Source of the DNA: Lysobacter sp. yr284
GTDB lineage: Bacteria; Pseudomonadota; Gammaproteobacteria; Xanthomonadales; Xanthomonadaceae
Assembly (NCBI RefSeq): GCF_900107375.1
Contig: NZ_FNPT01000001.1
Location: 496,001 to 560,000 of the forward strand
Length of the DNA stretch: 64,000 nt
Direction of reading: 5' to 3'
Shown piece after piece: positions 1 through 64,000 of this stretch; within the stretch, counting starts at the first letter, position 1; each line of letters starts with the position of its first letter. The notes under the pieces are model-generated. The model searched no databases. It was not told the DNA's origin and saw nothing but the letters and a program-made list of their open reading frames with translations. The position numbers were made by a program, and so were the translations under genes.

Positions 1-1
1 C

Positions 2-739
2 AACAACGGCGCCGGCGTGGCCGGAGTCGCGCGCAACGCCAAGATCCTGCCGGTGCGCGTGCTCGGCAACAGCGGCGTGGGCGCCACCTCCGACATCGCC
101 GACGGCATCGTCTGGGCTTCCGGCGGCACGGTCGCCGGCATTCCGGCCAATCCCAATCCGGCCGACGTGATCAACCTCTCGCTCGGCGGCGCCCAGGCCT
201 GCAGCCAGACCCTGGCCTATCGCGATGCGATCAACGCCGCCACCGCCAACGGCGCGATCGTGGTGGTCGCCGCGGGCAACAGCAACAACGACGTGTCGGG
301 TTTCACTCCGGCCAGCTGCCCGAACACGATCACGGTCGCCGCCAGCGACATCAACGGCAACCGCGCCTGGTACTCGAACTACGGCACCGGCATCGACATC
401 GCCGCGCCGGGCGGCGAGACCTGCTCGCCGGCCGCCGAGTTCCTGGCGCTGGGCGAATCGGTCAGCGGCAAGTGCACGCAGAACCATCCGACCCGCGGCG
501 TGCTCTCCACCGTCGATGCCAACGGCTACGACTTCTACCAGGGCACGTCGATGGCGGCGCCGCACGTGGCCGGCGTGGTGGCGCTGATCAAGTCGGTCAA
601 GCCGGCGCTGAACACCGCCCAGGTGCAGGCGATCCTGAGCAACACCGCGCGCCCGATCGCCGTGGCCAAGTGCCCCGGCGGTTGCGGGCCGGGCTTGATC
701 GACGCCAACGCGGCGGTGACCGCGGCGCAGGGCCCGTAA
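2..739 (+). CDS. Secreted subtilisin-like (S8) serine protease, 3' part
   Basis: This is the C-terminal 245 residues of a peptidase S8 family serine endopeptidase; the reading frame is already open at the window edge, so signal peptide, propeptide and the Asp/His catalytic motifs lie outside. Seen: the NNGAGVAGVA segment that follows the catalytic His in this family, the AAGN oxyanion-hole segment near visible residue 90, and the catalytic serine in GTSMAAPHVAG near residue 185. Several cysteines (ACSQT, ASCPN, TCSPA, KCTQN, CPGGC) suggest disulphides, as expected for an exported enzyme. The protein ends about 60 residues after the Ser motif, so no C-terminal P-domain is present. Known: xanthomonads and Lysobacter secrete many such proteases for nutrient release and predation. 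The role here is inference. Confidence 0.93.
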   Translation, partial: NNGAGVAGVARNAKILPVRVLGNSGVGATSDIADGIVWASGGTVAGIPANPNPADVINLSLGGAQACSQTLAYRDAINAATANGAIVVVAAGNSNNDVSGFTPASCPNTITVAASDINGNRAWYSNYGTGIDIAAPGGETCSPAAEFLALGESVSGKCTQNHPTRGVLSTVDANGYDFYQGTSMAAPHVAGVVALIKSVKPALNTAQVQAILSNTARPIAVAKCPGGCGPGLIDANAAVTAAQGP

Positions 740-920
740 CGGCCGGGCGCCCGCTGCGCAATGCCTCGCCCGGCCGGACTTGTCCCGGCCGGGCGGTTGC
801 GTGCAGCAAATCGTTGCCCCATTCACAATTCACGCAACGCGAATCATTCGTAACGGACAACTAACGTCACCGTGGGCTAAGTTTGCGCGCACAGGGGGTT
901 CCCGAAGCGGAGCCAGAGCG

Positions 921-1268
921 ATGACGACCACCCTGCAAGGCCGCCCCACTCCGACCACGCCCGGGCTGAGCTATTGGGCCAGCCACTATCGCGAGGCGGA
1001 GTTCTATCGCGAAGGACTGCATTTCAGCGACTACGCACCGGCGTTCTACGTCGGCATCTCGGTGCAGCTCGAACATCCCGGCCGCGATTTCGACGACCCG
1101 GCGCTGGACCTGCGCGGGCGTTACCAGCGCATCCGCCTGGGTTCGGCGCTGAGCTGGGAACAGGCCCGCGGCGCCGCGCGCGCATCGTGGGAACGCGCGC
1201 GCGACAACGCCGAGGCCGGGCGCCGGCGCATCGCCCAGCACATGGCGGAGTTGGCGGCGCAGGTTTGA
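921..1268 (+). CDS. Hypothetical protein, 115 aa
   Basis: I do not recognise this protein. The ATG at 921 is chosen because an upstream extension would run through low-complexity intergenic sequence and because AGCCAGAG precedes it at a plausible distance. The protein is soluble, with no signal peptide or membrane segment. It has an aromatic-rich first half (SYWASHYREAEFY, FSDYAPAFYVG) and an Arg/Ala-rich predicted helix at the C-terminus (about residues 75-115). It lies alone between the protease and a palindromic repeat. Start and function are uncertain, but composition and third-position GC bias look like a real gene. Confidence 0.6.
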   Translation: MTTTLQGRPTPTTPGLSYWASHYREAEFYREGLHFSDYAPAFYVGISVQLEHPGRDFDDPALDLRGRYQRIRLGSALSWEQARGAARASWERARDNAEAGRRRIAQHMAELAAQV

Positions 1269-1350
1269 ACCGGCCGGGCTTGGACCGGCGTGCGCTGTCG
1301 CAAGAATCCCGCGGTGCCCCACACCGCGGGAGATCGCGGCGAACCGAATG

Positions 1351-1434
1351 AAAAGCATCGGGCCTGAAGGCCCTCCCACAAGCGCCAAAGCCGGGCCCGT
1401 TCTTGTGCGAGGGCCTTCAGGCCCGACGCCTTTC
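1351..1434. repeat. Dispersed palindromic repeat, family A
   Basis: Two inverted arms, GGGCCTGAAGGCCCTCCCAC and the complementary GAGGGCCTTCAGGCCCGACG, separated by about 25 bases. The same arms recur at 5212-5296, 18009-18200 and, in a variant form, 44682-44764. It sits between a convergent gene pair, a common place for REP/BIME-like elements that can act as transcript-end hairpins. Confidence 0.8.
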
Positions 1435-1457
1435 GACCCGATCGCCGCGCGCCTTCC

Positions 1458-1913
1458 TCAACCGGCGAATTCGACCAGGGTGTGGTCCTCGCCGGCCAGC
1501 GCCTCTTCGATGATCGGCGCGATGACGTTCCAATCGCCCTTGGCCAAGCCCGCGCCGATCAGCGGATAACCGATGCGCTTGCCGTGGAACTCGCGCGCGA
1601 TCGAGCGCATCGCCCGGCCGATGGCCTCGTAGTCGGCCAGCACGCCCGCGCCTTTCCAGTGGAACTGGGTGTAGGCGTTGACCACGACGAAGCGGTGGCC
1701 GTTCTCCTCCACCGATGCCTGGCTGTAGCCGCCGAGCTTGCCGCGCTCGGCCGGCACCGTGCGCTGGTCGGCCTGCCAGGCCGCGGGGAAGCGTTCGCGG
1801 ATGCTCAGGGCGATGCCGCGGCCCATCCGGCACTGGCAGTTGCAGCCGTGCACGATGACGTCGAAACGGCCTTCGGCGGCCAGTTGCAGCAGGTCGCCGC
1901 AGATGATGTTCAT
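1458..1913 (-). CDS. Macrodomain (ADP-ribose binding) protein
   Basis: A single-domain macro protein of 151 aa, probably binding or hydrolysing ADP-ribose derivatives (ADP-ribose 1''-phosphate or ADP-ribosyl groups). Visible family features: N-terminal MNIICGDLL, then VIVHGCNCQCRMGRGIA (the Asn/Gly-rich ligand loop, about residues 20-36), and the second loop IGYPLIGAGLAKGDW near residue 117, where macrodomains bind the distal ribose and phosphates. The ATG at 1913 is chosen because it starts the conserved beta strand and has AAGAAGA upstream; longer in-frame extensions run through repeat DNA. It resembles the small stand-alone Appr-1-p processing proteins seen in phages and bacteria. It is monocistronic, and no ADP-ribosyltransferase or toxin gene is adjacent. 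The exact substrate is unknown. Confidence 0.85.
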   Translation of the reverse strand: MNIICGDLLQLAAEGRFDVIVHGCNCQCRMGRGIALSIRERFPAAWQADQRTVPAERGKLGGYSQASVEENGHRFVVVNAYTQFHWKGAGVLADYEAIGRAMRSIAREFHGKRIGYPLIGAGLAKGDWNVIAPIIEEALAGEDHTLVEFAG

Positions 1914-1980
1914 GGTCTTCTTCGATTCGTGAGGGTGATGCGCAAGCGCACGGACGGTCGGCGCCCGAAGCGCCGCGCCC

Positions 1981-2090
1981 TGTGCAGGAGCGGCGCGAGC
2001 CGCGATCGCGACAACGCCACTACGTCGAAGCGTTCGCAACGGCTGCGTTGTCGCGGTCGCGGCTCGCGTCGCTCCTACAGAGCGGGATTT
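1981..2090. repeat. Dispersed palindromic repeat, family B
   Basis: A pair of inverted arms, GCAGGAGCGGCGCGAGCCGC and GCGGCTCGCGTCGCTCCTAC, about 45 bases apart. Related arms occur at 26470-26516, 26610-26648, 35151-35310, 51229-51330, 52497-52568, 57478-57547 and 58892-58966. It lies between the macrodomain gene and the end of the reductase gene. Confidence 0.8.
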
Positions 2091-2810
2091 CTAGAGTTTG
2101 AAGCGGCCGCCGTCGACGCGCAGGATTTCGCCGGTGACGTAGGCCGCGTCGCGCAGGTACATCGCGGCGTCGACCACGTCGTCGACCGCGCCGATGCGCC
2201 CGAGCAGGGTCCGCGCCTTGATCGCGTCTTCCTGTTCGGCGCGCTGGGCCGGGTCGCGCACCGACGGCAGCACCGTGCCCGGCGCGACCGCGTTAACCCG
2301 GCACGGCGCCAGTTCCGTCGCCAGCGCGCGCACCAGCCCGGCGCCGGCGGCGCGGCTGACCTGGTAGGCGGCATGGCCCGCGAACGAACGGTCCAGGTAG
2401 GTATCGAGCAGCATCGTCACCGAGCGCAGCGGCCGCCGCGCGTTGAGCCGCACCGCCAGTTCCCACGGCGCCAACAGGTTGACCTGCAGGTGGCGGGCGA
2501 AGCGCTCGCGTTCCTCGGCGCTGGCGCTGCCGGCGCCGCCGTCGGCCGACAGCGCGTTCCAGGTGTGGCCGCGCTCGAACAGCGAGGCGCTGAGGATCAG
2601 GTGGTCGATGTCCTGCGCCGGCAACGCGTCCAGCGGCTGCTGCATGTCCCAGCACCACGCGTCCACCGGCGCGGCGAACGGCGCCGGCACCGCATCGGCG
2701 CTGCGCCGGTGCGCGACCACGCGTTCGCCGCGCGCCAGGCAGGCTTCAGCCAGGGCGCGGCCGATCCGGCGCGAGGCGCCGGTGACCAAGGTGGTGGTGG
2801 CCTGGCTCAT
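2091..2810 (-). CDS. SDR-family pteridine/dihydromonapterin reductase-like protein
   Basis: A 239-residue short-chain dehydrogenase/reductase, most like FolM/pteridine reductase, which reduce dihydropterins or dihydrofolate with NADPH in the cytosol. Seen: the Rossmann motif TGASRRIGRALA (residues 10-21), with the RR pair that favours NADPH and is typical of pteridine reductases, then NLLAPWEL, the active-site region GHAAYQVSR, and a C-terminal GEILRVDGGR typical of SDRs. Oddity: the catalytic YxxxK motif reads YQVSR, Arg replacing Lys. The start codon overlaps the stop of the FolK-like gene (TGATG), so the two are translationally coupled and probably act on the same pterin. A generic SDR of other specificity remains possible. 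Confidence 0.75.
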   Translation of the reverse strand: MSQATTTLVTGASRRIGRALAEACLARGERVVAHRRSADAVPAPFAAPVDAWCWDMQQPLDALPAQDIDHLILSASLFERGHTWNALSADGGAGSASAEERERFARHLQVNLLAPWELAVRLNARRPLRSVTMLLDTYLDRSFAGHAAYQVSRAAGAGLVRALATELAPCRVNAVAPGTVLPSVRDPAQRAEQEDAIKARTLLGRIGAVDDVVDAAMYLRDAAYVTGEILRVDGGRFKL

Positions 2811-3370
2811 CAACCGGCCTCCCGTTGCCCGGCATCGCGCAGTTGCGCGGCGCGCTCGAGCAGGTAGCGGCGCACGAAGCCGGCGCCGGCATAGGGATAG
2901 AAGCCGTGCGCGTTGTCCTCGCCACGGAAACCGCGCTGGCGCTGCAGTGCGTCCAGCGCGGCCTGCAGCGGCGCCAGCGGCAGTTGGCTCAAGCCGTGGA
3001 ACAGGTAGCCGCGGCCGGGATCGTAGCGCGACTGCCACTGCGGGCCATCGGCGTCCAGCGCGCCGAGCAGGTCGATGTCCAGCGGCACCGGCATGCGCCG
3101 GCGCGGGTCGCGTTGGCGGCCGAAGCCGGCTTCGATGCGCTTGAAGCGCCGTTCCAGCGCCTGCGGCTGCGGCGGGTCGCGCCAGTCCAGCGCCAGCACC
3201 AGGTTCAAGGTGGCGTCGCCGGTGTGCAGGTAGTGGCGGTCGCCGTACAGCCCGGACACCGCCGCTAACGCGGTGCCGGGTTCGGCCAGCAACTGCGCGC
3301 CGGCTTCGAGCAGGTTCTCCGCGCGCGGGCCGGCGCTGGCGCCCAGGCAGATCAGCGCGGTCGCGCTCAT
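2810..3370 (-). CDS. FolK-like (HPPK) pterin pyrophosphokinase homologue
   Basis: This 186-aa protein resembles 2-amino-4-hydroxy-6-hydroxymethyldihydropteridine pyrophosphokinase, which transfers pyrophosphate from ATP to the pterin in folate synthesis. Seen: N-terminal ICLGASAGPRAENL matching the HPPK start (GSNxGDRxxNL), the strand TLNLVLAL, and the Mg2+-binding Asp pair in PLDIDLL near residue 100. It is diverged: the usual GPRxLDLD context reads VPLDID, so the conserved Arg before the Asp pair is missing, and the C-terminal half (GRGYLFHGLSQLPL) is unlike canonical FolK. It is the first gene of a coupled pair with the FolM-like reductase. It may be an alternative-pterin enzyme rather than the housekeeping FolK. 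Start ATG at 3370; no strong Shine-Dalgarno is seen. Confidence 0.65.
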   Translation of the reverse strand: MSATALICLGASAGPRAENLLEAGAQLLAEPGTALAAVSGLYGDRHYLHTGDATLNLVLALDWRDPPQPQALERRFKRIEAGFGRQRDPRRRMPVPLDIDLLGALDADGPQWQSRYDPGRGYLFHGLSQLPLAPLQAALDALQRQRGFRGEDNAHGFYPYAGAGFVRRYLLERAAQLRDAGQREAG

Positions 3371-3559
3371 GCGCGTACTCGCGCGGCGGGCGGAGTGTGT
3401 GCGGATTCGGACATGGCGGCGCTCCCTGGCATCGGCGGCTGCGGCGCCGCGGAAACGGCGGCGCGCCCGGGCATTGTAGCCAGCCCTGCCCTCGCCGCCC
3501 GCCGCGACCGTCGCCGCCGTGCGTTGCCCGCGCCGGCCGCGGCCCGCGCCGACGCAGCT

Positions 3560-4543
3560 TCACGCCACCGGGTAAGGCATGTCCTCGAAGCGCTGCGCGT
3601 GATAGCCCTTGACCCCGACGTCGTGCGCCAGCGCGCTGCGGAAATCCAGTCCGCGCTCCAGGCAATCGAGCACGTAGTCGAAGCCGTAGCGCGGCTCCCA
3701 GCCCAGGTCGCGGCGTGCGGCGTCGTTGACGTAGACCCGGTCCAGGCGCGGGAACAGGTTCCAGCCCTTGGCCGCATACAGCCCGCCGCAGCGCGGGAAC
3801 AACCGCCGCACCACCGCCGCCGCATCGACGCCGAGTTCGGCCAGGTGCTCGCGCCGGAACGGCGTGGTCGCCGAGACGATGTAGCGGCCGAAGCCCAGCG
3901 CCGGCGCGCGCTCGATCGCGCACAGGTGGGCCTGGGCGACATCGTCGATGTCGGCGCGGCGGTACAGCAGTTCGTTGGCCTGGCTGTTGGCGGTGTCGTA
4001 CTCGGCGCGGCGCGCCGCATCGTCGTCGTCCTCGGGGAAGAAGCGCGAGGTGCGCAGCACCAGCACCGGCAGCCGGTGGCGGCGGTGGAACAGCTCGCAC
4101 AGGCCCTCGGCGGCGACCTTGGTGGTGCCGTAGATGTTCTTCGGAATCGGCGCCACGTCTTCGTCGATCCATCTCGCCGGCTCGCCCGGCGCCGGCGTCA
4201 GGGCCGCGCCGAACGCGCTGGTGGTGCTGGTGAACACGAACGAGCGCACGCCGCGTTCGTGCGCGGCCTGCAGCAGGTTCAGCGTGCCGGAGACGTTGGT
4301 GTCGACGAAGTCCTGGTAGCGGTGGGTGGCCACGTGCGGCTTGTGCAGGGTCGCGGCGTGGATCACCGCATCCACGCCCTGCATCGCCTCGGCGACGAAC
4401 GCGGGATCGGCGATGGAACCGGCGAAGTCGGTGAACGCCGAGGGCTTGAGGTCGATGCCGCGCGCCGCGCGGCCCTGTGCGCGCAACAGGCGCATCAGCC
4501 CTTCGCCGAGGTGGCCGGCGCTGCCGGTGACGAGAACGCTCAT
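3560..4543 (-). CDS. NAD(P)-dependent epimerase/dehydratase (extended SDR)
   Basis: A 327-aa extended short-chain dehydrogenase of the UDP-glucose-4-epimerase-like group. Seen: the NAD-binding TGSAGHLGEG (residues 5-14), the acidic DLKPS after strand 2, AATLHKPHV after strand 4, the catalytic TSTTSAFG and the YGTTKVAAE active site (YxxxK near residue 141), and the SRFFPE segment typical of sugar-nucleotide epimerases. The C-terminal domain contains WNLFPRLDRVYV and LGWEPRYGFD, as in NAD-dependent epimerases acting on nucleotide sugars. The ATG at 4543 begins directly at the first beta strand. No cell-surface polysaccharide cluster surrounds it, so the substrate cannot be named. Confidence 0.85.
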   Translation of the reverse strand: MSVLVTGSAGHLGEGLMRLLRAQGRAARGIDLKPSAFTDFAGSIADPAFVAEAMQGVDAVIHAATLHKPHVATHRYQDFVDTNVSGTLNLLQAAHERGVRSFVFTSTTSAFGAALTPAPGEPARWIDEDVAPIPKNIYGTTKVAAEGLCELFHRRHRLPVLVLRTSRFFPEDDDDAARRAEYDTANSQANELLYRRADIDDVAQAHLCAIERAPALGFGRYIVSATTPFRREHLAELGVDAAAVVRRLFPRCGGLYAAKGWNLFPRLDRVYVNDAARRDLGWEPRYGFDYVLDCLERGLDFRSALAHDVGVKGYHAQRFEDMPYPVA

Positions 4544-4857
4544 GCGATGCAACCTGCGCTGGGAGGGAAAAACGCCGGCGCGCCGGCGTTGCGGGCAACC
4601 TCGGCGCGGTCGATGGCGGGTGGCGCCAGGGTACAAGCGCTCTGGCCCTGCGGCCACCGACGAATGTCACACCGCGCTGTGCGCCCGGCGCGAGACGAAT
4701 GGCTTGGTCCGTTGGGGGTGCGCGATGTCGGGCTGGCGAATCCGGATCGGGCTTGCGGCTGCCGGAACGCGTTGGGCGTCGGAACCGGAGCGGGGAATCG
4801 GGCGGCCGCGATTCGCGGCGAAGGCGGGCGCCTATCGCGAGGGCTGCGCCTGCGCAG
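4544..4857. other. Intergenic stretch without recognised gene
   Basis: About 310 bases between the start of the epimerase gene and the end of the small ORF on the same strand. I see no convincing ORF, repeat of the families described, or terminator. It should contain the epimerase promoter. Confidence 0.5.
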
Positions 4858-5037
4858 TCAGGCTTCGATCCAGGCGCGTTCGCCCTGTTCCTGCGGCGCG
4901 GCGGCCGCAACGGCCGGCTCGTCGTGCGCAGCGCGCGCGGCGGCGACGATGGCCTCGGCCAGCGCCTGCGGGTCGCGGATGCGCGAGAGCTCGACGGCCA
5001 GGCGGTCGTAGCGGCGCGGATCCTGCGGCTGGCTCAT
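4858..5037 (-). CDS. Hypothetical small protein, 59 aa
   Basis: A short ORF starting MSQPQDPRRYDRLAVELSRI, with a GAGGA Shine-Dalgarno about ten bases before the ATG. The product is predicted to be a single amphipathic helix rich in Ala, Arg and Glu (RIRDPQALAEAIVAAARAAH) with an acidic C-terminus. I recognise no family. The good ribosome-binding site and helix-like periodicity favour a real gene, but its length makes this uncertain. Confidence 0.45.
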   Translation of the reverse strand: MSQPQDPRRYDRLAVELSRIRDPQALAEAIVAAARAAHDEPAVAAAAPQEQGERAWIEA

Positions 5038-5211
5038 GCGCGTGGCGTCCTCGGGCGGGTGGCGGGCGGCTTGGGCTGGGACGATGCTGCGCCGGGGGAT
5101 GTTGGACCAATGTCGGAACCGCGTCGGCGGGCGCGGCCGGGGTTCAGTGTGCGGGCGGTGGATGACAGGGGCGTGGCGCCTGTTCAGGCGGCGGGTCGGC
5201 CGCGTCGGAGC

Positions 5212-5296
5212 CGAAAGCGTCGGGCCTGAAGGCCCTCCCACAAGAGCGGGTCCAACCTCGGCTCTTGTGGGAGGGCCTTCAGGCCCGACGCTTTTC
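5212..5296. repeat. Dispersed palindromic repeat, family A (near-perfect copy)
   Basis: The best inverted pair of the family: GCGTCGGGCCTGAAGGCCCT and its complement, each extended by CCCACAAGAGC/GCTCTTGTGGG, around a loop of about 13 bases. It is followed by CTTTTCC, so it could also work as a transcription end. It lies just upstream of the TelA cluster promoter region (the AT-rich stretch at 5335-5375). Confidence 0.85.
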
Positions 5297-5389
5297 CCTC
5301 CGCCACCGCGCTCCCCCCACCCGGCCCCGGACTGTCAAACATAGGTCATACATAGCCCATACGCTGCCGGTGAATAAGGAGGTTCGCCA

Positions 5390-6517
5390 ATGAGGAAGAT
5401 CCTCGGCCCCGCGATCGCGGTGGTGCTGCTGCTCGGCGTCGTCGCCGGCATCGTGATGTCCTTCAACGGCAAGCGCGCCGACGACCGCGCCGCCGCCGAA
5501 ACGCGCAAACAGCAGGCCGACACGGCCGCGCGGATCACCGTGCGCGTGCTCACCGGTTCGGAGAAGCTCGATTTCCTGCGCGATCCCGAGCTGGCCCAGG
5601 TCCTGCTCGCCGACAACATCGTGCTCGACGTGCAGAAGGCCGGTTCGCGCGAGATCGCCACCCGCCCGGACCTCAAGAGCTTCGACGCCGCCTACCCCGC
5701 CGGCACCGCCGCGGCGCGCAAGATCGCCGACGCCACCGGATCGCGCCGCATCTACAACGGCTTCTACACGCCGATGACGGTGGCCAGCTGGAAGCCGCTG
5801 CTGCCGACGCTGGAAGCCAACGGCATCGTCGGCAAGCGCGGCAACGCCTACTTCATCGTCGACATGCGCAAGCTGGTGGCGCTGATGGAGAGCGGCGCGC
5901 GCTGGAAGGACCTGCAGCCCAACCCGAACTACGCGGTCGGCAAATCGGTGCTGATCACCAGCACCGACGTGCGCACCAGCAATTCGGCGGCGATGTACCT
6001 GGCCCTGGCCAGCTACCTGGCCAACAACGACGACGTGGTCGCCAGCGACGCCGCCGCCGACCAGGTCGCCGACCGGCTGGTGCACCTGTTCTCCAAGCAG
6101 GGCTACCAGGAATCGAGCTCGTCGGGGCCGTTCGAAGACTACGTCACCATGAAGATGGGCAAGTCGCCGCTGGTGATGATCTACGAGCAGCAATTCCTGG
6201 AGTACGCGTTCAAGCACCCGCGCGTGGACCCGGACATGCTGCTGCTGTATCCGCAACCGACCGTGCTGACCAAGCACACCATCGTCGCCCTCAACGACAA
6301 GGGCGCGCGTTTCGCCGAGGCCTTCGAGCGCAACCCCAAGGTGCGCGCGATCGCCGCGCGCTACGGGTTGCGCGGGCCCGACAACGCGACGCTGTTCGCC
6401 GACGCCGGCAAGCGCGGCATCGACATGCCGCAACAACTGGTCGACGTGGTCGATCCGCCGACCTACGACCTCCTCGAACGCATGATCGGCCGCATCGAAT
6501 CGCGGCTGGGCCACTGA
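5390..6517 (+). CDS. Membrane-anchored solute-binding-like protein of TelA/XpaC cluster
   Basis: 375 aa. One N-terminal membrane helix (about residues 5-24, ILGPAIAVVLLLGVVAGIVM) with a short cytoplasmic start, then a large extracytoplasmic domain resembling periplasmic solute-binding proteins of ABC systems; no lipobox Cys is present. No permease or ATPase gene is nearby, so import seems unlikely. The strong AAGGAGG Shine-Dalgarno seven bases before the ATG fixes the start. It is the first gene of a cluster with telA (12-bp gap), a solute-binding/VWA lipoprotein and an XpaC-like gene. The second lipoprotein also carries a solute-binding domain, suggesting the two were recruited together. Function unknown. 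The family call is moderately sure; the biological role is inference from context. Confidence 0.7.
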   Translation: MRKILGPAIAVVLLLGVVAGIVMSFNGKRADDRAAAETRKQQADTAARITVRVLTGSEKLDFLRDPELAQVLLADNIVLDVQKAGSREIATRPDLKSFDAAYPAGTAAARKIADATGSRRIYNGFYTPMTVASWKPLLPTLEANGIVGKRGNAYFIVDMRKLVALMESGARWKDLQPNPNYAVGKSVLITSTDVRTSNSAAMYLALASYLANNDDVVASDAAADQVADRLVHLFSKQGYQESSSSGPFEDYVTMKMGKSPLVMIYEQQFLEYAFKHPRVDPDMLLLYPQPTVLTKHTIVALNDKGARFAEAFERNPKVRAIAARYGLRGPDNATLFADAGKRGIDMPQQLVDVVDPPTYDLLERMIGRIESRLGH

Positions 6518-6529
6518 AGGAACGACGCC

Positions 6530-7756
6530 ATGAGCACGCCCCAGACTCCCGCCGCGCCCACCACCCTCGCCGAGCCCATCGCCCCGCTGACCCTGGACAT
6601 GCCCGAGCCGGCGATGCCCGTCGCCGGGCCCGACCAGGCCGCGGCGATGATCCCGTTCAAGGACGAGACCCGCATCCAGGTGTTGAGCCAGGCCGACCAG
6701 TTCATCGCCGACCTGCTCGCGCTGGACCCGCACTCGGAGGATTTCCGCAGCCGCGTGGACAGCGCGTTCCGCCTCGGCCGCAAGGAGATCGGCGACAGCA
6801 CCTTGCTCACCAACAAGTTCCTCGACCGCAACTTCGTCGCCGACGCCGACAGCCCGGCGTTCAAGGTGATGAGCGAAATGCGCATCCTGTTCGAGGACCT
6901 CAACCCGTCCAAGGAAGGCGACCTGCTGGCCGCGCACAAGCTGCTCGGGCTGATCCCGTTCGGCAACAAGCTGCGCGCCTACCTGCAGCGCTTCGACTCG
7001 GCCGGCGACTCGATCCGCAAGACCATCGACAGCCTCTACGCCGTGCAGGACGAACTGGCGCGCGACGACCAGGCGCTGTACGCGACCATGCAGAAGCTGC
7101 TGGAGGCGCTGACCCGGCTCAAGGCCGCCGACGTGTTCGCCGAGCAGCTCGACGGCAAGCTCAGCGCGGCGCTGGAGTCGCTCAAGGCCGCCGACCCGGC
7201 GCGGGCCAAGGCGGTCGAGCAGGAAGTGCTGTTCTACGTGCGCCAGGCCAGCGTCGACATCAAGACCCAGATCCTGGTGTGCATCAACGGCTACAAGATG
7301 CTCGAAGGCCTGCGCAAGACCGGGCGCGAGCTGCGCAACGGCTGCGACCGCATGGCCACCATCGGCATGTCCAGCCTGTCGATCGCCGCGACCCTGGCGC
7401 GTGCGCAGGGCTACCAGTTGCAGGTGATGGACGCGCTGAAGTCGTCCTCGCGCGCGATCGAGGGGCTGATCGCCTCGACCTCGTCCCAGTTCGGCCAGCA
7501 CGTCGACCGCGTCGCCGAGTTCCAGAGCAACCCGCTGATCGGCGTGCAGACCCTGCAGAACGCGTTCGACACCACCTTCGCCGCACTCGACCGCATGGAC
7601 GAGTTCCGCAGCAAGGCGATCGGCGCGATGGGCAGCAACATCGAGCAGTTGCGCGGCCTGATCGCCAAGGGCGAGGCGCGCATGAACCGCGAGCGCGAGG
7701 CGGTGGCCGCGGTGCGCCACAGCATCGCCGCGCCGGCCGGGCCGGTGTCGCTGTAA
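6530..7756 (+). CDS. TelA-family toxic anion resistance protein
   Basis: A 408-residue cytosolic protein of the TelA/KlaA family (tellurite and toxic anion resistance). It is largely alpha-helical with long coiled-coil-like stretches. Seen: the Pro/Ala-rich N-terminus (residues 1-45), then FRSRVDSAFRLGRKEIGD, LIPFGNKLRAYLQRFDSA (about 140-158; the family-typical PFGNKL motif), and the conserved C-terminal helices ending in EQLRGLIAKGEARM. Shine-Dalgarno AAGGAACG precedes the ATG. Known: TelA homologues sit beside XpaC-like proteins, and sometimes VWA or Ter proteins, in many bacteria; the biochemical activity is unknown. Here it is encoded between two solute-binding-domain proteins. Confidence 0.9.
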   Translation: MSTPQTPAAPTTLAEPIAPLTLDMPEPAMPVAGPDQAAAMIPFKDETRIQVLSQADQFIADLLALDPHSEDFRSRVDSAFRLGRKEIGDSTLLTNKFLDRNFVADADSPAFKVMSEMRILFEDLNPSKEGDLLAAHKLLGLIPFGNKLRAYLQRFDSAGDSIRKTIDSLYAVQDELARDDQALYATMQKLLEALTRLKAADVFAEQLDGKLSAALESLKAADPARAKAVEQEVLFYVRQASVDIKTQILVCINGYKMLEGLRKTGRELRNGCDRMATIGMSSLSIAATLARAQGYQLQVMDALKSSSRAIEGLIASTSSQFGQHVDRVAEFQSNPLIGVQTLQNAFDTTFAALDRMDEFRSKAIGAMGSNIEQLRGLIAKGEARMNREREAVAAVRHSIAAPAGPVSL

Positions 7757-7800
7757 CCCGGCCGCGGCCCGCCCTTACCCCGATGAACCCGCGCCGTACC

Positions 7801-7920
7801 CGCCCCGTCGTTGCGGCGAACGCCGGAATCCATTTCGATCTTGCCGTTGCTTTTGCCTTGGCGCGTGCGGAAAAGAGCAACGTCAAAACGGATTCCGGCG
7901 TTCGCCGCAATGACGGGGTG
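7801..7920. repeat. Large inverted repeat inside the TelA cluster
   Basis: The outer arms of roughly 30 bases (CGTCGTTGCGGCGAACGCCG and its near-complement CGGCGTTCGCCGCAATGACG) enclose a loop of about 50 bases that is itself partly palindromic (GTTGCTTTT/AAAAGAGCAAC). The arms resemble the half-repeats of the tandem array at 13468-13800. It occupies most of the 232-bp gap between telA and the VWA gene, and could attenuate or process the transcript. Confidence 0.8.
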
Positions 7921-7988
7921 AAGCCTTGGACGCCGCCTGTTCCCACTGATCGATCTCCCGTAACGCTCCGCCACAGGAAGGCCCAGCC

Positions 7989-9608
7989 ATGACCCGATTC
8001 GCGCACCGCGCTTTGCTCGCCTTCGCCGCGCTGCTGCTCGCGTCCTGCGGCGGCGGCAACGGTTCCGGCGACACCGCCGGCGACGGCGGCGCCGCCCGCA
8101 CCGACGATGCCCCGGCCTTCACCGTGCTGGCCGGCTCCGAACTCAAGGACATCGACGCCCAGCTCGGCGACGAGATCGCCCAGGCCACCGGCGTGCGCCT
8201 GCGCTTCACCTACGCCGGCACCCTCGACGCGATCGACCGCCTCGCCGCGGGCGAGAAGTTCGACGCGGTCTGGGTCAGCCACGGCAAATACCTGGCGATG
8301 AATCCGGCGCTCAAGCAGCGCCTGCTCGCGCAGGAAAAAATCATGCTGTCGCCGGTGGTGCTGGGGGTGAAGACCTCCAAGGCGCGCGAACTGGGCTGGG
8401 ACAAGGCCGACCCGACCTGGAAGGACATCGCCGAGGCTTCGCGCGCGGGCCGCTTCAGCTTCGGCATGACCAACCCGACCTCGAGCAACACCGGCTTCAC
8501 CGCGCTGATCGGCATCGCCTCCGCGCTGGCCGCGAACCCCGACGCGCTGACCGAGGCCGACGTCGCCAATCCCGCGCTCAAGGCCTTCTTCCAGGGCCAA
8601 CGCATGACCGCCGGCTCGTCGGGCTGGCTGGCCGACACCTATGCGCGCGAACAGGGCAAGGTCGACGGGCTGATCAACTACGAATCGGTGCTGCTGAGCC
8701 TCAACCGCGACGGCCGCCTGGGCGAGCCGCTGACCCTGGTCTATCCGAAGGAAGGCATCGTCACCGCCGACTATCCGCTGATGCTGCTCGACGCCGGCAA
8801 GCGCGCCGGCTACGACAAGCTGGTCGCGTTCCTGCGTTCGCCCGCGTTCCAGACGCGCCTGTCGCAGACCACCCTGCGCCGTCCGGTCAATCCCGAGGCG
8901 CAGGCCGCCGCCAGCATCCCGCAGCGCACCCTGATCGAGCTGCCCTTCCCCGGCCAGCCGCAGGTGATCGACAGCCTGCTGCAGGGCTTCCTCGCCGACG
9001 TGCGCATCCCGGCCAGCTCGCGCTACGTGCTCGACCTGTCCGGCTCGATGGGCAACGACGGCCGCATCGAGGCGATGAAGGCGGCGATGGACACCCTCGC
9101 CGGCGGCAACGCCGCTTCGCTGACCGACCGCTACGCGCGCTTCCAGAACCGCGAGCGCATCGGCGTGCTGACCTTCTCCAGCCGGCCCGAGCGCACCCGC
9201 CTGTTCGACATGGGCCGCGACGCCGCCGGCAACGCCGCCGCCTTGCGGGCGATCCGCGCCGAGATCGCGCCGCTGCAGCCCGGCGGCGGCACCGCGATCT
9301 TCGACAGCGTGCGCCAGGCGCTGACCGAACTGGCCGCCGACAAGCGCGCCGCGCGCGAGCCGCGCTACTACACGGTGGTGCTGATGAGCGACGGCGAGAA
9401 CACCGAAGGCAGCGACCTGCGCGCGTTCCTGGGCTGGTACGCCGCCCAGGACGAAGCGCTGCGCTCGATCCGGGTGTTCCCGATCCTGTTCGGCGACGCC
9501 GACCCGGACGAGATGAAGTCGCTCGCGCAGGCCACCGGCGGCCAGGTCTTCGACGCCAAGAGCAAGTCGCTGACCCTGGTGTTCAAGGACATCCGCGGGT
9601 ACCAGTGA
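7989..9608 (+). CDS. Lipoprotein with solute-binding and VWA domains
   Basis: 539 aa. The signal peptide ends in the lipobox LLLASCG (Cys near residue 19), followed by a Gly/Ser linker, so it is probably a lipid-anchored periplasmic protein. Residues about 35-335 look like a bacterial solute-binding domain (TVLAGSELKDIDAQL start, then SNTGFTALIGIASAL). Residues about 340-539 form a von Willebrand A domain with a complete MIDAS: DLSGSMG (DxSxS), the Thr in GGGTAIFD, and the Asp in MSDGENTEG. Metal-dependent ligand binding to a partner protein is therefore likely. The AGGAAGG site upstream supports the ATG. It is coupled to the next gene by a one-base stop/start overlap. The substrate-binding-plus-VWA architecture recurs beside TelA genes elsewhere; no function is established. 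Confidence 0.85.
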   Translation: MTRFAHRALLAFAALLLASCGGGNGSGDTAGDGGAARTDDAPAFTVLAGSELKDIDAQLGDEIAQATGVRLRFTYAGTLDAIDRLAAGEKFDAVWVSHGKYLAMNPALKQRLLAQEKIMLSPVVLGVKTSKARELGWDKADPTWKDIAEASRAGRFSFGMTNPTSSNTGFTALIGIASALAANPDALTEADVANPALKAFFQGQRMTAGSSGWLADTYAREQGKVDGLINYESVLLSLNRDGRLGEPLTLVYPKEGIVTADYPLMLLDAGKRAGYDKLVAFLRSPAFQTRLSQTTLRRPVNPEAQAAASIPQRTLIELPFPGQPQVIDSLLQGFLADVRIPASSRYVLDLSGSMGNDGRIEAMKAAMDTLAGGNAASLTDRYARFQNRERIGVLTFSSRPERTRLFDMGRDAAGNAAALRAIRAEIAPLQPGGGTAIFDSVRQALTELAADKRAAREPRYYTVVLMSDGENTEGSDLRAFLGWYAAQDEALRSIRVFPILFGDADPDEMKSLAQATGGQVFDAKSKSLTLVFKDIRGYQ

Positions 9609-10276
9609 TGACGCTGCCGGTCGCGCCGCCGCCGACGACGCCGACGCTGGGCCAGCGCCTGCGTTTGTACCTCTACAGCAACCGCAACATCGCCGGCTGC
9701 GCGCTCGGCCTGGTCGGGCTGGGCCTGCTGTTCGCCGGGGTGATCGCGACCGGTTGGCCGCTGATCGTGCTCGGCCTGTACGGCGTCGGCGCGCTGGCGT
9801 GGCCGCGCGACCGGCTCGGCGAGCGCGTGGCCGAAGCCGAACTGCCGGTGGAGGCGCTGATCGAACACCTCGACCGCCTGGTCGGCGAAGTGGCCAAGCG
9901 GGTGCCGGCCGAGGCGCTGGCGAGCCTGCGCAACATCCAGCAGACCCTGGGCGAACTGCTGCCGCGGCTGCACGAGCTGCGCGGCTCCGGCGCGCTGTCG
10001 GCCTCGGCCGCGTTCGCGGTGCAGGAAAGCCTGCGCCGCTACCTGCCGGACATGCTCGGCGGCTACCTCAAGCTGCCGCCGGTGTTCGCCCGCACCCAAC
10101 CGCTCAAGGACGGCCGCACCGCCGCGCAGACGCTGTCGCAGCAACTTGAGCTGCTCGACCAGTCGCTGCAGCGCATCTCGCGCGAGGCCTTCGCCGGCGA
10201 CGCCGAATCGCTGCTGCTGAGCGAACGCTTCCTCAAGGAAAAGTTCGACGCCGCTGCCGCGTTCGAACTGGCCTAG
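9608..10276 (+). CDS. XpaC-like membrane protein
   Basis: 222 aa. Two closely spaced hydrophobic helices in the first third (about residues 24-62, NIAGCALGLVGLGLLFAG and WPLIVLGLYGVGALAW), then a long helical cytoplasmic domain (LPVEALIEHLDRLVGEVAKR ... ELLDQSLQRI). This matches the layout of the XpaC family (labelled 5-bromo-4-chloroindolyl phosphate hydrolysis protein), which commonly accompanies TelA. The enzyme name is historical and should not be taken as the role. Its ATG overlaps the stop of the VWA gene (TGATG), so it is translationally coupled; a GTG one codon earlier is less likely. It probably anchors TelA at the membrane (inference). Confidence 0.7.
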   Translation: MTLPVAPPPTTPTLGQRLRLYLYSNRNIAGCALGLVGLGLLFAGVIATGWPLIVLGLYGVGALAWPRDRLGERVAEAELPVEALIEHLDRLVGEVAKRVPAEALASLRNIQQTLGELLPRLHELRGSGALSASAAFAVQESLRRYLPDMLGGYLKLPPVFARTQPLKDGRTAAQTLSQQLELLDQSLQRISREAFAGDAESLLLSERFLKEKFDAAAAFELA

Positions 10277-10286
10277 GCGCGCGACG

Positions 10287-10763
10287 ATGGCGACCGACCA
10301 GGACGCGCTGTGGCAGATCCGCCAGTCGTTGGCCGAGGAAGGCCGCCTGGGCGGCAAGCGCGGGCCGCAGGAGCGCGTGCCGCTGGACCAGGGCCAGCTC
10401 GAGGACATCGCCTGGCGCATGCTCCGCGCCGGGGTCCAGCCGACCGTGGAAGCCATCCGCGCGGTCTACGGCAGCGGCTCGCCCAATCGCCTGCATCCGA
10501 TGTTGCGGCGCTTCTACGCCGGGCTGGCCACGCGCCTGCAACTGGCGCCGCTGGCCGACGACGTGCCCGCGCCGCTGCGCCAGCTGTGGTTGCAGGCGCT
10601 GGATCTTGCCAGCGACGCGGTGCGCGAGCGCCACGACGCCCAGGCCGAAGCCCTGCGCCAGCGCGTGGCGGAACTGGAGAAGCGCGAGGCCGCGCTGGAA
10701 CGCAAGCTCAAGCGGCTGCGGCGCGACGGCGCGGCGCCGCGCGCGGACGGCGCGGCCGAATAG
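10287..10763 (+). CDS. KfrA-like DNA-binding protein with coiled coil
   Basis: 158 aa. The N-terminal part (residues 20-80) resembles the KfrA N-terminal DNA-binding domain: a helix-turn-helix region ending in the characteristic VEAIRAVYGSGSPNRLHPML stretch. The last 50 residues (AQAEALRQRVAELEKREAAL) form a heptad-rich coiled coil ending in basic then low-complexity sequence. KfrA proteins are plasmid or chromosome-associated repressors that multimerise through their coiled coil; this one is much shorter than plasmid KfrA. It starts ten bases after the XpaC-like gene and may autoregulate the cluster or couple it to DNA (inference). Confidence 0.7.
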   Translation: MATDQDALWQIRQSLAEEGRLGGKRGPQERVPLDQGQLEDIAWRMLRAGVQPTVEAIRAVYGSGSPNRLHPMLRRFYAGLATRLQLAPLADDVPAPLRQLWLQALDLASDAVRERHDAQAEALRQRVAELEKREAALERKLKRLRRDGAAPRADGAAE

Positions 10764-10802
10764 CCGGCGATCGCCGCACGCGCAGCGGCCTCGCGGCCGC
10801 CG

Positions 10803-11675
10803 TCAGCCGCGCGCCTGGCGCAGTTGCAACGGACTCACCCCGAGCAATCGGCGCATGCAGCGCGCCATGTGGCTGGCATCGGCGAAGCCGGTGTCCAGCG
10901 CGATCTCGCTCAATCCCGCCGCGCCGTCCAGCACCCGCTGGCGCGCGCGCTCGACCCGCCGCTGCAGCACGAAGCGGTGCGCCGGCAGGCCGGTCGCGCG
11001 TTTGAACAGCGGCTTGAAGTGCGACACGCTGAAACCGGCGACGGCGGCGAGTTCGGCCAGCGACAGGTCCGCCTCCAGGTGCGCCTCGATGTAGTCGATC
11101 ACCCGCGCCAGCCGCCACCCCGGCAGCGCCCGCGCCGTCGCCGCGGGCGCGCGCGCGAAGCGGTGCAGCGCCAGCAGGCGCGCGGCCAGCGCATCGGCCA
11201 GGGCATCGACGAACAAGCGCCCGCTGGGGTAACGCTCGCGGTCCTCGGCCTGCATCATCCAGCCGATGCGCTCGATCTGCGCGTCGCGCAGGTGCGCGGC
11301 CGGCGCCAGTTCGACCGCGCCGCCGCCCGAGCCCATCGCCTGCGCGGTCTCGTCGATCAGTTCCGGCGCCATCCGCAACAACAGCGAGGTCGCCGGCCCC
11401 GACATCGTCCAACGGGTGCTGGCGTTGGCCGGCGACACGCAATACTGGCCCTGCAGGCGCACGCCGCGCCGCTCATGGCGGCCTTCGCGATAGCTCACCG
11501 GCACCGCCCCGCCCTGGTGCAGGCACAGCACGTGGCGGCGGTCGAACGGGGTGTCGAACAGGCCTGGCGGCACCGGCACGGTCAGCACGTCCAGGCGCGG
11601 TGCGGCGGCCACGGCGTGCTCGCGCGGCCGCGCCGCCGCAGGCAGTTCGGGATAGCACGCAGGACGGTCGGCCAT
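10803..11675 (-). CDS. AraC-family transcriptional regulator
   Basis: 290 aa. The C-terminal 100 residues carry the two helix-turn-helix motifs of the AraC/XylS family: DLSLAELAAVAGFSVSHFKP followed by GLPAHRFVLQRRVERARQ, and then AGLSEIALDTGFADASHMAR with the terminal LGVSPLQLR. The N-terminal half is a probable cupin-type sensor domain (VSYREGRHERRGVRLQ) with an unknown ligand. The gene is divergent from the secreted VOC-domain gene with about 175 bases between the starts, so that gene is its most obvious target (inference). Confidence 0.92.
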   Translation of the reverse strand: MADRPACYPELPAAARPREHAVAAAPRLDVLTVPVPPGLFDTPFDRRHVLCLHQGGAVPVSYREGRHERRGVRLQGQYCVSPANASTRWTMSGPATSLLLRMAPELIDETAQAMGSGGGAVELAPAAHLRDAQIERIGWMMQAEDRERYPSGRLFVDALADALAARLLALHRFARAPAATARALPGWRLARVIDYIEAHLEADLSLAELAAVAGFSVSHFKPLFKRATGLPAHRFVLQRRVERARQRVLDGAAGLSEIALDTGFADASHMARCMRRLLGVSPLQLRQARG

Positions 11676-11850
11676 GGCGCGATGCTCGGCGCCGGCCGGC
11701 GCCGCCGGCAGAGGCGAAAGTCATCCTTTCGTACTGACGGCCGGCCGTTCCTGCGCGCGCGGCGGCGACGGCGGCGCCAGCCTGTACGGGTCCGCGGCGT
11801 TGCGGCGCGATGCCGCCCGCCGATTCCATCCGCCCTTCCGAGCCGCCCGC

Positions 11851-12879
11851 ATGCGCCTGTTTCCCCGCCTCGCCGCCGCCGTCGCGACCCTGTCGCTGTC
11901 CGCCCTCGCCCTCGCCGCTCCCACGCCGCGCCCAAGCGCCGGCGAGCGCCTCGACCACGCCCTGCTGTGGGGCCGTAGCCTCGACCAGATCACCGCGGCG
12001 ATGACCGTCAAGCTCGGCTTCCAGGTCGCGCCCGGCCGGCCGCAAGGCGCGCTGGCCAACCGCTACGTGCGCCTGGACGGCGAGCGCTTCATCGAACTGC
12101 TGGGCCTGACCGGCGCCGACGCGCCGCTCGACCCCGGCGCGCAGGCCGACCAGGCCGCGCTGCACGGCGCCGCCGGCGCGCGCACCTTGGTCCTGCACAG
12201 CGACGCGCTCGACGCCGCGCGCGCCGCGCTGCTCGCCCGCGGCCTCGCCGCCACGCCGGTGTTCTCCGCCGCGCCCGACGATCCCGACGGCACCGGCCCC
12301 GGCACGCCGCCGCGCTGGAGCCTGTTCGCGGTCGATCCCTCGCCGCTGTCGAGCCGGCTGTTCTACATCCGCTACGCGCCGGTGCGTCCCGACATCGCCG
12401 CCGACCGCCGCAGCGCGCGCGAGCACCCCAACGGCGCGCGCGAACTCAGCGCGCTGTGGCTGCTCTCGGCCGACGCCGAAGCCGACCGCGCGCAACTGGC
12501 CAGGCTCGGCTACGACCGCGCCACGCCGGTGCGGCTGGCGCAGATCGGCGCGCGCGGCTATTGCGTGGCGATCGGCGCCAGCGCGTTGCTGGCGCTGCAG
12601 CCCGACGGCGCCGGCGCCGCGGCCGACGCGCTGGCCCAGGGCGGCGCGCAGATCGCCGGAATCAGCATCGGCGTAGCCGACCTCGAACGCGCCCGGCACC
12701 TAGTCGGACGCGGCTACGAACGCACGCTGGAGCGCTATCGCGGGCTCGCCGGCGCGTCGTTCCTGGCGCCGAGCCGCGACGACCTCGGGCTGTGGATCGA
12801 GTTCCATGCGCGCGACCGCGCAACCGGCCCCTGCGGCGCGGCCGCGGCCGGCGCCGCCAGCGCGAACGCCGGGCGCTGA
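11851..12879 (+). CDS. Secreted glyoxalase/VOC-fold protein
   Basis: 342 aa. Signal peptide MRLFPRLAAAVATLSLSALA with cleavage near AAPTPR. The mature part matches the glyoxalase-like (VOC superfamily) domain type: LDHALLWGRSLDQITAAMTV near residue 35, RFIELLGL near 80, then a second half (ELSALWLL ... QIAGISIGVADLERARHL) ending in LGLWIEFH, where a metal-ligand Glu is typical. The domain is usually cytosolic, so export is noteworthy. The ATG at 11851 is chosen because it starts the signal peptide; upstream in-frame codons overlap the divergent promoter. Substrate unknown. The C-terminus (CGAAAAGAASANAGR) is low complexity. Confidence 0.75.
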   Translation: MRLFPRLAAAVATLSLSALALAAPTPRPSAGERLDHALLWGRSLDQITAAMTVKLGFQVAPGRPQGALANRYVRLDGERFIELLGLTGADAPLDPGAQADQAALHGAAGARTLVLHSDALDAARAALLARGLAATPVFSAAPDDPDGTGPGTPPRWSLFAVDPSPLSSRLFYIRYAPVRPDIAADRRSAREHPNGARELSALWLLSADAEADRAQLARLGYDRATPVRLAQIGARGYCVAIGASALLALQPDGAGAAADALAQGGAQIAGISIGVADLERARHLVGRGYERTLERYRGLAGASFLAPSRDDLGLWIEFHARDRATGPCGAAAAGAASANAGR

Positions 12880-12987
12880 ACCGCAACGCCCGCGCACGCT
12901 CGGCTGCGCCGCGCGACGGCGGCTCGCCTCGCCGCGCGAGCCAGCCGCGCGAGCGGATCGGCTAGACTAGCCGCGTCACCGCATCCT

Positions 12988-13074
12988 GCCCGGATGGCGA
13001 AATCGGTAGACGCAGCGGACTTAAAATCCGCCACCCGCGAGGGTATGCCGGTTCGAGTCCGGCTCCGGGCACCA
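12988..13074 (+). tRNA. tRNA-Leu (anticodon UAA)
   Basis: 87 nt class II tRNA with CCA encoded. The acceptor GCCCGGA pairs with TCCGGGC, the anticodon stem GCGGA/TCCGC encloses loop CTTAAAA (anticodon TAA), there is a long variable arm, and the T arm contains GTTCGAGTC. It decodes UUA, a very rare codon in DNA this GC-rich. In Escherichia coli this tRNA (leuZ) directly follows cysT behind uvrC-pgsA; here it is nearby but on the opposite strand. Confidence 0.97.
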
Positions 13075-13467
13075 CGGCTTGCAGCGATTCGGACGAACGC
13101 GAATCCCGGACCGTGCCGACGCCGCTGCGCAGTTCCGTCCGGCGCTGCATCGGCCGCATTCGCCGCCTCCCACGCCTCCACCCGCCTGTGTCCACGCGCG
13201 CGTCCGCCGCGCGCGCCGACAGCGAGCCGATCGCACGCAGCCTGCGCGCGCGTTCGCGCTTGCGCACGACGACTCAATGGCGCGAACGCGGCTGCGTGAT
13301 CGGCCCGTCACAACCCAACCGCGGACATCGTTCGCACCCATCGCCGCGAAATTTTTCGCGCATGCGCAGGTCGCACGCATGCAGCGCGAACGTTGCCACC
13401 GCCGATGCCGCATCGCCGCTGCCTTTCTCAAGATGCCCGGCGATTTGAAAGAAGCGCCTTTTTCCTG
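13075..13467. other. Intergenic stretch without recognised gene
   Basis: About 390 bases after tRNA-Leu. It holds only short overlapping GC-rich frames with no conserved signature and no ribosome-binding site, and I see no terminator directly behind the tRNA. It leads into the tandem repeat array. Confidence 0.5.
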
Positions 13468-13800
13468 CGGTCGTTCCCAGCAACGCGGAACTCCGGGCTC
13501 CATCGCGACATGGCGCTGAAGTCTATGGATCCCCGCCTTCGCGGGGATGACGGTCTGCGAGAGGCGCGGAGAAACCTGGCTACCGTCGTTCCTGCAAAAG
13601 CGGGAACCCAGGCTTCATCGCGACATGACGCTGAAATCTCTGGATCCCCGCCTTCGCGGGGATGACGGCCTGTGAGAAGCGCGGCGATACCCAGCTATCG
13701 TCGTTCCCGCGAACGCAGGAACCCAAGGCTTCATCGCGGCATGACGCTCACAACCCTGACCCCCGACGTTCCCGCGAATCCAGGATCGCAAGCGTTGCGG
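13468..13800. repeat. Tandem array of a roughly 115-bp repeat, 2.5-3 units
   Basis: Successive units begin at about 13506 (CGACATGGCGCTGAAG), 13621 (CGACATGACGCTGAAA) and 13737 (CGGCATGACGCTCACA), a period of 115-116 bases. Each unit contains the small palindrome CCCCGCCTTCGCGGGG and the half-repeat CGTTCCCGCGAACGCAGGAA, with a degenerate leading half-unit from about 13468. The third unit is more degenerate. It lies between tRNA-Leu and the DUF5713 gene. Confidence 0.85.
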
Positions 13801-13815
13801 GAAACCCCGCATCCC

Positions 13816-14157
13816 TCACCAATCGCGCGGCGCGATCAGTTCCTCGACATCCGCCGAGTCGAAGCCGTACGCGTGGGCGATGACCTCGAAGTCGCCGCCG
13901 ATGTTTTCGCGCGCGGCGGTTTCGATCTCGCTGTCGTGGCGTTCGAACTCTGCGGCGAGCCGGTTGAATTCCTCGGTCGCGGCATGGGTCAGCAGGTACA
14001 GCGCATCCAGCGACGGCGGCGGCTCCGCTTCGATGGCCTCGCACAGGCGGATCAGGATCTGCCGTCCCTTCGCCACCAGAAACGGCGGGAAATAGGCGTC
14101 GCTCTGCATGTCGGCGAGAAAGTCGTACTGCTGCAACTGCGGGTTGGCGATGCTCAC
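13816..14157 (-). CDS. DUF5713 family protein
   Basis: 113 aa, cytosolic, with no membrane or signal segment. It matches the DUF5713 type: FLADMQSDAYFPPFLVAKGR near residue 13, then LLTHAATEEFNRLAAEFE (about 55-72) and a C-terminal AYGFDSADVEELIAPRDW. The start is a GTG at 14157 with AGGAG seven bases upstream; other in-frame starts run into the pseudo-tRNA sequence. Function unknown. It lies alone downstream of the tRNA-Gly array, between two structured repeats. Confidence 0.85.
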   Translation of the reverse strand: MSIANPQLQQYDFLADMQSDAYFPPFLVAKGRQILIRLCEAIEAEPPPSLDALYLLTHAATEEFNRLAAEFERHDSEIETAARENIGGDFEVIAHAYGFDSADVEELIAPRDW

Positions 14158-14249
14158 TGGGGCGCTCCTTGCGCCGGGTCGATCCTGCGATGGTACGTCA
14201 CCGAAATCGCGTGCCCCAACACTTGCGCTGCGGCGCGCGTGCGCCAGCG

Positions 14250-14305
14250 CCGCCGGCGTACGCGGATTCGCAGTGCGCTGCAAAACCACTTGGCCACCCT
14301 GTCCC
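14250..14305 (-). pseudogene. Decayed tRNA-Cys copy
   Basis: Reading the minus strand, this stretch aligns with the 5' two thirds of the intact tRNA-Cys at 14705-14778. It shares GGCCA, then GTGGTTTTGCAGC (intact: GTGGTTATGCAGC) and GAATCCGCGTACGCCGG around a GCA anticodon. The anticodon stem has a C-C mismatch and the T arm with GGTTCAATTCC is gone, so it cannot be functional. It follows the third tRNA-Gly, indicating past duplication of a Gly-Cys unit. Confidence 0.75.
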
Positions 14306-14326
14306 GGCTCCGGCCTCGAGCGCGCA

Positions 14327-14356
14327 AAGAAAAAACGGCCGGCTTGCGCCGACCGC
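14327..14356 (-). terminator. Rho-independent terminator after the third tRNA-Gly
   Basis: On the minus strand, hairpin CGGTCGGC-GCAA-GCCGGCCG followed by TTTTTTCTTTG. Confidence 0.8.
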
Positions 14357-14396
14357 TTGGTTCGCTGCTGTGCGCCGCCATCGCGTCGCATCGGTT

Positions 14397-14472
<76 letters not shown>

Positions 14473-14514
14473 TGATTTTTAGCTGCCGCCCCGGCGCGCC
14501 GAAGCGGGCCGGGG

Positions 14515-14547
14515 AAACAAAAGGCGGCCGGCTCGGCCGGACGCCTT
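14515..14547 (-). terminator. Rho-independent terminator between the second and third tRNA-Gly
   Basis: On the minus strand, AAGGCG-T-CCGGC, loop CGA, GCCGG-C-CGCCTT, then TTGTTT. Confidence 0.7.
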
Positions 14548-14585
14548 GGATGCCGCGGATGCGTCGCCGGGGCGAGGCATCGATC

Positions 14586-14661
<76 letters not shown>

Positions 14662-14704
14662 TGATTTTTTCGACTCCGGCGATGCAGCTGCCGAGGTCGC
14701 GAAT

Positions 14705-14778
14705 TGGAGGCCGAGGTCGGAATTGAACCGGCGTACGCGGATTTGCAGTCCGCTGCATAACCACTCTGCCACCCGGCC
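14705..14778 (-). tRNA. tRNA-Cys (anticodon GCA)
   Basis: 74 nt with encoded CCA and U73. Acceptor GGCCGGG pairs with CTCGGCC (one G-U), anticodon stem GCGGA/TCCGC encloses CTGCAAA, and the T arm has GGTTCAATTCC. This is the intact parent of the decayed copy at 14250-14305. Confidence 0.96.
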
Positions 14779-14855
14779 GGTGACGTCGATACATGTTGCC
14801 TTAACACTACGATCGCTGGCAATCCCGAATGTCGCTGGGCGCCGGCTCCCGTCCT

Positions 14856-14884
14856 AAAAAAACAAACCCCCGCGAGGGGGTTTG
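14856..14884 (-). terminator. Rho-independent terminator after the first tRNA-Gly
   Basis: On the minus strand, CAAACCCCC-TCGC-GGGGGTTTG followed by seven T residues. It separates the promoter-proximal tRNA-Gly from tRNA-Cys. Confidence 0.9.
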
Positions 14885-14933
14885 ATTTCAAGGCGTTCCG
14901 TCGCCGGAAACCGGACCGGAACGCCTAAGAATC

Positions 14934-15009
<76 letters not shown>

Positions 15010-15022
15010 TGAGGGAACCGAT

Positions 15023-15050
15023 ATTTTAGGCATGGAAAGAAAACTGTCAA
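15023..15050 (-). promoter_or_regulatory. Sigma-70 type promoter of tRNA-Gly copy 1
   Basis: On the minus strand TTGACA (15050-15045), a 16-base spacer, then TAAAAT (15028-15023). The tRNA begins 14 bases after the -10 box. A perfect -35 box and an AT-rich spacer stand out in this GC-rich DNA, as expected for a stable RNA gene. Confidence 0.8.
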
Positions 15051-15123
15051 CTGCTTTCTTAACGGGGCTGCGGTGCCCTGCCCCGCCGCGGTTGCCGCCG
15101 CGAACCGCCCCCGGCGCGGCGCC

Positions 15124-15696
15124 TCAGCGCGGCCCGCCGGTGTCGGCGCGCATGATCGGCCAGGCCGCGCGCAGGTAGGAGAACCCCGACCACAGCGTCA
15201 GCAACGCCGCCGCCGCCAGCAGCCATTCGCCGATCTGGAACACCGGCAGGCCGAAGATGCGCTCCTGGTACAGCAGGCACACCAGCGCGACCATCTGCAC
15301 GATGGTCTTGATCTTGCCGATCGCGGCGACCTTGACCGCCGCGCGCTGGCCCAGCTCGGCCATCCACTCGCGCAGCGCCGAGACCGCGATCTCGCGGCCG
15401 ACGATGACCGCGGCCCACAGCGTCATCCACACGGTCGGGTGCTTCTGCACGATCAGCAGCAGCGCCACCGCGACCATGAGCTTGTCGGCGACCGGGTCGA
15501 GGAAGGCGCCGAAGGCCGAATACTGGTTGTAGCGGCGGGCGATCCAGCCGTCGAGCCAGTCGGTGACCGAGGCGAAGGCGAAGATGAACGCGGCCGCGAG
15601 GTTGGTCCACGGGTAATCGAGGAAGAACACCACCACCAGCACCGGGATCAGCACGATCCGCGCCAGGGTCAGCATGGTGGGTATGGTCAACTTCAT
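15124..15696 (-). CDS. pgsA: CDP-diacylglycerol--glycerol-3-phosphate 3-phosphatidyltransferase
   Basis: A 190-aa integral inner-membrane enzyme that makes phosphatidylglycerophosphate, the committed step to phosphatidylglycerol and cardiolipin. Seen: the CDP-alcohol phosphotransferase signature, DWLDGWIARRYNQYSAFGAF continuing to LDPVADK (about residues 45-71), with all Asp and Gly positions intact, and four to five hydrophobic helices. Typical length. Its ATG overlaps the uvrC stop (ATGA), so it is translationally coupled to uvrC, as in many proteobacteria. tRNA-Gly follows downstream. Confidence 0.96.
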   Translation of the reverse strand: MKLTIPTMLTLARIVLIPVLVVVFFLDYPWTNLAAAFIFAFASVTDWLDGWIARRYNQYSAFGAFLDPVADKLMVAVALLLIVQKHPTVWMTLWAAVIVGREIAVSALREWMAELGQRAAVKVAAIGKIKTIVQMVALVCLLYQERIFGLPVFQIGEWLLAAAALLTLWSGFSYLRAAWPIMRADTGGPR

Positions 15697-17732
15697 CCTT
15701 CGCTCCGCTTCGGGTCCGGCTCGGCGGCCGCACGTTGCTTCTTGGCCTTCGACGCCTTTGGGGCGGCATCCGTTCCCGGCGCGAGCGCCCCCGGACCGGC
15801 CGCGACCGGCCCGGCGCCCGGCGCCGCCGCGGCCTCTTCCGGCGCATCCAGCCCGTGCAGGGCGGCGTAGATGCGCTCGGCCAAGGCCTCGTTGACGCCT
15901 TCGACCCGGGAAATCTCTTCGATCCCGGCGGCCTTGAGCCCGCCCAATCCGCCGAAATGCCGCAACAGATTAGCGCGTCGGCGCGGGCCGATGCCGGGAA
16001 TGTCTTCCAGCCTACTGCTGTTGCGGGTCTTCTGGCGCCGCCCGCGGTGGCCGGTGATGGCGAAACGGTGCGCCTCGTCGCGGACCTGCTGGACCAACTG
16101 CAGCGCCGGCGACTCGGCGCCGGGGTGCACGGTGCGCCCGTCGGGCAGCAGCAGTTCCTCGTCGCCGGGGCGCCGCGCCGGGCCCTTGGCCACGCCGACC
16201 AGGAGCACGCCCTCCACCCCCAGCTCGCTCAGCGCGGCGCGCGCCTGCGCGACCTGGCCGGCGCCGCCGTCGATCAGCAGCACGTCGGGCATGACCCCGT
16301 CTTCCTCCACCGCGCGGCGGAAGCGCCGGGCGATGGCCTGGTTCATCGCCGCATAGTCGTCGCCCTCGACGATCCCGGCGATGTTGTAGCGGCGGTACTG
16401 GCCGCGCACCGGGCCTTGCGAATCGAACACCACGCACGAGGCCACGGTGGCCTCGCCCATGGTGTGGCTGATGTCGAAGCACTCGATGCGTTGCGGCAGC
16501 GCCGGCATCTTCAGCAGGTCGCGCAGCGCTTCGGCGCGGGCCAGCTGGGCGGCGTGGCTGGTCATCTCGGTGGCCAGCGCCATCTCGGCGTTGCGCCGGG
16601 CCAGATCGACATAGCCGGCGCGCTCGCCGCGCACGCTGCTCTTGATCTGCACGCGGCGCTCGCCGGCGGCGGAGAAGGCCTGTTCGAACAGTTCGCGGTC
16701 GGGCAGGTCGCGGTCGAGCACGATCTCGCGCGGCGGGGTCTGCTCGCCGTAGTACTGCGAGATGAAGGCGGTCAGCACTTCCTCGGGGTTGTCGCTGCCA
16801 CGGGTCTGCGGGAAGAACGCGCGGGTGCCGAGGTTGCGGCCGTCGCGGAAGGCCAGCAGCAGCACGCAGGCGGCGGCGCCGGACATCGCCAGCGCCAGCA
16901 CGTCCAGGTCGGCGGCGCGGCCGTCCACGTACTGGCGCGCCTGCAGGCTGCGGATGCCGGCGATCAGGTCGCGCAGGCGCGCGGCGTCCTCGAAGTCCAG
17001 GCGCGCGCTGGAGGCTTCCATGTCGCGGCCGAGTTCGTCGGTGAGCTCGTCGCTGCGGCCCTCCAGGAACAGGCCGGCGCGGCGCACGCTCTCGGAATAG
17101 TCGCGCGCCGGCACCAGGCCGACGCAGGGCGCGCTGCAGCGGCCGATCTGGTGCTGCAGGCACGGCCGCGAGCGGTTGCGGAACACGCTGTCCTCGCAGC
17201 TGCGCAGGCGGAACAGCTTGTGCATGAGGTTGAGCGTGTCGCGCACCGCGCCGACGCTGGCATAGGGGCCGAAGTAGCGCCCGGCGACCGCGCGCGGGCC
17301 GCGGTGCATGGCGATGCGCGGCCACGCCTCGCCGGTCATCAGCACGTAGGGATAGCTCTTGTCGTCGCGCAGCAGCACGTTGTAGCGCGGCTTGAGCGAC
17401 TTGATCAGCTGGTTCTCCAGGATCAGCGCTTCGGCCTCGGTGCGGGTGACCGTGACTTCCATGCGCACGGTCTGCGCCAGCATCGACATGATCCGCGCCG
17501 ACTTGGGCGTGGCGTTGAAATAGCTGGAGACGCGGTTCTTCAGCGCGCCGGCCTTGCCGACGTACAGCGGCTTGTCGTCGGCGCCGATCATGCGGTAGAC
17601 GCCGGGCGCGGTGCTGAGCCGCTTGACGAAGGCCTTGCCGTCGAAAGCGGCGGGCTTGGCGGGCGCCAGCGGTTGCGCCGGCTCGGCGGATGCGGGCGTG
17701 GCGTTCGCGGCGGGCCGGTCAGCGGCGCTCAT
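15693..17732 (-). CDS. uvrC: Excinuclease ABC subunit C
   Basis: 679 aa. Makes the two incisions in UvrABC nucleotide excision repair. Domains in order: GIY-YIG nuclease at about 40-120 (APGVYRMIG ... KPLYVGKAG), the Cys-rich region QHQIGRCSAPCVG near 185, the UvrB-interacting UVR motif near 225 (RLDFEDAARLRDLI), the RNase H-like second nuclease domain (ECFDISHTMGEATVASCVVF, then LLIDGGAGQV), and tandem HhH near 580-620 (LEDIPGIGPRRRANLLRHFG). Compared with E. coli UvrC (610 aa) there is a low-complexity N-terminal 30 residues and a 50-residue Ala/Pro/Lys-rich C-terminal tail. The ATG at 17732 is chosen because longer frames contain only intergenic sequence. Coupled to pgsA. Confidence 0.96.
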   Translation of the reverse strand: MSAADRPAANATPASAEPAQPLAPAKPAAFDGKAFVKRLSTAPGVYRMIGADDKPLYVGKAGALKNRVSSYFNATPKSARIMSMLAQTVRMEVTVTRTEAEALILENQLIKSLKPRYNVLLRDDKSYPYVLMTGEAWPRIAMHRGPRAVAGRYFGPYASVGAVRDTLNLMHKLFRLRSCEDSVFRNRSRPCLQHQIGRCSAPCVGLVPARDYSESVRRAGLFLEGRSDELTDELGRDMEASSARLDFEDAARLRDLIAGIRSLQARQYVDGRAADLDVLALAMSGAAACVLLLAFRDGRNLGTRAFFPQTRGSDNPEEVLTAFISQYYGEQTPPREIVLDRDLPDRELFEQAFSAAGERRVQIKSSVRGERAGYVDLARRNAEMALATEMTSHAAQLARAEALRDLLKMPALPQRIECFDISHTMGEATVASCVVFDSQGPVRGQYRRYNIAGIVEGDDYAAMNQAIARRFRRAVEEDGVMPDVLLIDGGAGQVAQARAALSELGVEGVLLVGVAKGPARRPGDEELLLPDGRTVHPGAESPALQLVQQVRDEAHRFAITGHRGRRQKTRNSSRLEDIPGIGPRRRANLLRHFGGLGGLKAAGIEEISRVEGVNEALAERIYAALHGLDAPEEAAAAPGAGPVAAGPGALAPGTDAAPKASKAKKQRAAAEPDPKRSEG

Positions 17733-18008
17733 GCGCGCGCGCTCCCCGACGCCGTCGCGCAGGCAGCGAGGCCCGCGCCCACGCCGGCGCGGCGGGACGA
17801 AGCAAGCAAGGCGGTGGCGGGCGTCGCGGGTGGCAGCATCGGCGGCGGCTGGCGGCCGGCCCGGCGGCCGGCGAATCGGGGCAGGAACTGAATTGGGTCG
17901 ATTATGCGCGAGCGCAAGGGGCGGCGATGGGATGGGCGGCTGAATGCGCTGGGGCGGCAAGGCGTCGGAGGCGTTTTGGGGTCGGTGCGGTGGGGCGACC
18001 GGATCGGA
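17733..18008. other. Intergenic stretch upstream of uvrC
   Basis: About 275 bases without a recognisable gene before the repeat block; it should contain the uvrC promoter (an AATTGGGTCGATTATGCG stretch near 17890 is relatively AT-rich). Confidence 0.45.
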
Positions 18009-18200
18009 AGGCGTCGGGCCTGAAGGCCCCGCCACAGAAGCGCCGGCATCGAAGGTTTTGCGCCACGACGGCGTGGCGCCGCAGCACCGCAGCGGCGACG
18101 GCTGTTGTGGGAGGGGCTTCAGCCCCGACGCTGTTCGATCAGTCCCCGCAATGCGACCGCAGAGCGTCGGGCCTGAAGGCCCTGCCACGAAAGCGCCGGC
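18009..18200. repeat. Composite of family A palindromic repeat arms
   Basis: Three arms: GCGTCGGGCCTGAAGGCCCC at 18011, the inverted GTGGGAGGGGCTTCAGCCCC at 18107, and a further forward arm GCGTCGGGCCTGAAGGCCCT at 18164. This is a longer, mosaic version of the simple two-arm copies, placed between uvrC and the phosphatase gene. Confidence 0.8.
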
Positions 18201-18227
18201 AGCTTGGCCCGAAGCCGCACCGCGCGC

Positions 18228-18704
18228 TCAGCGCTGCTGCAATTCGCGGCGCAAGCGCGCGATCGCCCCGTCGGCGGCGCGGTCGAGCAGTTGGAACACA
18301 TGCTCGAACTGGGCCGCGCCGCCGGTGTAAGGGTCGGGAATCTCGCCTTCGTTCTCGGTCCCGCACCAATCCAGCAGCAGCGCGCTTCGCGCGGTCGCGT
18401 CCTTGGGCGCGCGGGCGCGCACGTCGCGCAGATTCGCGCGGTCGGCGCACAGCAGCCAGTCGCATTCGCGGTAGTCGGCGGCCGCCAGCTGGCGCGCGCG
18501 CAGGCCGGAAATGTCGACGCCGTGCTGCGCGGCATTGGCGATCGAACGCCGGTCCGGCGGCTCGCCGACGTGCCAGTCGCCGGTGCCGGCCGAATCCAGT
18601 TCGATCAGCCCGCGCAGCGAGGACGCCTCGATGCGCGCGCGCAGCACACCCTCGGCCACCGGCGAGCGGCAGATGTTGCCCAGACATACCACCAGCAGGC
18701 GCAC
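18228..18704 (-). CDS. Low-molecular-weight protein tyrosine phosphatase
   Basis: 158 aa. A cytosolic phosphotyrosine phosphatase with the P-loop VCLGNICRSP at residues 6-15 (nucleophile Cys7, Arg13) and the general-acid motif IPDPYTGG near residue 122, so the catalytic set is complete. Family members often control polysaccharide export through tyrosine kinases, but no capsule cluster is visible here. It lies three bases downstream of kdsB on the same strand and is probably cotranscribed with it. Confidence 0.94.
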   Translation of the reverse strand: MRLLVVCLGNICRSPVAEGVLRARIEASSLRGLIELDSAGTGDWHVGEPPDRRSIANAAQHGVDISGLRARQLAAADYRECDWLLCADRANLRDVRARAPKDATARSALLLDWCGTENEGEIPDPYTGGAAQFEHVFQLLDRAADGAIARLRRELQQR

Positions 18705-18707
18705 GGC

Positions 18708-19508
18708 TTACCCGTCCTTGCCGGCTGCGCCCTCGCCCGCCGCGCCCTGCGCGGCCAGGAAGGCCTCGGCGCGGGCCAGGTCCTCGGGCGTGTCGACGCC
18801 GGGCGGGAAGGCTTCCGGGGTAATGCCCACGGCGATGCGGTAGCCGGCTTCCAGCGCGCGCAGTTGCTCCAGCGATTCGATCTGCTCCAGCCGGCCGGGG
18901 CGCATCTTGGCGAACTTGCGCAGGAAACCGGCGCGGTAGCCGTAGATGCCGATGTGGCGCAGCCAGTCGCCGCCGCCGGGCATGCGCTCGCGGTCCTTGG
19001 CGAAGGCGTCGCGCGGCCACGGGATCGGCGCGCGGCTGAAGTACAGCGCATCGCCGTTGCCCGCGCGCACCAGCTTGACCGCGTTGGGATCGAACAGGGT
19101 CTCGACCTCGGTCACCGCGACCGCCAGGGTCGACATCTCCGCGCCGCTGTCGCGCAGCGCGTCGGCGACGGCGACGATGCCGGCGGCCGGCGCGAACGGC
19201 TCGTCGCCCTGCAGGTTGACCACCACGGTGTCGTCGCGCCAGCCGGCGATGTCGGCGCACTCGGCCAGCCGGTCGGTGCCGGAGGCGTGGTCGGGCGAGG
19301 TCATCGCCACCTGCACGCCGCAGTCCTTGAGCGCATCGGCGATGCGCGCGTCGTCGGTGGCGATCCACACCTCGCGCGCGCCCGCGGCCAGCGCGCGGCG
19401 GGCGACGTGCAGCACCAGCGGCTCGCCGGCAAGTTCGCGCAACGGCTTGCCGGGCAGGCGCGAGGCGGCGTAGCGGGCGGGGATGGCGACGACGAAGTCC
19501 TGGCTCAT
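18708..19508 (-). CDS. kdsB: 3-deoxy-manno-octulosonate cytidylyltransferase (CMP-Kdo synthetase)
   Basis: 266 aa. Activates Kdo with CTP to CMP-Kdo for the inner core of lipopolysaccharide. Seen: the N-terminal [18 protein letters not shown] nucleotide-binding loop, VNLQGDEPF (residues 97-105) and [11 protein letters not shown] (about 187-197), all typical of KdsB. The length matches the E. coli enzyme plus a short Ala/Gly-rich tail. It is separated from lpxK by about 170 bases; the small ycaR-like gene found between them in enterobacteria is absent. Confidence 0.96.
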
Positions 19509-19681
19509 GGTTGGCTCCGGAACGGTGGGGCGCGATGCGTACGGCGAGTATCGGGGAGGCGGCGTGATGGCGGCGCGCGATGGCGGTGGCGGCGTCGCGA
19601 GCGTTGGGTCGCGGTCGCAGCTTGCGCATCTCCTACAGGCAGCCCATGCGGGAGCCGCGAGCGCGTAAGGCGGCTATGGCG

Positions 19682-20719
19682 TCACTTGCGCTTGAACGCC
19701 TGCAGCTTGTCCAGCAACGACACCCAGAACGCCTCGGGCAATTCCGCCCGCACCGGCACGCTGTAGTACGTTTCCGGATCGAAGCCGCCCTGCCCGTCCA
19801 GCGGGATCTTGACCGCGTCCTTCTCGGTCAGCAGCACCGGCAGCTTGCTGCCGAAGGCGAAGTCGGCGGCGTGGTAGCGGTGGTGGTCGGGAAAGGCGTG
19901 CGGGACGATGGCGATGCCCAGCGCGCGCAGCATGGCGAAGTAGCGCTCCGGGTCGCCGATGCCGGCGACCGCGTGCACGCGCTGGCCGGCGAAGGCCTCG
20001 AGCTTGAGCGGACGCGCGCCCAGCAAGGGCTGGGCCTGGTCGGCGACCAGACGCATCGGCCATTCGCCGAAACCCGCGCCGGGCGCGGCGTCGCCGCCGG
20101 CGGACTGGGGCAGGTTGATCACCCGGAAATCGCAGCGCGCGCCGCGCTCGGGCGGCTCGCGCAAGGGGCCGGCCGGCAGCAGTTGGCCGTTGCCGTAGCG
20201 GCGGCGGCCGTCGACCACTTCGATCTCGATGTCGCGCGCCAGCCGGTAGTGCTGCAGGCCGTCGTCGCAGACCACGATGTCGCAACCGGCCTCGGCCAGC
20301 GCGCGCGCGGCGCTGGCGCGGTCGCGGTCGGCGCGGACCTTGGCGCCGGTGCGGCGCGCGATCAGCACCGGCTCGTCGCCGCCCAGGCGCGTATCGGTGT
20401 TGCGTTCGACCCACAGCGCGGTGGCGGCGTCGTCGCGGCCGTAACCGCGGGTGGCCACGCCCGGGTTCCAGCCTTCCTGCTTCAGCCGCTGGACCAGGGC
20501 GATGGTCAGCGGGGTCTTGCCGGCGCCGCCGGCGGTGATGTTGCCGACCACGATCACCGGCACGCCGGGATGGCGGCGGCGCTTGAGGCCGCGGCGGTAG
20601 AGGCTGCGGCGCAGGCCGGTGACCGCGGCGTACAGCGCCGCGAGCAGGCGCGCGTGCGCCGGCACCGCGCTGTCGTCGTACCAATAGGCGGGCGGGCCGC
20701 CGCGACGCTCGCCGCTCAT
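19682..20719 (-). CDS. lpxK: Tetraacyldisaccharide 4'-kinase
   Basis: 345 aa. Phosphorylates the 4' position of the lipid A disaccharide at the inner membrane. Seen: an N-terminal hydrophobic helix ([17 protein letters not shown]), the Walker A variant [13 protein letters not shown] (about 57-69), the family motif RGYGRD near 92, the [12 protein letters not shown] active-site region (about 150-161), and [11 protein letters not shown] near 300. The ATG at 20719 gives the N-terminus usual for the family. It follows msbA after about 180 bases. Confidence 0.96.
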
Positions 20720-20903
20720 CGCGCGCTCCGGGCAGTCGGGGCAGCGGTTGCGGCCGCGCGTGCGCGGGCCGTGCGCGCCGGCTTGACGACGCCCGCTACG
20801 CGTGCGGCCCCGACGTCCGCCGCGCATGGCAGCGCGCAGCGCGGCGCCGCGCTGTTCATGGCGCCGGGATTCGCGAGGCCGGGCATCGGTCGTGGCGCCA
20901 CGT

Positions 20904-22658
20904 TCACTCGGCCTCGCGGAACTGCATGCGGTGCAGATGCGCGTACAGCCCGCCCTGGGCGAGCAGTTCGCTGTGCGACCCGCGTTCGACGATGCGGCCC
21001 TGGTCCATCACCAGCACCTGATCGGCGTGTTCGATGGTCGACAGGCGGTGGGCGATGACCAGCGTGGTGCGGTCGGGCATCAGCCGCTCCAGCGCGTCCT
21101 GCACCAAGCGTTCGGATTCGGTGTCGAGCGCGGCGGTGGCCTCGTCGAGGATCAGGATCGGCGCGTCCTTGAGCATGGCGCGGGCGATCGCCAGGCGCTG
21201 GCGCTGGCCGCCGGAGAGCTTGCCGCCCTTGGCGCCGATCGCGGTGTCCAGGCCCGCGGGCAACTGGTCGACGAACTCGGCCGCGTTGGCGCCCTGGATC
21301 GCGCGCGCCAGCGCGTCGGCGCCGGCGTCCTGCATCTCGCCGTAGGCCACGTTGGCGGCGATGGTGCCGTCGAACAGCATTACCTGCTGGCCGACCAGGG
21401 CGATCTGCCGGCGCAGGTCGGCGAGCTTGTAGTCGGCCAGGTCGTGGCCGTCGAGCAGGATCTGCCCGGCCTCGGGATCGTAGAAGCGCGGGATCAGCTT
21501 GATCAGGCTCGACTTGCCGCTGCCGGAACGGCCGACGATGGCGGTGACCGTGCCCGGCCGGGCGAGGAAGCTGACATCGGCCAGCGCCGGACGCTCCTGG
21601 CCCGGATAGCGCGCGGTGACGCCACGGAACTCGATCAGGCCCTGGCTGCGCGCGAGCGCGCGCTCGCCGCTGTCGGGCTCTTCGGCCGCGTCGAGCACCT
21701 CGAACAGGCGCTCGGCCGAAGCCACGCCGCGCTGGAGCATGTTCTGCACGTTGGTGAGCTGGCGCAGGTTCGGGATGATCGCCATCATCGACACCATCAG
21801 CGTGACGAAACCGCCGGCGTCCAGGCGCCCGGCGAAGGCCTCGCGCCCGGCCACGAACAGCAGCAGCGCCAGGCCGACCGAACCCATCAGCTGGACCATG
21901 CCCGAGGCAATGGAACGGGTGGATTCGACCTTGAGGCTGAGCTTGAGGTAGTGGTCGGCGATCTCGCCGTAGCGGTCGAGCTCGGACTTCTGCGCGCCGT
22001 AGACCTTCACTTCCTGCTGGTTCGACAGCGCCTGGTCGGCGGCGAGCAGCAGTTGCGCCCCGCTCTCCTGGATGCGGTGGCTGATGCGGCGATAGCGGCG
22101 GCCGACCTTGTCCATGACCCAGGCCAGCGGCGGCGCCATCAGGAACACCGCGACGGTGACCTGCCAGCTCGTCCACAGCATCACCACCAGCAACGCCAGC
22201 GCCTGGGTCGATTGCTGCACCATCACCTTCATCGCATCGACCGAGGCCTGCGCGACCTGGTCGCTGTCCGAGCCCAGCCGCACCAGCATCGACGGCACCG
22301 GCTCGGTGTCGAATCGCGAGCCCGGCAGGCGCAGGTACTTGCCCAGCACCTGCACGCGCAGGTCGCGGGCGACGCCGCGGCCGGACTTGGCCATGTAATA
22401 GTCGGTGACGTAACCGGCGATGCCGCGCAGCACGAACAGGCCGACGATCGCCGCCGGCAGCCACATCGCCACCGACGTGTTCTTGGCGATGAAGGTCTGG
22501 TTGATGATCGGGTCCATCAACTTGGTGAAGCCCGCGCCGGCGACGGCTTCGATCAGCATGCCGATCCCCGCCAGCCACAGCAGGCCGCGGTAGGGCAGCG
22601 CGAAGCGCAGCAGCCGGCGGTAGGTCTGCCACGGCGAGGCGTCGGAATGCGCCGTCAC
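20904..22658 (-). CDS. msbA: Lipid A export ATP-binding/permease MsbA
   Basis: 584 aa, the normal MsbA length. A homodimeric ABC exporter that flips core-lipid A across the inner membrane. Seen: six membrane helices in the first 310 residues, then Walker [11 protein letters not shown] (about 378), signature [12 protein letters not shown] (about 480), Walker [12 protein letters not shown] and the H-loop VIAHRLST. The start is a GTG overlapping the exbD stop (GTGA), so translation is coupled to exbD. Followed by lpxK. Confidence 0.96.
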
Positions 22659-23116
22659 CGGGCCGTCCCTGCCGGCGCCGCGGCCGGCTTGGCGGCGGCG
22701 CCCGGCGGCGGCGCGGTCGCGCTCATGATCTTGCGAAAGCCGAGCTGGCCGAGCGCGTCGTAGACGGTGACCACCGCCTGGTACGGCGTGCGCGCGTCGG
22801 CGCGCAGCATCACGGTGCGGTCGCGGTCGTCGCCGGCGATTTCGGCGATGGTGGTCTTGAGCGATTCCAGATCGTCGCGCAGCACTTCGCGGTCGCCGAC
22901 GAAATAACGGCCTTCGGCGTTGACCAGCACCACCAGCGCCTGGCTGGCGTCGCCGGACGGCTCGCCGGTGGCGCGCGGCAGCTCGAGCTTGAGCACCGAG
23001 CGCGCGTCGAAGGTGGCGGTGACCACGAAGAAGATGATCAACACAAGGATCACGTCGATCAACGGGACCAGGTTGATCTCCGGCTCGTCGTCGGCGCGGC
23101 GGTCGCGGATGCGCAT
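22655..23116 (-). CDS. ExbD/TolR-family biopolymer transport protein
   Basis: 153 aa with one N-terminal membrane helix (IDVILVLIIFFVVTATF, about residues 20-36) containing the proton-path Asp in PLIDVILV, and a periplasmic domain with the LRADARTPYQAV motif typical of ExbD/TolR. Pairs with the ExbB-like protein encoded 12 bases upstream to form a proton-driven stator. It lies inside a comEC-to-msbA operon rather than next to tonB. The Ala/Pro-rich tail is longer than usual. Confidence 0.93.
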   Translation of the reverse strand: MRIRDRRADDEPEINLVPLIDVILVLIIFFVVTATFDARSVLKLELPRATGEPSGDASQALVVLVNAEGRYFVGDREVLRDDLESLKTTIAEIAGDDRDRTVMLRADARTPYQAVVTVYDALGQLGFRKIMSATAPPPGAAAKPAAAPAGTAR

Positions 23117-23128
23117 GCCGGCGGCGCC

Positions 23129-23791
23129 TCAGCCCTGGCCGCCGGCCAGGCGCACCGGACGAGGCTCGCCGCTGGCGCGGCCTTCGCCGGGGTGCTGCTG
23201 CAGCACGTCGACCAAGGCGATGGCTTCGTGCTCCATCGCCACGATGTATTCGGAGATGCGGCCGCGGAACCAGCGGTGCGCCATCAGCGCCGGGATCGCC
23301 ACGATCATGCCGGTGGCGGTGCACACCAGCGCCTTGCCGATGCCGCCGGCGAGCTGGTTGACGTCGCCGATGCCGTGGTCGTTGATGACCAGGAACATCT
23401 GGATCATGCCGACCACGGTGCCGAACAGGCCCAGCAGCGGGCCGGCCGCGGCGATGGTGCCGAGCGTGTTCAGGTAACGCTCCATGCGGTGGACCAGATG
23501 CCGGCCGACGTCCTCGATGCGTTCGCGGATTTCCTCGCGCGGACGGCCGCGCACGTCGAGCGCGGCCGCCAGCAGCGCGCCCAGCGGCGCGGTCACGCGC
23601 AGCGATTCGATGTGGGCCGGGTCGAGCTTGCCGCCGGCGGCCCAGGCGCGCACTTCCTGGCCCAGGTTCGGCGGCAGCACCGCGCGCCGGCGCAGGGTCC
23701 ACAGCCGCTCGATGATGATCGCCAGGGCCAGCGCCGACAGGATCAACAACGGAATCATCGGCCAACCGCCGGCCTTCACCAGTTCCAGCAC
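23129..23791 (-). CDS. ExbB/TolQ/MotA-family proton channel protein
   Basis: 220 aa with three membrane helices: about residues 8-27 (GWPMIPLLILSALALAIIIE), and two after LNTLGTIAAAGPLLGLFGTV (about 108-165). The GTVVGMI and GIGKALVCTATGMIVAIPA segments are the conserved pore-lining sequences of ExbB/TolQ. Works with the downstream ExbD to convert proton flow into work at the envelope. The partner TonB-like protein is not encoded here. Confidence 0.93.
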   Translation of the reverse strand: MLELVKAGGWPMIPLLILSALALAIIIERLWTLRRRAVLPPNLGQEVRAWAAGGKLDPAHIESLRVTAPLGALLAAALDVRGRPREEIRERIEDVGRHLVHRMERYLNTLGTIAAAGPLLGLFGTVVGMIQMFLVINDHGIGDVNQLAGGIGKALVCTATGMIVAIPALMAHRWFRGRISEYIVAMEHEAIALVDVLQQHPGEGRASGEPRPVRLAGGQG

Positions 23792-23818
23792 TCGCGAACC
23801 CCCGGCCCATGGCCGACT

Positions 23819-26224
23819 TCAATCCGGGCGATAGGATAGCCCAGGCGCGCGCCGGGCCGCGTCCCACAGCCGCGGGTGTGTCTGGCGTCGCGATTCCAGG
23901 GCCGGGCCCGCCGCGCTCGCGCGCCCCTGCGGCGGCGCGCCCAGCCTGATCCGCAGGGCGCCGTCCGCGGCGGTGTCGGCGATCGTCGCGCCGGCCTGGC
24001 GCCAGCGCCGCAGCACGTCCGCGCGCGGATGCCCGAAACGGTTGCCGTGGCCGCTGGAGACCACGGCGTAACGGGCGCCGGTGGCGCGCACGAACGCCGG
24101 ATCGGAGGATTCGGCGCTGCCGTGGTGGGCGATCACAACCACATCGGCGCGCACGCTGTCGGCCGCGGACAGGGCCGCGCGCCGGACCAGATCGCGCTCG
24201 ACCACCTCGCCGATATCGCCGGTCAGCAGCGCGCTGCCGTGTTCGCCGTCGATGCGCAGCACGCAGCTGGACTCGTTGCGCAGATAAGGAAAGTGCGCGG
24301 GCGGATGCAGGAAGCGCAGGCGCACGCCGTCCCAGCGCCATTCGCGGCCGGCCTCGCAGGCCTGCAGGCGCAGGCCGCGCAGCGCCTCGCCTTCGACCTC
24401 CGGCGGCGCCCACCGCAGCGGCGCGGGAAACGCGCGCAGCACCGCGGCCAGGCCGCCGGCATGATCCTGGTCGCCGTGGCTGGCGACCGCCGCGTCGAGC
24501 CGACGCACGCCCAGCGCGCGCAGCGCCGGCACCACCGCGCGTTCGCCGGCGTCGAAGCCGTCGCGCACCGCCGGGCCGGCATCGAACAGCAGGCTGTGGT
24601 TGGCGGTGCGCACCAGCACCGCCAGCCCCTGCCCTACGTCGATCACCACCAGTTCGGCCTCGCCCGGCGCGGGCAGGCGCCGGTCCGGCCAGAGCAGCGG
24701 CAGCCACAGCAAGACCGCCAGCGCCTTGCCCGGAGTGCCGCGCGGCAGCAGCAACCAGAACGCGCCGAGCAACGCCAGCGGCAAGGCGAACCCGCGCGGC
24801 TCCGGCAGCCACCACAGCGCCAGACCGCTGCCGGCCAGGGCCTGGAACCCTGGCCAGCCGGGTTCGAAACACGCCGCGGCCCAGCGCCAGGCGAATTCGC
24901 CGGCGCCCGCGCGCAGGGTTTCCAGGCCGGTGCCGAGCAGGGCCAGCGGCACCACCAGCAGGCTCCACCACGGCACCGCGATCAGGTTCGCCAACGGCCC
25001 GGCCAGCGAGGCCTGGCCGAACAGCGCCACGCACACCGGCAGCAAGCCCAGGCTAGCCACGCCCTGGGCGGAAACGAATCCGCCCAGGCGCTGGCGCCAG
25101 CCGCCCTCGCCCATCGCCGGCAGGCACCACAACAGCCAGGCCACGCCGAGGAAGCTGAGCCAGAATCCGGCGCCGAGCACGGCCAGGGGATCGGCCAGCA
25201 CCACCGCGATCGCGGCCAGCGCCAACCCATCGACGCCGTGACCGCCGCGGCGCGCCAAGCGCAACCCGGCCACCACCGCGATCATTAGCCAGGTGCGCAC
25301 GGTCGGCAGGGCGAAGCCGGCCGCGGCCGCGTACAACAAGCCGCCGAGCATCGCCGCGACCGCCGCCGCGGCCACTGCCGGCACGCGCCGGCCCAGGCCC
25401 GGCCACAGCCACCACAGGCCGCGCACGACCAGGGCGAAGAAGCCGGCGACCAGACCGACATGGAAACCGGAGATCGCGATCAGGTGGGTCAGGCCGTTGC
25501 CGCGCAGCACCTCCCAGTCGGCGTCGTCGAGGCCGCGGGTGTCGCCGAGCGCGAGCGCGCGCACGAAGCGCGAACCCGGCGTGGCCACCGCCGCGGCGAT
25601 GCGCCCGCACATCGCTTCGCGCCAGGCGTCCAGGCCGGCCGCCGGCGCCAACAGGCGCGCCTGCGTCGCCGGATCGCGCAGGTAGCCGTTCGCGCCCAGG
25701 CGCTGCGCCAACGCGTATTTCTCCGCATCCGGGCCGCCCGGGTTGCGCAATCCGCGCGGCGCCCGCACCCGCGCCTGCAGTCGCCAGCGCTGGCCGGCCT
25801 TCAGCGCCGCGCGCGGTTGCGGGTCGTCGTCGTACCACGCCAGCCGCAGCAGGCGCCCGCGCAGCGGTGGCGGCTGCGTCGCGTCGTCGTCGACGCGGAA
25901 GCGGAACTGAGTGCGGCGCGCCTCGTGCGTGGGCAGGTCGACGATGCGGCCGCTCACGACGACGTCGCGCTTTTCCCAGTCCGGCGGCAATTGCAGCGCC
26001 AGCGCGTGGGCCGCATGCAGGCTCGCCAACGCGAAGCCGAACGCGAACGCGGCCGGCGCGCGGGCGCGCCGCAACCGCCACCAAGCCGCCGTCGCCGCAG
26101 GCAACAACAGCGCCATCGCCTGCCAGGGAAGCAGCCGCGGCGAGGCCAGCGCCGCGCCGATGCCGGCGAGCAGCGCGACCGCGACGAACTTCCCCAATGG
26201 CGGCGTCCTTGCCGCGTCGAACAT
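23819..26224 (-). CDS. comEC: DNA internalisation competence protein ComEC/Rec2
   Basis: 801 aa. The inner-membrane channel that takes up single-stranded DNA in natural transformation. Domains in order: N-terminal membrane helices and an OB-like DUF4131 domain (about 80-200), the Competence channel domain with GLTHLIAISGFHVGLVAGFF (about 240-260; HLIAISG is the family hallmark), many helices to about 500, then a metallo-beta-lactamase-like domain from about 520 (VIDVGQGLAVLV, VASHGDQDHAGGLAAV, ALLTGDIG, VIAHHGS). All metal-binding motifs look intact. It heads the run into exbB, exbD and msbA, a gene order common in xanthomonads. The short tail after RIRLG is variable. Confidence 0.96.
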   Translation of the reverse strand: MFDAARTPPLGKFVAVALLAGIGAALASPRLLPWQAMALLLPAATAAWWRLRRARAPAAFAFGFALASLHAAHALALQLPPDWEKRDVVVSGRIVDLPTHEARRTQFRFRVDDDATQPPPLRGRLLRLAWYDDDPQPRAALKAGQRWRLQARVRAPRGLRNPGGPDAEKYALAQRLGANGYLRDPATQARLLAPAAGLDAWREAMCGRIAAAVATPGSRFVRALALGDTRGLDDADWEVLRGNGLTHLIAISGFHVGLVAGFFALVVRGLWWLWPGLGRRVPAVAAAAVAAMLGGLLYAAAAGFALPTVRTWLMIAVVAGLRLARRGGHGVDGLALAAIAVVLADPLAVLGAGFWLSFLGVAWLLWCLPAMGEGGWRQRLGGFVSAQGVASLGLLPVCVALFGQASLAGPLANLIAVPWWSLLVVPLALLGTGLETLRAGAGEFAWRWAAACFEPGWPGFQALAGSGLALWWLPEPRGFALPLALLGAFWLLLPRGTPGKALAVLLWLPLLWPDRRLPAPGEAELVVIDVGQGLAVLVRTANHSLLFDAGPAVRDGFDAGERAVVPALRALGVRRLDAAVASHGDQDHAGGLAAVLRAFPAPLRWAPPEVEGEALRGLRLQACEAGREWRWDGVRLRFLHPPAHFPYLRNESSCVLRIDGEHGSALLTGDIGEVVERDLVRRAALSAADSVRADVVVIAHHGSAESSDPAFVRATGARYAVVSSGHGNRFGHPRADVLRRWRQAGATIADTAADGALRIRLGAPPQGRASAAGPALESRRQTHPRLWDAARRAPGLSYRPD

Positions 26225-26682
26225 GGCATCGCTCCTTCGCCGTTTGGACTACGCCGCTACGCGTTGCAACCCGCGTGCGCGGCCGCGGACTGCGTCAGTC
26301 GGCGTGGGGAACCTTAGCCTTGCGGCGAAGGCGAGCGCATCGCCTGAAGTCCGGAGCGGGTGTAGGCGGTCGGCTCGGCGGCGGGTCGGAAAACGGCGAT
26401 GAAGGTTGGGCCGGAGATACCGGCACGGCATCGCTGCAAGCCGGTGGCCGGCGCTCGCATCGGGGCGTTCGTCGTCGCGCCGTTGTCGCGGTCGCGGCTT
26501 GCGCCGCTCCTACCGTCGGATTGCGAGGCCAGCGCGAGACAAGTCATCGCGCAAGGACTCTAAGCAGTGCTCGCAACGATTGGGACCGACACGGCCACTG
26601 CGGCGCTCGCCGTCGTTCTGTAGCCGCGGTCGCGGCCAGCGCCGCGCCTACCGCCCGATCGCGCCCGCCGCGCGGGCGCGGA
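26225..26682. other. Intergenic stretch with two family B repeat arms
   Basis: About 460 bases between comEC and the end of lolD. Half-palindromes related to family B are at 26470-26516 (GTCGCGGTCGCGGCTTGCGC) and 26610-26648. No ORF with support was found; the comEC promoter must lie at the left side. Confidence 0.6.
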
Positions 26683-27555
26683 TCAGACCTCGCCCGGCGG
26701 CAACTGCCGCAGCTTGCCTTCGTGCAATTCCATCACCCGGTCCAGGCGCCGGGCCAGGCGGCGGTCGTGGGTGACCATGACCAGGCTGGTGCCTTGGTCG
26801 CGGTTGAGCGCGAGCATCAGCTCGAACACGGTCGCGGCGGTCTTCTCGTCGAGGTTGCCGGTGGGTTCGTCGCCGAGCACGCAGGCCGGGCGGTTGACCA
26901 GGGCGCGCGCGACCGCGGCGCGCTGGCGCTCGCCGCCGGACAGTTCGCCGGGCTTGTGATTGAGGCGATGGCCCAGGCCCACCGATTCGAGCAGGCTGCG
27001 CGCGCGTTCGCGCGCTGCTTCCACTTCGGAGTACGAACGCGTCAGGTAACGCGGCAGGTCGTAGAACAGGAAACCGGGGATGCCGAGCAGGATCGCCCCT
27101 ACTCCCGCGGCTCCGGTGCGCCCCCCGAACCACCAGTCGCGCAATCGCAACGGCTGGCCGCTGAGCAGGATCGGCAGCATCACGTTCTCGAGCGCGGTGA
27201 ACTCCGGCAACAGATGGTGGAACTGATAGACGAAGCCCAGCGACTCGTTGCGCAATATGCCGCGCGAGCGATCCGACAACGTGCTCATCCGGTGGCCACA
27301 GACGTAGACCTCGCCGTCGGTAGGCTTGTCCAGTCCGCCGAGCAGATGCAGCAACGTGCTCTTGCCGGCGCCGGATGCGCCCAGGATCGCGACGGTCTCG
27401 CCGCGCCGCACCGACAGTTGCAGGCCGTCGAACACCGGCGTGTGCAGCTTGCCTTCCGAATAGGTCATCGCCAGTCCTTCGCAGGACAGCACGATGTCGT
27501 CGGCCGTCGGGGCCGCGGCCGGCGCGTTTGCCGACTGGATGCGCTCGTCACTCAT
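26683..27555 (-). CDS. lolD: Lipoprotein-releasing system ATP-binding protein LolD, with insertion
   Basis: 290 aa; E. coli LolD is 233. The cytosolic ATPase of LolCDE, which extracts outer-membrane lipoproteins from the inner membrane. Seen: Walker [20 protein letters not shown] (about 58-76), the LolD-specific [16 protein letters not shown] (about 110-125), signature [15 protein letters not shown], Walker [14 protein letters not shown] and switch His in MVTHDRRL. Odd: an extra 40-residue stretch (around residues 138-178, containing [20 protein letters not shown]) interrupts the helical subdomain, plus an 18-residue N-terminal extension. The start overlaps the end of the upstream lolC/E gene by eight bases. 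Confidence 0.94.
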
Positions 27556-28792
27556 AACGCAGCGCCTCGGCCGGGGCCGTGCGCGCGGCGCGCCAGGCGG
27601 GATAGATGGTGGCCAGGAACGCCATCGCCAGGGCGACGCAGGCGATGACGGTCACGTCGCTCGTGCGCAGGTCGGTCGGCAGGCCGGTGATGTAGTAGAC
27701 GTCCTCCGGCAGCAGCTGCACGCCGAGCACGGCCTCGATGGCCTTGAGGATGTGTTCCAGGTTCAGGGTCAGCACGATGCCGCCGATCACCCCGAGCACG
27801 GTGCCGATGATGCCGATCAGGGTGCCCTGGACGACGAAGATGCGCATCACGCTCATCGGGGTGAGCCCGAGGGTGCGCTGGATCGCGATGTCGGCCTGCT
27901 TGTCGGTCACCAGCATCACCTGCGAGGACACCAGGTTGAACGCGCCCATCGCGATGATCAGCGACAGCAGGATCGCCATCACCGTCTTCTCCATCTTCAG
28001 CGCGCGGAACATGTTGGCGTTGTCGCTGCTCCAATCGGTGACCCGGTACGGGCCGCCGAGGTTGACCGCGAGGTCGCGCGCCACATCCCAGGCCTGGTCC
28101 ATGTCGTGCAGCTTCAGGCGCACGCCGGTGACACCCTCGCCCATGCGCAGCACCCGCTGCATGTCGTGCATGTTGGCGACCGCCATGCCCTTGTCGTATT
28201 CGTTGTAGCCGGCCTCGAAGATGCCGCTGACGGTGAAGCGCTTGAGCTGCGGCATCGCCCCCATCGGCGTGCTGCGGCCGTCGGCGGTCATCACCACCAC
28301 GCTGTCGCCGACCTGGGCGCCCATCCACAGCGCCAGTTCCTTGCCGAGCACGATGTTGAAGCTGCCCGGCTCGAGCGAATCGAGCTTGCCCTGGACCATC
28401 TTGTCGGCCAGCACCGAGACCCGCCCTTCCAGGGCCGGATCGACGCCGCGCACGATCGCCGGCTGCTGGCGCGCGGCCGAGAGCAACGCCTCTTTCTCGA
28501 CATACGGCGCGGCGCCGGCGACGCGCTTGTCGGCGCTCGCCATCTCGACCGCGTGGCGCCAGTCCTGCAAGGGTTCGCCGTAGGCGCTGACGGTGGCGTG
28601 CGCGGCCATCTGCAGCATGCGGTCGCGGATCTCGCGCTGGAAGCCGCTCATCACCGCCAGGGTGGTAATCAGCGCGGTCACGCCCAGGGCGATGCCGGCG
28701 ATGGAGGCGAGCGAGATGAAGGAGATGAAGCCGTTGCGGCGCTTGGCGCGCAGGTAGCGCAAGCCGATGGCGACTGAGATGGGTTTGAACAT
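27548..28792 (-). CDS. Lipoprotein-releasing ABC transporter permease (LolC/LolE family)
   Basis: 414 aa, the usual LolC/E length. Seen: an N-terminal helix preceded by [19 protein letters not shown] (the hallmark of LolC/E), a large periplasmic loop (about 50-270), then three helices in the last 140 residues ([33 protein letters not shown]) with the family segment [18 protein letters not shown]. Only one permease gene is present, so a LolF-type homodimer with LolD is possible. Overlaps lolD by eight bases. Confidence 0.93.
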
Positions 28793-28800
28793 GTAGCCAG

Positions 28801-28893
28801 GAGTGGGGATTAGGGATTGGGGATTGGGCGGAACTCCGGGGCCGGCGCGGCTGGCCGCGTGGCGATCCCGGGACCTGGACCCCTAATCCCCGC
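28801..28893. repeat. Inverted repeat with GGGATTAGGG arms
   Basis: Left arm GTGGGGATTAGGGATTGGGG and right arm CCCCTAATCCCCGC about 65 bases later, between lolC/E and the YgfX-like gene. It could form a long hairpin in RNA; the sequence is distinct from the other repeat families. Confidence 0.65.
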
Positions 28894-29400
28894 TCATGGT
28901 GCCACCGAACGCGGTGCGGGCGTATCGATTGCGACCGCGGCGGCCAGCCGGAGTTCACGCCGGCCCTGGGCGTCGAGGCTGTCGGGCCACCACAGCAGGC
29001 GCCCGCGGCGGCCCTGGGCGTCGCGGAACTCCAGCCGCGCCAACGGTCCGCGCCAGTACAGGCGGGCCTGCGCGATCGGCGCATCGTCCAGCCACGCGCG
29101 GGCACCGGCCAGGCGCAGGCGGCGCGGCGGGCGGCGCAGTTCGAGCCGGGCCAGGGCCGCGCCCCACCCCGCCGCCAGCGCGGCCACCGGCCAGGCCAGG
29201 CGCGCCGGCGCTTCGCTGGCGAGCGTAGCGGCGCCGGCCAGCACGCCGAGCGCGGCCAGCGCGACGGCCAACAGCCGCGAGGCCCGCCAATCGACACAGC
29301 CGGGCGCGGACCCGGCGACCGGCATCGGGACGAACGCCGCGGCGAGGCCCGCCCGCAGCGATCCGGCCAGCCGTCCGCCGGCCTGGGCGATGGTTCGCAT
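28894..29400 (-). CDS. YgfX-like inner-membrane protein (SdhE partner)
   Basis: 168 aa from the ATG at 29400; an upstream in-frame ATG at 29520 would overlap sdhE and is less likely. It has two close hydrophobic helices (SRLLAVALAALGVLAGAATL and ARLAWPVAALAAGWGAAL), followed by a soluble domain with the YgfX-like pattern ARLEFRDAQGRRGRLLWWPD followed by SLDAQGRRELR. In E. coli ygfX lies directly behind sdhE, as here, and has been linked both to flavinylation and to toxin-like effects on cell shape. The assignment rests on context and motif layout; start uncertain. Confidence 0.7.
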   Translation of the reverse strand: MRTIAQAGGRLAGSLRAGLAAAFVPMPVAGSAPGCVDWRASRLLAVALAALGVLAGAATLASEAPARLAWPVAALAAGWGAALARLELRRPPRRLRLAGARAWLDDAPIAQARLYWRGPLARLEFRDAQGRRGRLLWWPDSLDAQGRRELRLAAAVAIDTPAPRSVAP

Positions 29401-29470
29401 CGCGGCGCCGACAGCCGCGCCGCCGCGCGCGCGATCCGATGCCGGCTTCGACTGCGGCCGCGATCGCGCC

Positions 29471-29743
29471 TCAGACCGGCAGGTTGCGGATCTTCTCCAC
29501 CAATGCCTGCAGTTGCGCATCCTGCGCTTCCTCGTGGCCCATGAACCAATGCCAGAGCTTATCGTCCTCGGTTTCCAGCAGGCGTAGGAAAATCCCGCGT
29601 TCGTCCGCGGGCGATTGCCGCCACGCGCGGTCGAGATAGCGGCCGAACAACTGGTCGAGTTCGCGCATGCCGCGGCGGCAACGCCAGCGCAGCCGGCGCA
29701 GTTCGAGTTCGTCGCCGTCGTCGGCGGATGGGGTGTCGCTCAT
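29471..29743 (-). CDS. sdhE: FAD assembly factor SdhE
   Basis: 90 aa. Promotes covalent attachment of FAD to SdhA. The signature [16 protein letters not shown] (about residues 23-38) contains the RGxxE motif essential for flavinylation, and the [20 protein letters not shown] stretch is typical of the family. It lies in the sdh neighbourhood between a MAPEG protein and the YgfX-like gene. Confidence 0.95.
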
Positions 29744-29790
29744 TGGACTCTCCTACCGGGTGTTTCGCCTGCGGCCGCCGCGTGCGCGGC

Positions 29791-30213
29791 TCACTGCGCC
29801 AGCAGGCCGGCGCCGATCCGCGCCCACAGCAGCCACAGCGCCGCGCCGCCGCCGGCATAGGCGTAGAAGCGGTGCATGACCTTGTTGTAGCTGCACTGGA
29901 TCGCGCTGTGGGCGATGCGCAAGGCGACGAACAGCCAGGCCAGGACCAGGGTCGCGGTGTCGTGGAAGCCGTTGAACGCGGCCACCGTCAAGGCCACGTA
30001 GAACAGCACCGGCAACTCGAACAGGTTGCGGAAATTGTCCGCGGCGCGCGATTCGGTCAGCTTCGCCACCGCCTGCGCCGAGGTCGCCACCGCCTGCGGG
30101 TGGATGCGCTCGCGCTTCATCTGGCCGATGCGCACGTAGAACATGCGCAGCCACACCAGGCAGGTCAGCGCGGCCATCGCCAGCGCGGGAAGGAAGATCG
30201 CTTTCGTGTCCAT
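29791..30213 (-). CDS. MAPEG family membrane protein
   Basis: 140 aa with four predicted membrane helices (FLPALAMAALTCLVWLRMFY; FELPVLFYVALTVAAFNGFH; TATLVLAWLFVALRIAHSAI; a C-terminal GGGAALWLLWARIGAGLL). The RAADNFRNLFELPVLFY segment near residue 55 is the conserved MAPEG core, which in eukaryotic relatives binds glutathione. GGAG lies ten bases before the ATG. Substrate unknown in bacteria. It sits between the sdhB terminator and sdhE. Confidence 0.88.
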   Translation of the reverse strand: MDTKAIFLPALAMAALTCLVWLRMFYVRIGQMKRERIHPQAVATSAQAVAKLTESRAADNFRNLFELPVLFYVALTVAAFNGFHDTATLVLAWLFVALRIAHSAIQCSYNKVMHRFYAYAGGGAALWLLWARIGAGLLAQ

Positions 30214-30404
30214 CGGTCGGTCGCTCCCTGGAGGGCCGCGCGCGGCGCGGCGATGGCGGCGTTCAAGACGATGCCGCAGACGGCGCGACCCGGCCGCGCC
30301 AGCGCGCATCCTCCGCCAAACGCGGCGGCGCCGCCACTGGACCTGCGGCCGATGCGGCGCGCCCGCACGGCCGCGGCCGCAGCGCGCGCACGAAAACCGC
30401 GGGC

Positions 30405-30440
30405 GAAAAAACGCCGCCGCCCGCAAGCGGACGGCGGCGT
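30405..30440 (-). terminator. Terminator of the sdhCDAB operon
   Basis: On the minus strand CGCCGCCGTCCGC, loop TTG, then CGGGCGGCGGCG followed by six T residues, 27 bases after the sdhB stop. Confidence 0.85.
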
Positions 30441-30466
30441 GGGTTCGCTGCCTTGGGACGGGCCGG

Positions 30467-31255
30467 TCAGACCCGGCGCTGCAGCATCAGCTTCTTGATC
30501 TCGCCGATGGCCTGGGCCGGGTTCAAGCCCTTCGGGCAGGTCCGCGCGCAGTTCATGATGGTGTGGCAGCGATAGAGCTTGAACGGGTCTTCCAGATCGT
30601 CCAGGCGCCCGCCGGTGTCCTCATCGCGCGAATCGATGATCCAGCGATAGGCCTGCAGCAGGATCGCCGGGCCGAGGTAGCGGTCGCCGTTCCACCAATA
30701 GCTCGGGCAGCTGGTCGAGCAGCACGCGCACAGGATGCACTCGTACAGGCCGTCGAGCTTCTCGCGGTCGGCCGGCGACTGCAGGCGCTCGCGGTCCGAC
30801 GGGGTCGGGCTCTGGGTGCGCAGCCACGGCCGGATCGAGGCGTACTGGGCGTAGAAGTGGGTCAGGTCCGGAACCAGGTCCTTGACCACGTCCATGTGCG
30901 GCAGCGGGTACACCGGCACGTCGCTCTTGGCGTCGCCGCAGTCGGCGATGGCGCGGGTGCACGCCAGGGTGTTGGTGCCGTCGATGTTCATCGCGCACGA
31001 ACCGCAGATGCCCTCGCGGCAGGAGCGGCGGAAGGTCAGGGTCGGGTCGATCTCGTTCTTGATCTTGATCAGCGCGTCCAGAACCATCGGCCCGCACGTA
31101 GCCAGATCGACTTCGTACGTATCGACGCGCGGATTCATGCCGTCGTCGGGGTTCCAGCGGTAGACCTTGAAGGTGCGCGGCTGCTTGGCGCCCGGTGTCG
31201 CCCAGTGGCGGCCCTTCTGGATCTTGGAGTTCTTAGGCAGTGAAAATTGGGCCAT
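30467..31255 (-). CDS. sdhB: Succinate dehydrogenase iron-sulfur subunit
   Basis: 262 aa. Carries the [2Fe-2S], [4Fe-4S] and [3Fe-4S] clusters passing electrons from SdhA to quinone. Seen: [15 protein letters not shown] (about 72-86) with CTRAI for the first cluster, [16 protein letters not shown] (about 172) and [14 protein letters not shown] (about 230) for the other two. All ligand cysteines are present. It follows sdhA after 15 bases. Confidence 0.97.
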
Positions 31256-31270
31256 GTCGGCGGCTCCTGA

Positions 31271-33064
31271 TCAGTAGACGCGCTTGGCCGGCGGGATCGA
31301 TTCGACATCCCCCGACATCGGCTGCATGTGGACGGGGCGATAGTCGATGCGGGTATTGCCCTGCTCGTCCACCCAGCACAGCGTGTGCTTCTGCCAGTGC
31401 GCGTCGTCGCGCTCGGGGAAGTCCTCGTGGGCGTGCGCGCCGCGCGATTCCTTGCGGTTCTCGGCGGACACGATCGTCACCAGCGCCTGGTCGAGCAGGT
31501 TGGCCAGCTCGAAGGTCTCGATCAGGTCCGAGTTCCACACCATCGAACGGTCGGTGACCTTGACGTCGGCGAACGAGGCATGGATCTCGCGCATCTTGGC
31601 CACGCCCTCGGCGAGGGTCTGGCTGGTGCGGAACACCGCCGCGTCGGCCTGCATGGTGCGCTGCATCTTGTCGCGGATGACCGAGGTCGGGGTGCTGCCG
31701 CTGGCGTTGCGCAGCTTGTCCAGGCGCGCCAGGGCGATGTCGCAGGCGTCCGCGGCGAGCGGCGCCTGCTTGGCGTCGGGCGTGATCGTCTCGGCGCAGC
31801 GGTTGGCGACCGCACGGCCGAACACCACCAGGTCGAGCAGCGAGTTGGAACCCAGGCGGTTGGCGCCGTGCACCGACACGCAGGCGGCTTCGCCGATCGC
31901 GTACAGGCCCGGCACGACCGCGTCGGGGTTGCCGTCGCGCAGCTGCACCACTTCGCCGTGGTAGTTGGTCGGGATGCCGCCCATGTTGTAGTGCACGGTC
32001 GGGATCACCGGGATCGGCTGCTTCTCCACGTCCACGCCGGCGAAGATGCGCGCCGATTCGGCGATGCCGGGCAGCTTCTTGTGGATCACTTCGGGGCCGA
32101 GGTGGGTAAGGTCGAGCAGGATGTGGTCCTTGTGCTCGCCGACGCCGCGGCCGTCGCGGATTTCCATGGTCATCGCGCGGCTGACCATGTCGCGCGGGGC
32201 GAGGTCCTTCACGCTCGGCGCGTAGCGCTCCATGAAGCGCTCGCCGCTGCTGTTGCGCAGGATGCCGCCTTCGCCGCGCACGCCTTCGGTGATCAGGCAG
32301 CCGGCGCCGTAGATGCCGGTCGGGTGGAACTGCACGAACTCCATGTCCTGCATGCCCAGGCCGGCGCGCAGGGCCATGCCGCCGCCGTCGCCGGTGCAGG
32401 TATGGGCCGAGGTGGCGCTGAAGTAGGCGCGGCCGTAGCCGCCGGTGGCCAGCACCGTGCCCTGCGCCTTGAACAGGTGCAGGGTGCCTTCGGCCATGTC
32501 CAGCGCGAGCACGCCGCGGCAGGCGCCGTGCTCGTCCATAATCAGGTCGAGGGCGAAGTACTCGATGAAGAACTGCGCGTCGTGCGCCAGCGACTGCTGG
32601 TACAGCGTGTGCAGGATCGCGTGGCCGGTGCGGTCGGCCGCGGCGCAGGTGCGCTGCGCCGGCGGGCCCTTGCCGAACTTGGTGGTCATGCCGCCGAACG
32701 GACGCTGGTAGATCTTGCCGTCGTCGGTGCGCGAGAACGGCACGCCGTAGTGTTCGAGTTCGATGATGGCCGGAATCGCCTCGCGGCACATGTACTCGAT
32801 GGCGTCCTGGTCGCCGAGCCAGTCCGAGCCCTTGACGGTGTCGTAGAAGTGGTACTTCCAGTTGTCGTCGCCCATGTTGGCCAGCGCCGCGGCCACGCCG
32901 CCCTGCGCCGCCACGGTGTGCGAACGGGTCGGGAACACCTTGGTGATGCAGGCGGTCTTCAGGCCCTTCTGGGCCAGGCCGAAGGTGGCGCGCAGGCCGG
33001 CGCCGCCGGCGCCGACCACGACCATGTCGAAGGTGTGTTCTTGGATCTTGTAGGCAGAGGCCAC
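31271..33064 (-). CDS. sdhA: Succinate dehydrogenase flavoprotein subunit
   Basis: 597 aa. Oxidises succinate to fumarate in complex II of the respiratory chain and TCA cycle. Seen: the dinucleotide fold [16 protein letters not shown] (about 17-32), the covalent-FAD His in [15 protein letters not shown] (about 47-61), the active-site segment [17 protein letters not shown] (about 240-256), and [14 protein letters not shown] near 370. All appear intact. Four bases after sdhD. Confidence 0.98.
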
Positions 33065-33067
33065 GGA

Positions 33068-33466
33068 TCAGGCTCCCAGCGCGATGCGGATGATGGCGAG
33101 CACGCTGGCCAGGGCCGCGAGTGCGCAAACGAAAACGACGGCGATCTGCGAGGCCATCGCCAACAAGGGGGCGTGGACGTAGTCCTCGATGACCACCTGC
33201 AGGCCCAACCGCGCATGCCAGAACATCGCGATCACGAACGCGCTCAGCAGCACCGCGTTGCAGGGATTGGCGACGCTGGCGCGGACGCTGGCGTAGTCGC
33301 CGCCGATCCACGACACGATCAGGCCGATGGTGTACAGGCTCAGGAAGATCAGCGCGATCGCGGTGACGCGCTGGACCACGAAGTGGTGGCTGCCGTACTT
33401 GGCCGAGCCCAGGCCGCGCGCGGACTTGAGCGCGGTGCGCGCTTCCTTCTGGGTGAAGATGCTCAT
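33068..33466 (-). CDS. sdhD: Succinate dehydrogenase membrane anchor subunit
   Basis: 132 aa with three membrane helices (about 34-53, 68-90, 105-128). It contains the HHFVVQRVTAIAL start of the first helix and a haem-ligand candidate His in FWHARLGLQVVIEDYVH near residue 84, as in SdhD. The ATG overlaps the sdhC stop (ATGA). Confidence 0.93.
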   Translation of the reverse strand: MSIFTQKEARTALKSARGLGSAKYGSHHFVVQRVTAIALIFLSLYTIGLIVSWIGGDYASVRASVANPCNAVLLSAFVIAMFWHARLGLQVVIEDYVHAPLLAMASQIAVVFVCALAALASVLAIIRIALGA

Positions 33467-33858
33467 GCGCCACCTCGCGACATCATGGCGACGATCCAGA
33501 TCAGCGCGGTCAGCACCAGGCTGCCGACGATGCTGACCCAGCTGTTGCGGATGAAGGTCTGGACCTTGAAGCCGAAGCCGGCGTCCTGGACCAAGTGGCG
33601 GATGCCGTTGAGCAGGTGGTAGGCGAAGGCCCAGGTCCAGCCGAACAGGATCAGGAAGCCCAGCGGCGAGCGGGCGCAGGCGATGAAGCTCGCCCATGCG
33701 TCCGGCCCGGCGGCCAGGGCGGTGAGGCCCCAGGCGATCAGCAGGGCGCCGATGGAAAGGATGACACCGGTCGCGCGGTGCAGGATCGAGGTCACCATCT
33801 GTACCTGCCAGCGGTAAACCTGCAGGTGTGGCGACAAAGGTCGTTCGCGGTTCGCCAT
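33463..33858 (-). CDS. sdhC: Succinate dehydrogenase cytochrome b556 subunit
   Basis: 131 aa with three membrane helices. The family hallmarks RPLSPHLQVYRW and SILHRATGVIL (about 24-34) give the quinone-site Ser/Arg region, and AYHLLNGIRHLVQDAG near residue 84 contains the axial haem His. The ATG at 33858 gives the normal N-terminus. First gene of sdhCDAB. Confidence 0.95.
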   Translation of the reverse strand: MANRERPLSPHLQVYRWQVQMVTSILHRATGVILSIGALLIAWGLTALAAGPDAWASFIACARSPLGFLILFGWTWAFAYHLLNGIRHLVQDAGFGFKVQTFIRNSWVSIVGSLVLTALIWIVAMMSRGGA

Positions 33859-33970
33859 GAGGGTATGGCAATCTCGGCTGGGCGGCGGCGCCGCGTGGCG
33901 GGAAGCGTGCGGACACGCCGGTGTGGGGGTGGGGACGGTGCTTGAAAAGCGAACGAGGCGGACCGATCGA

Positions 33971-34198
33971 CTAGAAATCGATGCAGCGTCCGTTCTTTTC
34001 CCAGTCGCCGTAGCGGGTCGGTTCGAGACCGTCGCGACCACCGTGCTCCTTGGGCGGCTGCGTTTTCGCAGCGGGCTCAACCGGAGCGTCCTTGGCGGAA
34101 GGCGATGCGCCTCCCGTCTCGGCCGCGCCGGACACGGGGGTCGCCGGGGTCTCGGACGCGTCGTCCGAACGTGCTTCCGGGGTGGTTTCGCCTATCAT
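33971..34198 (-). CDS. SDHAF4-like protein (DUF1674)
   Basis: 75 aa. A disordered Ala/Pro/Glu-rich N-terminus ends in the diagnostic DUF1674 motif PTRYGDWEKNGRCIDF at the extreme C-terminus. Eukaryotic SDHAF4 (yeast Sdh8) binds flavinated SdhA before it joins SdhB; bacterial homologues are thought to act likewise. Placement about 110 bases upstream of sdhC fits this role exactly. The start at 34198 is chosen next to the AT-rich divergent promoter region; slightly earlier in-frame starts are possible. Confidence 0.88.
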   Translation of the reverse strand: MIGETTPEARSDDASETPATPVSGAAETGGASPSAKDAPVEPAAKTQPPKEHGGRDGLEPTRYGDWEKNGRCIDF

Positions 34199-34228
34199 CA
34201 CAGCGTTAAATATTAATTCCCGCCCCCC

Positions 34229-35104
34229 ATGCCTGACAACCCGCACGCCTTGCCCGGACAGGTCTTCGCCCTGCCCGGCCAACGCCTCATCGCCCTGGAA
34301 GGCCGCGACGCCGCGGTCTTCGCCCAGGCGCAATTCATGAACGACGTCAAGGCCCTGGCCGACGGCCACTGGCAATGGAGCGGCTGGCTGACGCCCAAAG
34401 GCCGGGCGATCGCCCTGTTCGCGCTGCTGCGCCTGTCCGACCAACGGGTCTGGCTGGCCATGCCCGACGCCGACGCCGACGCGCTGGTCGAGGCGCTCAA
34501 GCGCTTCGTGTTCCGCAGCAAGCTCGCCCTGTGCGTGCGTGAAGACCTTGTGATCGAAGGCCGCTTCGGCGCGCCCGAGCGCGCGGCCGGTCCGGCGATC
34601 GGCGGCGATGCCGACGGCATCGTCGAGCTCGACCTGAGCGGCGATGGCGACGCGCGGACTTTGCGGATCGTGCCGGCAACGCAGGCCGCCGCGGCCGACG
34701 AAGCCCTGGCCGCGCGCTGGGCGCTGGCCGACCTGCGCCACGGCCTGCCGCGCCTGCCCGCCTCGCAGGCCGGGCAATGGACCCCACAGCAACTGTCGCT
34801 GGACCGGCTGCGCGGCTACAGCGTCAAGAAGGGCTGCTACCCGGGCCAGGAAATCGTCGCCCGCACCCACTTCCTCGGCAAGGCCAAGCGCGGGCTGGCC
34901 TTGTTCGCCACCGCCGCGCCGGTCGCGGCCGGCACGGAGGTACGCGGCGAAAGCGCGGCGCTGGGCACCGTGGCGGCCAGCGCCAGCGACGGCGCGACCC
35001 ATCTGGCGCTGGCGGTGCTGCCGCTGGAGCGCGCCGAGGGCAGCGCCTGGATCGATGGCCAACCGGCGCAAGAGATCGCGTTGCTGGACGGTCTGGCGCG
35101 CTGA
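34229..35104 (+). CDS. ygfZ: Folate-binding Fe-S cluster maintenance protein YgfZ
   Basis: 291 aa, of the aminomethyltransferase-like YgfZ/IBA57 family, which uses tetrahydrofolate to keep certain [4Fe-4S] enzymes active. Seen: VFAQAQFMNDVKAL with GWLTPKGRAIALF (about residues 30-65) and the invariant KGCYPGQEIVARTHFLGKAK near 207, including the reactive Cys. It is divergent from the DUF1674/sdh cluster, sharing a short region with the AT-rich TTAAATATTAAT at 34205-34216 as probable promoter. Succinate dehydrogenase and fumarase are plausible clients. Confidence 0.95.
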   Translation: MPDNPHALPGQVFALPGQRLIALEGRDAAVFAQAQFMNDVKALADGHWQWSGWLTPKGRAIALFALLRLSDQRVWLAMPDADADALVEALKRFVFRSKLALCVREDLVIEGRFGAPERAAGPAIGGDADGIVELDLSGDGDARTLRIVPATQAAAADEALAARWALADLRHGLPRLPASQAGQWTPQQLSLDRLRGYSVKKGCYPGQEIVARTHFLGKAKRGLALFATAAPVAAGTEVRGESAALGTVAASASDGATHLALAVLPLERAEGSAWIDGQPAQEIALLDGLAR

Positions 35105-35150
35105 GCGGGCTTGCTGCAGCAGCGGCGCGCATCGCCGCTTCGGCCGCTTT

Positions 35151-35310
35151 CTGTAGGAGCGGCGCAAGCCGCGACCGCGCCAATGCGGCTACGGCGCAAG
35201 TTTCCTAGCCAGATCGTTGGGTCGCCCGCGACGGCATCGGCCGTTCCGTCGTAATCGCATTGCCGCGGTCGCGGCTTGCGCCGCTCCTACAGAAAGCGGC
35301 GCAAGCCGCG
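35151..35310. repeat. Family B palindromic repeat, long-spaced pair
   Basis: Outward arm TGTAGGAGCGGCGCAAGCCG at 35154 and inverted arm CGGCTTGCGCCGCTCCTACA at 35272, followed by a third partial arm AGCGGCGCAAGCCGCG. It lies between the convergent ygfZ and asnB genes. Confidence 0.8.
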
Positions 35311-35320
35311 ATGCGCTCGG

Positions 35321-37300
35321 CTACAAGCCGCCCTCGCCGCTCGTCGCCTGGATCAGCGCCGTTCCGGCCTGGTTGCGCTGGGCGCGCCAGTGTTCGTGCC
35401 AGGCCTGGAACATCAGCACGTTCCACAGATGCGTGTGCCAGCGCTTCTCGCCGTCGATGAAGGCGCGCCACAGGCCGTGGACCAGGTCGGCGTCGAAATA
35501 GCCCTGCGCGCGCAGCCGGTCCGGGTCGAGCAAGGCCTGCGCCCACTCGCGCAGGTCGCCGCGCAGCCATTGCGAGACCGGCGCGCCGAAGCCGCGCTTG
35601 CCGCGGTCGACCATCGCGTCGGGCAGGTAGCGCTTGAGCACGCGCTTGAGCAGGCGCTTGCTGTCGCCGTCCGCGTCGCGCTTGTATTGCAGCGGCAGCG
35701 ACCAAGCGAACTCGGCGACCTGGGTGTCCAGCAGCGGCGCGCGCGCTTCCAACCCGACCGCCATGCTGGCGCGGTCGACCTTGCACAGCAGATCGTCGGG
35801 CAGGTAGACGCTGTAGTCGGCCAGCATCATCGCGTCGGCCGCGGTGCCGCGGCCGTCGAGCGGTTCGGCCAAGTCGTACAGGGTCGGCGGCAGTTGCGCG
35901 CCGGGCACCGCGGCCTGCGGGAAGCGCCAGCGCACGATGCGGTTGCGGTAGACGTCGCCGATCCCACGCGCGCCCATCTCGGCCGCGAACGCGGCGAAGC
36001 CGCCGGCGCGCGAGGCTTCGCCGTGGTCCTGGGCGCGCCCGGCCAGCCAGCGCCGCAGCGGCGCCGGCACCCGGTGCAGCAGGCTCAGGTTGCGCAAGGC
36101 GCGCTCGTAGCGCTTGTAGCCGAAGAACAGTTCGTCGCCGCCGTCGCCCGACAGCGCCACCGTGACCAGGTCGCGAGCGAGCTTGCACACCAGCGCGGTC
36201 GGCACCTGCGAGGCGTCGGCGAAGGGTTCGTCGAACATCGCCGGCAATCGCGGCACCACCGCCAGGGCGTCGCCGCCGCTGACGTACAGCTCGGTATGCG
36301 CGGTGCCCAGGTGCCGCGCCACTTCCAGCGCCAGCGGCGCCTCGTCGTGGTGCGAGCCCTCGAAGCCGATGGTGAAGCTCTGCACCGGCTTGGCGCTGAG
36401 CGCCTGCATCAGCGAAGTCACCACCGACGAATCGGTACCGCCGGACAGGAACACCCCGACCGGCACGTCGGCGACCATGCGCAGGCCGACCGCCTCGCGC
36501 AGCAGTTCGTCGAGGCGGTCCTCGGCGGCATCGATGTCGCCTTCGAACGGATCGGCGATCGCCGCGCGCATGCGCTCGGTGGCGTTCCAGTAGCGTTGCT
36601 GGTCGCGCGCCGGATCGTGCGCGCCGGGGCCGCGGGCGATGGCCGCGGCGTCCAGGCGCAGCAGCGCGCCCGGCGCCAGCTTCCAGGTATCGGCGTGGAT
36701 GCAGTACGGCGAGGGCACGTAGTCGTAGCGCAGCAGCAGCGCCAGCGCGTCGCGGTCGACGCCGTTGTCGAACTGCGGATGCCGCCACAGCGCCTTGAGT
36801 TCGGAGCCGAACACCAGGGTGTCGCCGGCCCAGCCGTAGTACAGCGGCTTCTTGCCGACCCGGTCGCGCGCCAGCCACAGTTCGCCGCGCTCGCGGTCCC
36901 ACAGGGCGATGGCGAACATGCCGTTGCAGCGCGCGATCGCCGCCTCCACGCCCCATTGCGACACCGCCGCCAGCAGCACTTCGGTGTCGGAATGGCCGCG
37001 GAAGCCGTGGCCCAGGCCGAGCAGTTGCTCGCGCAGTTCGGCGAAGTTGTAGACCTCGCCGTTGTAGGCGATCACGTAGCGCCCGTCGGCCGAGGCCATC
37101 GGCTGATGGCCCAGCGGCGACAGGTCGAGGATGCTCAGCCGGCGATGCGCGAGCGCGATGCCGGCCTGCGGGTCGGCCCAGACGCCGCCGTCGTCGGGGC
37201 CGCGGTGGTGCAGCGCCTCGCCCATCGAAGCGGCGAGCGCGCCCAGGTGCTCCTGGTCGAGATCGTTGCGCGGACGCAGCAGTCCGGCCAGGCCGCACAT
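35321..37300 (-). CDS. asnB: Asparagine synthase (glutamine-hydrolysing)
   Basis: 659 aa. Converts aspartate to asparagine, or amidates another acceptor, using glutamine and ATP. Seen: N-terminal MCGLAGLLR with the Ntn nucleophile Cys2, the glutaminase motifs HHRGPDDGG (about 31-39), HRRLSILDL and YNGEVYNF, and the synthetase PP-loop VFLSGGTDSSVV near 275, plus ALSGDGGDELFFGYKRY (about 370). Full length. It starts five bases after the fused 2-oxoacid dehydrogenase gene and must be cotranscribed. Variants act in secondary metabolism or glycan amidation, so true asparagine synthesis is likely but not proven. Confidence 0.93.
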   Translation of the reverse strand: MCGLAGLLRPRNDLDQEHLGALAASMGEALHHRGPDDGGVWADPQAGIALAHRRLSILDLSPLGHQPMASADGRYVIAYNGEVYNFAELREQLLGLGHGFRGHSDTEVLLAAVSQWGVEAAIARCNGMFAIALWDRERGELWLARDRVGKKPLYYGWAGDTLVFGSELKALWRHPQFDNGVDRDALALLLRYDYVPSPYCIHADTWKLAPGALLRLDAAAIARGPGAHDPARDQQRYWNATERMRAAIADPFEGDIDAAEDRLDELLREAVGLRMVADVPVGVFLSGGTDSSVVTSLMQALSAKPVQSFTIGFEGSHHDEAPLALEVARHLGTAHTELYVSGGDALAVVPRLPAMFDEPFADASQVPTALVCKLARDLVTVALSGDGGDELFFGYKRYERALRNLSLLHRVPAPLRRWLAGRAQDHGEASRAGGFAAFAAEMGARGIGDVYRNRIVRWRFPQAAVPGAQLPPTLYDLAEPLDGRGTAADAMMLADYSVYLPDDLLCKVDRASMAVGLEARAPLLDTQVAEFAWSLPLQYKRDADGDSKRLLKRVLKRYLPDAMVDRGKRGFGAPVSQWLRGDLREWAQALLDPDRLRAQGYFDADLVHGLWRAFIDGEKRWHTHLWNVLMFQAWHEHWRAQRNQAGTALIQATSGEGGL

Positions 37301-37305
37301 CGGCG

Positions 37306-39636
37306 TCAGCCCTTCGCCAACGCGTCCGCGGCGCGGACGATGTCGTCGTCGCCCGGGATCACCAGGAACGCCGCGCCGGCCAGCGGCGTGTAGGTGTCCA
37401 CGCCGACCACGCGCTGCAGCGGCACCCCGCCGAAACCGGCCTCGGCCAGCGCGGTGATCACGCCCTCGCCCACGCCGGCGCTGCGGCGGCCTTCGTCGAC
37501 CACGATCGCGCGCTTGGCGCCGCGGGCCTGCTGCGCGATGTAGGCGTCGTTGAGCGGCACCAGCCAGCGCAGGTCGACCACGCGCGCCTTCCAGCCGTGC
37601 GCCTGCTCGATCCGGCGCGCGGCGCGCAGGCTCATCGGAACGCCGTTGCCGTAGGTGAAGATCACCAGGTCGTCGCCTTCGCTGCCGTCGTCGGGCGCAT
37701 ACACCCTGCCCTCGCCCAGCGTCATGGCCTGGTCCGGCGACGGATACGTCGTCAGCCACTTGCCGTCGCCGGCCTCGTACAGGTCCTTGGTCATGTACAA
37801 CGCGATCGGCTCCAGGAACACGGCCACGCGGCCGTCGACCTTGGCCAGCGCGGTCAGGGTGCGCAGCATGGTCGCCGCGTCGTCGCCGCGCGAGGGGCAG
37901 CCGACCACCAGGCCGGGAATGTCGCGCAGCGCGGCGATCGAGTTGTCGTTGTGGAAGTGGCCGCCGAAGCCGCGCTGGTAGCCCAGGCCGGCGATGCGCA
38001 CCACCATCGGGTTGCGGTACTGGTCGTTGCTGAAGAACTGCAGCGACGCCGCCTCGCCGCGCAGCTGGTCGCAGGCGTTGTGGAAGTAGGCCAGGTACTG
38101 GATTTCCGGGATCGGCAGCAGGCCGACGTTGGCGAAGCCCTGGGCCAGGCCGAGGATCATGGTCTCGTCGAGCAGGGTGTTGAACACCCGGCGCGGGCCG
38201 AACGCCTTCTGCAGGCCCTTGGTGACGGTGTAGACGCCGCCCTTCTGGGCCACGTCCTCGCCGAACAGCAAGGTCTCGGGGTACTTGGCGAACAGGTCGT
38301 GCAGGGCGTTGTTGATCTGGATCGCCAGGTGCCGCGGCGGCTGCGCCTCGGGCAGCTTGGCCTCGCTGCCGAAGGCCTGCAGGCGGCGCTCGGCGTAATC
38401 GGCGCGGGTGGCCTCGGCCTGGACCGCGGCCGGCGTGTACGGCGCCAGCGGCGCGATCACGTGTTCCAGCGTCTCGATCTTGGGCCGGCGGTCGGCGTCC
38501 TCGGCCGCGGCGAAGCAGCGCCGGCGCGTGGCCTCGTACAGCGCGAGCACTTCGTCCTTCGACATCAGCCCCGATTCCAGCGCGATCGCCGCCGAGCGCA
38601 ACAACGGGTCGCTGGCCTCGACCGCGCACAGTTCCTCGACCGAACGCCACTCGATCTCGAAGTCGGTGCCGGCGTGGCCCATGATGCGGGTGGTGCGCAG
38701 GTGCAGGAAAGTCGGCCGGCGGGTGCGGCGGCAATGCTCGACCGCGCGCTGCACGTCGGCGTAGCCGCTGGCGAGGTCGAGGCCGTCGGCGGCGAAATAA
38801 TCCAGCCCGTCCATGGTGCGGAAGCGGTTGCCGATCCAGCCGCCCGGGGTCTTCACCGAGATGCCGATGCCGTTGTCCTCGCACACGAACAGCACCGGCG
38901 CCGGCAGCTTCTGGTAGGCGGTCCAGGCGGCGGCGTTGAACGCGGTCTGGGCGGTGGCGTGGTTGGCGGAGGCGTCGCCGAACGAACAGATGGCGATGCT
39001 GTCGTCGGGGATCGGCAACGCGTGGCCGAGGCGGCGCGCGGTCTCGATGGCGACGGCGGTGCCCAGCGCCTTGGGCAGGTGCGAGGCGATGGTCGAGGTC
39101 TGCGGCAGCACCCACAACGGCTTGCTGCCCCACACCTTGTGGCGGCCGCCGGAAGCGGGGTCCTCGGCGCTGGCGGCGAACGACAGCGCCGAATCCATCA
39201 CCGGGTCCATGCCCGGCAACTTGCGGAAGCGTTCGGCCATGAAGCCGCCGCTGCGGTAGTGCAGGAACGCCGGATCGGTGTGGCGGGTCGCGCGGGCGAC
39301 CATCGCATTGCCTTCGTGGCCGCTGGAACCGATGGTGTAGAAGACCTTGTTCTGCACCCGCAGCACCCGCGCCATCAGGTCCAGGTGGCGGCTGATCAGC
39401 TGCGATTCGAACAACTCGCGAAAGCCGCGCGCGTCCAGCGCGCTGCCGTCGAGCACGGCTTCGCCGGGCGCCGGGCGCGCGTCGCTGCGGCCGTTCCAGG
39501 CCTTCACGAACTCGACGAAATTGAGGTCGCAGATCTCGGCCCGGTTGAGGCCCTTCATGCGCGCCGGGATCGGGCTCGCGACCGGGTTGAAGTTCGGCAT
39601 CTGGCTGAAGATCGAAGACTGCGGTTGCGCTGACAT
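37306..39636 (-). CDS. Fused alpha/beta E1 of a branched-chain-type 2-oxoacid dehydrogenase
   Basis: 776 aa. Residues about 60-400 match the E1 alpha subunit of 2-oxoisovalerate/pyruvate dehydrogenases: YTIGSSGHEGNAMVARAT, HYRSGGFMAERF, and the thiamin-diphosphate motif that begins GDASANHATAQTAFN and ends CEDNGIGIS. Residues about 430-776 match E1 beta: ALHDLFAKYPETLLFGEDVA, GLAQGFANVGLLPIPEIQY, VVGCPSRGDDAATMLR and VVDEGRRSAGVGEGV. The alpha/beta fusion is uncommon. GDG of the TPP motif reads GDA. No E2/E3 genes are near. It lies in an operon with acetyltransferase, GST and asnB. The 2-oxoacid substrate is unknown; branched-chain decarboxylation for iso-fatty acid primers is one possibility. 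Confidence 0.9.
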   Translation of the reverse strand: MSAQPQSSIFSQMPNFNPVASPIPARMKGLNRAEICDLNFVEFVKAWNGRSDARPAPGEAVLDGSALDARGFRELFESQLISRHLDLMARVLRVQNKVFYTIGSSGHEGNAMVARATRHTDPAFLHYRSGGFMAERFRKLPGMDPVMDSALSFAASAEDPASGGRHKVWGSKPLWVLPQTSTIASHLPKALGTAVAIETARRLGHALPIPDDSIAICSFGDASANHATAQTAFNAAAWTAYQKLPAPVLFVCEDNGIGISVKTPGGWIGNRFRTMDGLDYFAADGLDLASGYADVQRAVEHCRRTRRPTFLHLRTTRIMGHAGTDFEIEWRSVEELCAVEASDPLLRSAAIALESGLMSKDEVLALYEATRRRCFAAAEDADRRPKIETLEHVIAPLAPYTPAAVQAEATRADYAERRLQAFGSEAKLPEAQPPRHLAIQINNALHDLFAKYPETLLFGEDVAQKGGVYTVTKGLQKAFGPRRVFNTLLDETMILGLAQGFANVGLLPIPEIQYLAYFHNACDQLRGEAASLQFFSNDQYRNPMVVRIAGLGYQRGFGGHFHNDNSIAALRDIPGLVVGCPSRGDDAATMLRTLTALAKVDGRVAVFLEPIALYMTKDLYEAGDGKWLTTYPSPDQAMTLGEGRVYAPDDGSEGDDLVIFTYGNGVPMSLRAARRIEQAHGWKARVVDLRWLVPLNDAYIAQQARGAKRAIVVDEGRRSAGVGEGVITALAEAGFGGVPLQRVVGVDTYTPLAGAAFLVIPGDDDIVRAADALAKG

Positions 39637-39681
39637 CAGGGACTCCGCCGCCCTGTCCGGGCCGGCTCGACTAGGGGGAAT

Positions 39682-40332
39682 TCAGGAGGAGCGATTGCTT
39701 TCGGCGATCCGCTGCGCGGCCTGCGCGTCGGGTTCGGGCAAGGCCACGAAGCGCGGCGTGGCGCGCACCCGCGCCAGCCACGAGGCGATCGCGGGATAGC
39801 CGTCCAGGCCGATGCCGCCGTGCGCGGCGACGTCGGTGTAGGCGAACAGGGCGATGTCGGCGATGCCGTAGCGCTCGCCGGTGAACCAGGCCGTACCCTG
39901 CAGGTGGCGCTCCATCACCGCCAGCGCCTGGTGTCCGCGCTCGCGCAGCGCCGGCAGGTCGGCGCGGCGCGGCGAATCCAGCGGCGTCCAGCCGGCGATG
40001 AAGCGGGCCACGGCGATGCTCGGCTCGTGGCTGTACTGCTCGAAGTTCATCCAGCTCAGCGCCTGCGCGCGCTGCCACAGATCGGCCGGCAGGAAATCGC
40101 TGCCGTCGGCCAGGTAGTAGAGGATCGCGTTGGATTCGCTGAGCGTGCGGCCGTCGCCGAAATCCACCACCGGCACCTTGCCGTTGGGATTGAGCGCGAG
40201 GAACTGCGCGGTGCGGGTCTCGCCGCGGCTGCTGTCGACTTCGACCCAGCGATAGCGTTCGCCGAGCTGCTCCAGCAGCAGGCGCAGCTTGTGGCAGTTG
40301 CCGGAGGGCGAGAAACCGTGGACGGTGATCAT
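39682..40332 (-). CDS. Glutathione S-transferase family protein
   Basis: 216 aa. A thioredoxin-fold N-terminal domain with SPSGNCHKLRLLLEQLG (about residues 8-24; Ser or Cys active site) and the glutathione-binding NPNGKVPVVDFGDG followed by TLSESNAIL (cis-Pro and the Glu-Ser pair), then an all-helical C-terminal domain containing YGIADIALFAYTDVA. Cytosolic detoxification or isomerase-type enzyme; substrate unknown. Its ATG overlaps the stop of the acetyltransferase gene (ATGA). Confidence 0.92.
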   Translation of the reverse strand: MITVHGFSPSGNCHKLRLLLEQLGERYRWVEVDSSRGETRTAQFLALNPNGKVPVVDFGDGRTLSESNAILYYLADGSDFLPADLWQRAQALSWMNFEQYSHEPSIAVARFIAGWTPLDSPRRADLPALRERGHQALAVMERHLQGTAWFTGERYGIADIALFAYTDVAAHGGIGLDGYPAIASWLARVRATPRFVALPEPDAQAAQRIAESNRSS

Positions 40333-40895
40333 GCCGGCCCGGCTCCGCCCGCCTTGCGCCGCGCGCGCCATTCCTCGCGGCTCTGGCCCCAGACCTCCAC
40401 TTCTTTCTCGTGGAAGGGTTCGGGCAGGCGGTCCTGGCGCAGGTAGCGCGAGCCGAGTTTGCGCGCCACGCCCTTGGAAGCGAGGTTGCCGGCGTCGATG
40501 GTGTGGATCACCTCGCTCCAGCCCAGGTGGTCGAAGGCCCAGTCGATGCTCGCGGCCGCGCCTTCGCTGGCGTAGCCCTGCCCGCCCGCGCTCTCGACGA
40601 TGCCCCAGCCGACCTCGGTGCCCGGCCAGCCGTCCGGCTGCCACGGGCCGAGCCGGCCGATCCAGCGGCCCGAGGACTTTTCGAACACCGAGAAGAAACC
40701 GTAGCCGAGCGCGGCCCAGGAGCCGATCACCGACATCAGCCCGCGCCAAGCCACCGGCCGCGGCTGCGGGCCGCCGATGTACTGCAGGTAGTCGCCGGCG
40801 CTCATGAACTGCGCCCAGGCGTCGAAATCCTCCAGCCGCGGCGGGCGCAGGAGCAGGCGCGGGGTTTCCAGTTCGATGTCGGCGATCGTCATCAT
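40329..40895 (-). CDS. GNAT-family (RimJ/RimL type) N-acetyltransferase
   Basis: 188 aa. Starts with IELETPRLLLRPPRLEDFDAW, typical of RimJ/RimL-like GNAT enzymes, followed by RWIGRLGPW and the acetyl-CoA-binding region VESAGGQGYASEGAAASIDW (about 101-120), then IDAGNLASKGVARKLGSRY (the NxxS motif). Acceptor unknown. First gene of a tightly packed four-gene operon. Confidence 0.92.
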   Translation of the reverse strand: MMTIADIELETPRLLLRPPRLEDFDAWAQFMSAGDYLQYIGGPQPRPVAWRGLMSVIGSWAALGYGFFSVFEKSSGRWIGRLGPWQPDGWPGTEVGWGIVESAGGQGYASEGAAASIDWAFDHLGWSEVIHTIDAGNLASKGVARKLGSRYLRQDRLPEPFHEKEVEVWGQSREEWRARRKAGGAGPA

Positions 40896-40928
40896 GGATC
40901 GGTTCCCCAGGAGCTCGCTTGGCGTTAC

Positions 40929-41040
40929 TAAGCCCCGCTCCCGCTTGCGGGAGAGGGGTTGGGGTGAGGGCGCGCCAGCGCGCCGCGCGCCCTCATCCGG
41001 CCCTTCGGGCCGCCTTCTCGCGCAGGCGGGAGAAGGAAAA
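40929..41040. repeat. Intergenic palindrome cluster (CTCCCGCTTGCGGGAG type)
   Basis: Successive hairpins: CTCCCGCTTGCGGGAG, GAGGGCGCGC/GCGCGCCCTC, GGCCCTTCGGGCC and TTCTCGCGCAGGCGGGAGAA. This composite, seen between many genes in xanthomonads, lies between gcdH and the acetyltransferase and could end the gcdH transcript. Confidence 0.75.
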
Positions 41041-41072
41041 ACCGCAATGCTCCCGCGTGCGGGAACGGTGCT

Positions 41073-42236
41073 TCAGAACGCGTTGATCCCGGTCAGCTCG
41101 CGGCCCACGACCAGCTGGTGCACGGTCTCGGTGCCCTCGTAGGTGATGACCGATTCCAGGTTCAGCGCGTGGCGGATCGCGCCGTGCTCGGTGGTGATGC
41201 CGGCGCCGCCGAGCAGGTCGCGGCACTCGCGCGCGATGTCGATGGCCATGCGGCAGTTGTTCCACTTCGCCAGGGAGACCTGGGTCGGCTGCATGTTGCC
41301 GGCGTCCTTCAGACGCCCCAACTGCACGACCAGCAGCTGCGCCATGGTGATGCGGCGCGCCATCTCGGCCATCTTGATCTGCGCCGACTGGGTCGCCGCG
41401 ACCGGACGGCCGAACAGGATGCGCTCCTTGGTGTAGCCCAGCACTTCGTCGAGGCAGGCGATGGCCGCGCCGACCGGGCCCCAGGTGATGCCGTAGCGGG
41501 CCTGGGTCAGGCAGCCCAGCGGGCCCTTGAGGCCCTTGACGTTGGGCAGGCGGTTGGCGTCGGGCACGCGCACGTTGTCGAAGAACAGCGACGAGGTCAC
41601 CGACGCGCGCAGGCTCATCTTGTGCTTGATCTCCTGGGCGGCGAAACCGGGCATGCCCTTCTCGACCACGAAGCCCTGGATGCCGTCCTCGGTCTGCGCC
41701 CAGACGATGGCGATGTCGGCGAGGTTGCCGTTGGTGATCCACATCTTGGAGCCGTTGAGGATCCAGTCCGCGCCGTCCTTCTTCGCGTTGGTCTTCATGT
41801 TGGCCGGGTCGGAACCGCCGTGCGGCTCGGTCAGGCCGAAGCAGCCGATGATCTCGCCCTTGGCCATGCCCGGCAGCCAGCGCATGCGCTGCTCTTCGCT
41901 GCCGTAGGCGTAGATCGGGTACATGCACAGCGAGGACTGCACGCTGACGAAGCTGCGGATGCCGCTGTCGCCGCGCTCGAGTTCCTGGCAGATCAGGCCG
42001 TAGCTGACCGCGTTGAGGCCGGCGCAGCCGTACTGCTCCGGCAGCGAGGAACCCAGCAGGCCGAGCTCGGCGATTTCCGGAACCAGCTCCTTGGGAAAGC
42101 GGCCCTGGTCGAAGGCGTCGCCGATGATCGGGATCACGCGTTCGTCGGTGAAGCGCGCCACGGTGTCCTGTACGGCGCGCTCCTCTTCGCTGAGCAGGGA
42201 ACGGACGTCGTAGAGATCGTAGGGATGCAGGGCCAT
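41073..42236 (-). CDS. gcdH: Glutaryl-CoA dehydrogenase
   Basis: 387 aa. An FAD-dependent acyl-CoA dehydrogenase that oxidatively decarboxylates glutaryl-CoA to crotonyl-CoA in lysine/tryptophan breakdown. Seen: the FAD-binding CFGLTEPHGGSDPANMKT (about 133-150), WITNGNLADIAIVWAQ, and the catalytic Glu in ESVITYEGTETVHQLVVGRE near residue 365, followed by the GCDH-typical ending GINAF. The ATG at 42236 is followed by LYDVRSLLSEEERAV, the usual GCDH start. Monocistronic. Confidence 0.93.
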   Translation of the reverse strand: MALHPYDLYDVRSLLSEEERAVQDTVARFTDERVIPIIGDAFDQGRFPKELVPEIAELGLLGSSLPEQYGCAGLNAVSYGLICQELERGDSGIRSFVSVQSSLCMYPIYAYGSEEQRMRWLPGMAKGEIIGCFGLTEPHGGSDPANMKTNAKKDGADWILNGSKMWITNGNLADIAIVWAQTEDGIQGFVVEKGMPGFAAQEIKHKMSLRASVTSSLFFDNVRVPDANRLPNVKGLKGPLGCLTQARYGITWGPVGAAIACLDEVLGYTKERILFGRPVAATQSAQIKMAEMARRITMAQLLVVQLGRLKDAGNMQPTQVSLAKWNNCRMAIDIARECRDLLGGAGITTEHGAIRHALNLESVITYEGTETVHQLVVGRELTGINAF

Positions 42237-42545
42237 GGCGCGCCGGAGACCTGTTTTGGGCAGAAAGACGGCCATTGTAATGGTCGGGCGAAGCCGGGGT
42301 AAGGCCAGGGCTGGCGAATGGCCGGGCGCGACGCGCATGCGCCGGCGCACGTAAGCGGTTTCCGCGCGCGCCGGCGCACTCCGCGCCGACGCGCGGCGAC
42401 GCTGTTTTCAAGGGGTTTTCGCCACACTCGCGAGCCGCCGCGAAATCGCGCCGACGCCCTGGCGCGGACCGCGCCGCGGTGCCGAAACGCATACCGCGGC
42501 GCCCTGCCGCGCAGAAAATTCATTCTTTCTCGAGGCCCTTGGCGC
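42237..42545. other. Intergenic region upstream of gcdH
   Basis: About 310 bases up to the terminator of the next gene. No supported ORF. A GGCCATTGTAATGGTCGGGC stretch at 42271 contains a short palindrome near the expected gcdH promoter. Confidence 0.4.
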
Positions 42546-42577
42546 AAAAAAAAACGAGGCCGGTCGAGCCGGCCCCG
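42546..42577 (-). terminator. Rho-independent terminator
   Basis: On the minus strand GGGGCCGGCTCGACCGGCCTC hairpin followed by nine T residues, 40 bases after the glycine-zipper gene. Confidence 0.88.
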
Positions 42578-42616
42578 TATTTGCGCGTTGGCTGCCGCGT
42601 CTTGCGCGGGCTTCGC

Positions 42617-43456
42617 TCAGCCGCGGCCCGGCGCCGCCAGCGCGGCGGTCTGGGTCACGACCTGACCGTTGACCACCGGCAGGCGCTGGGTCGGGCGCTC
42701 GTCCATGCGGACGGTCTGCTCCTGGCCCTGGTAGCGATAGGTCACGTTGTAGCCGACCACCTTGTTCTCCGAGCCCAGCGAAATGCGGCTGCCCGGCTTG
42801 GATTCGGTGCGCATGGTGCCGGTGGTGCCGTCGGGATTGCGGTAGGTCACGTTGTAGGCGACGACCTTGCTCGCCTGCGAGGTGTCGGACACGGTGTGGC
42901 ACTGGCGCTCGGTGCGGTTGACCACGCGGCCGCCGACATGGTTGCGGTCGACGCGGTTGCCGATGAAGCCGCCGGCCACCGCGCCCGCAGCGGTCGCGGC
43001 CTTGCGGCCGTTGCCCTTGCCGACCTGGTTGCCGAGCAGGCCGCCGACCACCGCGCCGACCACGGTGCCGCCGACGTTGCCGTCGCGCTCGGGCAGACGT
43101 TCTTGCACCACTACGTCCTCGCATACTTCGCGCGGGGTCGAGACGGTGTTGGTCTCGCGCACCGGATCGGTGCCGATCACGGTCGCGTACAGCTTTTCCT
43201 TCTGGTTGATCGGCTTGACGTTGACTACGTCGGCGTAATCGACCTGCGGCTGGGTGTTGATCGCGCCGCTGGCGGCGAGGTCGCCGGCCGGGGTCGCGCC
43301 GTTGACGGCGTTCGGCATCTCCTGGCCCGGCGCGGGGGCCGGGGTCAGCGCCGCGACAGGAGCGGCGGCGGGCCCGCGGAAGCTCTGGAAAGCCGCGACC
43401 GCCACGCCGCCGACCAGCAGCGACGCGATAGCGACAGCAATCATGTTCTTGTTCAT
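42617..43456 (-). CDS. Glycine-zipper 2TM envelope protein
   Basis: 279 aa. An uncleaved N-terminal hydrophobic helix (MIAVAIASLLVGGVAVAAF) anchors a periplasmic protein. Residues about 128-170 form the glycine-zipper 2TM domain (GGTVVGAVVGGLLGNQVG and AATAAGAVAGGFIGNRV), as in the Rick_17kDa_Anti family. A C-terminal pair of similar segments (KVVAYNVTYRNPDGT and KVVGYNVTYRYQGQE) looks like an internal duplication. Two cysteines flank the zipper (EVCEDV, RQCHTV). Role unknown; such proteins associate with the outer membrane and the envelope stress response. Confidence 0.85.
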   Translation of the reverse strand: MNKNMIAVAIASLLVGGVAVAAFQSFRGPAAAPVAALTPAPAPGQEMPNAVNGATPAGDLAASGAINTQPQVDYADVVNVKPINQKEKLYATVIGTDPVRETNTVSTPREVCEDVVVQERLPERDGNVGGTVVGAVVGGLLGNQVGKGNGRKAATAAGAVAGGFIGNRVDRNHVGGRVVNRTERQCHTVSDTSQASKVVAYNVTYRNPDGTTGTMRTESKPGSRISLGSENKVVGYNVTYRYQGQEQTVRMDERPTQRLPVVNGQVVTQTAALAAPGRG

Positions 43457-43669
43457 TTGGAGCCTCCTGCAGCGGGGGAACCGCGGTGGTCGTCGGTACG
43501 ATCCTTACCGAATGTAAAGATCGCGTTGGGCTGGGTCATTCCACCACCGGAAAGCTGAACCGGTGCCTATTGAATCGAGTCTTTTTAGCGCCAATCTGTC
43601 CCCCGTATGAACCCTTCCGCCGGCACGTGCTAGCGTGTTTGCCAACTGCATCACAACCCGTTCACCGCC

Positions 43670-43897
43670 ATGGCCAATCCGCTGCTCGCTCCCCTGATGG
43701 GTTTCCTCGGCCGCCTGAGCTATCCGCGGCTGTTCGTGCTGACCGCGACGCTGTTCGCGGTCGACCTGGTCGTTCCCGACTTCATCCCCTTCGTCGACGA
43801 ACTCCTGCTCGGCCTGGGCACCCTGCTGCTGGCCAACTGGAAGAACCGCAAGCAGCCGCAGGCCGGCCGCATCGAGCCGCCGCCGGCGCCGCGCTGA
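43670..43897 (+). CDS. Small membrane protein (DUF6116-like)
   Basis: 75 aa with one long hydrophobic region split by an acidic turn: YPRLFVLTATLFAVDLVVPD, then ELLLGLGTLLLANWKNRK, and a Pro-rich cytoplasmic tail. The PDFIPFVDELLLGLGTLLLA stretch is typical of DUF6116 proteins. Encoded eight bases before tatD and probably cotranscribed. Function unknown. Confidence 0.75.
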   Translation: MANPLLAPLMGFLGRLSYPRLFVLTATLFAVDLVVPDFIPFVDELLLGLGTLLLANWKNRKQPQAGRIEPPPAPR

Positions 43898-43905
43898 GCG
43901 CCGCG

Positions 43906-44670
43906 GTGCTGATCGACAGCCACTGCCACCTCGACGCGCCCGAATTCGATCCGGACCGCGCCGAGGTGGTCGCGCGCGCCCGCGCCGCCGGCGTGGACGC
44001 GCAGGTGGTGCCGGCGATCGACGCGGCCGGCTGGCCGAAGCTGCGCGAAGTCTGCGCGGCCGCGCCGGGGCTGCATCCGGCCTACGGCCTGCATCCGATG
44101 TTCCTGGACTCGCACCGCCCCGAGCACCTGCCGCTGCTGGGCGAATGGCTGCAGCGCGAGCGCCCGTGCGCGGTCGGCGAATGCGGGCTGGACTACTACA
44201 TCGAAGGGCTCGACCGCGAAACGCAGTCGCGGTACTTCGACGGCCAACTGGAACTCGCGCGCGAGTTCGACCTGCCGGTGATCGTGCATGCGCGCCACGC
44301 GGTCGACGCCACCCTCGCCGCGATCCGCCGGGTCGGCGGGCTGCGCGGCGTAGTGCACAGCTATTCGGGCAGCCAGGAGCAGGCGCAGCAGTTGTGGAAG
44401 CTCGGCTTCCTGCTCGGGCTCGGCGGCCCGGTCACCTACGAACGCGCGCAGCGGCTGCGGCGGATCGCCGCGACGATGCCGCTGGAATTCCTGCTGCTGG
44501 AGACCGACGCGCCGGACCAGCCCGATGCGGACATCCGCGGGCAGCGCAACGAGCCGGCGCGGCTGGCGGGGATTTGCGACACCATCGCGCAACTGCGCGC
44601 GGTGCCGGCCGACGAGATTGCGCGGGCGACGTCGGACAATGCGCGGCGGTTGTTCGGGCTGGATTCGTAA
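43906..44670 (+). CDS. tatD: TatD-family metal-dependent hydrolase
   Basis: 254 aa, a TIM-barrel amidohydrolase of the TatD DNase family (3'-exonuclease in DNA/RNA quality control). Seen: LIDSHCHLDAPEF (HxH metal site at residues 5-8), VGECGLDYY (about 91; the metal-bridging Glu), PVIVHARHA (about 124), GVVHSYSG (about 148) and the final Asp in LLLETDAPDQPD (about 200). The metal ligands are complete. The GTG at 43906 is chosen because the first strand starts there and it lies just behind the preceding stop. Confidence 0.93.
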   Translation: MLIDSHCHLDAPEFDPDRAEVVARARAAGVDAQVVPAIDAAGWPKLREVCAAAPGLHPAYGLHPMFLDSHRPEHLPLLGEWLQRERPCAVGECGLDYYIEGLDRETQSRYFDGQLELAREFDLPVIVHARHAVDATLAAIRRVGGLRGVVHSYSGSQEQAQQLWKLGFLLGLGGPVTYERAQRLRRIAATMPLEFLLLETDAPDQPDADIRGQRNEPARLAGICDTIAQLRAVPADEIARATSDNARRLFGLDS

Positions 44671-44681
44671 GCGCTCAAAGA

Positions 44682-44764
44682 AAAGCATCGGGACTGAGGT
44701 CCCTGCCACAAGAGCGAGCGACAGGCCCAAGCTCTTGTGGCAGGGACTTCAGTCCCGACGCCTT
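44682..44764. repeat. Family A palindromic repeat, variant arms
   Basis: Arms GCATCGGGACTGAGGTCCCT and GGGACTTCAGTCCCGACGCC, with inner arms CACAAGAGC/GCTCTTGTGGC. GGCCTGAAGGCC of the other copies is replaced by GGACTGAGGTCC on both sides, so paired compensatory changes keep the hairpin. Between convergent tatD and tcdA. Confidence 0.85.
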
Positions 44765-44805
44765 GCGCTCCGCTCGCCGCGAATCGAGCCGGAATCGAGC
44801 AGGAA

Positions 44806-45633
44806 TCAGGCCGCCTGCGCCTTCGGCTTCAACAGGATCTCCAGCGCCCGCCCCACCGCCGCGAACGCGAACACCCCGGTGATGTGCGTCGCCGCGCCCA
44901 GCCCCGCGCCGCAGTCGAGCTTGAGCGCGGCATCGCCGTCGAGCTTGGGCCGCAGCCCGCACACCGTGCCGTCGGGCTGCGGGTACTTGACGTTCTCCAG
45001 CGAATAGATCGCCGACACGCCGAAGTAGCGGCTGGCGTTCTTGGGGAAGTTGAACTCGCTGCGCAGCTTCTTGCGGATCAGCGCCAGCATCGCGTCGTGC
45101 TCGGTGCGCGAGAGGTCGCGCACTCGGATCAGGGTCGGGTCGGTGCGGCCGCCGGCCGAGCCGACCGCGATCACCGGCAGCTTGCGCCGCCGGCACCAGG
45201 CGATCAGCTCGACCTTGCTGCGGAAGCTGTCGCAGGCGTCCAGCACAAGGTCGAAGCCGCGGTCGAGCAGTTCCGACAGGTTGGACGGGGTCAGGAAACT
45301 CTGCACCGCATCGACCTCGATCCCGGGATTGATCGCGCGGCAGCGCTCGGCCATCGCCTCGACCTTGGCCCGGCCGTACTGGCCGGCCAGCGCCGGCAAC
45401 TGGCGATTGGTGTTGGACACGCACAGGTCGTCGGCGTCGATCAGGGTCAGGTGGCCGATGCCGGTGCGCGCCAGCGCCTCCACCGCCCACGAGCCGACCC
45501 CGCCCATGCCGACCACGGCCACCCGGCACTGGCGGAAGCGGGCGACGGCGCCCTGGCCGTAGAGGCGGTCGATGCCGGAGAAGCGTTCTTGCCAGAGGGT
45601 GTCGGCGGCGGATTCGGAAGCGATGGCGTTCAT
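44806..45633 (-). CDS. tcdA: tRNA threonylcarbamoyladenosine dehydratase
   Basis: 275 aa, E1-like/ThiF superfamily. Cyclises t6A37 to ct6A in ANN-decoding tRNAs using ATP. Seen: RFSGIDRLYGQGAVARF at the start, the nucleotide fold VAVVGMGGVGSWAVEALART (about 38-57), DADDLCVSNTNRQ (about 66-78), DACDSFRSK and AVGSAGGRTDPTLIRV. The C-terminal GLGAATHITGVFAFAAVG is also family-typical. Convergent with tatD. Confidence 0.94.
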   Translation of the reverse strand: MNAIASESAADTLWQERFSGIDRLYGQGAVARFRQCRVAVVGMGGVGSWAVEALARTGIGHLTLIDADDLCVSNTNRQLPALAGQYGRAKVEAMAERCRAINPGIEVDAVQSFLTPSNLSELLDRGFDLVLDACDSFRSKVELIAWCRRRKLPVIAVGSAGGRTDPTLIRVRDLSRTEHDAMLALIRKKLRSEFNFPKNASRYFGVSAIYSLENVKYPQPDGTVCGLRPKLDGDAALKLDCGAGLGAATHITGVFAFAAVGRALEILLKPKAQAA

Positions 45634-45862
45634 CGCGCCATTGTAAAGGCCGCGGCCACGCGCGCCCGCCGCGGCGGCGGAAAGCAGCGAGCCATCGGCG
45701 CGGCCGCTGGCGCCGCTTCGCGCCGCGCGCGCCGGCGCCCCGCCCGCCCGCAGGCCTGCGCCGACGCCGGCCGCCGCGGGCGCGCAGCGCCGCGCGCCCG
45801 TGTGATCGGAAGCTCACATCCGCGCGTGCTATCGTGCCGCGATCTTGGATGGAGGCCAGGCA

Positions 45863-46315
45863 ATGAGCGACACCCAGCCCACCGCCGCCGCGCCGAAGCG
45901 CAAAGGCAATGGTTCGAAGTATCTGTTCCTGTTCCTGATCGGCCTGGTCGGCGGCGTCATCGCCACGGTCATGGCGATGCGCGCGCTCGACCAGCGCAAG
46001 GACCATTTCCCCGACAGCGTCATGCACGTGCAGGCCTGGCACCTGGGCGAGCTCAGCGGCAAGGTCAAGCAGAACCGCTGCGCGGCCACCGACACGCTGC
46101 CGCACATCAAGGCGCTGCGCACGATGGCCGACGACCTCGATCCGGCCTTCCCCTCGCTCAAGGACGACCAGCGCTTCTCCCAGCATTCGGCCAAGATGCG
46201 CGCCGCGCTCGACAACGCGCTGGCCAATCCGCCGGTCAGCTGCGCCGGCGTGACCACGGTGGCCGAGCAGATCGGCGAAGCCTGCAAGGCCTGCCATCAG
46301 GATTTCCGCGGCTGA
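45863..46315 (+). CDS. Membrane-anchored class II (c'-type) cytochrome
   Basis: 150 aa. One N-terminal membrane helix (YLFLFLIGLVGGVIATVMAM, about 24-43) then a four-helix-type domain ending with the single haem-binding CKACHQDF (CxxCH at about 142-146), the C-terminal placement typical of cytochromes c'. GGAGG lies eight bases before the ATG. Electron-transfer partner unknown. Confidence 0.85.
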   Translation: MSDTQPTAAAPKRKGNGSKYLFLFLIGLVGGVIATVMAMRALDQRKDHFPDSVMHVQAWHLGELSGKVKQNRCAATDTLPHIKALRTMADDLDPAFPSLKDDQRFSQHSAKMRAALDNALANPPVSCAGVTTVAEQIGEACKACHQDFRG

Positions 46316-46350
46316 GCCGGGCGCGCATCCGCGATTGAACCGGTAGCGAC

Positions 46351-46382
46351 GAACGGCGCGGCCCTTGCGGGTCGCGCCGTTC
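46351..46382 (+). terminator. Probable terminator hairpin behind the cytochrome gene
   Basis: GAACGGCGCG and CGCGCCGTTC form a strong stem 36 bases after the stop, but only a short GCTTG tract follows, so termination efficiency is uncertain. Confidence 0.45.
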
Positions 46383-46552
46383 GCTTGTGCGTCCGCGCGG
46401 CGTTGCGCCGCCGCCCCGCTTCAAGCTGAACGCGCACTCAAACCGGTGCTCGCGGGGCGCCGAAATTGAACACCTGTTCACGCAACGACTTATAGCTTGG
46501 CAAGCGCGTGGCGACGGTCGCCACATCGCATGCACAAGCGCAGGAGCCTGGA

Positions 46553-47068
46553 ATGAATACCAAGAACATCCGTTTGTTGGGCGTCGCGGCTGCGGCTTCG
46601 CTCGCCCTCGCCGGTTGCGCGACTTCGCCGGGCTATGGTGGTGGCGGTTACGGCGGCGGCGGCGGCGGTTACAACAACTATCCGCAGCAGCCGCAGCCCG
46701 GTTACGGCGACCAGAACCGCTGCTACGACTGCGGCGTGGTCACCCGGATCGAACAGATCAGCACCCAGGGCACCGCGCCCAGCGCCACCGGCGCCGTGCT
46801 CGGCGGCCTGGTCGGCGCCGTGGCCGGCCGCAAGATCGCCGACGACCACACCGACAGCAAGGGCCGCAAGAACAGCGCCACCGTGGCCGGCGCGGTCGCC
46901 GGCGCGGTCGCCGGCAACGCGATCCAGAACCGGGTCGGCGCGCCGAGCTACAACGTCTATGTGCGCATGGACGACGGCCGCACCCAGGTGGTCACCCAGA
47001 AGGACCTCGACGGCATCCGCGAGAACACCTACGTGCGCGTCGCCAACGGCCGCGCCTACATCCGCTGA
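46553..47068 (+). CDS. Glycine-zipper 2TM lipoprotein (17 kDa antigen type)
   Basis: 171 aa. Lipobox LALAGC with the acylated Cys at residue 23, followed by a Gly/Tyr-rich low-complexity stretch (about 28-50), then a glycine zipper pair (GAVLGGLVGAVAGRKIAD and AGAVAGAVAGNAIQNRVG, about 84-125) and a small C-terminal domain (VYVRMDDGRTQVV). Outer-membrane lipoprotein related to the Rickettsia 17 kDa antigen/SlyB type. AGGAG precedes the ATG. A tyrosine/glycine-rich linker this long is not universal. Shares architecture with the 42617-43456 protein. Confidence 0.88.
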   Translation: MNTKNIRLLGVAAAASLALAGCATSPGYGGGGYGGGGGGYNNYPQQPQPGYGDQNRCYDCGVVTRIEQISTQGTAPSATGAVLGGLVGAVAGRKIADDHTDSKGRKNSATVAGAVAGAVAGNAIQNRVGAPSYNVYVRMDDGRTQVVTQKDLDGIRENTYVRVANGRAYIR

Positions 47069-47107
47069 GCCGCGCGCCTGCGCGGCGCGCGATGAAACAA
47101 TGTAACG

Positions 47108-47143
47108 AAGAAAAACGGCCCGCATCACGGGCCGTTTTTCTTG
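47108..47143 (+). terminator. Bidirectional rho-independent terminator
   Basis: AAAAACGGCCCG-CATCA-CGGGCCGTTTTT flanked by A and T runs, 40 bases after the glycine-zipper lipoprotein gene. Confidence 0.92.
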
Positions 47144-47301
47144 TGCGTCCGCGAAGTTTCCGGTTCACGAAGGCCATCACGATTGGCCGCGGAACTAATG
47201 CACCAAACGCCGTGCGCCCCCGATTGCGCCTGCGCTAGCGTCGTGCGGTCCGCGCCGCGGGCCCAGCCAACGCAAGTCAACGCAACACCGGGAGAGTCGC
47301 A

Positions 47302-48408
47302 ATGAAACTTCGCATCGTGCATGTGGTTTCCGTGGGCGCCGTGTTGTCCGGCGCGATCGCCGCCGCCGTCGCCACGCCGCCGTCGGCGACGCAGAACAAT
47401 CCGCTGCGCATCGGCATGGTCGCGGTGACCGGCAACGCCGACGACTTCCTGGGCGCGGTCGAGGTCAGCGTGACCAACACCAGCAAGAAGGCGGTACGCC
47501 TGCCCAAGTGGCAGCTGCCGTCGGACGAGTTCGACGCCAAGCTGTTCTCGATCAGCTACAACGGCGCGCCGGTCGCCTATGAAGGCCGGATGGTCAAGCG
47601 CGGCCTGCCGACCGCGGCGGACTTCGCGATCCTGCAGCCGGGCGAGACCGTGCGCCGCATCGTCGACCTCTCGGCCGGCTACGACCTCTCGCGCACCGGC
47701 CAGTACGTGGTGACCTTCCGCGCGCCGCTGCAGCACGCCTCCACCTCCGACCGGGTCATGCTGCAGCAGGCCAACGGCCTGCCGATGAGCGCGCAGAGCG
47801 CGCCGCTGCAGCTGTGGGTGGACGGCATCGACCAACTCGGCGGGGCCAAGGTCGCCGCGGCGAAGAAGCCGGTCGGCCCGACCGCGGTCGTCAACGGCGT
47901 CAACTACGTCGGCTGCACCACCGCGCGCACCAGTTCGGCCGGCCAGGCCGTGGTGCAGGCGCGCGCCTACGCCGAGAACGCCAAGGGCTATCTCAACGGC
48001 GGCACCGTCGGCCCGCGCTACACCACCTGGTTCGGCGCCTACACCTCCAGCCGCTACTCGACCGCGCGCTCGCACTTCCAGGCCATCGACACCGCGCTGG
48101 ACCAGAACAACGGCCAGATCACCATCAACTGCGGCTGCACCAGCAGCGCCTACGCCTACGTGTATGCGAACCAGCCGTACCAGATCTACGTGTGCAACGC
48201 GTTCTGGAACGCGCCGCTGACCGGCACCGACTCCAAGGCCGGCACCCTGGTCCACGAGATGAGCCACTTCACCGTCGTCGCCGGCACCGACGATCACGCC
48301 TACGGCCAGGCCGCGGCCAAGAGCCTGGCGACCAGCAACCCGACCAACGCGCTCGACAACGCCGACAACCACGAGTACTTCGCCGAGAACACCCCCTTCC
48401 AGAACTGA
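47302..48408 (+). CDS. Secreted M35 (aspzincin) metalloendopeptidase
   Basis: 368 aa. N-terminal signal peptide (VVSVGAVLSGAIAAAVA) followed by an immunoglobulin-like prodomain (about residues 35-160, VEVSVTNTSKKAVRLPKWQL) and a catalytic M35/peptidyl-Lys metalloendopeptidase domain (about 190-368). Seen: HEMSHF (zinc His pair, Glu catalyst), the third ligand Asp nine residues after the second His in GTDDHAYG, and the C-terminal NHEYFAENTP typical of bacterial peptidyl-Lys enzymes. Cysteine pairs (VGCTT, NCGCT, YVCNAF) imply disulphides. The extracellular zinc protease probably prefers acyl-lysine bonds. Monocistronic with its own terminator. Confidence 0.93.
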   Translation: MKLRIVHVVSVGAVLSGAIAAAVATPPSATQNNPLRIGMVAVTGNADDFLGAVEVSVTNTSKKAVRLPKWQLPSDEFDAKLFSISYNGAPVAYEGRMVKRGLPTAADFAILQPGETVRRIVDLSAGYDLSRTGQYVVTFRAPLQHASTSDRVMLQQANGLPMSAQSAPLQLWVDGIDQLGGAKVAAAKKPVGPTAVVNGVNYVGCTTARTSSAGQAVVQARAYAENAKGYLNGGTVGPRYTTWFGAYTSSRYSTARSHFQAIDTALDQNNGQITINCGCTSSAYAYVYANQPYQIYVCNAFWNAPLTGTDSKAGTLVHEMSHFTVVAGTDDHAYGQAAAKSLATSNPTNALDNADNHEYFAENTPFQN

Positions 48409-48468
48409 GTCGTCCCCACAAGCCACGCGCGACCGGCGGCCGATGCCGTCCGCCGCATCCAGGCTGCC

Positions 48469-48500
48469 AGCGGCCCGCCGTGTGCGGGCCGCTTTTTTTG
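48469..48500 (+). terminator. Rho-independent terminator of the M35 protease gene
   Basis: AGCGGCCCGC-CGTGT-GCGGGCCGCT followed by seven T residues. Confidence 0.92.
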
Positions 48501-48502
48501 TG

Positions 48503-48780
48503 CCTGGCCTCAACCCCACTGCGCAGTACTGGACGTTGGATTTCCACGAGCCGACGCAGGGATGCGCACAGTCCGCAGGAGGCGGCGGGAACGACGCGGG
48601 AAACGAGGCCCGCGACGTGCCCGCAGACAGGCTCGGCGTGCAAGCGAGGGCACGCAGCGATACCGGTGCGGGGCGAGGACGGGTCGCCGGGATCGCATTG
48701 AGCGGCACAGGGAAGGTGCTGGCGGCCATGGACGGCCGCTGCGGCCGCCGGGGACCAGGACGGTCCCCGGCGCTTTTGTC
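48503..48780 (+). ncRNA. Candidate small RNA between two terminators (tentative)
   Basis: No ORF with support lies here, yet the stretch ends in a second strong plus-strand terminator (48746-48780) that no annotated gene needs, because the protease transcript already ends at 48500. An independent short transcript is the simplest explanation, but no clear promoter was seen. It may also be a gene remnant. Confidence 0.25.
48746..48780 (+). terminator. Rho-independent terminator without assigned gene
   Basis: An 11-bp perfect stem CGCCGGGGACC/GGTCCCCGGCG with loop AGGAC, followed by CTTTTGTCTC. Confidence 0.75.
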
Positions 48781-48940
48781 TCTACGGTGCGCACCGACCG
48801 ATACGACCCACGCCGGCGGCCGTTCGCAGCACGGGCGAGAGAGACGTCGGCGGCGGCCGATGCCGCTTCGCGAACGCGGCAACAGCGCCGCGAGCGCCGG
48901 CCGCGAAATCCGCATTTGTGATAGCGATCAAGAGTATACG

Positions 48941-48970
48941 AAAAGAAAAACCCGGCCGAAGCCGGGTTTC
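48941..48970 (-). terminator. Rho-independent terminator of the cold-shock gene
   Basis: On the minus strand AACCCGGC-TTCG-GCCGGGTT followed by TTTCTTTT. Confidence 0.92.
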
Positions 48971-49023
48971 CCTAAGTTGCGCGCCGAACGTGCGGCAGCG
49001 CAGCATCGCACCGATGGTGCGTC

Positions 49024-49233
49024 TTACATCGGCTCGACCGCGTCGGCCTGCAGGCCCTTCTGGCCCTGGACCACGGTGAACGAGACCTTCTGGCCTTCCT
49101 TCAGGCTCTTGAAGCCCTGGGACTGGATCGCGCGGAAATGGACGAACACATCTTCGCCGTTTTCGCGGCTGATGAAGCCGAAACCCTTGGCGTCGTTGAA
49201 CCACTTGACGGTTCCGATCTCTTTACCGGACAT
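49024..49233 (-). CDS. Cold-shock domain protein (CspA family)
   Basis: 69 aa, a single cold-shock OB fold that binds single-stranded RNA/DNA. RNP1 KGFGFIS (residues 16-22) and RNP2 VFVHF (29-33) are intact, starting from [14 protein letters not shown]. The roughly 200-base leader upstream is long, as is usual for regulated csp mRNAs. Divergent from the DUF456 gene. Confidence 0.96.
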
Positions 49234-49448
49234 CGCTACTCTCTCCTTGATACGTGGTGTTGTTGGCGCGAACGCGCGCGTGCTGGTTGCAAGGAGGAAG
49301 CGAGGTGCAACGATGTAGCGGATCGGTGGATCAACCGCATCGGGCCACGATTCACGGTGACCCTTGGCAAACGCAGCGCCCGCAACGTACCCCGACATGG
49401 GCCAAAATGCAAACCACTTCGGACCGCCTGTCCGCTTAGGGATTACGC

Positions 49449-49934
49449 ATGAATTTGGATGGCTTTTATTACATTCTCGCCGCGTTTCTGGTGCTGGTCG
49501 GCATCGCCGGGACGGTCCTGCCGGCACTGCCCGGCCTGCCCCTGGTGTTCGTCGGGATGCTGCTGGCTTCGTGGGTGTCCAAGTTCGAAAAAGTGGGCTG
49601 GATCACATTGACGATCCTGGGCCTGCTGACGGTGCTGTCGATGGTGGTCGACTTCGCCGCCACCGCGATGGGGGCCAAGCGGGTCGGGGCCAGCAAGCTG
49701 GCGATCGTCGGCTCGGTGATCGGCACGTTCGCCGGCTTGTTCTTCGGCCTGATCGGGGTGTTCGTCGGCCCGTTCGTGGGCGCGCTGGTCGGCGAGTGGA
49801 TCCACACCCGCCAGCTCGACCAGGCCACCAAGGTCGGCATCGGCACCTGGGTCGGGATCATCGTCGGCACCGTGTTCAAGCTCGGGCTGGCCTTCGCCAT
49901 GGTCGGCGCGTTCGCCATCGCCTGGTTCGTGTGA
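49449..49934 (+). CDS. DUF456 domain membrane protein
   Basis: 161 aa, with about four membrane helices rich in Gly ([60 protein letters not shown]). The [11 protein letters not shown] segment and the glycine-zipper third helix are characteristic of DUF456. No function is established for the family. Divergent from the cold-shock gene. Confidence 0.92.
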
Positions 49935-50056
49935 GCGCGGCCCGCGCCGCCGATCCGCATTAACGGTTCACACCGCATTCGCGCGGCAGTGCAAGACTCC
50001 TGCTCCGCAGGCCGAGCGCCTGCGTTCGAACGCCTCTTCACCGGACGCCCCACCCC

Positions 50057-51214
50057 ATGCGCTATTCCCGCTCCTTCCTGACGACCGCGCTGGCCGCCGC
50101 GCCGCTGCTGGCGCCGGCGCAGACCGCGCCGCAACCGGCCACCGCGCAGGCCTGCGTGGCGATCACCGTCGACGCCGACCGCCTGGCCTGCTACGACGCG
50201 GCGCTGGGCCGGCAAGGCGGCGACGTGCGCAACGCCGACATCGCCGCGCGCGAAGCCAAGGCGATCCAGCGCAATCTCGAACTCGGCGACGAACTCGCCG
50301 GCCAGCCCAAGCCCGGCGTGGTCGAGCGCGCGCGCCAGGCCGCCGCCGGCGGCGTGTTCGCGCACGACGCGCCGCTCGCCGACGCCATCGCCAACGCCGG
50401 CAAGGGCGGCCTGCTCGACAGCCGCTGGGAACTGGCCAAGGACTCCAAGCTGGGCCTGTTCAATTTCCGCGCCTACAAGCCGGTGTACCTGCTGCCGGTG
50501 TTCTGGAACGACAACCCGAACACGCGGCCGCACTCGCCCAACCCGCGCAACACGGTGAGCGAGCCGCAGTCGCTGGACAGCGTCGAGACCAAGTTCCAGA
50601 TCAGCTTCAAGACCAAGGCGGTGGAGAACCTGTTCGGCGACAACGGCGACGTGTGGATGGGCTACACCCAGTCCTCGCGCTGGCAGGTCTACAACGCCGA
50701 GGACTCGCGTCCGTTCCGCGAGACCAACTACGAGCCGGAAGTGTTGCTGGTGTTCCGCAACAACTACCGCATCGGCGACTGGAAGGGGCGCATGTTCGCG
50801 GTCGGCCTGAACCACCAGTCCAACGGCCGCGCCGACCCGCTCTCGCGCAGCTGGAACCGGGTGATGTTCAACATCGGCCTGGACCGCGAGGACTGGGCGC
50901 TGACGCTGCGGCCGTGGTACCGCATCTCCGACGGCAACGACGACGACAATCCCGACATCGAGGACTACATGGGTCGCGGCGACCTGACCCTGGTCCATCG
51001 CCGCGGCGGCCACGAGTTCTCGCTGATGGCGCGGCATTCGCTGCGCGGCGGCGACCGCTCGCACGGCGCGCTGCAGTTCGACTGGGGCTTCCCGATCCAC
51101 AACCAGCTGCGCGGGCACCTGCAGGTCTTCGACGGCTATGGCGAGAGCCTGATCGACTACAACCACAAGGCCACTTACATCGGCCTGGGCATCTCGTTGC
51201 TCGAGTGGTACTGA
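50057..51214 (+). CDS. pldA: Outer-membrane phospholipase A
   Basis: 385 aa. Signal peptide RSFLTTALAAAPLLAPAQT, then an N-terminal extension with one Cys pair (QACVAI...LACYDAAL) common in xanthomonad versions, and the 12-strand barrel from about residue 120. Catalytic motif LNHQSNGRADPLSRSWNR (about 255-272; His and Ser of the Ser-His-Asn triad) and the Ca-binding SDGNDDDN region near 298. Ends with an aromatic Trp-Tyr typical of outer-membrane barrels. Activated when phospholipids reach the outer leaflet. Confidence 0.95.
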   Translation: MRYSRSFLTTALAAAPLLAPAQTAPQPATAQACVAITVDADRLACYDAALGRQGGDVRNADIAAREAKAIQRNLELGDELAGQPKPGVVERARQAAAGGVFAHDAPLADAIANAGKGGLLDSRWELAKDSKLGLFNFRAYKPVYLLPVFWNDNPNTRPHSPNPRNTVSEPQSLDSVETKFQISFKTKAVENLFGDNGDVWMGYTQSSRWQVYNAEDSRPFRETNYEPEVLLVFRNNYRIGDWKGRMFAVGLNHQSNGRADPLSRSWNRVMFNIGLDREDWALTLRPWYRISDGNDDDNPDIEDYMGRGDLTLVHRRGGHEFSLMARHSLRGGDRSHGALQFDWGFPIHNQLRGHLQVFDGYGESLIDYNHKATYIGLGISLLEWY

Positions 51215-51228
51215 ACCGGCCGTAGTCC

Positions 51229-51330
51229 CCTGTAGGAGCGGCGCGAGCCGCGACCGCGACAACGCAGCTGCGACGAACGTTGCGGCGTGGTTGCATTGTC
51301 GCGGTCGCGGCTCGCGCCGCTGCTACAGGG
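51229..51330. repeat. Family B palindromic repeat, wide spacing
   Basis: TGTAGGAGCGGCGCGAGCCG and CGGCTCGCGCCGCTGCTACA arms with CGACCGCGACAA/TTGTCGCGGTCG inner arms, about 36 bases apart; directly behind pldA. Confidence 0.88.
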
Positions 51331-51453
51331 GCGCGTCCGTCGACGCCGGCGAAACGATCGCCGCCGCGCGGACAAAACACAGGAACTGCGACACCGTCGG
51401 CCCTGCCGCGCAGGTAGCCCGCGCTACCCTGCCCCGCCCTGACGGAGATCCCG

Positions 51454-52452
51454 ATGAAGATGCGGCGCATCCTCTGCCTGGACGGCGGCGGCATCCGCGG
51501 TCTGGTGAGCTGCCACTGGCTGGCCGGCGTCGAGCAGGCGCTGGCGCAGGCGGGAAAGGCGCAGGCCGCGCAGACCGGCGAGCGCGCCGGCGGCCGCCGC
51601 CACGGCCTGCTCGACCGCTTCGACCTCCTCGCCGGCAGCTCCACCGGCGCGCTGGTGGCCTGCGGGCTGGCGGCCGGCTTCTCCCCCGACGCGCTGGCGC
51701 AGCTGTACCGCGACCAGCGCCATACGATCTTTCCCAATCTCGCCGGGCGGTTGTGGTCGCGCGCCAACCGCCTGGTCAGCGACGGCTTCTCGGCGCCGCG
51801 CTACGACGGCACCGGGATCGAACAGGTGCTGCGCAAGGTGTTCGGCAAGACCACGCTGGGCCAGCTCAAGGCGCCGGTGCTGGTGACCAGCTACGACACG
51901 ATCTCGCGCACGCCGGTGATCTTCAAGAGCTTCGACCCCAAGCACCGCGACCTGCCGGTGTGGGAGGTCTGCCGCGCCTCGACCGCGGCGCCGACCTATT
52001 TCCCGGCGCACCCGATGAAGGTGGAAGGCCGGCACTGCGCGCTGATCGACGGCGGCGTGGTCGCCAACAATCCCACCGCCTGCGCGATCGCCGAAGCGCT
52101 GCGCAAGGACGCCAAGGTCGACAACAGCCGCGATCTGGTGGTGCTGTCGGTCGGCACCGGCGAGCGCACCCGCAGCATCAGCCTGGAGTCGGCGCGGACC
52201 TGGGGCGCGCTGGAATGGGCGGTGCCGATCATCGACGTGCTGTTCGACGGCAACACCGACTCGGTGGATTACATCGCCCGGCAGTTGGTCGGCGATGGGT
52301 ACTACCGGATGCAGGCCGAGCTGCTGGTCGGGCTGGACGATCTGGACGACACCAGCGAGACCAATGTGCTGGCGTTGGAGACGTTGGCGAAGGAGTACCT
52401 GACCCGGCCGGCGACGAAGAAGATGTTGGCGCAGTTGGCGAAGAAGCTTTAG
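51454..52452 (+). CDS. Patatin-like phospholipase
   Basis: 332 aa. A cytosolic lipid acyl hydrolase with the Ser-Asp dyad: oxyanion DGGGIRG (residues 9-15), nucleophile elbow GSSTGALVACGLA (Ser about 66) and catalytic Asp in LIDGGVVANNP (about 197). ASTAAPTYFP is also typical. It resembles the CapV/PNPLA type used as an effector in some CBASS defence systems, but no nucleotidyltransferase or ubiquitin-like genes accompany it, so a stand-alone housekeeping or secreted-lipid role is more likely. No signal peptide. Confidence 0.92.
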   Translation: MKMRRILCLDGGGIRGLVSCHWLAGVEQALAQAGKAQAAQTGERAGGRRHGLLDRFDLLAGSSTGALVACGLAAGFSPDALAQLYRDQRHTIFPNLAGRLWSRANRLVSDGFSAPRYDGTGIEQVLRKVFGKTTLGQLKAPVLVTSYDTISRTPVIFKSFDPKHRDLPVWEVCRASTAAPTYFPAHPMKVEGRHCALIDGGVVANNPTACAIAEALRKDAKVDNSRDLVVLSVGTGERTRSISLESARTWGALEWAVPIIDVLFDGNTDSVDYIARQLVGDGYYRMQAELLVGLDDLDDTSETNVLALETLAKEYLTRPATKKMLAQLAKKL

Positions 52453-52496
52453 CCGTCGCGCAGGCGCCGCTTCAATCGGTGGTCCGCGGTGGTTGG

Positions 52497-52568
52497 ATTG
52501 GCGCGGTCGCGGCTTGCGCCGCTCCTGCATGGCCTACCTGTAGGAGCGGCGCAAGCCGCGACCGCGAA
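52497..52568. repeat. Family B palindromic repeat, tight spacing
   Basis: GCGGTCGCGGCTTGCGCCGC and its complement separated by ATGGCCTACC-like sequence; between patatin and fumarase (convergent). Confidence 0.85.
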
Positions 52569-52661
52569 TCGGCAACTGCTGCGAGACCGGCTTCTTGCGC
52601 CGAAACGACGACACCCGGCCTAGGCCGGGCGTCTGGCAATCGCATCGCGGTACGGTCGAAC

Positions 52662-54215
52662 TTACTCGACCACCACCGGAATCTTGCCGATCCGCGCCTG
52701 CCACTCCTTCGGCCCGGTCTTGTGCACCGATTCGCCGGTGCTGTCGACCGCGACCGTCACCGGCATGTCCTGCACGGTGAATTCGTAGATCGCTTCCATG
52801 CCCAGGTCGGCGAAGCCGACCACGCGCGAGGCCTTGATCGCCTTCGACACCAGGTACGCCGCGCCGCCGACCGCCATCAGATACACCGAGCGATGCTTCT
52901 TGATCGCATCGATGCCGGCCGGGCCGCGTTCGGCCTTGCCGACCATGCCGAGCAATCCGGTCTGCGCCAGCACCTGTTCGGTGAACTTGTCCATGCGCGT
53001 GGCCGTGGTCGGGCCGGCCGGGCCGACCACTTCGTCGCGCACCGGATCGACCGGGCCGACGTAATAGATGAAGCGGCCCTTGAAATCGACCGGCAGCGCT
53101 TCGCCCTTGTTGAGCATGTCGACCATGCGCTTGTGCGCGGCGTCGCGGCCGGTCAGCAGCTTGCCGTTGAGCAACAGCACTTCGCCGGGCTTCCAGCTTG
53201 CGACGTCGTCCGGGGTCACCGTGTCGAGGTCGACGCGACGGCCCTTGGACGCGTCGTAGGTCAGCGTCGGCCAGTCTTCCAGCGACGGCGGGTCGAGCAT
53301 CACCGGGCCGCTGCCGTCGAGGGTGAAGTGCGCGTGGCGGGTGGCCGCGCAGTTCGGGATCATCGCCACCGGCAGGTTGGCGGCGTGGGTCGGGTAGTCC
53401 TTGACCTTGATGTCGAGCACCGTGGTCAGGCCGCCCAGGCCCTGCGCGCCGATGCCGAGCGCGTTGACCTTTTCGTACAACTCCAGGCGCAGTTCCTCGG
53501 CGCGATTGCTCGCGCCGCGGGCCTGCAGCTCGACGATGTCGATCGGCTCCATCAGCGCTTCCTTGGCCAGCAGCATCGCCTTCTCGGCGGTGCCGCCGAT
53601 GCCGATGCCGAGCATGCCCGGCGGGCACCAGCCCGCGCCCATGGTCGGCACGGTCTTGAGCACCCAGTCGACGATGGAATCGGATGGGTTGAGCATCGCG
53701 AACTTCGACTTCGCCTCCGAACCGCCGCCCTTGGCCGCGACGATGACGTCGACGGTGTTGCCCGGCACGACCTTGACGTTGACGACCGCCGGCGTGTTGT
53801 CGCGGGTGTTGGCGCGCTTGCCGGCCGGATCGGCCAGCACACTCGCGCGCAGCTTGTTGTCGGGGTGGTTGTAGGCGCGGCGCACGCCCTCGTTGACCAT
53901 GTCCTCCACGCCCATGGTCGCGCCGTCCCAGCGCACGTCCATGCCGATTTCCAGGAACACGGTGACGATGCCGGTGTCCTGGCAGATCGGCCGGTGGCCC
54001 TCGGCGCACATGCGCGAGTTGATCAGGATCTGGGCGATGGCGTCCTTGGCCGCCACGCTTTCCTCGCGCTCGTAGGCGGCGGCGAGGTTCTTGATGTAGT
54101 CGACCGGGTGGTAGTAGCTGATGTACTGCAGGGCATCGGCGACGGACTGGATCAGGTCGTCCTGGCGGACGACCACGGGGCCGCGGGAAGCGGTCGAAGA
54201 CGAAGGTGCGGTCAC
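52662..54215 (-). CDS. fumA: Class I fumarate hydratase
   Basis: 517 aa. A [4Fe-4S] enzyme that hydrates fumarate to malate. Seen: SRMCAEGHRPICQDTGIVTV (about residues 79-98; first cluster Cys), GAGWCPPGMLGIGIGG (about 199-214) and IPNCAATRHAHF (about 292), giving three cluster cysteines, then PLDID-free C-terminal half with GPAGPTTATRMDKF (about 410). The GTG at 54215 is the best start; the true N-terminus should lie within 15 residues of RQDDLIQSVADALQYISYYH. Oxygen-sensitive clusters of this type are a likely YgfZ client. Confidence 0.9.
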   Translation of the reverse strand: MTAPSSSTASRGPVVVRQDDLIQSVADALQYISYYHPVDYIKNLAAAYEREESVAAKDAIAQILINSRMCAEGHRPICQDTGIVTVFLEIGMDVRWDGATMGVEDMVNEGVRRAYNHPDNKLRASVLADPAGKRANTRDNTPAVVNVKVVPGNTVDVIVAAKGGGSEAKSKFAMLNPSDSIVDWVLKTVPTMGAGWCPPGMLGIGIGGTAEKAMLLAKEALMEPIDIVELQARGASNRAEELRLELYEKVNALGIGAQGLGGLTTVLDIKVKDYPTHAANLPVAMIPNCAATRHAHFTLDGSGPVMLDPPSLEDWPTLTYDASKGRRVDLDTVTPDDVASWKPGEVLLLNGKLLTGRDAAHKRMVDMLNKGEALPVDFKGRFIYYVGPVDPVRDEVVGPAGPTTATRMDKFTEQVLAQTGLLGMVGKAERGPAGIDAIKKHRSVYLMAVGGAAYLVSKAIKASRVVGFADLGMEAIYEFTVQDMPVTVAVDSTGESVHKTGPKEWQARIGKIPVVVE

Positions 54216-54321
54216 GGCGGGCGTAAGGCTGGCGGTGGGGACGGCTATTCTACCCGTCCGGCCTTGCCGGCGGCCCCGGCCGCCTGATTTGGGCCCAGCC
54301 CTCTGCGGAAAACAACGTCCC

Positions 54322-54684
54322 ATGAGCTATCAGCCGCCGAAATCGCCGACCTCCGCGCCGGCCCAGTCCCCGTTCAACCCGGCCTGGCTGCTGGCCGGGC
54401 TGGTCGCCAGTTCCATCGCCGGCGTCGGCTCGCTGCTGCTGGTGCCGCAGTTCAGCCAGGTCTGGGCTTCGTTCGGCGCCGAGTTGCCGGCGCTGACCGC
54501 CTGCTTGCAGGCTTACCCCTGGGCGCCGTGCCTGTTGCCGGTGGCGGTGCTGGCGGTCTGGGTCGCCGCGCCACGCGCGCGGCGCGACCGCTGGGCCTGC
54601 GCGTTCGGCGTTTTCGCGGGCATGGCGGCGATCGCGCTGATGCTGGTGGCGCTGTATCTGCCGATCTTCGTGCTCGCCTCATAG
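54322..54684 (+). CDS. Hypothetical membrane protein, 120 aa
   Basis: Three predicted membrane helices (AWLLAGLVASSIAGVGSLLL; APCLLPVAVLAVWVAAP; CAFGVFAGMAAIALMLVALY) after a Pro/Ser-rich cytoplasmic start. The helical spacing somewhat resembles fragments of type II secretion PulF-like proteins, but no specific motif is seen. Divergent from fumA. Function unknown. Confidence 0.7.
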   Translation: MSYQPPKSPTSAPAQSPFNPAWLLAGLVASSIAGVGSLLLVPQFSQVWASFGAELPALTACLQAYPWAPCLLPVAVLAVWVAAPRARRDRWACAFGVFAGMAAIALMLVALYLPIFVLAS

Positions 54685-54747
54685 ATCTGAGCCGCGTCGA
54701 TCCAGCCAGGAAGCGGCCCGCCCCGACCGGAGCGGGCCGCGCCGGCA

Positions 54748-54975
54748 TCACTGCGGGCAGGCGTCGAGCACGCAGGAACGCCACTGCAGTTCGCAGTAGT
54801 ACGCGCCGGCGCCGTGTTCCTGCTCGCACTCGCGCTGCATGTCGTAGCAGTACACGCCGCCGGCGCAGACGATCAGGTCGCGCGGCGCGGCGGTCGCGCC
54901 GAAGGCGAACGCGAAGGCGAACAGGGCCAGGGCGAGGCCGGCGCGGCGGGTCTTGAGCATGGCGAACGATTTCAT
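54748..54975 (-). CDS. Secreted six-cysteine microprotein, copy 1
   Basis: 75 aa. Signal peptide GLALALFAFAFAFGATAA (cleavage near APRD), then a mature part of about 44 residues with six cysteines spaced C-x5-C-x6-C-x10-C-x6-C-x4-C and the ending CVLDACPQ. The Shine-Dalgarno GGAGAG five bases before the ATG is shared, letter for letter, with the neighbouring paralogue. No family known to me. A disulphide-bonded periplasmic or secreted peptide is the obvious reading. Confidence 0.8.
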   Translation of the reverse strand: MKSFAMLKTRRAGLALALFAFAFAFGATAAPRDLIVCAGGVYCYDMQRECEQEHGAGAYYCELQWRSCVLDACPQ

Positions 54976-55048
54976 TCGAACTCTCCTTTTCGATGACGGT
55001 TGCGGTGCGGTATGGGCCGGCCTCGGGCGCGGCCCCGGCGCTGCGGGT

Positions 55049-55285
55049 TTACTGCGGGCAGGCATCGAGCACGCAGCCGCGCCACAGGCGGTCGCAGAAC
55101 GCCGCGCTCCTGCCCGAATCCAGGCACGGCTGGCGCACTTCGGCATCGCAGTAGACGCCGCCGCCGCAGACGATGATGTCGCGCGAGGCCGCGGTCGCGC
55201 CGAACGCGAACGCGAAGGCGAACGCCGCCAGCGCGGCGGTCGCGCGCCAGCGCTTGAGCGGCGCAGGCAGTTGCTTCAAGGTCAT
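55049..55285 (-). CDS. Secreted six-cysteine microprotein, copy 2
   Basis: 78 aa. Signal peptide AALAAFAFAFAFGATAA and mature part IIVCGGGVYC onward, with six cysteines spaced C-x5-C-x7-C-x9-C-x6-C-x4-C and the same ending, CVLDACPQ. Same leader GGAGAGTTCGAATG as copy 1. About half of the mature residues differ, so the pair diverged after duplication while keeping the cysteine frame. Confidence 0.8.
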   Translation of the reverse strand: MTLKQLPAPLKRWRATAALAAFAFAFAFGATAASRDIIVCGGGVYCDAEVRQPCLDSGRSAAFCDRLWRGCVLDACPQ

Positions 55286-55509
55286 TCGAACTCTCCTTTT
55301 CGTGGCGAACCGGCCGAGCCGCGGCCGGGCGCTCCGCGCGGAGCGCGCAGTTACCTTACCCGCGCGCCCGCCGGGCGCGACCTGTCAGTAACCACAGCCC
55401 GAATGTTCGAAACCGCGACGGCGCGCATGAAGGCGGCGCGCGCCGCATCGCCGCCGGCCGCCACGGCGCCGTGACGCCGCCGCGCCGCGGGACTTGGCAG
55501 AATCGCGAC

Positions 55510-57408
55510 ATGAGCCGACCCGACCCCGCCCCTCCCGCACCGTCCGACCCGGCCCGCGCCGCCGGCCACGGCGGCAAGCCCAGCCTGCGCGAGCGCTTCG
55601 ACGCGCTGCGCAACCTGCCGCCGTTCCTGCGCCAGATCTGGGCGACCAGCCCGACGCTGACCCTGATCACCCTCGGCCTGCGCCTGGTCCGCGCGCTGGT
55701 GCCGATCGCGACCTTGTACGTCGGCAAGCTGATCATCGACGAGGCGGTGCGCCTGGTCGCCTCCGGCGTGCACGTGGATTCGCTGGCCCAGGCCTGGAAC
55801 GGCGGCCAGCTCGACACCCTGGCCGCGTTGCTGCTGCTCGAATTCGGCCTGGCGGTCGGCTCCGACCTGCTCGGGCGGGTGATCGGCTACGGCGACCAGC
55901 TGCTCTCGGAACTGTTCACCAACGCCACCAGCGTGCGCCTGATGGAGCACGCCGCGACCCTGGACCTGGAGGACTTCGAGGACCCCGACCTGCAGGACCG
56001 CCTCGACCGCGCGCGCCGGCAGACGGTGGGGCGGATGAGCCTGATGAGCCAGTTGTTCGGCCAGGTCCAGGACACCGTCACCGTGATCAGCTTCGCCGTC
56101 GGCCTGCTGGTCTACGCGCCCTGGCTGATCGCGCTGCTGGCGGTGGCGCTGATCCCGGCCTTCGTCGGCGAAGCCCACTTCAACGCGCTGGGCTATTCGC
56201 TCAACTACGCCTGGACCCCGGAACGGCGCCAGCTCGAATACGTGCGCCAGATGGGCGCCAGCGTGGAAACGGCCAAGGAGGTGAAGATCTTCAACCTCCA
56301 CCGCTTCCTGATCGCGCGCTATCGCCAGCTCGCCGACAAGTTCTTCGCCGCCAACCGCGCCCTCGCTCGCCGCCGCGCGCTGTGGGGCACGGTGCTGGCC
56401 GGGCTGGGCACGCTGGGTTACTACGTCGCCTACGCCTACATCGCCTGGCGCACGGTCAAGGGCGATTTCAGCATCGGCGACCTCACTTTCCTGGCCGGCA
56501 GCTTTCGCCGCCTGCGCCAATTGCTCGAAGGGCTGTTGGTCGGCTTCTCGCAGGTCGCCGGGCAGGCGCTGTACCTCGACGACCTGTTCTCGTTCTTCCG
56601 GATCGAGCCGGAGATCGCCTCGCCGGCCGACGCCGCGGCGGTGCCGCAGCCGATCCGCAGCGGCTTCGTGTTCGACAACGTGGGTTTCCGCTATCCCGAC
56701 GCCGAGCACTGGGCGCTGCGCGGGCTGAGCTTCGAGTTGCGCGCCGGCGAAGTGCTGGCCCTGGTCGGCGAGAACGGCGCCGGCAAGACCACCCTGGTCA
56801 AGCTGCTGGCGCGGCTGTACGACCCCGACGAGGGCCGCATCCTGCTCGACGGCCGCGACCTGCGCGAGTACGACCTCGACCAGCTGCGCGCGAGCATCGG
56901 CGTGATCTTCCAGGACTTCGTCCGCTACCACCTCACCGCCGGCGAGAACATCGGCGTCGGCCAGATCGACGCGATGGACGACGGCGAGCGCATCCGCGAG
57001 GCGGCGCGGCGCTCGATGGCCGACGAGGTGATCCAGTCGCTGCCGATGGGCTACGACCAGCAGATCGGCCGGCGCTTCAAGACCGGCGTGGACCTGTCCG
57101 GCGGCCAGTGGCAGAAGATCGCGATCGCGCGCGCCTACATGCGCGACGCGCAGGTGATGATCCTCGACGAACCGACCGCGGCGCTGGACGCGCGCGCCGA
57201 GTTCGAGGTGTTCCAGCGCTTCAAGGAGCTCTCGCGCGACAAGACCGCGGTGTTGATCTCGCACCGCTTCTCCAGCGTGCGCATGGCCGACCGCATCCTG
57301 GTGCTGGCGCAGGGGCGGCTGGAAGCCAGCGGCACCCACCATGAGTTGCTGGCGCAGGGCGGGCGCTATGCGGAGTTGTTCGAGTTGCAGGCGGCGGGGT
57401 ATCGGTGA
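55510..57408 (+). CDS. ABC transporter, fused permease/ATPase (exporter type)
   Basis: 632 aa. Six membrane helices in residues about 50-350 with an unusually long N-terminal Pro/Ala stretch, then a nucleotide-binding domain: Walker A VGENGAGKTTLVKLL (about 425), Q-loop VIFQDFVRYH, signature DLSGGQWQKIAIARAY, Walker B MILDEPTAALD and H-loop ISHRF. Signature LSGGQ is intact. Related to MsbA-like half exporters; substrate unknown. No partner gene nearby, so probably a homodimer. Confidence 0.93.
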   Translation: MSRPDPAPPAPSDPARAAGHGGKPSLRERFDALRNLPPFLRQIWATSPTLTLITLGLRLVRALVPIATLYVGKLIIDEAVRLVASGVHVDSLAQAWNGGQLDTLAALLLLEFGLAVGSDLLGRVIGYGDQLLSELFTNATSVRLMEHAATLDLEDFEDPDLQDRLDRARRQTVGRMSLMSQLFGQVQDTVTVISFAVGLLVYAPWLIALLAVALIPAFVGEAHFNALGYSLNYAWTPERRQLEYVRQMGASVETAKEVKIFNLHRFLIARYRQLADKFFAANRALARRRALWGTVLAGLGTLGYYVAYAYIAWRTVKGDFSIGDLTFLAGSFRRLRQLLEGLLVGFSQVAGQALYLDDLFSFFRIEPEIASPADAAAVPQPIRSGFVFDNVGFRYPDAEHWALRGLSFELRAGEVLALVGENGAGKTTLVKLLARLYDPDEGRILLDGRDLREYDLDQLRASIGVIFQDFVRYHLTAGENIGVGQIDAMDDGERIREAARRSMADEVIQSLPMGYDQQIGRRFKTGVDLSGGQWQKIAIARAYMRDAQVMILDEPTAALDARAEFEVFQRFKELSRDKTAVLISHRFSSVRMADRILVLAQGRLEASGTHHELLAQGGRYAELFELQAAGYR

Positions 57409-57477
57409 GCGGAGGCATGCGGCCGTTTGCGCGGCCGTTGCGGCGGTGCGGGCACAGGCGGATGGCGGCATAGGCGA

Positions 57478-57547
57478 AGGTTCGCGGTCGCGGCTCGCGC
57501 CGCTCCTGCAGGGAGCCCCTGTAGGAGCGGCGCGAGCCGCGGCCGCG
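57478..57547. repeat. Family B palindromic repeat, tight spacing
   Basis: Arms GCGGTCGCGGCTCGCGCCGC and GCGGCGCGAGCCGCGGCCGC separated by a short GGGAGCCCC loop, behind the ABC exporter gene. Confidence 0.88.
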
Positions 57548-57655
57548 CCGGTGCGACCGCTGCGCCCGCAGGCAAGCGCAAACACACGTCGAATTGTCCC
57601 GCCCCGCGCGCCGGGCTATGGTCGGGGCCACGCCCTCAGCGCCCTGGAGCGATGC

Positions 57656-58852
57656 ATGACTTTATACCTACGCCGCGGCGCCCTCGCCGCCGCCCTGCTG
57701 TTCGGCCTCACCGCCTGCCACAGCGGCAACGACGCCGCGGCCGCCGCAGCCGCAGCCAAACCCGCGCCCAAGCAGGTGGCGACCCACAGCGTCCCCAGCG
57801 ACCTGGGCGAACTGCGCGTCACCGAAGTCGCCAGCGGCCTGGAGCATCCCTGGGCGGTCGCGCTGCTGCCCGACGGCGGTTTCCTGGTCACCGAACGTGC
57901 CGGCCGCCTGCGCCGAGTGGGCGCCGACGGCGCGATCTCCGCGCCGCTGAAGAACGTGCCCGAGGTCTGGGCGCAGGGCCAGGGCGGCCTGCTCGACGTG
58001 GTGCTGGCGCCGGACTTCGCCAGCAGCCAGCGCATCTATCTCAGCTACGCCGAGCCCGGCCCCGACGGCAGCGCCGGCACCGCGGTGGCGACCGCCACGC
58101 TCGGCGCGGACGCGCTGGGCGAGGTGAAGCGGATCTACCAGCAGCAGCCCAAGCTGGTCGGCCCGAATCATTTCGGCTCGCGCATCGCCTTCGACGGCAA
58201 GGGCCACGTGTTCATCACCCAGGGCGAGCGCCAGCAGCGCATGGCCTCGCAGGAGCTGGACAAGCTGCAGGGCAAGCTGGTGCGGCTGAATCTCGACGGC
58301 AGCGTGCCGGCCGACAATCCCTTCGTCGGCCGCAGCGACGCGCGCGCGGAAATCTGGAGCTACGGCCACCGCAACATGCAGTCGCTGGCGGTGGACCCGC
58401 GCACCGGCACCGTGTGGGAAGCCGAGCACGGCCCGCGCGGCGGCGACGAGATCAACCTGCCGCAGCCCGGCAAGAACTACGGCTGGCCGATCGTCACCCA
58501 CGGCATCGACTACAGCGGATTGAAGATCGCCGAGGCCGAGGGCAAGGAAAAGCCCGGCATGGAACCGCCGTACCACGTGTGGGAGAAATCGCCGGCGCTG
58601 TCGGGCATGGCCTTCTACACCGGGCACGCCGGCTCGGCCTGGAACGACAGCCTGTTCCTGGGCGCGCTGTCGGACGGCAGCCTGATCCGGCTGAGCCTGG
58701 ACGGCGACAGGATCGTCGACGAAGAACGGCTGCTCAAGCCGCTGGGCTGGCGCATCCGCGACGTACGCGTGTCGGCCGACGGCAAGGTGTATGCGCTGAC
58801 CGACGAGAGCGAGGGCAAGTTGCTGCGGATCGAGCCGCCCAAGGCGAAGTGA
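57656..58852 (+). CDS. Lipoprotein PQQ-dependent sugar dehydrogenase (soluble GDH-like)
   Basis: 398 aa. Lipobox LFGLTACHS (Cys about residue 21), an Ala/Lys/Pro linker, then a six-bladed beta-propeller of the GDH/YliI family. Seen: GLEHPWAVALLPDGGFLVTE (about 61-80), GNHFGSR-like LVGPNHFGSRIAFDGKG, EIWSYGHRNMQSLAVDP (about 237-253) and EHGPRGGDEINLPQPGKNYG (about 262-281), which carry the PQQ/Ca ligands. Periplasmic aldose oxidation; the natural sugar is unknown. GGAG precedes the ATG. Confidence 0.93.
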   Translation: MTLYLRRGALAAALLFGLTACHSGNDAAAAAAAAKPAPKQVATHSVPSDLGELRVTEVASGLEHPWAVALLPDGGFLVTERAGRLRRVGADGAISAPLKNVPEVWAQGQGGLLDVVLAPDFASSQRIYLSYAEPGPDGSAGTAVATATLGADALGEVKRIYQQQPKLVGPNHFGSRIAFDGKGHVFITQGERQQRMASQELDKLQGKLVRLNLDGSVPADNPFVGRSDARAEIWSYGHRNMQSLAVDPRTGTVWEAEHGPRGGDEINLPQPGKNYGWPIVTHGIDYSGLKIAEAEGKEKPGMEPPYHVWEKSPALSGMAFYTGHAGSAWNDSLFLGALSDGSLIRLSLDGDRIVDEERLLKPLGWRIRDVRVSADGKVYALTDESEGKLLRIEPPKAK

Positions 58853-58891
58853 CGGCGGTGGCGGCGCGGTAGGACGGGGGCGTCGCCGTCG

Positions 58892-58966
58892 GATGTTCGC
58901 GGTCGCGGCTCGCGCCGCTCCTACATGGAGCCCCTGTAGGAGCGGCGCGAGCCGCGACCGCGACAA
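58892..58966. repeat. Family B palindromic repeat, tight spacing
   Basis: Near-perfect arms TTCGCGGTCGCGGCTCGCGC and CGCGAGCCGCGACCGCGACA around GCTCCTACATGGAGCCCC. Confidence 0.9.
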
Positions 58967-58998
58967 GCCAACCACCGCGAACCTCCCGCGACCGCCAA

Positions 58999-59030
58999 CG
59001 AAAAAGCCGCCCGCAGGCGGCTTTTTCGTT
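58999..59030. terminator. Bidirectional terminator between the dehydrogenase and tex
   Basis: AAAAAGCCGCC-CGCA-GGCGGCTTTTT with A and T tracts at either side; serves both convergent genes. Confidence 0.93.
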
Positions 59031-59047
59031 TGTACGCGACGCGACGC

Positions 59048-61441
<2,394 letters not shown>

Positions 61442-61673
61442 CGTTTCCAATCGTCTAGCCCCGACCGCGGGGCGCGCGGGGATTGTCGCAATGTGGGGGG
61501 GGATGGGGGAACCCGTTGACATTGCTGGGGAAAGGGGAGTGAAAGCGGCGGGCGCTGGCGGCAGCGGCCGGTTCGCCGGCGCGACGCGGGCGCGGCGGGC
61601 TGCCGGCGCGCACCGATTGCGCCCTTCCCCGCTTTTCCCGCACCCAGATAAGAATCGCTCTCATCCAATCGAG

Positions 61674-61679
61674 TACAAT
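61674..61679 (+). promoter_or_regulatory. Probable -10 box of fpr
   Basis: TACAAT, 30 bases before the ATG of fpr, within the AT-richest part of this intergenic gap. The -35 region is weak (AGAATC or similar). Confidence 0.4.
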
Positions 61680-61708
61680 GGCCGCCCCGCTCGACACCTC
61701 ACCGCGCA

Positions 61709-62518
61709 ATGTCCTCCGCCTTTGGCACCGAGACGGTGCTGGACGTCCGTCACTGGACCGACGACTACTTCAGCTTCACCACCACCCGCGACGACGGTTT
61801 CCGCTTCGAAAACGGCCAGTTCGTGATGATCGGCCTGCAGGTGGCGAACGAGAACGGCGTGGTCAAGCCGTTGCTGCGCGCGTATTCGATCGCCAGCGCC
61901 AACTGGGAGGAGCAGCTCGAGTTCTTCAGCATCAAGGTGCCCAACGGCCCGCTGACCTCGCGGCTGAAGTCGATCCAGCCCGGCGACAGCGTGCTGGTCG
62001 GGCGCAAGCCGACCGGCACCTTGCTGATCCACGACCTGCATCCGGGCCGCAACCTGTACCTGCTCGGCACCGGCACCGGCTTCGCGCCGTGGCTGTCGGT
62101 GATCAAGGACCCGGAAACCTACGAGCGCTTCGAGAACGTCGTGCTCTGCCACGGCGTGCGCAGCGCGCAGGACCTGGCCTACCGCGACTACATCGTCAAC
62201 GAACTGCCGCAGCACGAGTTCCTCGGCGAGCAGATCGCGGCCAAGCTCAAGTACTACCCGGCGGTGACCCGCCAGGACTTCGCCTTCGCCGGCCGCGACC
62301 AGCGCGGCCGCCTGACCCAGATGATGGACAGCGGCCGGATGATGGAGCAGCTTGGCCTGGCGCCGCTGGACGCCGAACACGACCGCGCGATGATCTGCGG
62401 CAGCCCGCAGATGCTCGCCGACTTCCGCGAGATCCTCGACCGCCGCGGCTTCGTCGCCGCGCCGCGCATCGGCACGCCGGGGCAGTATGTGTTCGAGCGC
62501 GCATTCGTCGAGAAGTGA
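61709..62518 (+). CDS. fpr: Ferredoxin/flavodoxin--NADP reductase
   Basis: 269 aa. Transfers electrons between NADPH and ferredoxin/flavodoxin. Seen: the FAD-binding LLRAYSIAS (about residues 55-63), the NADP-binding GTGTGFAPWLSVIKD (about 126-140), RMMEQLGLAPLDAEHDRAMI and CGSPQMLADF (about 230). The C-terminus ends GQYVFERAFVEK, the subclass with an aromatic and charged tail. Followed five bases later by a TlpA-like gene. Confidence 0.95.
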   Translation: MSSAFGTETVLDVRHWTDDYFSFTTTRDDGFRFENGQFVMIGLQVANENGVVKPLLRAYSIASANWEEQLEFFSIKVPNGPLTSRLKSIQPGDSVLVGRKPTGTLLIHDLHPGRNLYLLGTGTGFAPWLSVIKDPETYERFENVVLCHGVRSAQDLAYRDYIVNELPQHEFLGEQIAAKLKYYPAVTRQDFAFAGRDQRGRLTQMMDSGRMMEQLGLAPLDAEHDRAMICGSPQMLADFREILDRRGFVAAPRIGTPGQYVFERAFVEK

Positions 62519-62522
62519 ACGC

Positions 62523-63101
62523 GTGCGCCGGCTGACGGCGCTCGCCGGCCTGGCGCTCGCGCTGGCCGGCGCGGGCGCGTTCGCGCAGCCGCCCGTGCCC
62601 GCCGCGGCGCCCGCGACGGCGCCGCCGGCCCGTTCCGCGTCCGCCGCGCCTGCGCTGGGCGACGCCGCGCCGGAGTTCCTCGGGCTCGACCGCCGCGGCC
62701 GCCCGGTCAAGGTCAGCGACTATCGCGGCAAGCCGGTGGTGATCAGCTTCTGGGCCGGCTGGTGCGCGCCGTGCCGGCGCGAGTTGCCGATGCTCTCGAC
62801 CCTGCAGCGCTCGGTCGGACGCGAGCATCTGCAGGTGATCGCGGTCAACCTCAACGAGCCCCAGCGCGACTACGACGCGTTCCTGCGCCTCAACCCGGGC
62901 CTGGACCTGGACTTCATCCGCGACCCGGGCAGCGCCGCGCGCTACTACGGCGTGCGCACCGTGCCGAACCTGTTCGTGGTCGACCGCGACGGCAAGCTGG
63001 TGCAGATACACCGCGGCTACTCGCCGGAAAAGATCGAGCAGTTCGTGCGCGAACTGGCGCCGCTGCTGCCGCCGCACGCCGCGCGCAAGCCCGGCGAATG
63101 A
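62523..63101 (+). CDS. TlpA-like periplasmic thioredoxin
   Basis: 192 aa from the GTG at 62523. Signal peptide LTALAGLALALAGAGAFAQ, an Ala/Pro linker, then the AhpC/TSA-Redoxin type domain APEFLGLDRRGRPVKVSDYR, active-site WAGWCAPCRRELPML (CxxC at about 84-87), and cis-Pro region VRTVPNLFVVDRDG (about 150). A periplasmic disulphide reductase, perhaps in cytochrome maturation. Probably cotranscribed with fpr. Confidence 0.9.
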   Translation: MRRLTALAGLALALAGAGAFAQPPVPAAAPATAPPARSASAAPALGDAAPEFLGLDRRGRPVKVSDYRGKPVVISFWAGWCAPCRRELPMLSTLQRSVGREHLQVIAVNLNEPQRDYDAFLRLNPGLDLDFIRDPGSAARYYGVRTVPNLFVVDRDGKLVQIHRGYSPEKIEQFVRELAPLLPPHAARKPGE

Positions 63102-63137
63102 AGCGCCGGCGCGGCGGCCTCGCCCGCCGCGCACCGC

Positions 63138-64000
63138 TCACCCCGCCCGCCGCTCGCGCCGCAACGCCGCGCGATAGCGCCGGCTGCACGGCACCTGGCT
63201 GCCGTCGCGCATGGTGATGCGGGCGTCGCCGCTCTCCAGCGGTTCGATTTCGCCGATGCAATCCAGGTTCACGATGTAGCTGCGGTGCACGCGCGCGAAG
63301 CGCCCCGGATCGAGCTGGCCCTCGATCGCCGCCATCGTGCTGCGCAGCGGATAGTCGCGGCCGCGCACGCGCAGGTTGACGTAGTTGGACGAAGCCTGCA
63401 GCCATTCCACTTCGTTGGCCGCGACCAGGAACTCCTTGCCGAGCTTGCGCACCAGGAAGCGCTCCGGGCGCTCGGGCTGGGCCGGCTCAGGCAGATCGTC
63501 GGGCGGCGCCAGCACGCTGGCTTCGCCCTGCAGGCGCCGCAGCAGCAGCCGGTAGCCTTCGATCCACAGCACCATGTAGCCGTAGGAACGCGCGTCCTTG
63601 AGGTATTCGTAGACCAGGTTGATGCCCCAGCCGCCCAGTTCGTAGCGTTCGCCGACGCTGGCGTAGACCGCCTGCCGGATCGCGACCATGCCGACCACGT
63701 GCAGGACCGACCAGACCACGCTGGCGAGCAGGTGCAGGGCCAGCGTCCGCCGCCAGCCGTCGAGTTGCAGCGGCACCTCGCGGGTGAACCAGACCAGCGC
63801 CGGCACCAGCGCCAGCGCGGTCGCGCAACTGCTGGTCTCCCACACCAGCGGCGCCCAGTCGGGGATGTCCAGGCCGTAGCGGTGGATGTCGATGATCGAG
63901 GTCAGGGTGCCGGCGGCGGCGTTGAGCGCGAACAGCGCGACCCAGAAAGCGATCTCGACCGGCCGGCGCCAGGGTCGGTAACGGTCCCAGGCGCCGCGCG
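63138..64000 (-). CDS. LytTR-family DNA-binding regulator, membrane-bound, 5' end beyond the window
   Basis: The frame is open to the window end, so the N-terminus is missing. It shows at least three membrane helices (VEIAFWVALFALNAAAG; ALALVPALVWF; LALHLLASVVWSVLHVVG), then a linker and a C-terminal LytTR domain (FLVRKLGKEFLVAANEVEWL, SNYVNLRVRGRDYPLRSTM, FARVHRSYIVNLDCIGEI, VPCSRRYRAAL). No response-regulator receiver domain is visible. The type resembles membrane-anchored LytTR regulators that respond to envelope signals. Convergent with the TlpA-like gene. Confidence 0.9.
   Translation of the reverse strand, partial: RGAWDRYRPWRRPVEIAFWVALFALNAAAGTLTSIIDIHRYGLDIPDWAPLVWETSSCATALALVPALVWFTREVPLQLDGWRRTLALHLLASVVWSVLHVVGMVAIRQAVYASVGERYELGGWGINLVYEYLKDARSYGYMVLWIEGYRLLLRRLQGEASVLAPPDDLPEPAQPERPERFLVRKLGKEFLVAANEVEWLQASSNYVNLRVRGRDYPLRSTMAAIEGQLDPGRFARVHRSYIVNLDCIGEIEPLESGDARITMRDGSQVPCSRRYRAALRRERRAG

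Follow-up and report, generated by a model that had tools for sequence, protein, structure and literature searches.

The locus examined here raises the question of why a TelA-family gene lies between two genes for proteins with solute-binding folds, and of what such a set of genes might do for the cell. TelA proteins are poorly understood and have been associated with resistance, both to toxic chemicals and to antimicrobial peptides, and we know of no established mechanism behind the old names of TelA and XpaC (toxic-anion resistance and indolyl-phosphate hydrolysis). A widespread cassette that ties TelA and XpaC to two ligand-binding proteins offers a concrete starting point for finding the stimulus of this branch.

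Organization of the locus

The window is the whole analysed stretch of 64,000 nucleotides from Lysobacter sp. yr284, in which the following features were identified.

5390-6517, plus strand: g1, 375 aa, solute-binding-fold protein, predicted to be periplasmic and anchored in the membrane at its N-terminus
6530-7756, plus strand: TelA-family protein, 408 aa (PF05816)
7803-7918, no strand: palindromic element in the TelA-S gap, with two arms of 42 nt each; a probable insertion
7989-9608, plus strand: S, a probable lipoprotein; solute-binding domain at about residues 40-340 and, fused to it, a VWA domain with a complete MIDAS at about residues 340-539
9608-10276, plus strand: g4, 222 aa, XpaC-like, with an N-terminal hydrophobic region (probably a hairpin) and a helical domain
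10287-10763, plus strand: KfrA_N-domain protein (PF11740), a lineage-specific neighbour outside the cassette

The five open reading frames lie where a first-pass annotation had placed them, all on the plus strand between 5390 and 10763. Two finer details of that annotation were also borne out, namely the stop/start overlap of S and g4 (TGATG), in which the g4 ATG at 9608 shares one base with the S TGA, and the start of the KfrA-like gene ten bases after g4. The cassette genes are not all tightly packed, since 232 bp separate TelA from S and hold the palindrome. The corresponding gap in a relative (G355, 93-94% identical) is 82 bp, and no palindrome was seen there on reading the sequence; the element is probably an insertion. 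An AraC-type regulator lies downstream of the cluster on the opposite strand, and no transporter gene adjoining the cluster was seen in the window's list of open reading frames. A promoter scan found none, and the two predicted terminators were no excess over shuffled sequences (3.5).

Conservation of a four-gene cassette

GTDB was scanned with S as the query, and from 409 relatives of S the 80 best were kept, a set biased to close relatives, for which even genome samples served as a check. Among these best 80 loci, g1, TelA, S and g4 were all found on one strand in 66, and the loci with a complete cassette were spread over about eight phyla. The proposal that the TelA and XpaC-like genes travel with both solute-binding genes thus held over great distances, and the four genes are a deeply conserved unit whose co-location is beyond chance. 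Both gene conservation and gene order are well supported, while the tree correlation is also explicable by linkage and shared descent. An alternative order on one strand, TelA-S-XpaC-g1, was encountered in five other Pseudomonadota genomes, which are probably Alphaproteobacteria, judging from their placement in the same phylum and a different class. Wherever the sequence reached, g1 adjoined S, sometimes without TelA or g4. No TelA cassette with solute-binding and VWA genes was found in the literature searched, although a 2012 survey of Ter systems (10.1039/c2mb25239b) may mention part of one.

The expected company of solute-binding and VWA genes was present at cassette loci, but of 299 genomes sampled, 45 bore TelA and only 7 of these had a full-length S. 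Most TelA genes occur in other contexts, with S absent beside them.

The KfrA-like protein is a clear member of its domain family (PF11740; 62.6 bits against a cut-off of 26.1), and it had been counted as the fifth component of the cluster. This did not survive comparison, as the gene accompanied the cassette in 1 of the best 80 loci, which rules it out as a general component. That all five genes form one system with the KfrA-like protein as transcriptional output is scarcely credible: the ten-base spacing and the presence of the gene beside the cassettes of L. enzymogenes (L027) and G355 speak for it, but the single occurrence among 80 loci speaks against it, and so does the failure to find the gene in the stretches examined beside the cassettes of two congeners (G320 and G272). 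Only a local role for this protein is possible.

Ligand-binding folds in g1 and S

S scored above the Pfam cut-offs for both SBP_bac_11 (71.4 bits) and VWA (43.9 bits). Its MIDAS (DxSxS, T435 and D468) was complete, as had been claimed, with D349, S353, T435 and D468 present in 86/86 alignment rows and S351 in 85/86. The cleft-type motifs GSE, SN.G and GSSG were invariant, and a lipobox was matched by a strict expression in at least 53/86 rows, a lower bound because the alignment rows were trimmed. The description of g1 as solute-binding-like fared unevenly, drawing no Pfam match above cut-off but standing on the fold of its AlphaFold model. The models of both g1 and S adopt the type II periplasmic-binding fold of ABC solute-binding proteins. 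Their nearest structural classes were sulfate, ferric and phospho-ligand receptors, with many matches tied within 1-2 Z. Since the ligands of these classes are sulfate, a ferric ion paired with an anion, or phosphorylated compounds, the models suggest that an oxyanion, a metal-anion or a phospho-ligand may be the likeliest input. Searching solved structures by sequence brought nothing useful for g1, TelA or g4, and for S only unconvincing matches.

Because g1 and S carry the folds of ABC receptors, we considered whether they serve, as orphan receptors, a transporter whose genes lie at another site, so that the function would be import after all. Open reading frames of at least 90 aa in the flanks of the 80 loci were clustered by blastp. 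ABC ATPases formed the broadest family (12/80 loci); in one of these loci (L036) an exporter-type gene follows the cassette on its own strand at a distance of 715 bp. FTR1 iron permease genes lay upstream in seven Planotetraspora and Microbispora loci. However, the 12 ABC cases differed in type, side and strand and lay 28 to 5348 bp from the cassettes, as expected for so common a family. The other broad flank clusters, in Streptosporangiaceae and similar actinomycetes, look like family synteny, and the FTR1 genes are among them. Across the flanks of the 80 loci, no permease or ATPase was found in a fixed place beside the cassette, in agreement with the first-pass annotation, so a cognate pair in fixed position, as would mark an ABC solute-binding protein, is missing there. 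Import is also at odds with the membrane helix of g1, the VWA fusion of S and the TelA and XpaC partners, and we regard it as very unlikely. Without a permease or ATPase of its own, the g1/S pair would act as a receptor and not as an importer.

An anti-phage defense role was rejected, with PADLOC giving weak matches only and the phage families likewise.

XpaC-like nature of g4

The XpaC-like label of g4 was not reached by the Pfam model, but it found support in profile comparison and gene position. g4 fell below the XpaC model (PF10112), which had no match in the yr284 genome, and at E 0.1 PF10112 was not among the 25 listed families (of 26) for 69 g4 members. A profile-profile comparison with XpaC (hhalign) gave a probability of 89.9 over 176 columns (E 1.7e-6, for a single comparison), spanning both the hydrophobic region and the helical domain, and the controls gave 0.2 for TelA, 1.0 for reversed XpaC and 0.1 and 0.4 for two of 20 column shuffles. 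Moreover, PF10112 scored above cut-off in 5/5 genomes with the TelA-S-XpaC-g1 order, and because a Pfam-confirmed XpaC fills the role of g4 there, the label is a fair one. From its sequence, the N-terminal region is probably a membrane hairpin.

The hairpin signal was not clean across 80 rows, with one hydrophobic window in 36, two in 35 and three in 9. Haemagglutinin rows retrieved for g4 were taken as chance matches of hydrophobic or helical stretches.

TelA within and outside the cassette

TelA membership in PF05816 was clear (165.4 bits, cut-off 30), no hydrophobic segment was found in the protein, and the cassette gene was the sole TelA match in its own genome. Where a cassette lacked TelA, the gene was present elsewhere in 7/12 GTDB genomes, and likewise in 6/7 actinomycetes, a count drawn only from genomes that carry S. 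The remaining five GTDB genomes had no TelA match at all; all five are MAGs and perhaps incomplete. No TelA match was found in the genome of the actinomycete G764 either. In the six actinomycetes with TelA in trans, the genes after TelA encode a g4 relative that lacks membrane helices and a TerD protein, and Pfam TerD was confirmed beside TelA in 6/6.

Three genomes (G439, G440 and G764) carried neither TelA nor g4, which indicates that g1-S can exist without both. The pair could accordingly be a periplasmic sponge that holds a toxic ion outside the membrane, with TelA and g4 as a co-inherited but separate membrane-protection pair. The constancy of the g1-S core fits this, as does the fact that no signalling domain was recognised. 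Yet most of the cassettes examined have g4 and TelA next to the pair, and where TelA is missing from the cassette the genome often keeps it at another site, as a lone gene in six cases; this points to a functional tie. A pair of different anchored solute-binding proteins and an intact MIDAS also exceed what a sponge needs, and we consider the sponge improbable.

Two Methylococcaceae have their solo TelA ahead of genes that on reading resemble an LPS-export operon, and in one of them (L118) the following genes matched Pfam SIS/CBS, HAD, LptC and ABC ATPase. This arrangement is consistent with an envelope-assembly or cell-wall complex in which VWA and solute-binding domains bind a structural envelope component, TelA-XpaC serves as a cytoplasmic scaffold and no soluble signal is involved. 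VWA domains are described as common mediators of adhesion and complex formation (PMC5898192), and XpaC-TelA pairs have been linked to envelope stress, to which their genes respond (PMC3498285, PMC12791056, PMC3139573). However, cassettes occur in actinomycetes and LPS bacteria alike, so an envelope target would have to be shared by both, and the invariant cleft motifs of S suggest a bound ligand. An assembly complex is a minority prospect, although not a negligible one.

A model for periplasmic sensing

The explanation we favor, by a modest degree of confidence, is a periplasmic ligand sensor coupled through an XpaC-type adaptor to TelA. The cassette probably detects something outside the membrane and passes it to TelA, and it is best read as a branch of the TelA/Ter stress response that takes its input from the periplasm. 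We infer its topology, physical contacts, direction of signalling, ligand and TelA output. S and g1 would both sit outside the inner membrane, S as a lipoprotein and g1 on a single N-terminal helix, and the VWA/MIDAS of S would probably use a metal ion to grip a partner, either g1 or some component of the envelope. The link between this pair and TelA in the cytosol would be g4, taken as a divergent XpaC whose hairpin lies in the membrane and whose helical domain lies in the cytosol. TelA itself is believed to act on the membrane's inner face during toxic-anion and envelope stress.

More tentatively, the cassette may exemplify kinase-free transmembrane signalling, running from paired solute-binding proteins (one with a VWA domain) through the XpaC hairpin to TelA. 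XpaC-type proteins might then be interchangeable adaptors that choose the input of TelA, membrane-anchored for periplasmic solute-binding and VWA proteins and helix-less for cytosolic TerD. Through the split arrangements, in which TelA stands in trans beside a helix-less XpaC-like gene and TerD, the cassette gains a testable connection to the Ter response.

Some observations run against the sensing proposal: most TelA genes lack S, g1-S is found without TelA and g4, and no TerD-like gene was encountered in the 80 cassette loci or in the window.

Comparison with known systems

Ter-type stress systems are said to combine TelA with a VWA protein (Anantharaman, Iyer and Aravind, 2012; PMC7824862). 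The cassette shares this combination, and TelA of the cassette subfamily lies beside TerD genes in six actinomycetes; it differs in that no TerD-like gene was found at cassette loci and in carrying its VWA domain on a periplasmic lipoprotein. In HptASR of Staphylococcus aureus, a protein with the solute-binding fold passes ligand binding to a membrane partner, as is proposed here (PMC8774646). In that system HptS is a histidine kinase paired with a response regulator, whereas the cassette has an XpaC-like protein, TelA and two solute-binding proteins. The predicted type II fold is that of the ABC solute-binding proteins Sbp, FbpA, AfuA and ModA, from which the cassette departs in its lack of a fixed permease and ATPase, the membrane helix of g1 and the VWA fusion of S. 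There is also a likeness in gene content to the xpaC-yaaN operons of Bacillus subtilis and relatives, where a TelA-family gene adjoins that of an XpaC-type membrane protein. Neither the two solute-binding proteins nor the VWA domain is part of those operons, and the divergence of g4 puts it out of reach of the Pfam XpaC model. Such XpaC-TelA pairs were found in Pseudomonadota as well.

Composition and distribution of the cassette

We found that the four-gene module comprising g1, TelA, S and g4 is real and widespread. The five genes placed in the window by the first-pass annotation were all recovered as open reading frames at the positions it had assigned to them.

5206-5302: inverted repeat just upstream of g1, with 42-nt arms that are 93% complementary
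5390-6517, + strand: g1, membrane-anchored solute-binding-fold protein
6530-7756, + strand: TelA, TelA-family protein
7803-7918: palindrome between TelA and S, with 42-nt arms
7989-9608, + strand: S, probable lipoprotein with a solute-binding domain and a VWA domain
9608-10276, + strand: g4, XpaC-like protein
10287-10763, + strand: KfrA-like gene
12988-15009: tRNA cluster (Leu, three Gly, Cys)

In the Pfam search of the window proteins, TelA scored 165 bits against PF05816, S exceeded the cut-offs for both SBP_bac_11 and VWA, and the last of the five genes carried a KfrA_N domain, while g1 and g4 matched no family above its cut-off. The source genome contained a single TelA match. The closest relatives among those found were in Lysobacter, namely the same-genus genome G355 and the Lysobacter enzymogenes locus L027. 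The TelA-S gap spans 82 bp in G355, and L027 has, by reading, a palindrome similar to that at 7803-7918, which is probably a mobile palindromic repeat within the operon.

A seven-row S alignment was used to query GTDB genome contigs, and five protein profiles were run over the best 80 of the 409 relatives recovered. The four genes lay on one strand within 6.5 kb at 66 of these 80 loci, although two of the 66 had an incomplete part (a 71-residue TelA fragment in L031 and a contig stopping within g4 in L104). The remaining 14 consisted of two loci truncated by contig ends (L047, L071), ten with g1-S-g4 and no TelA, and two with g1-S only; g1 was found in 78/80, with both misses on the cut contigs. 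The 80 loci derived from Pseudomonadota, Acidobacteriia, Chloroflexi, Actinomycetes, Deinococcales, Desulfobulbus, Dormibacteraeota and Eremiobacterota. All four genes were present on Variovorax, Nonomuraea and Sphaerotilus replicons, and Curtobacterium and Arthrobacter plasmid matches had TelA and lacked S. Extra copies were noted at some loci, with a second g1 in L038 and L072 and a second g4 in L046.

The first-pass annotation had treated the five genes as a possible single system and suggested checking whether they travel together. S, g1 and g4 accompanied TelA at the 66 loci, but the KfrA gene was present at only one of the best 80, so that the unit is four genes and the KfrA-like fifth gene should be dropped. 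It lies next to the cassette in two relatives, G355 and L. enzymogenes, and was looked for and not found beside the cassettes of genomes G320 and G272.

Evenly drawn samples served as a check. Among 299 genomes of the window's phylum, full-length S occurred in seven, all with the four genes together, and TelA exceeded its cut-off in 45; most TelA genes therefore have other contexts. Pfam XpaC exceeded its cut-off in 22/299, and TelA lay within the same fetched stretch at 13 of these 22 XpaC loci (L124-L145). Among 148 actinomycetes, 17 carried full-length S (20 loci), which g1 adjoined at every locus, once as two pieces of one frame; ten of the 17 had the four genes together. Of 247 genomes in the window's family, a protein search recovered TelA from five, so that the cassette is patchily distributed there.

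Gene trees were built from the 65 sequences with all four genes, leaving out L031 and L104. Between-gene tree distances were correlated (r 0.78-0.92), and the nearest non-Lysobacter cassettes for every gene came from the acidobacterial MAGs L030 and L032. Together these fit transfer of the whole cassette; the correlation by itself would also be expected from shared descent.

Relationship of g4 to XpaC

The designation of g4 as XpaC-like was upheld, even though the protein falls below the cut-off of the Pfam XpaC model. The g4 and XpaC families matched over 176 columns with a probability of 89.9 (E 1.7e-6 for a single comparison). The corresponding probability was 0.2 with TelA and 1.0 with reversed XpaC, and the values available for two of 20 shuffle controls were 0.1 and 0.4. 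Searching directly with the profiles gave weak, patchy results, the XpaC profile reaching four g4 rows at E < 0.02 and the g4 profile one XpaC. Five genomes of the window's phylum and another class (G506, G486, G468, G684, G490; probably Alphaproteobacteria) carry the order TelA-S-XpaC-g1 on one strand, with PF10112 above cut-off and S containing SBP_bac_11 and VWA in 5/5. This placement of a true XpaC in the g4 role is the telling fact for regarding g4 as related to XpaC.

TelA in trans and the TerD link

All 12 TelA-less GTDB loci were traced back to their genomes, of which seven held one TelA copy elsewhere and five held none. Six of these seven genomes have TelA as a lone gene of the cassette subfamily, matched by the cassette profile at E 7e-164 to 3e-172, and the remaining one has an XpaC-TelA pair of a different kind, its XpaC being found by the g4 profile at E 1e-5. 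Among actinomycetes without an adjacent TelA, 6/7 genomes carried TelA elsewhere, followed in 6/6 by a g4-like gene and a Pfam TerD gene. A Curtobacterium plasmid similarly has TelA and a g4-like gene inside an annotated TerD cluster. The 80 cassette loci gave no TerD-like match. The six TerD-side g4-like proteins have no membrane-like segment (top 17-residue hydropathy 0.65-0.91, versus at least 1.48 in 80/80 cassette g4 rows). As read from gene content, these arrangements connect the cassette with the TelA/Ter response. They also suggest, as a further step that we infer, that XpaC-type proteins may adapt TelA to either a periplasmic or a cytosolic sensor.

Counting against a sensor-to-TelA reading, a few genomes (G439, G440, G764) have g1-S without TelA or g4, and g1-S-g4 is retained in three Lysobacterales MAGs that gave no match to TelA. 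Separately, at the Chloroflexota locus L045 (2148-5570), where g1-S likewise lacks both TelA and g4, the next gene encodes an OmpR-type response regulator.

Proposed mechanism

Our preferred reading of the module is a variant of the TelA/XpaC stress systems that takes its input from the periplasm. The analysis itself showed that the gene set and its order are conserved, that the MIDAS is intact, that g4 is related to XpaC and that TelA is retained in trans, and it provided predicted folds. In the proposed scheme, g1 and S would sit outside the inner membrane and contact g4, a putative membrane hairpin with its helical domain on the inner side; g4 would in turn contact TelA, which may be altered upon ligand binding. 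HptA offers a precedent for a binding protein signalling to a membrane partner (PMC8774646). In Bacillus subtilis, xpaC-yaaN belongs to the core sigma-W regulon (PMC3498285), and a paper on the envelope-stress regulator CesSR lists telA1 and an XpaC-like gene among those induced in a Lactococcus transcriptome (PMC3139573). A Listeria TelA mutant reportedly has greater nisin and tellurite sensitivity (PMC12791056, citing Collins 2010), and TelA is proposed to assemble into structures beneath the membrane (PMC7824862). No description of the four-gene module was found in the literature searched, a scope that excludes a 2012 Ter-system paper.

Genes flanking the cassettes and solo TelA

In Planotetraspora and Microbispora, the region a few kb upstream of the cassette contains an FTR1 iron permease gene (L089, 2175-3017; L074, L078, L083, L087, L095, L099; assigned by Pfam in L089 only), which probably represents family synteny. 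An ABC exporter-type gene (10862-12613) lies on the same strand 715 bp downstream of the L036 cassette, and annotated flotillin, OB-fold and Wadjet JetA genes are near that of Variovorax L009 (460-2855, 12213-13176). In two Methylococcaceae (L118, 4435-9126; L120, 4696-9472), what resembles an LPS-export operon (SIS/CBS, HAD, LptC and ABC-ATPase genes) begins directly after the solo TelA, and a K+ transporter gene flanks TelA on its other side (by Pfam in L118 only).
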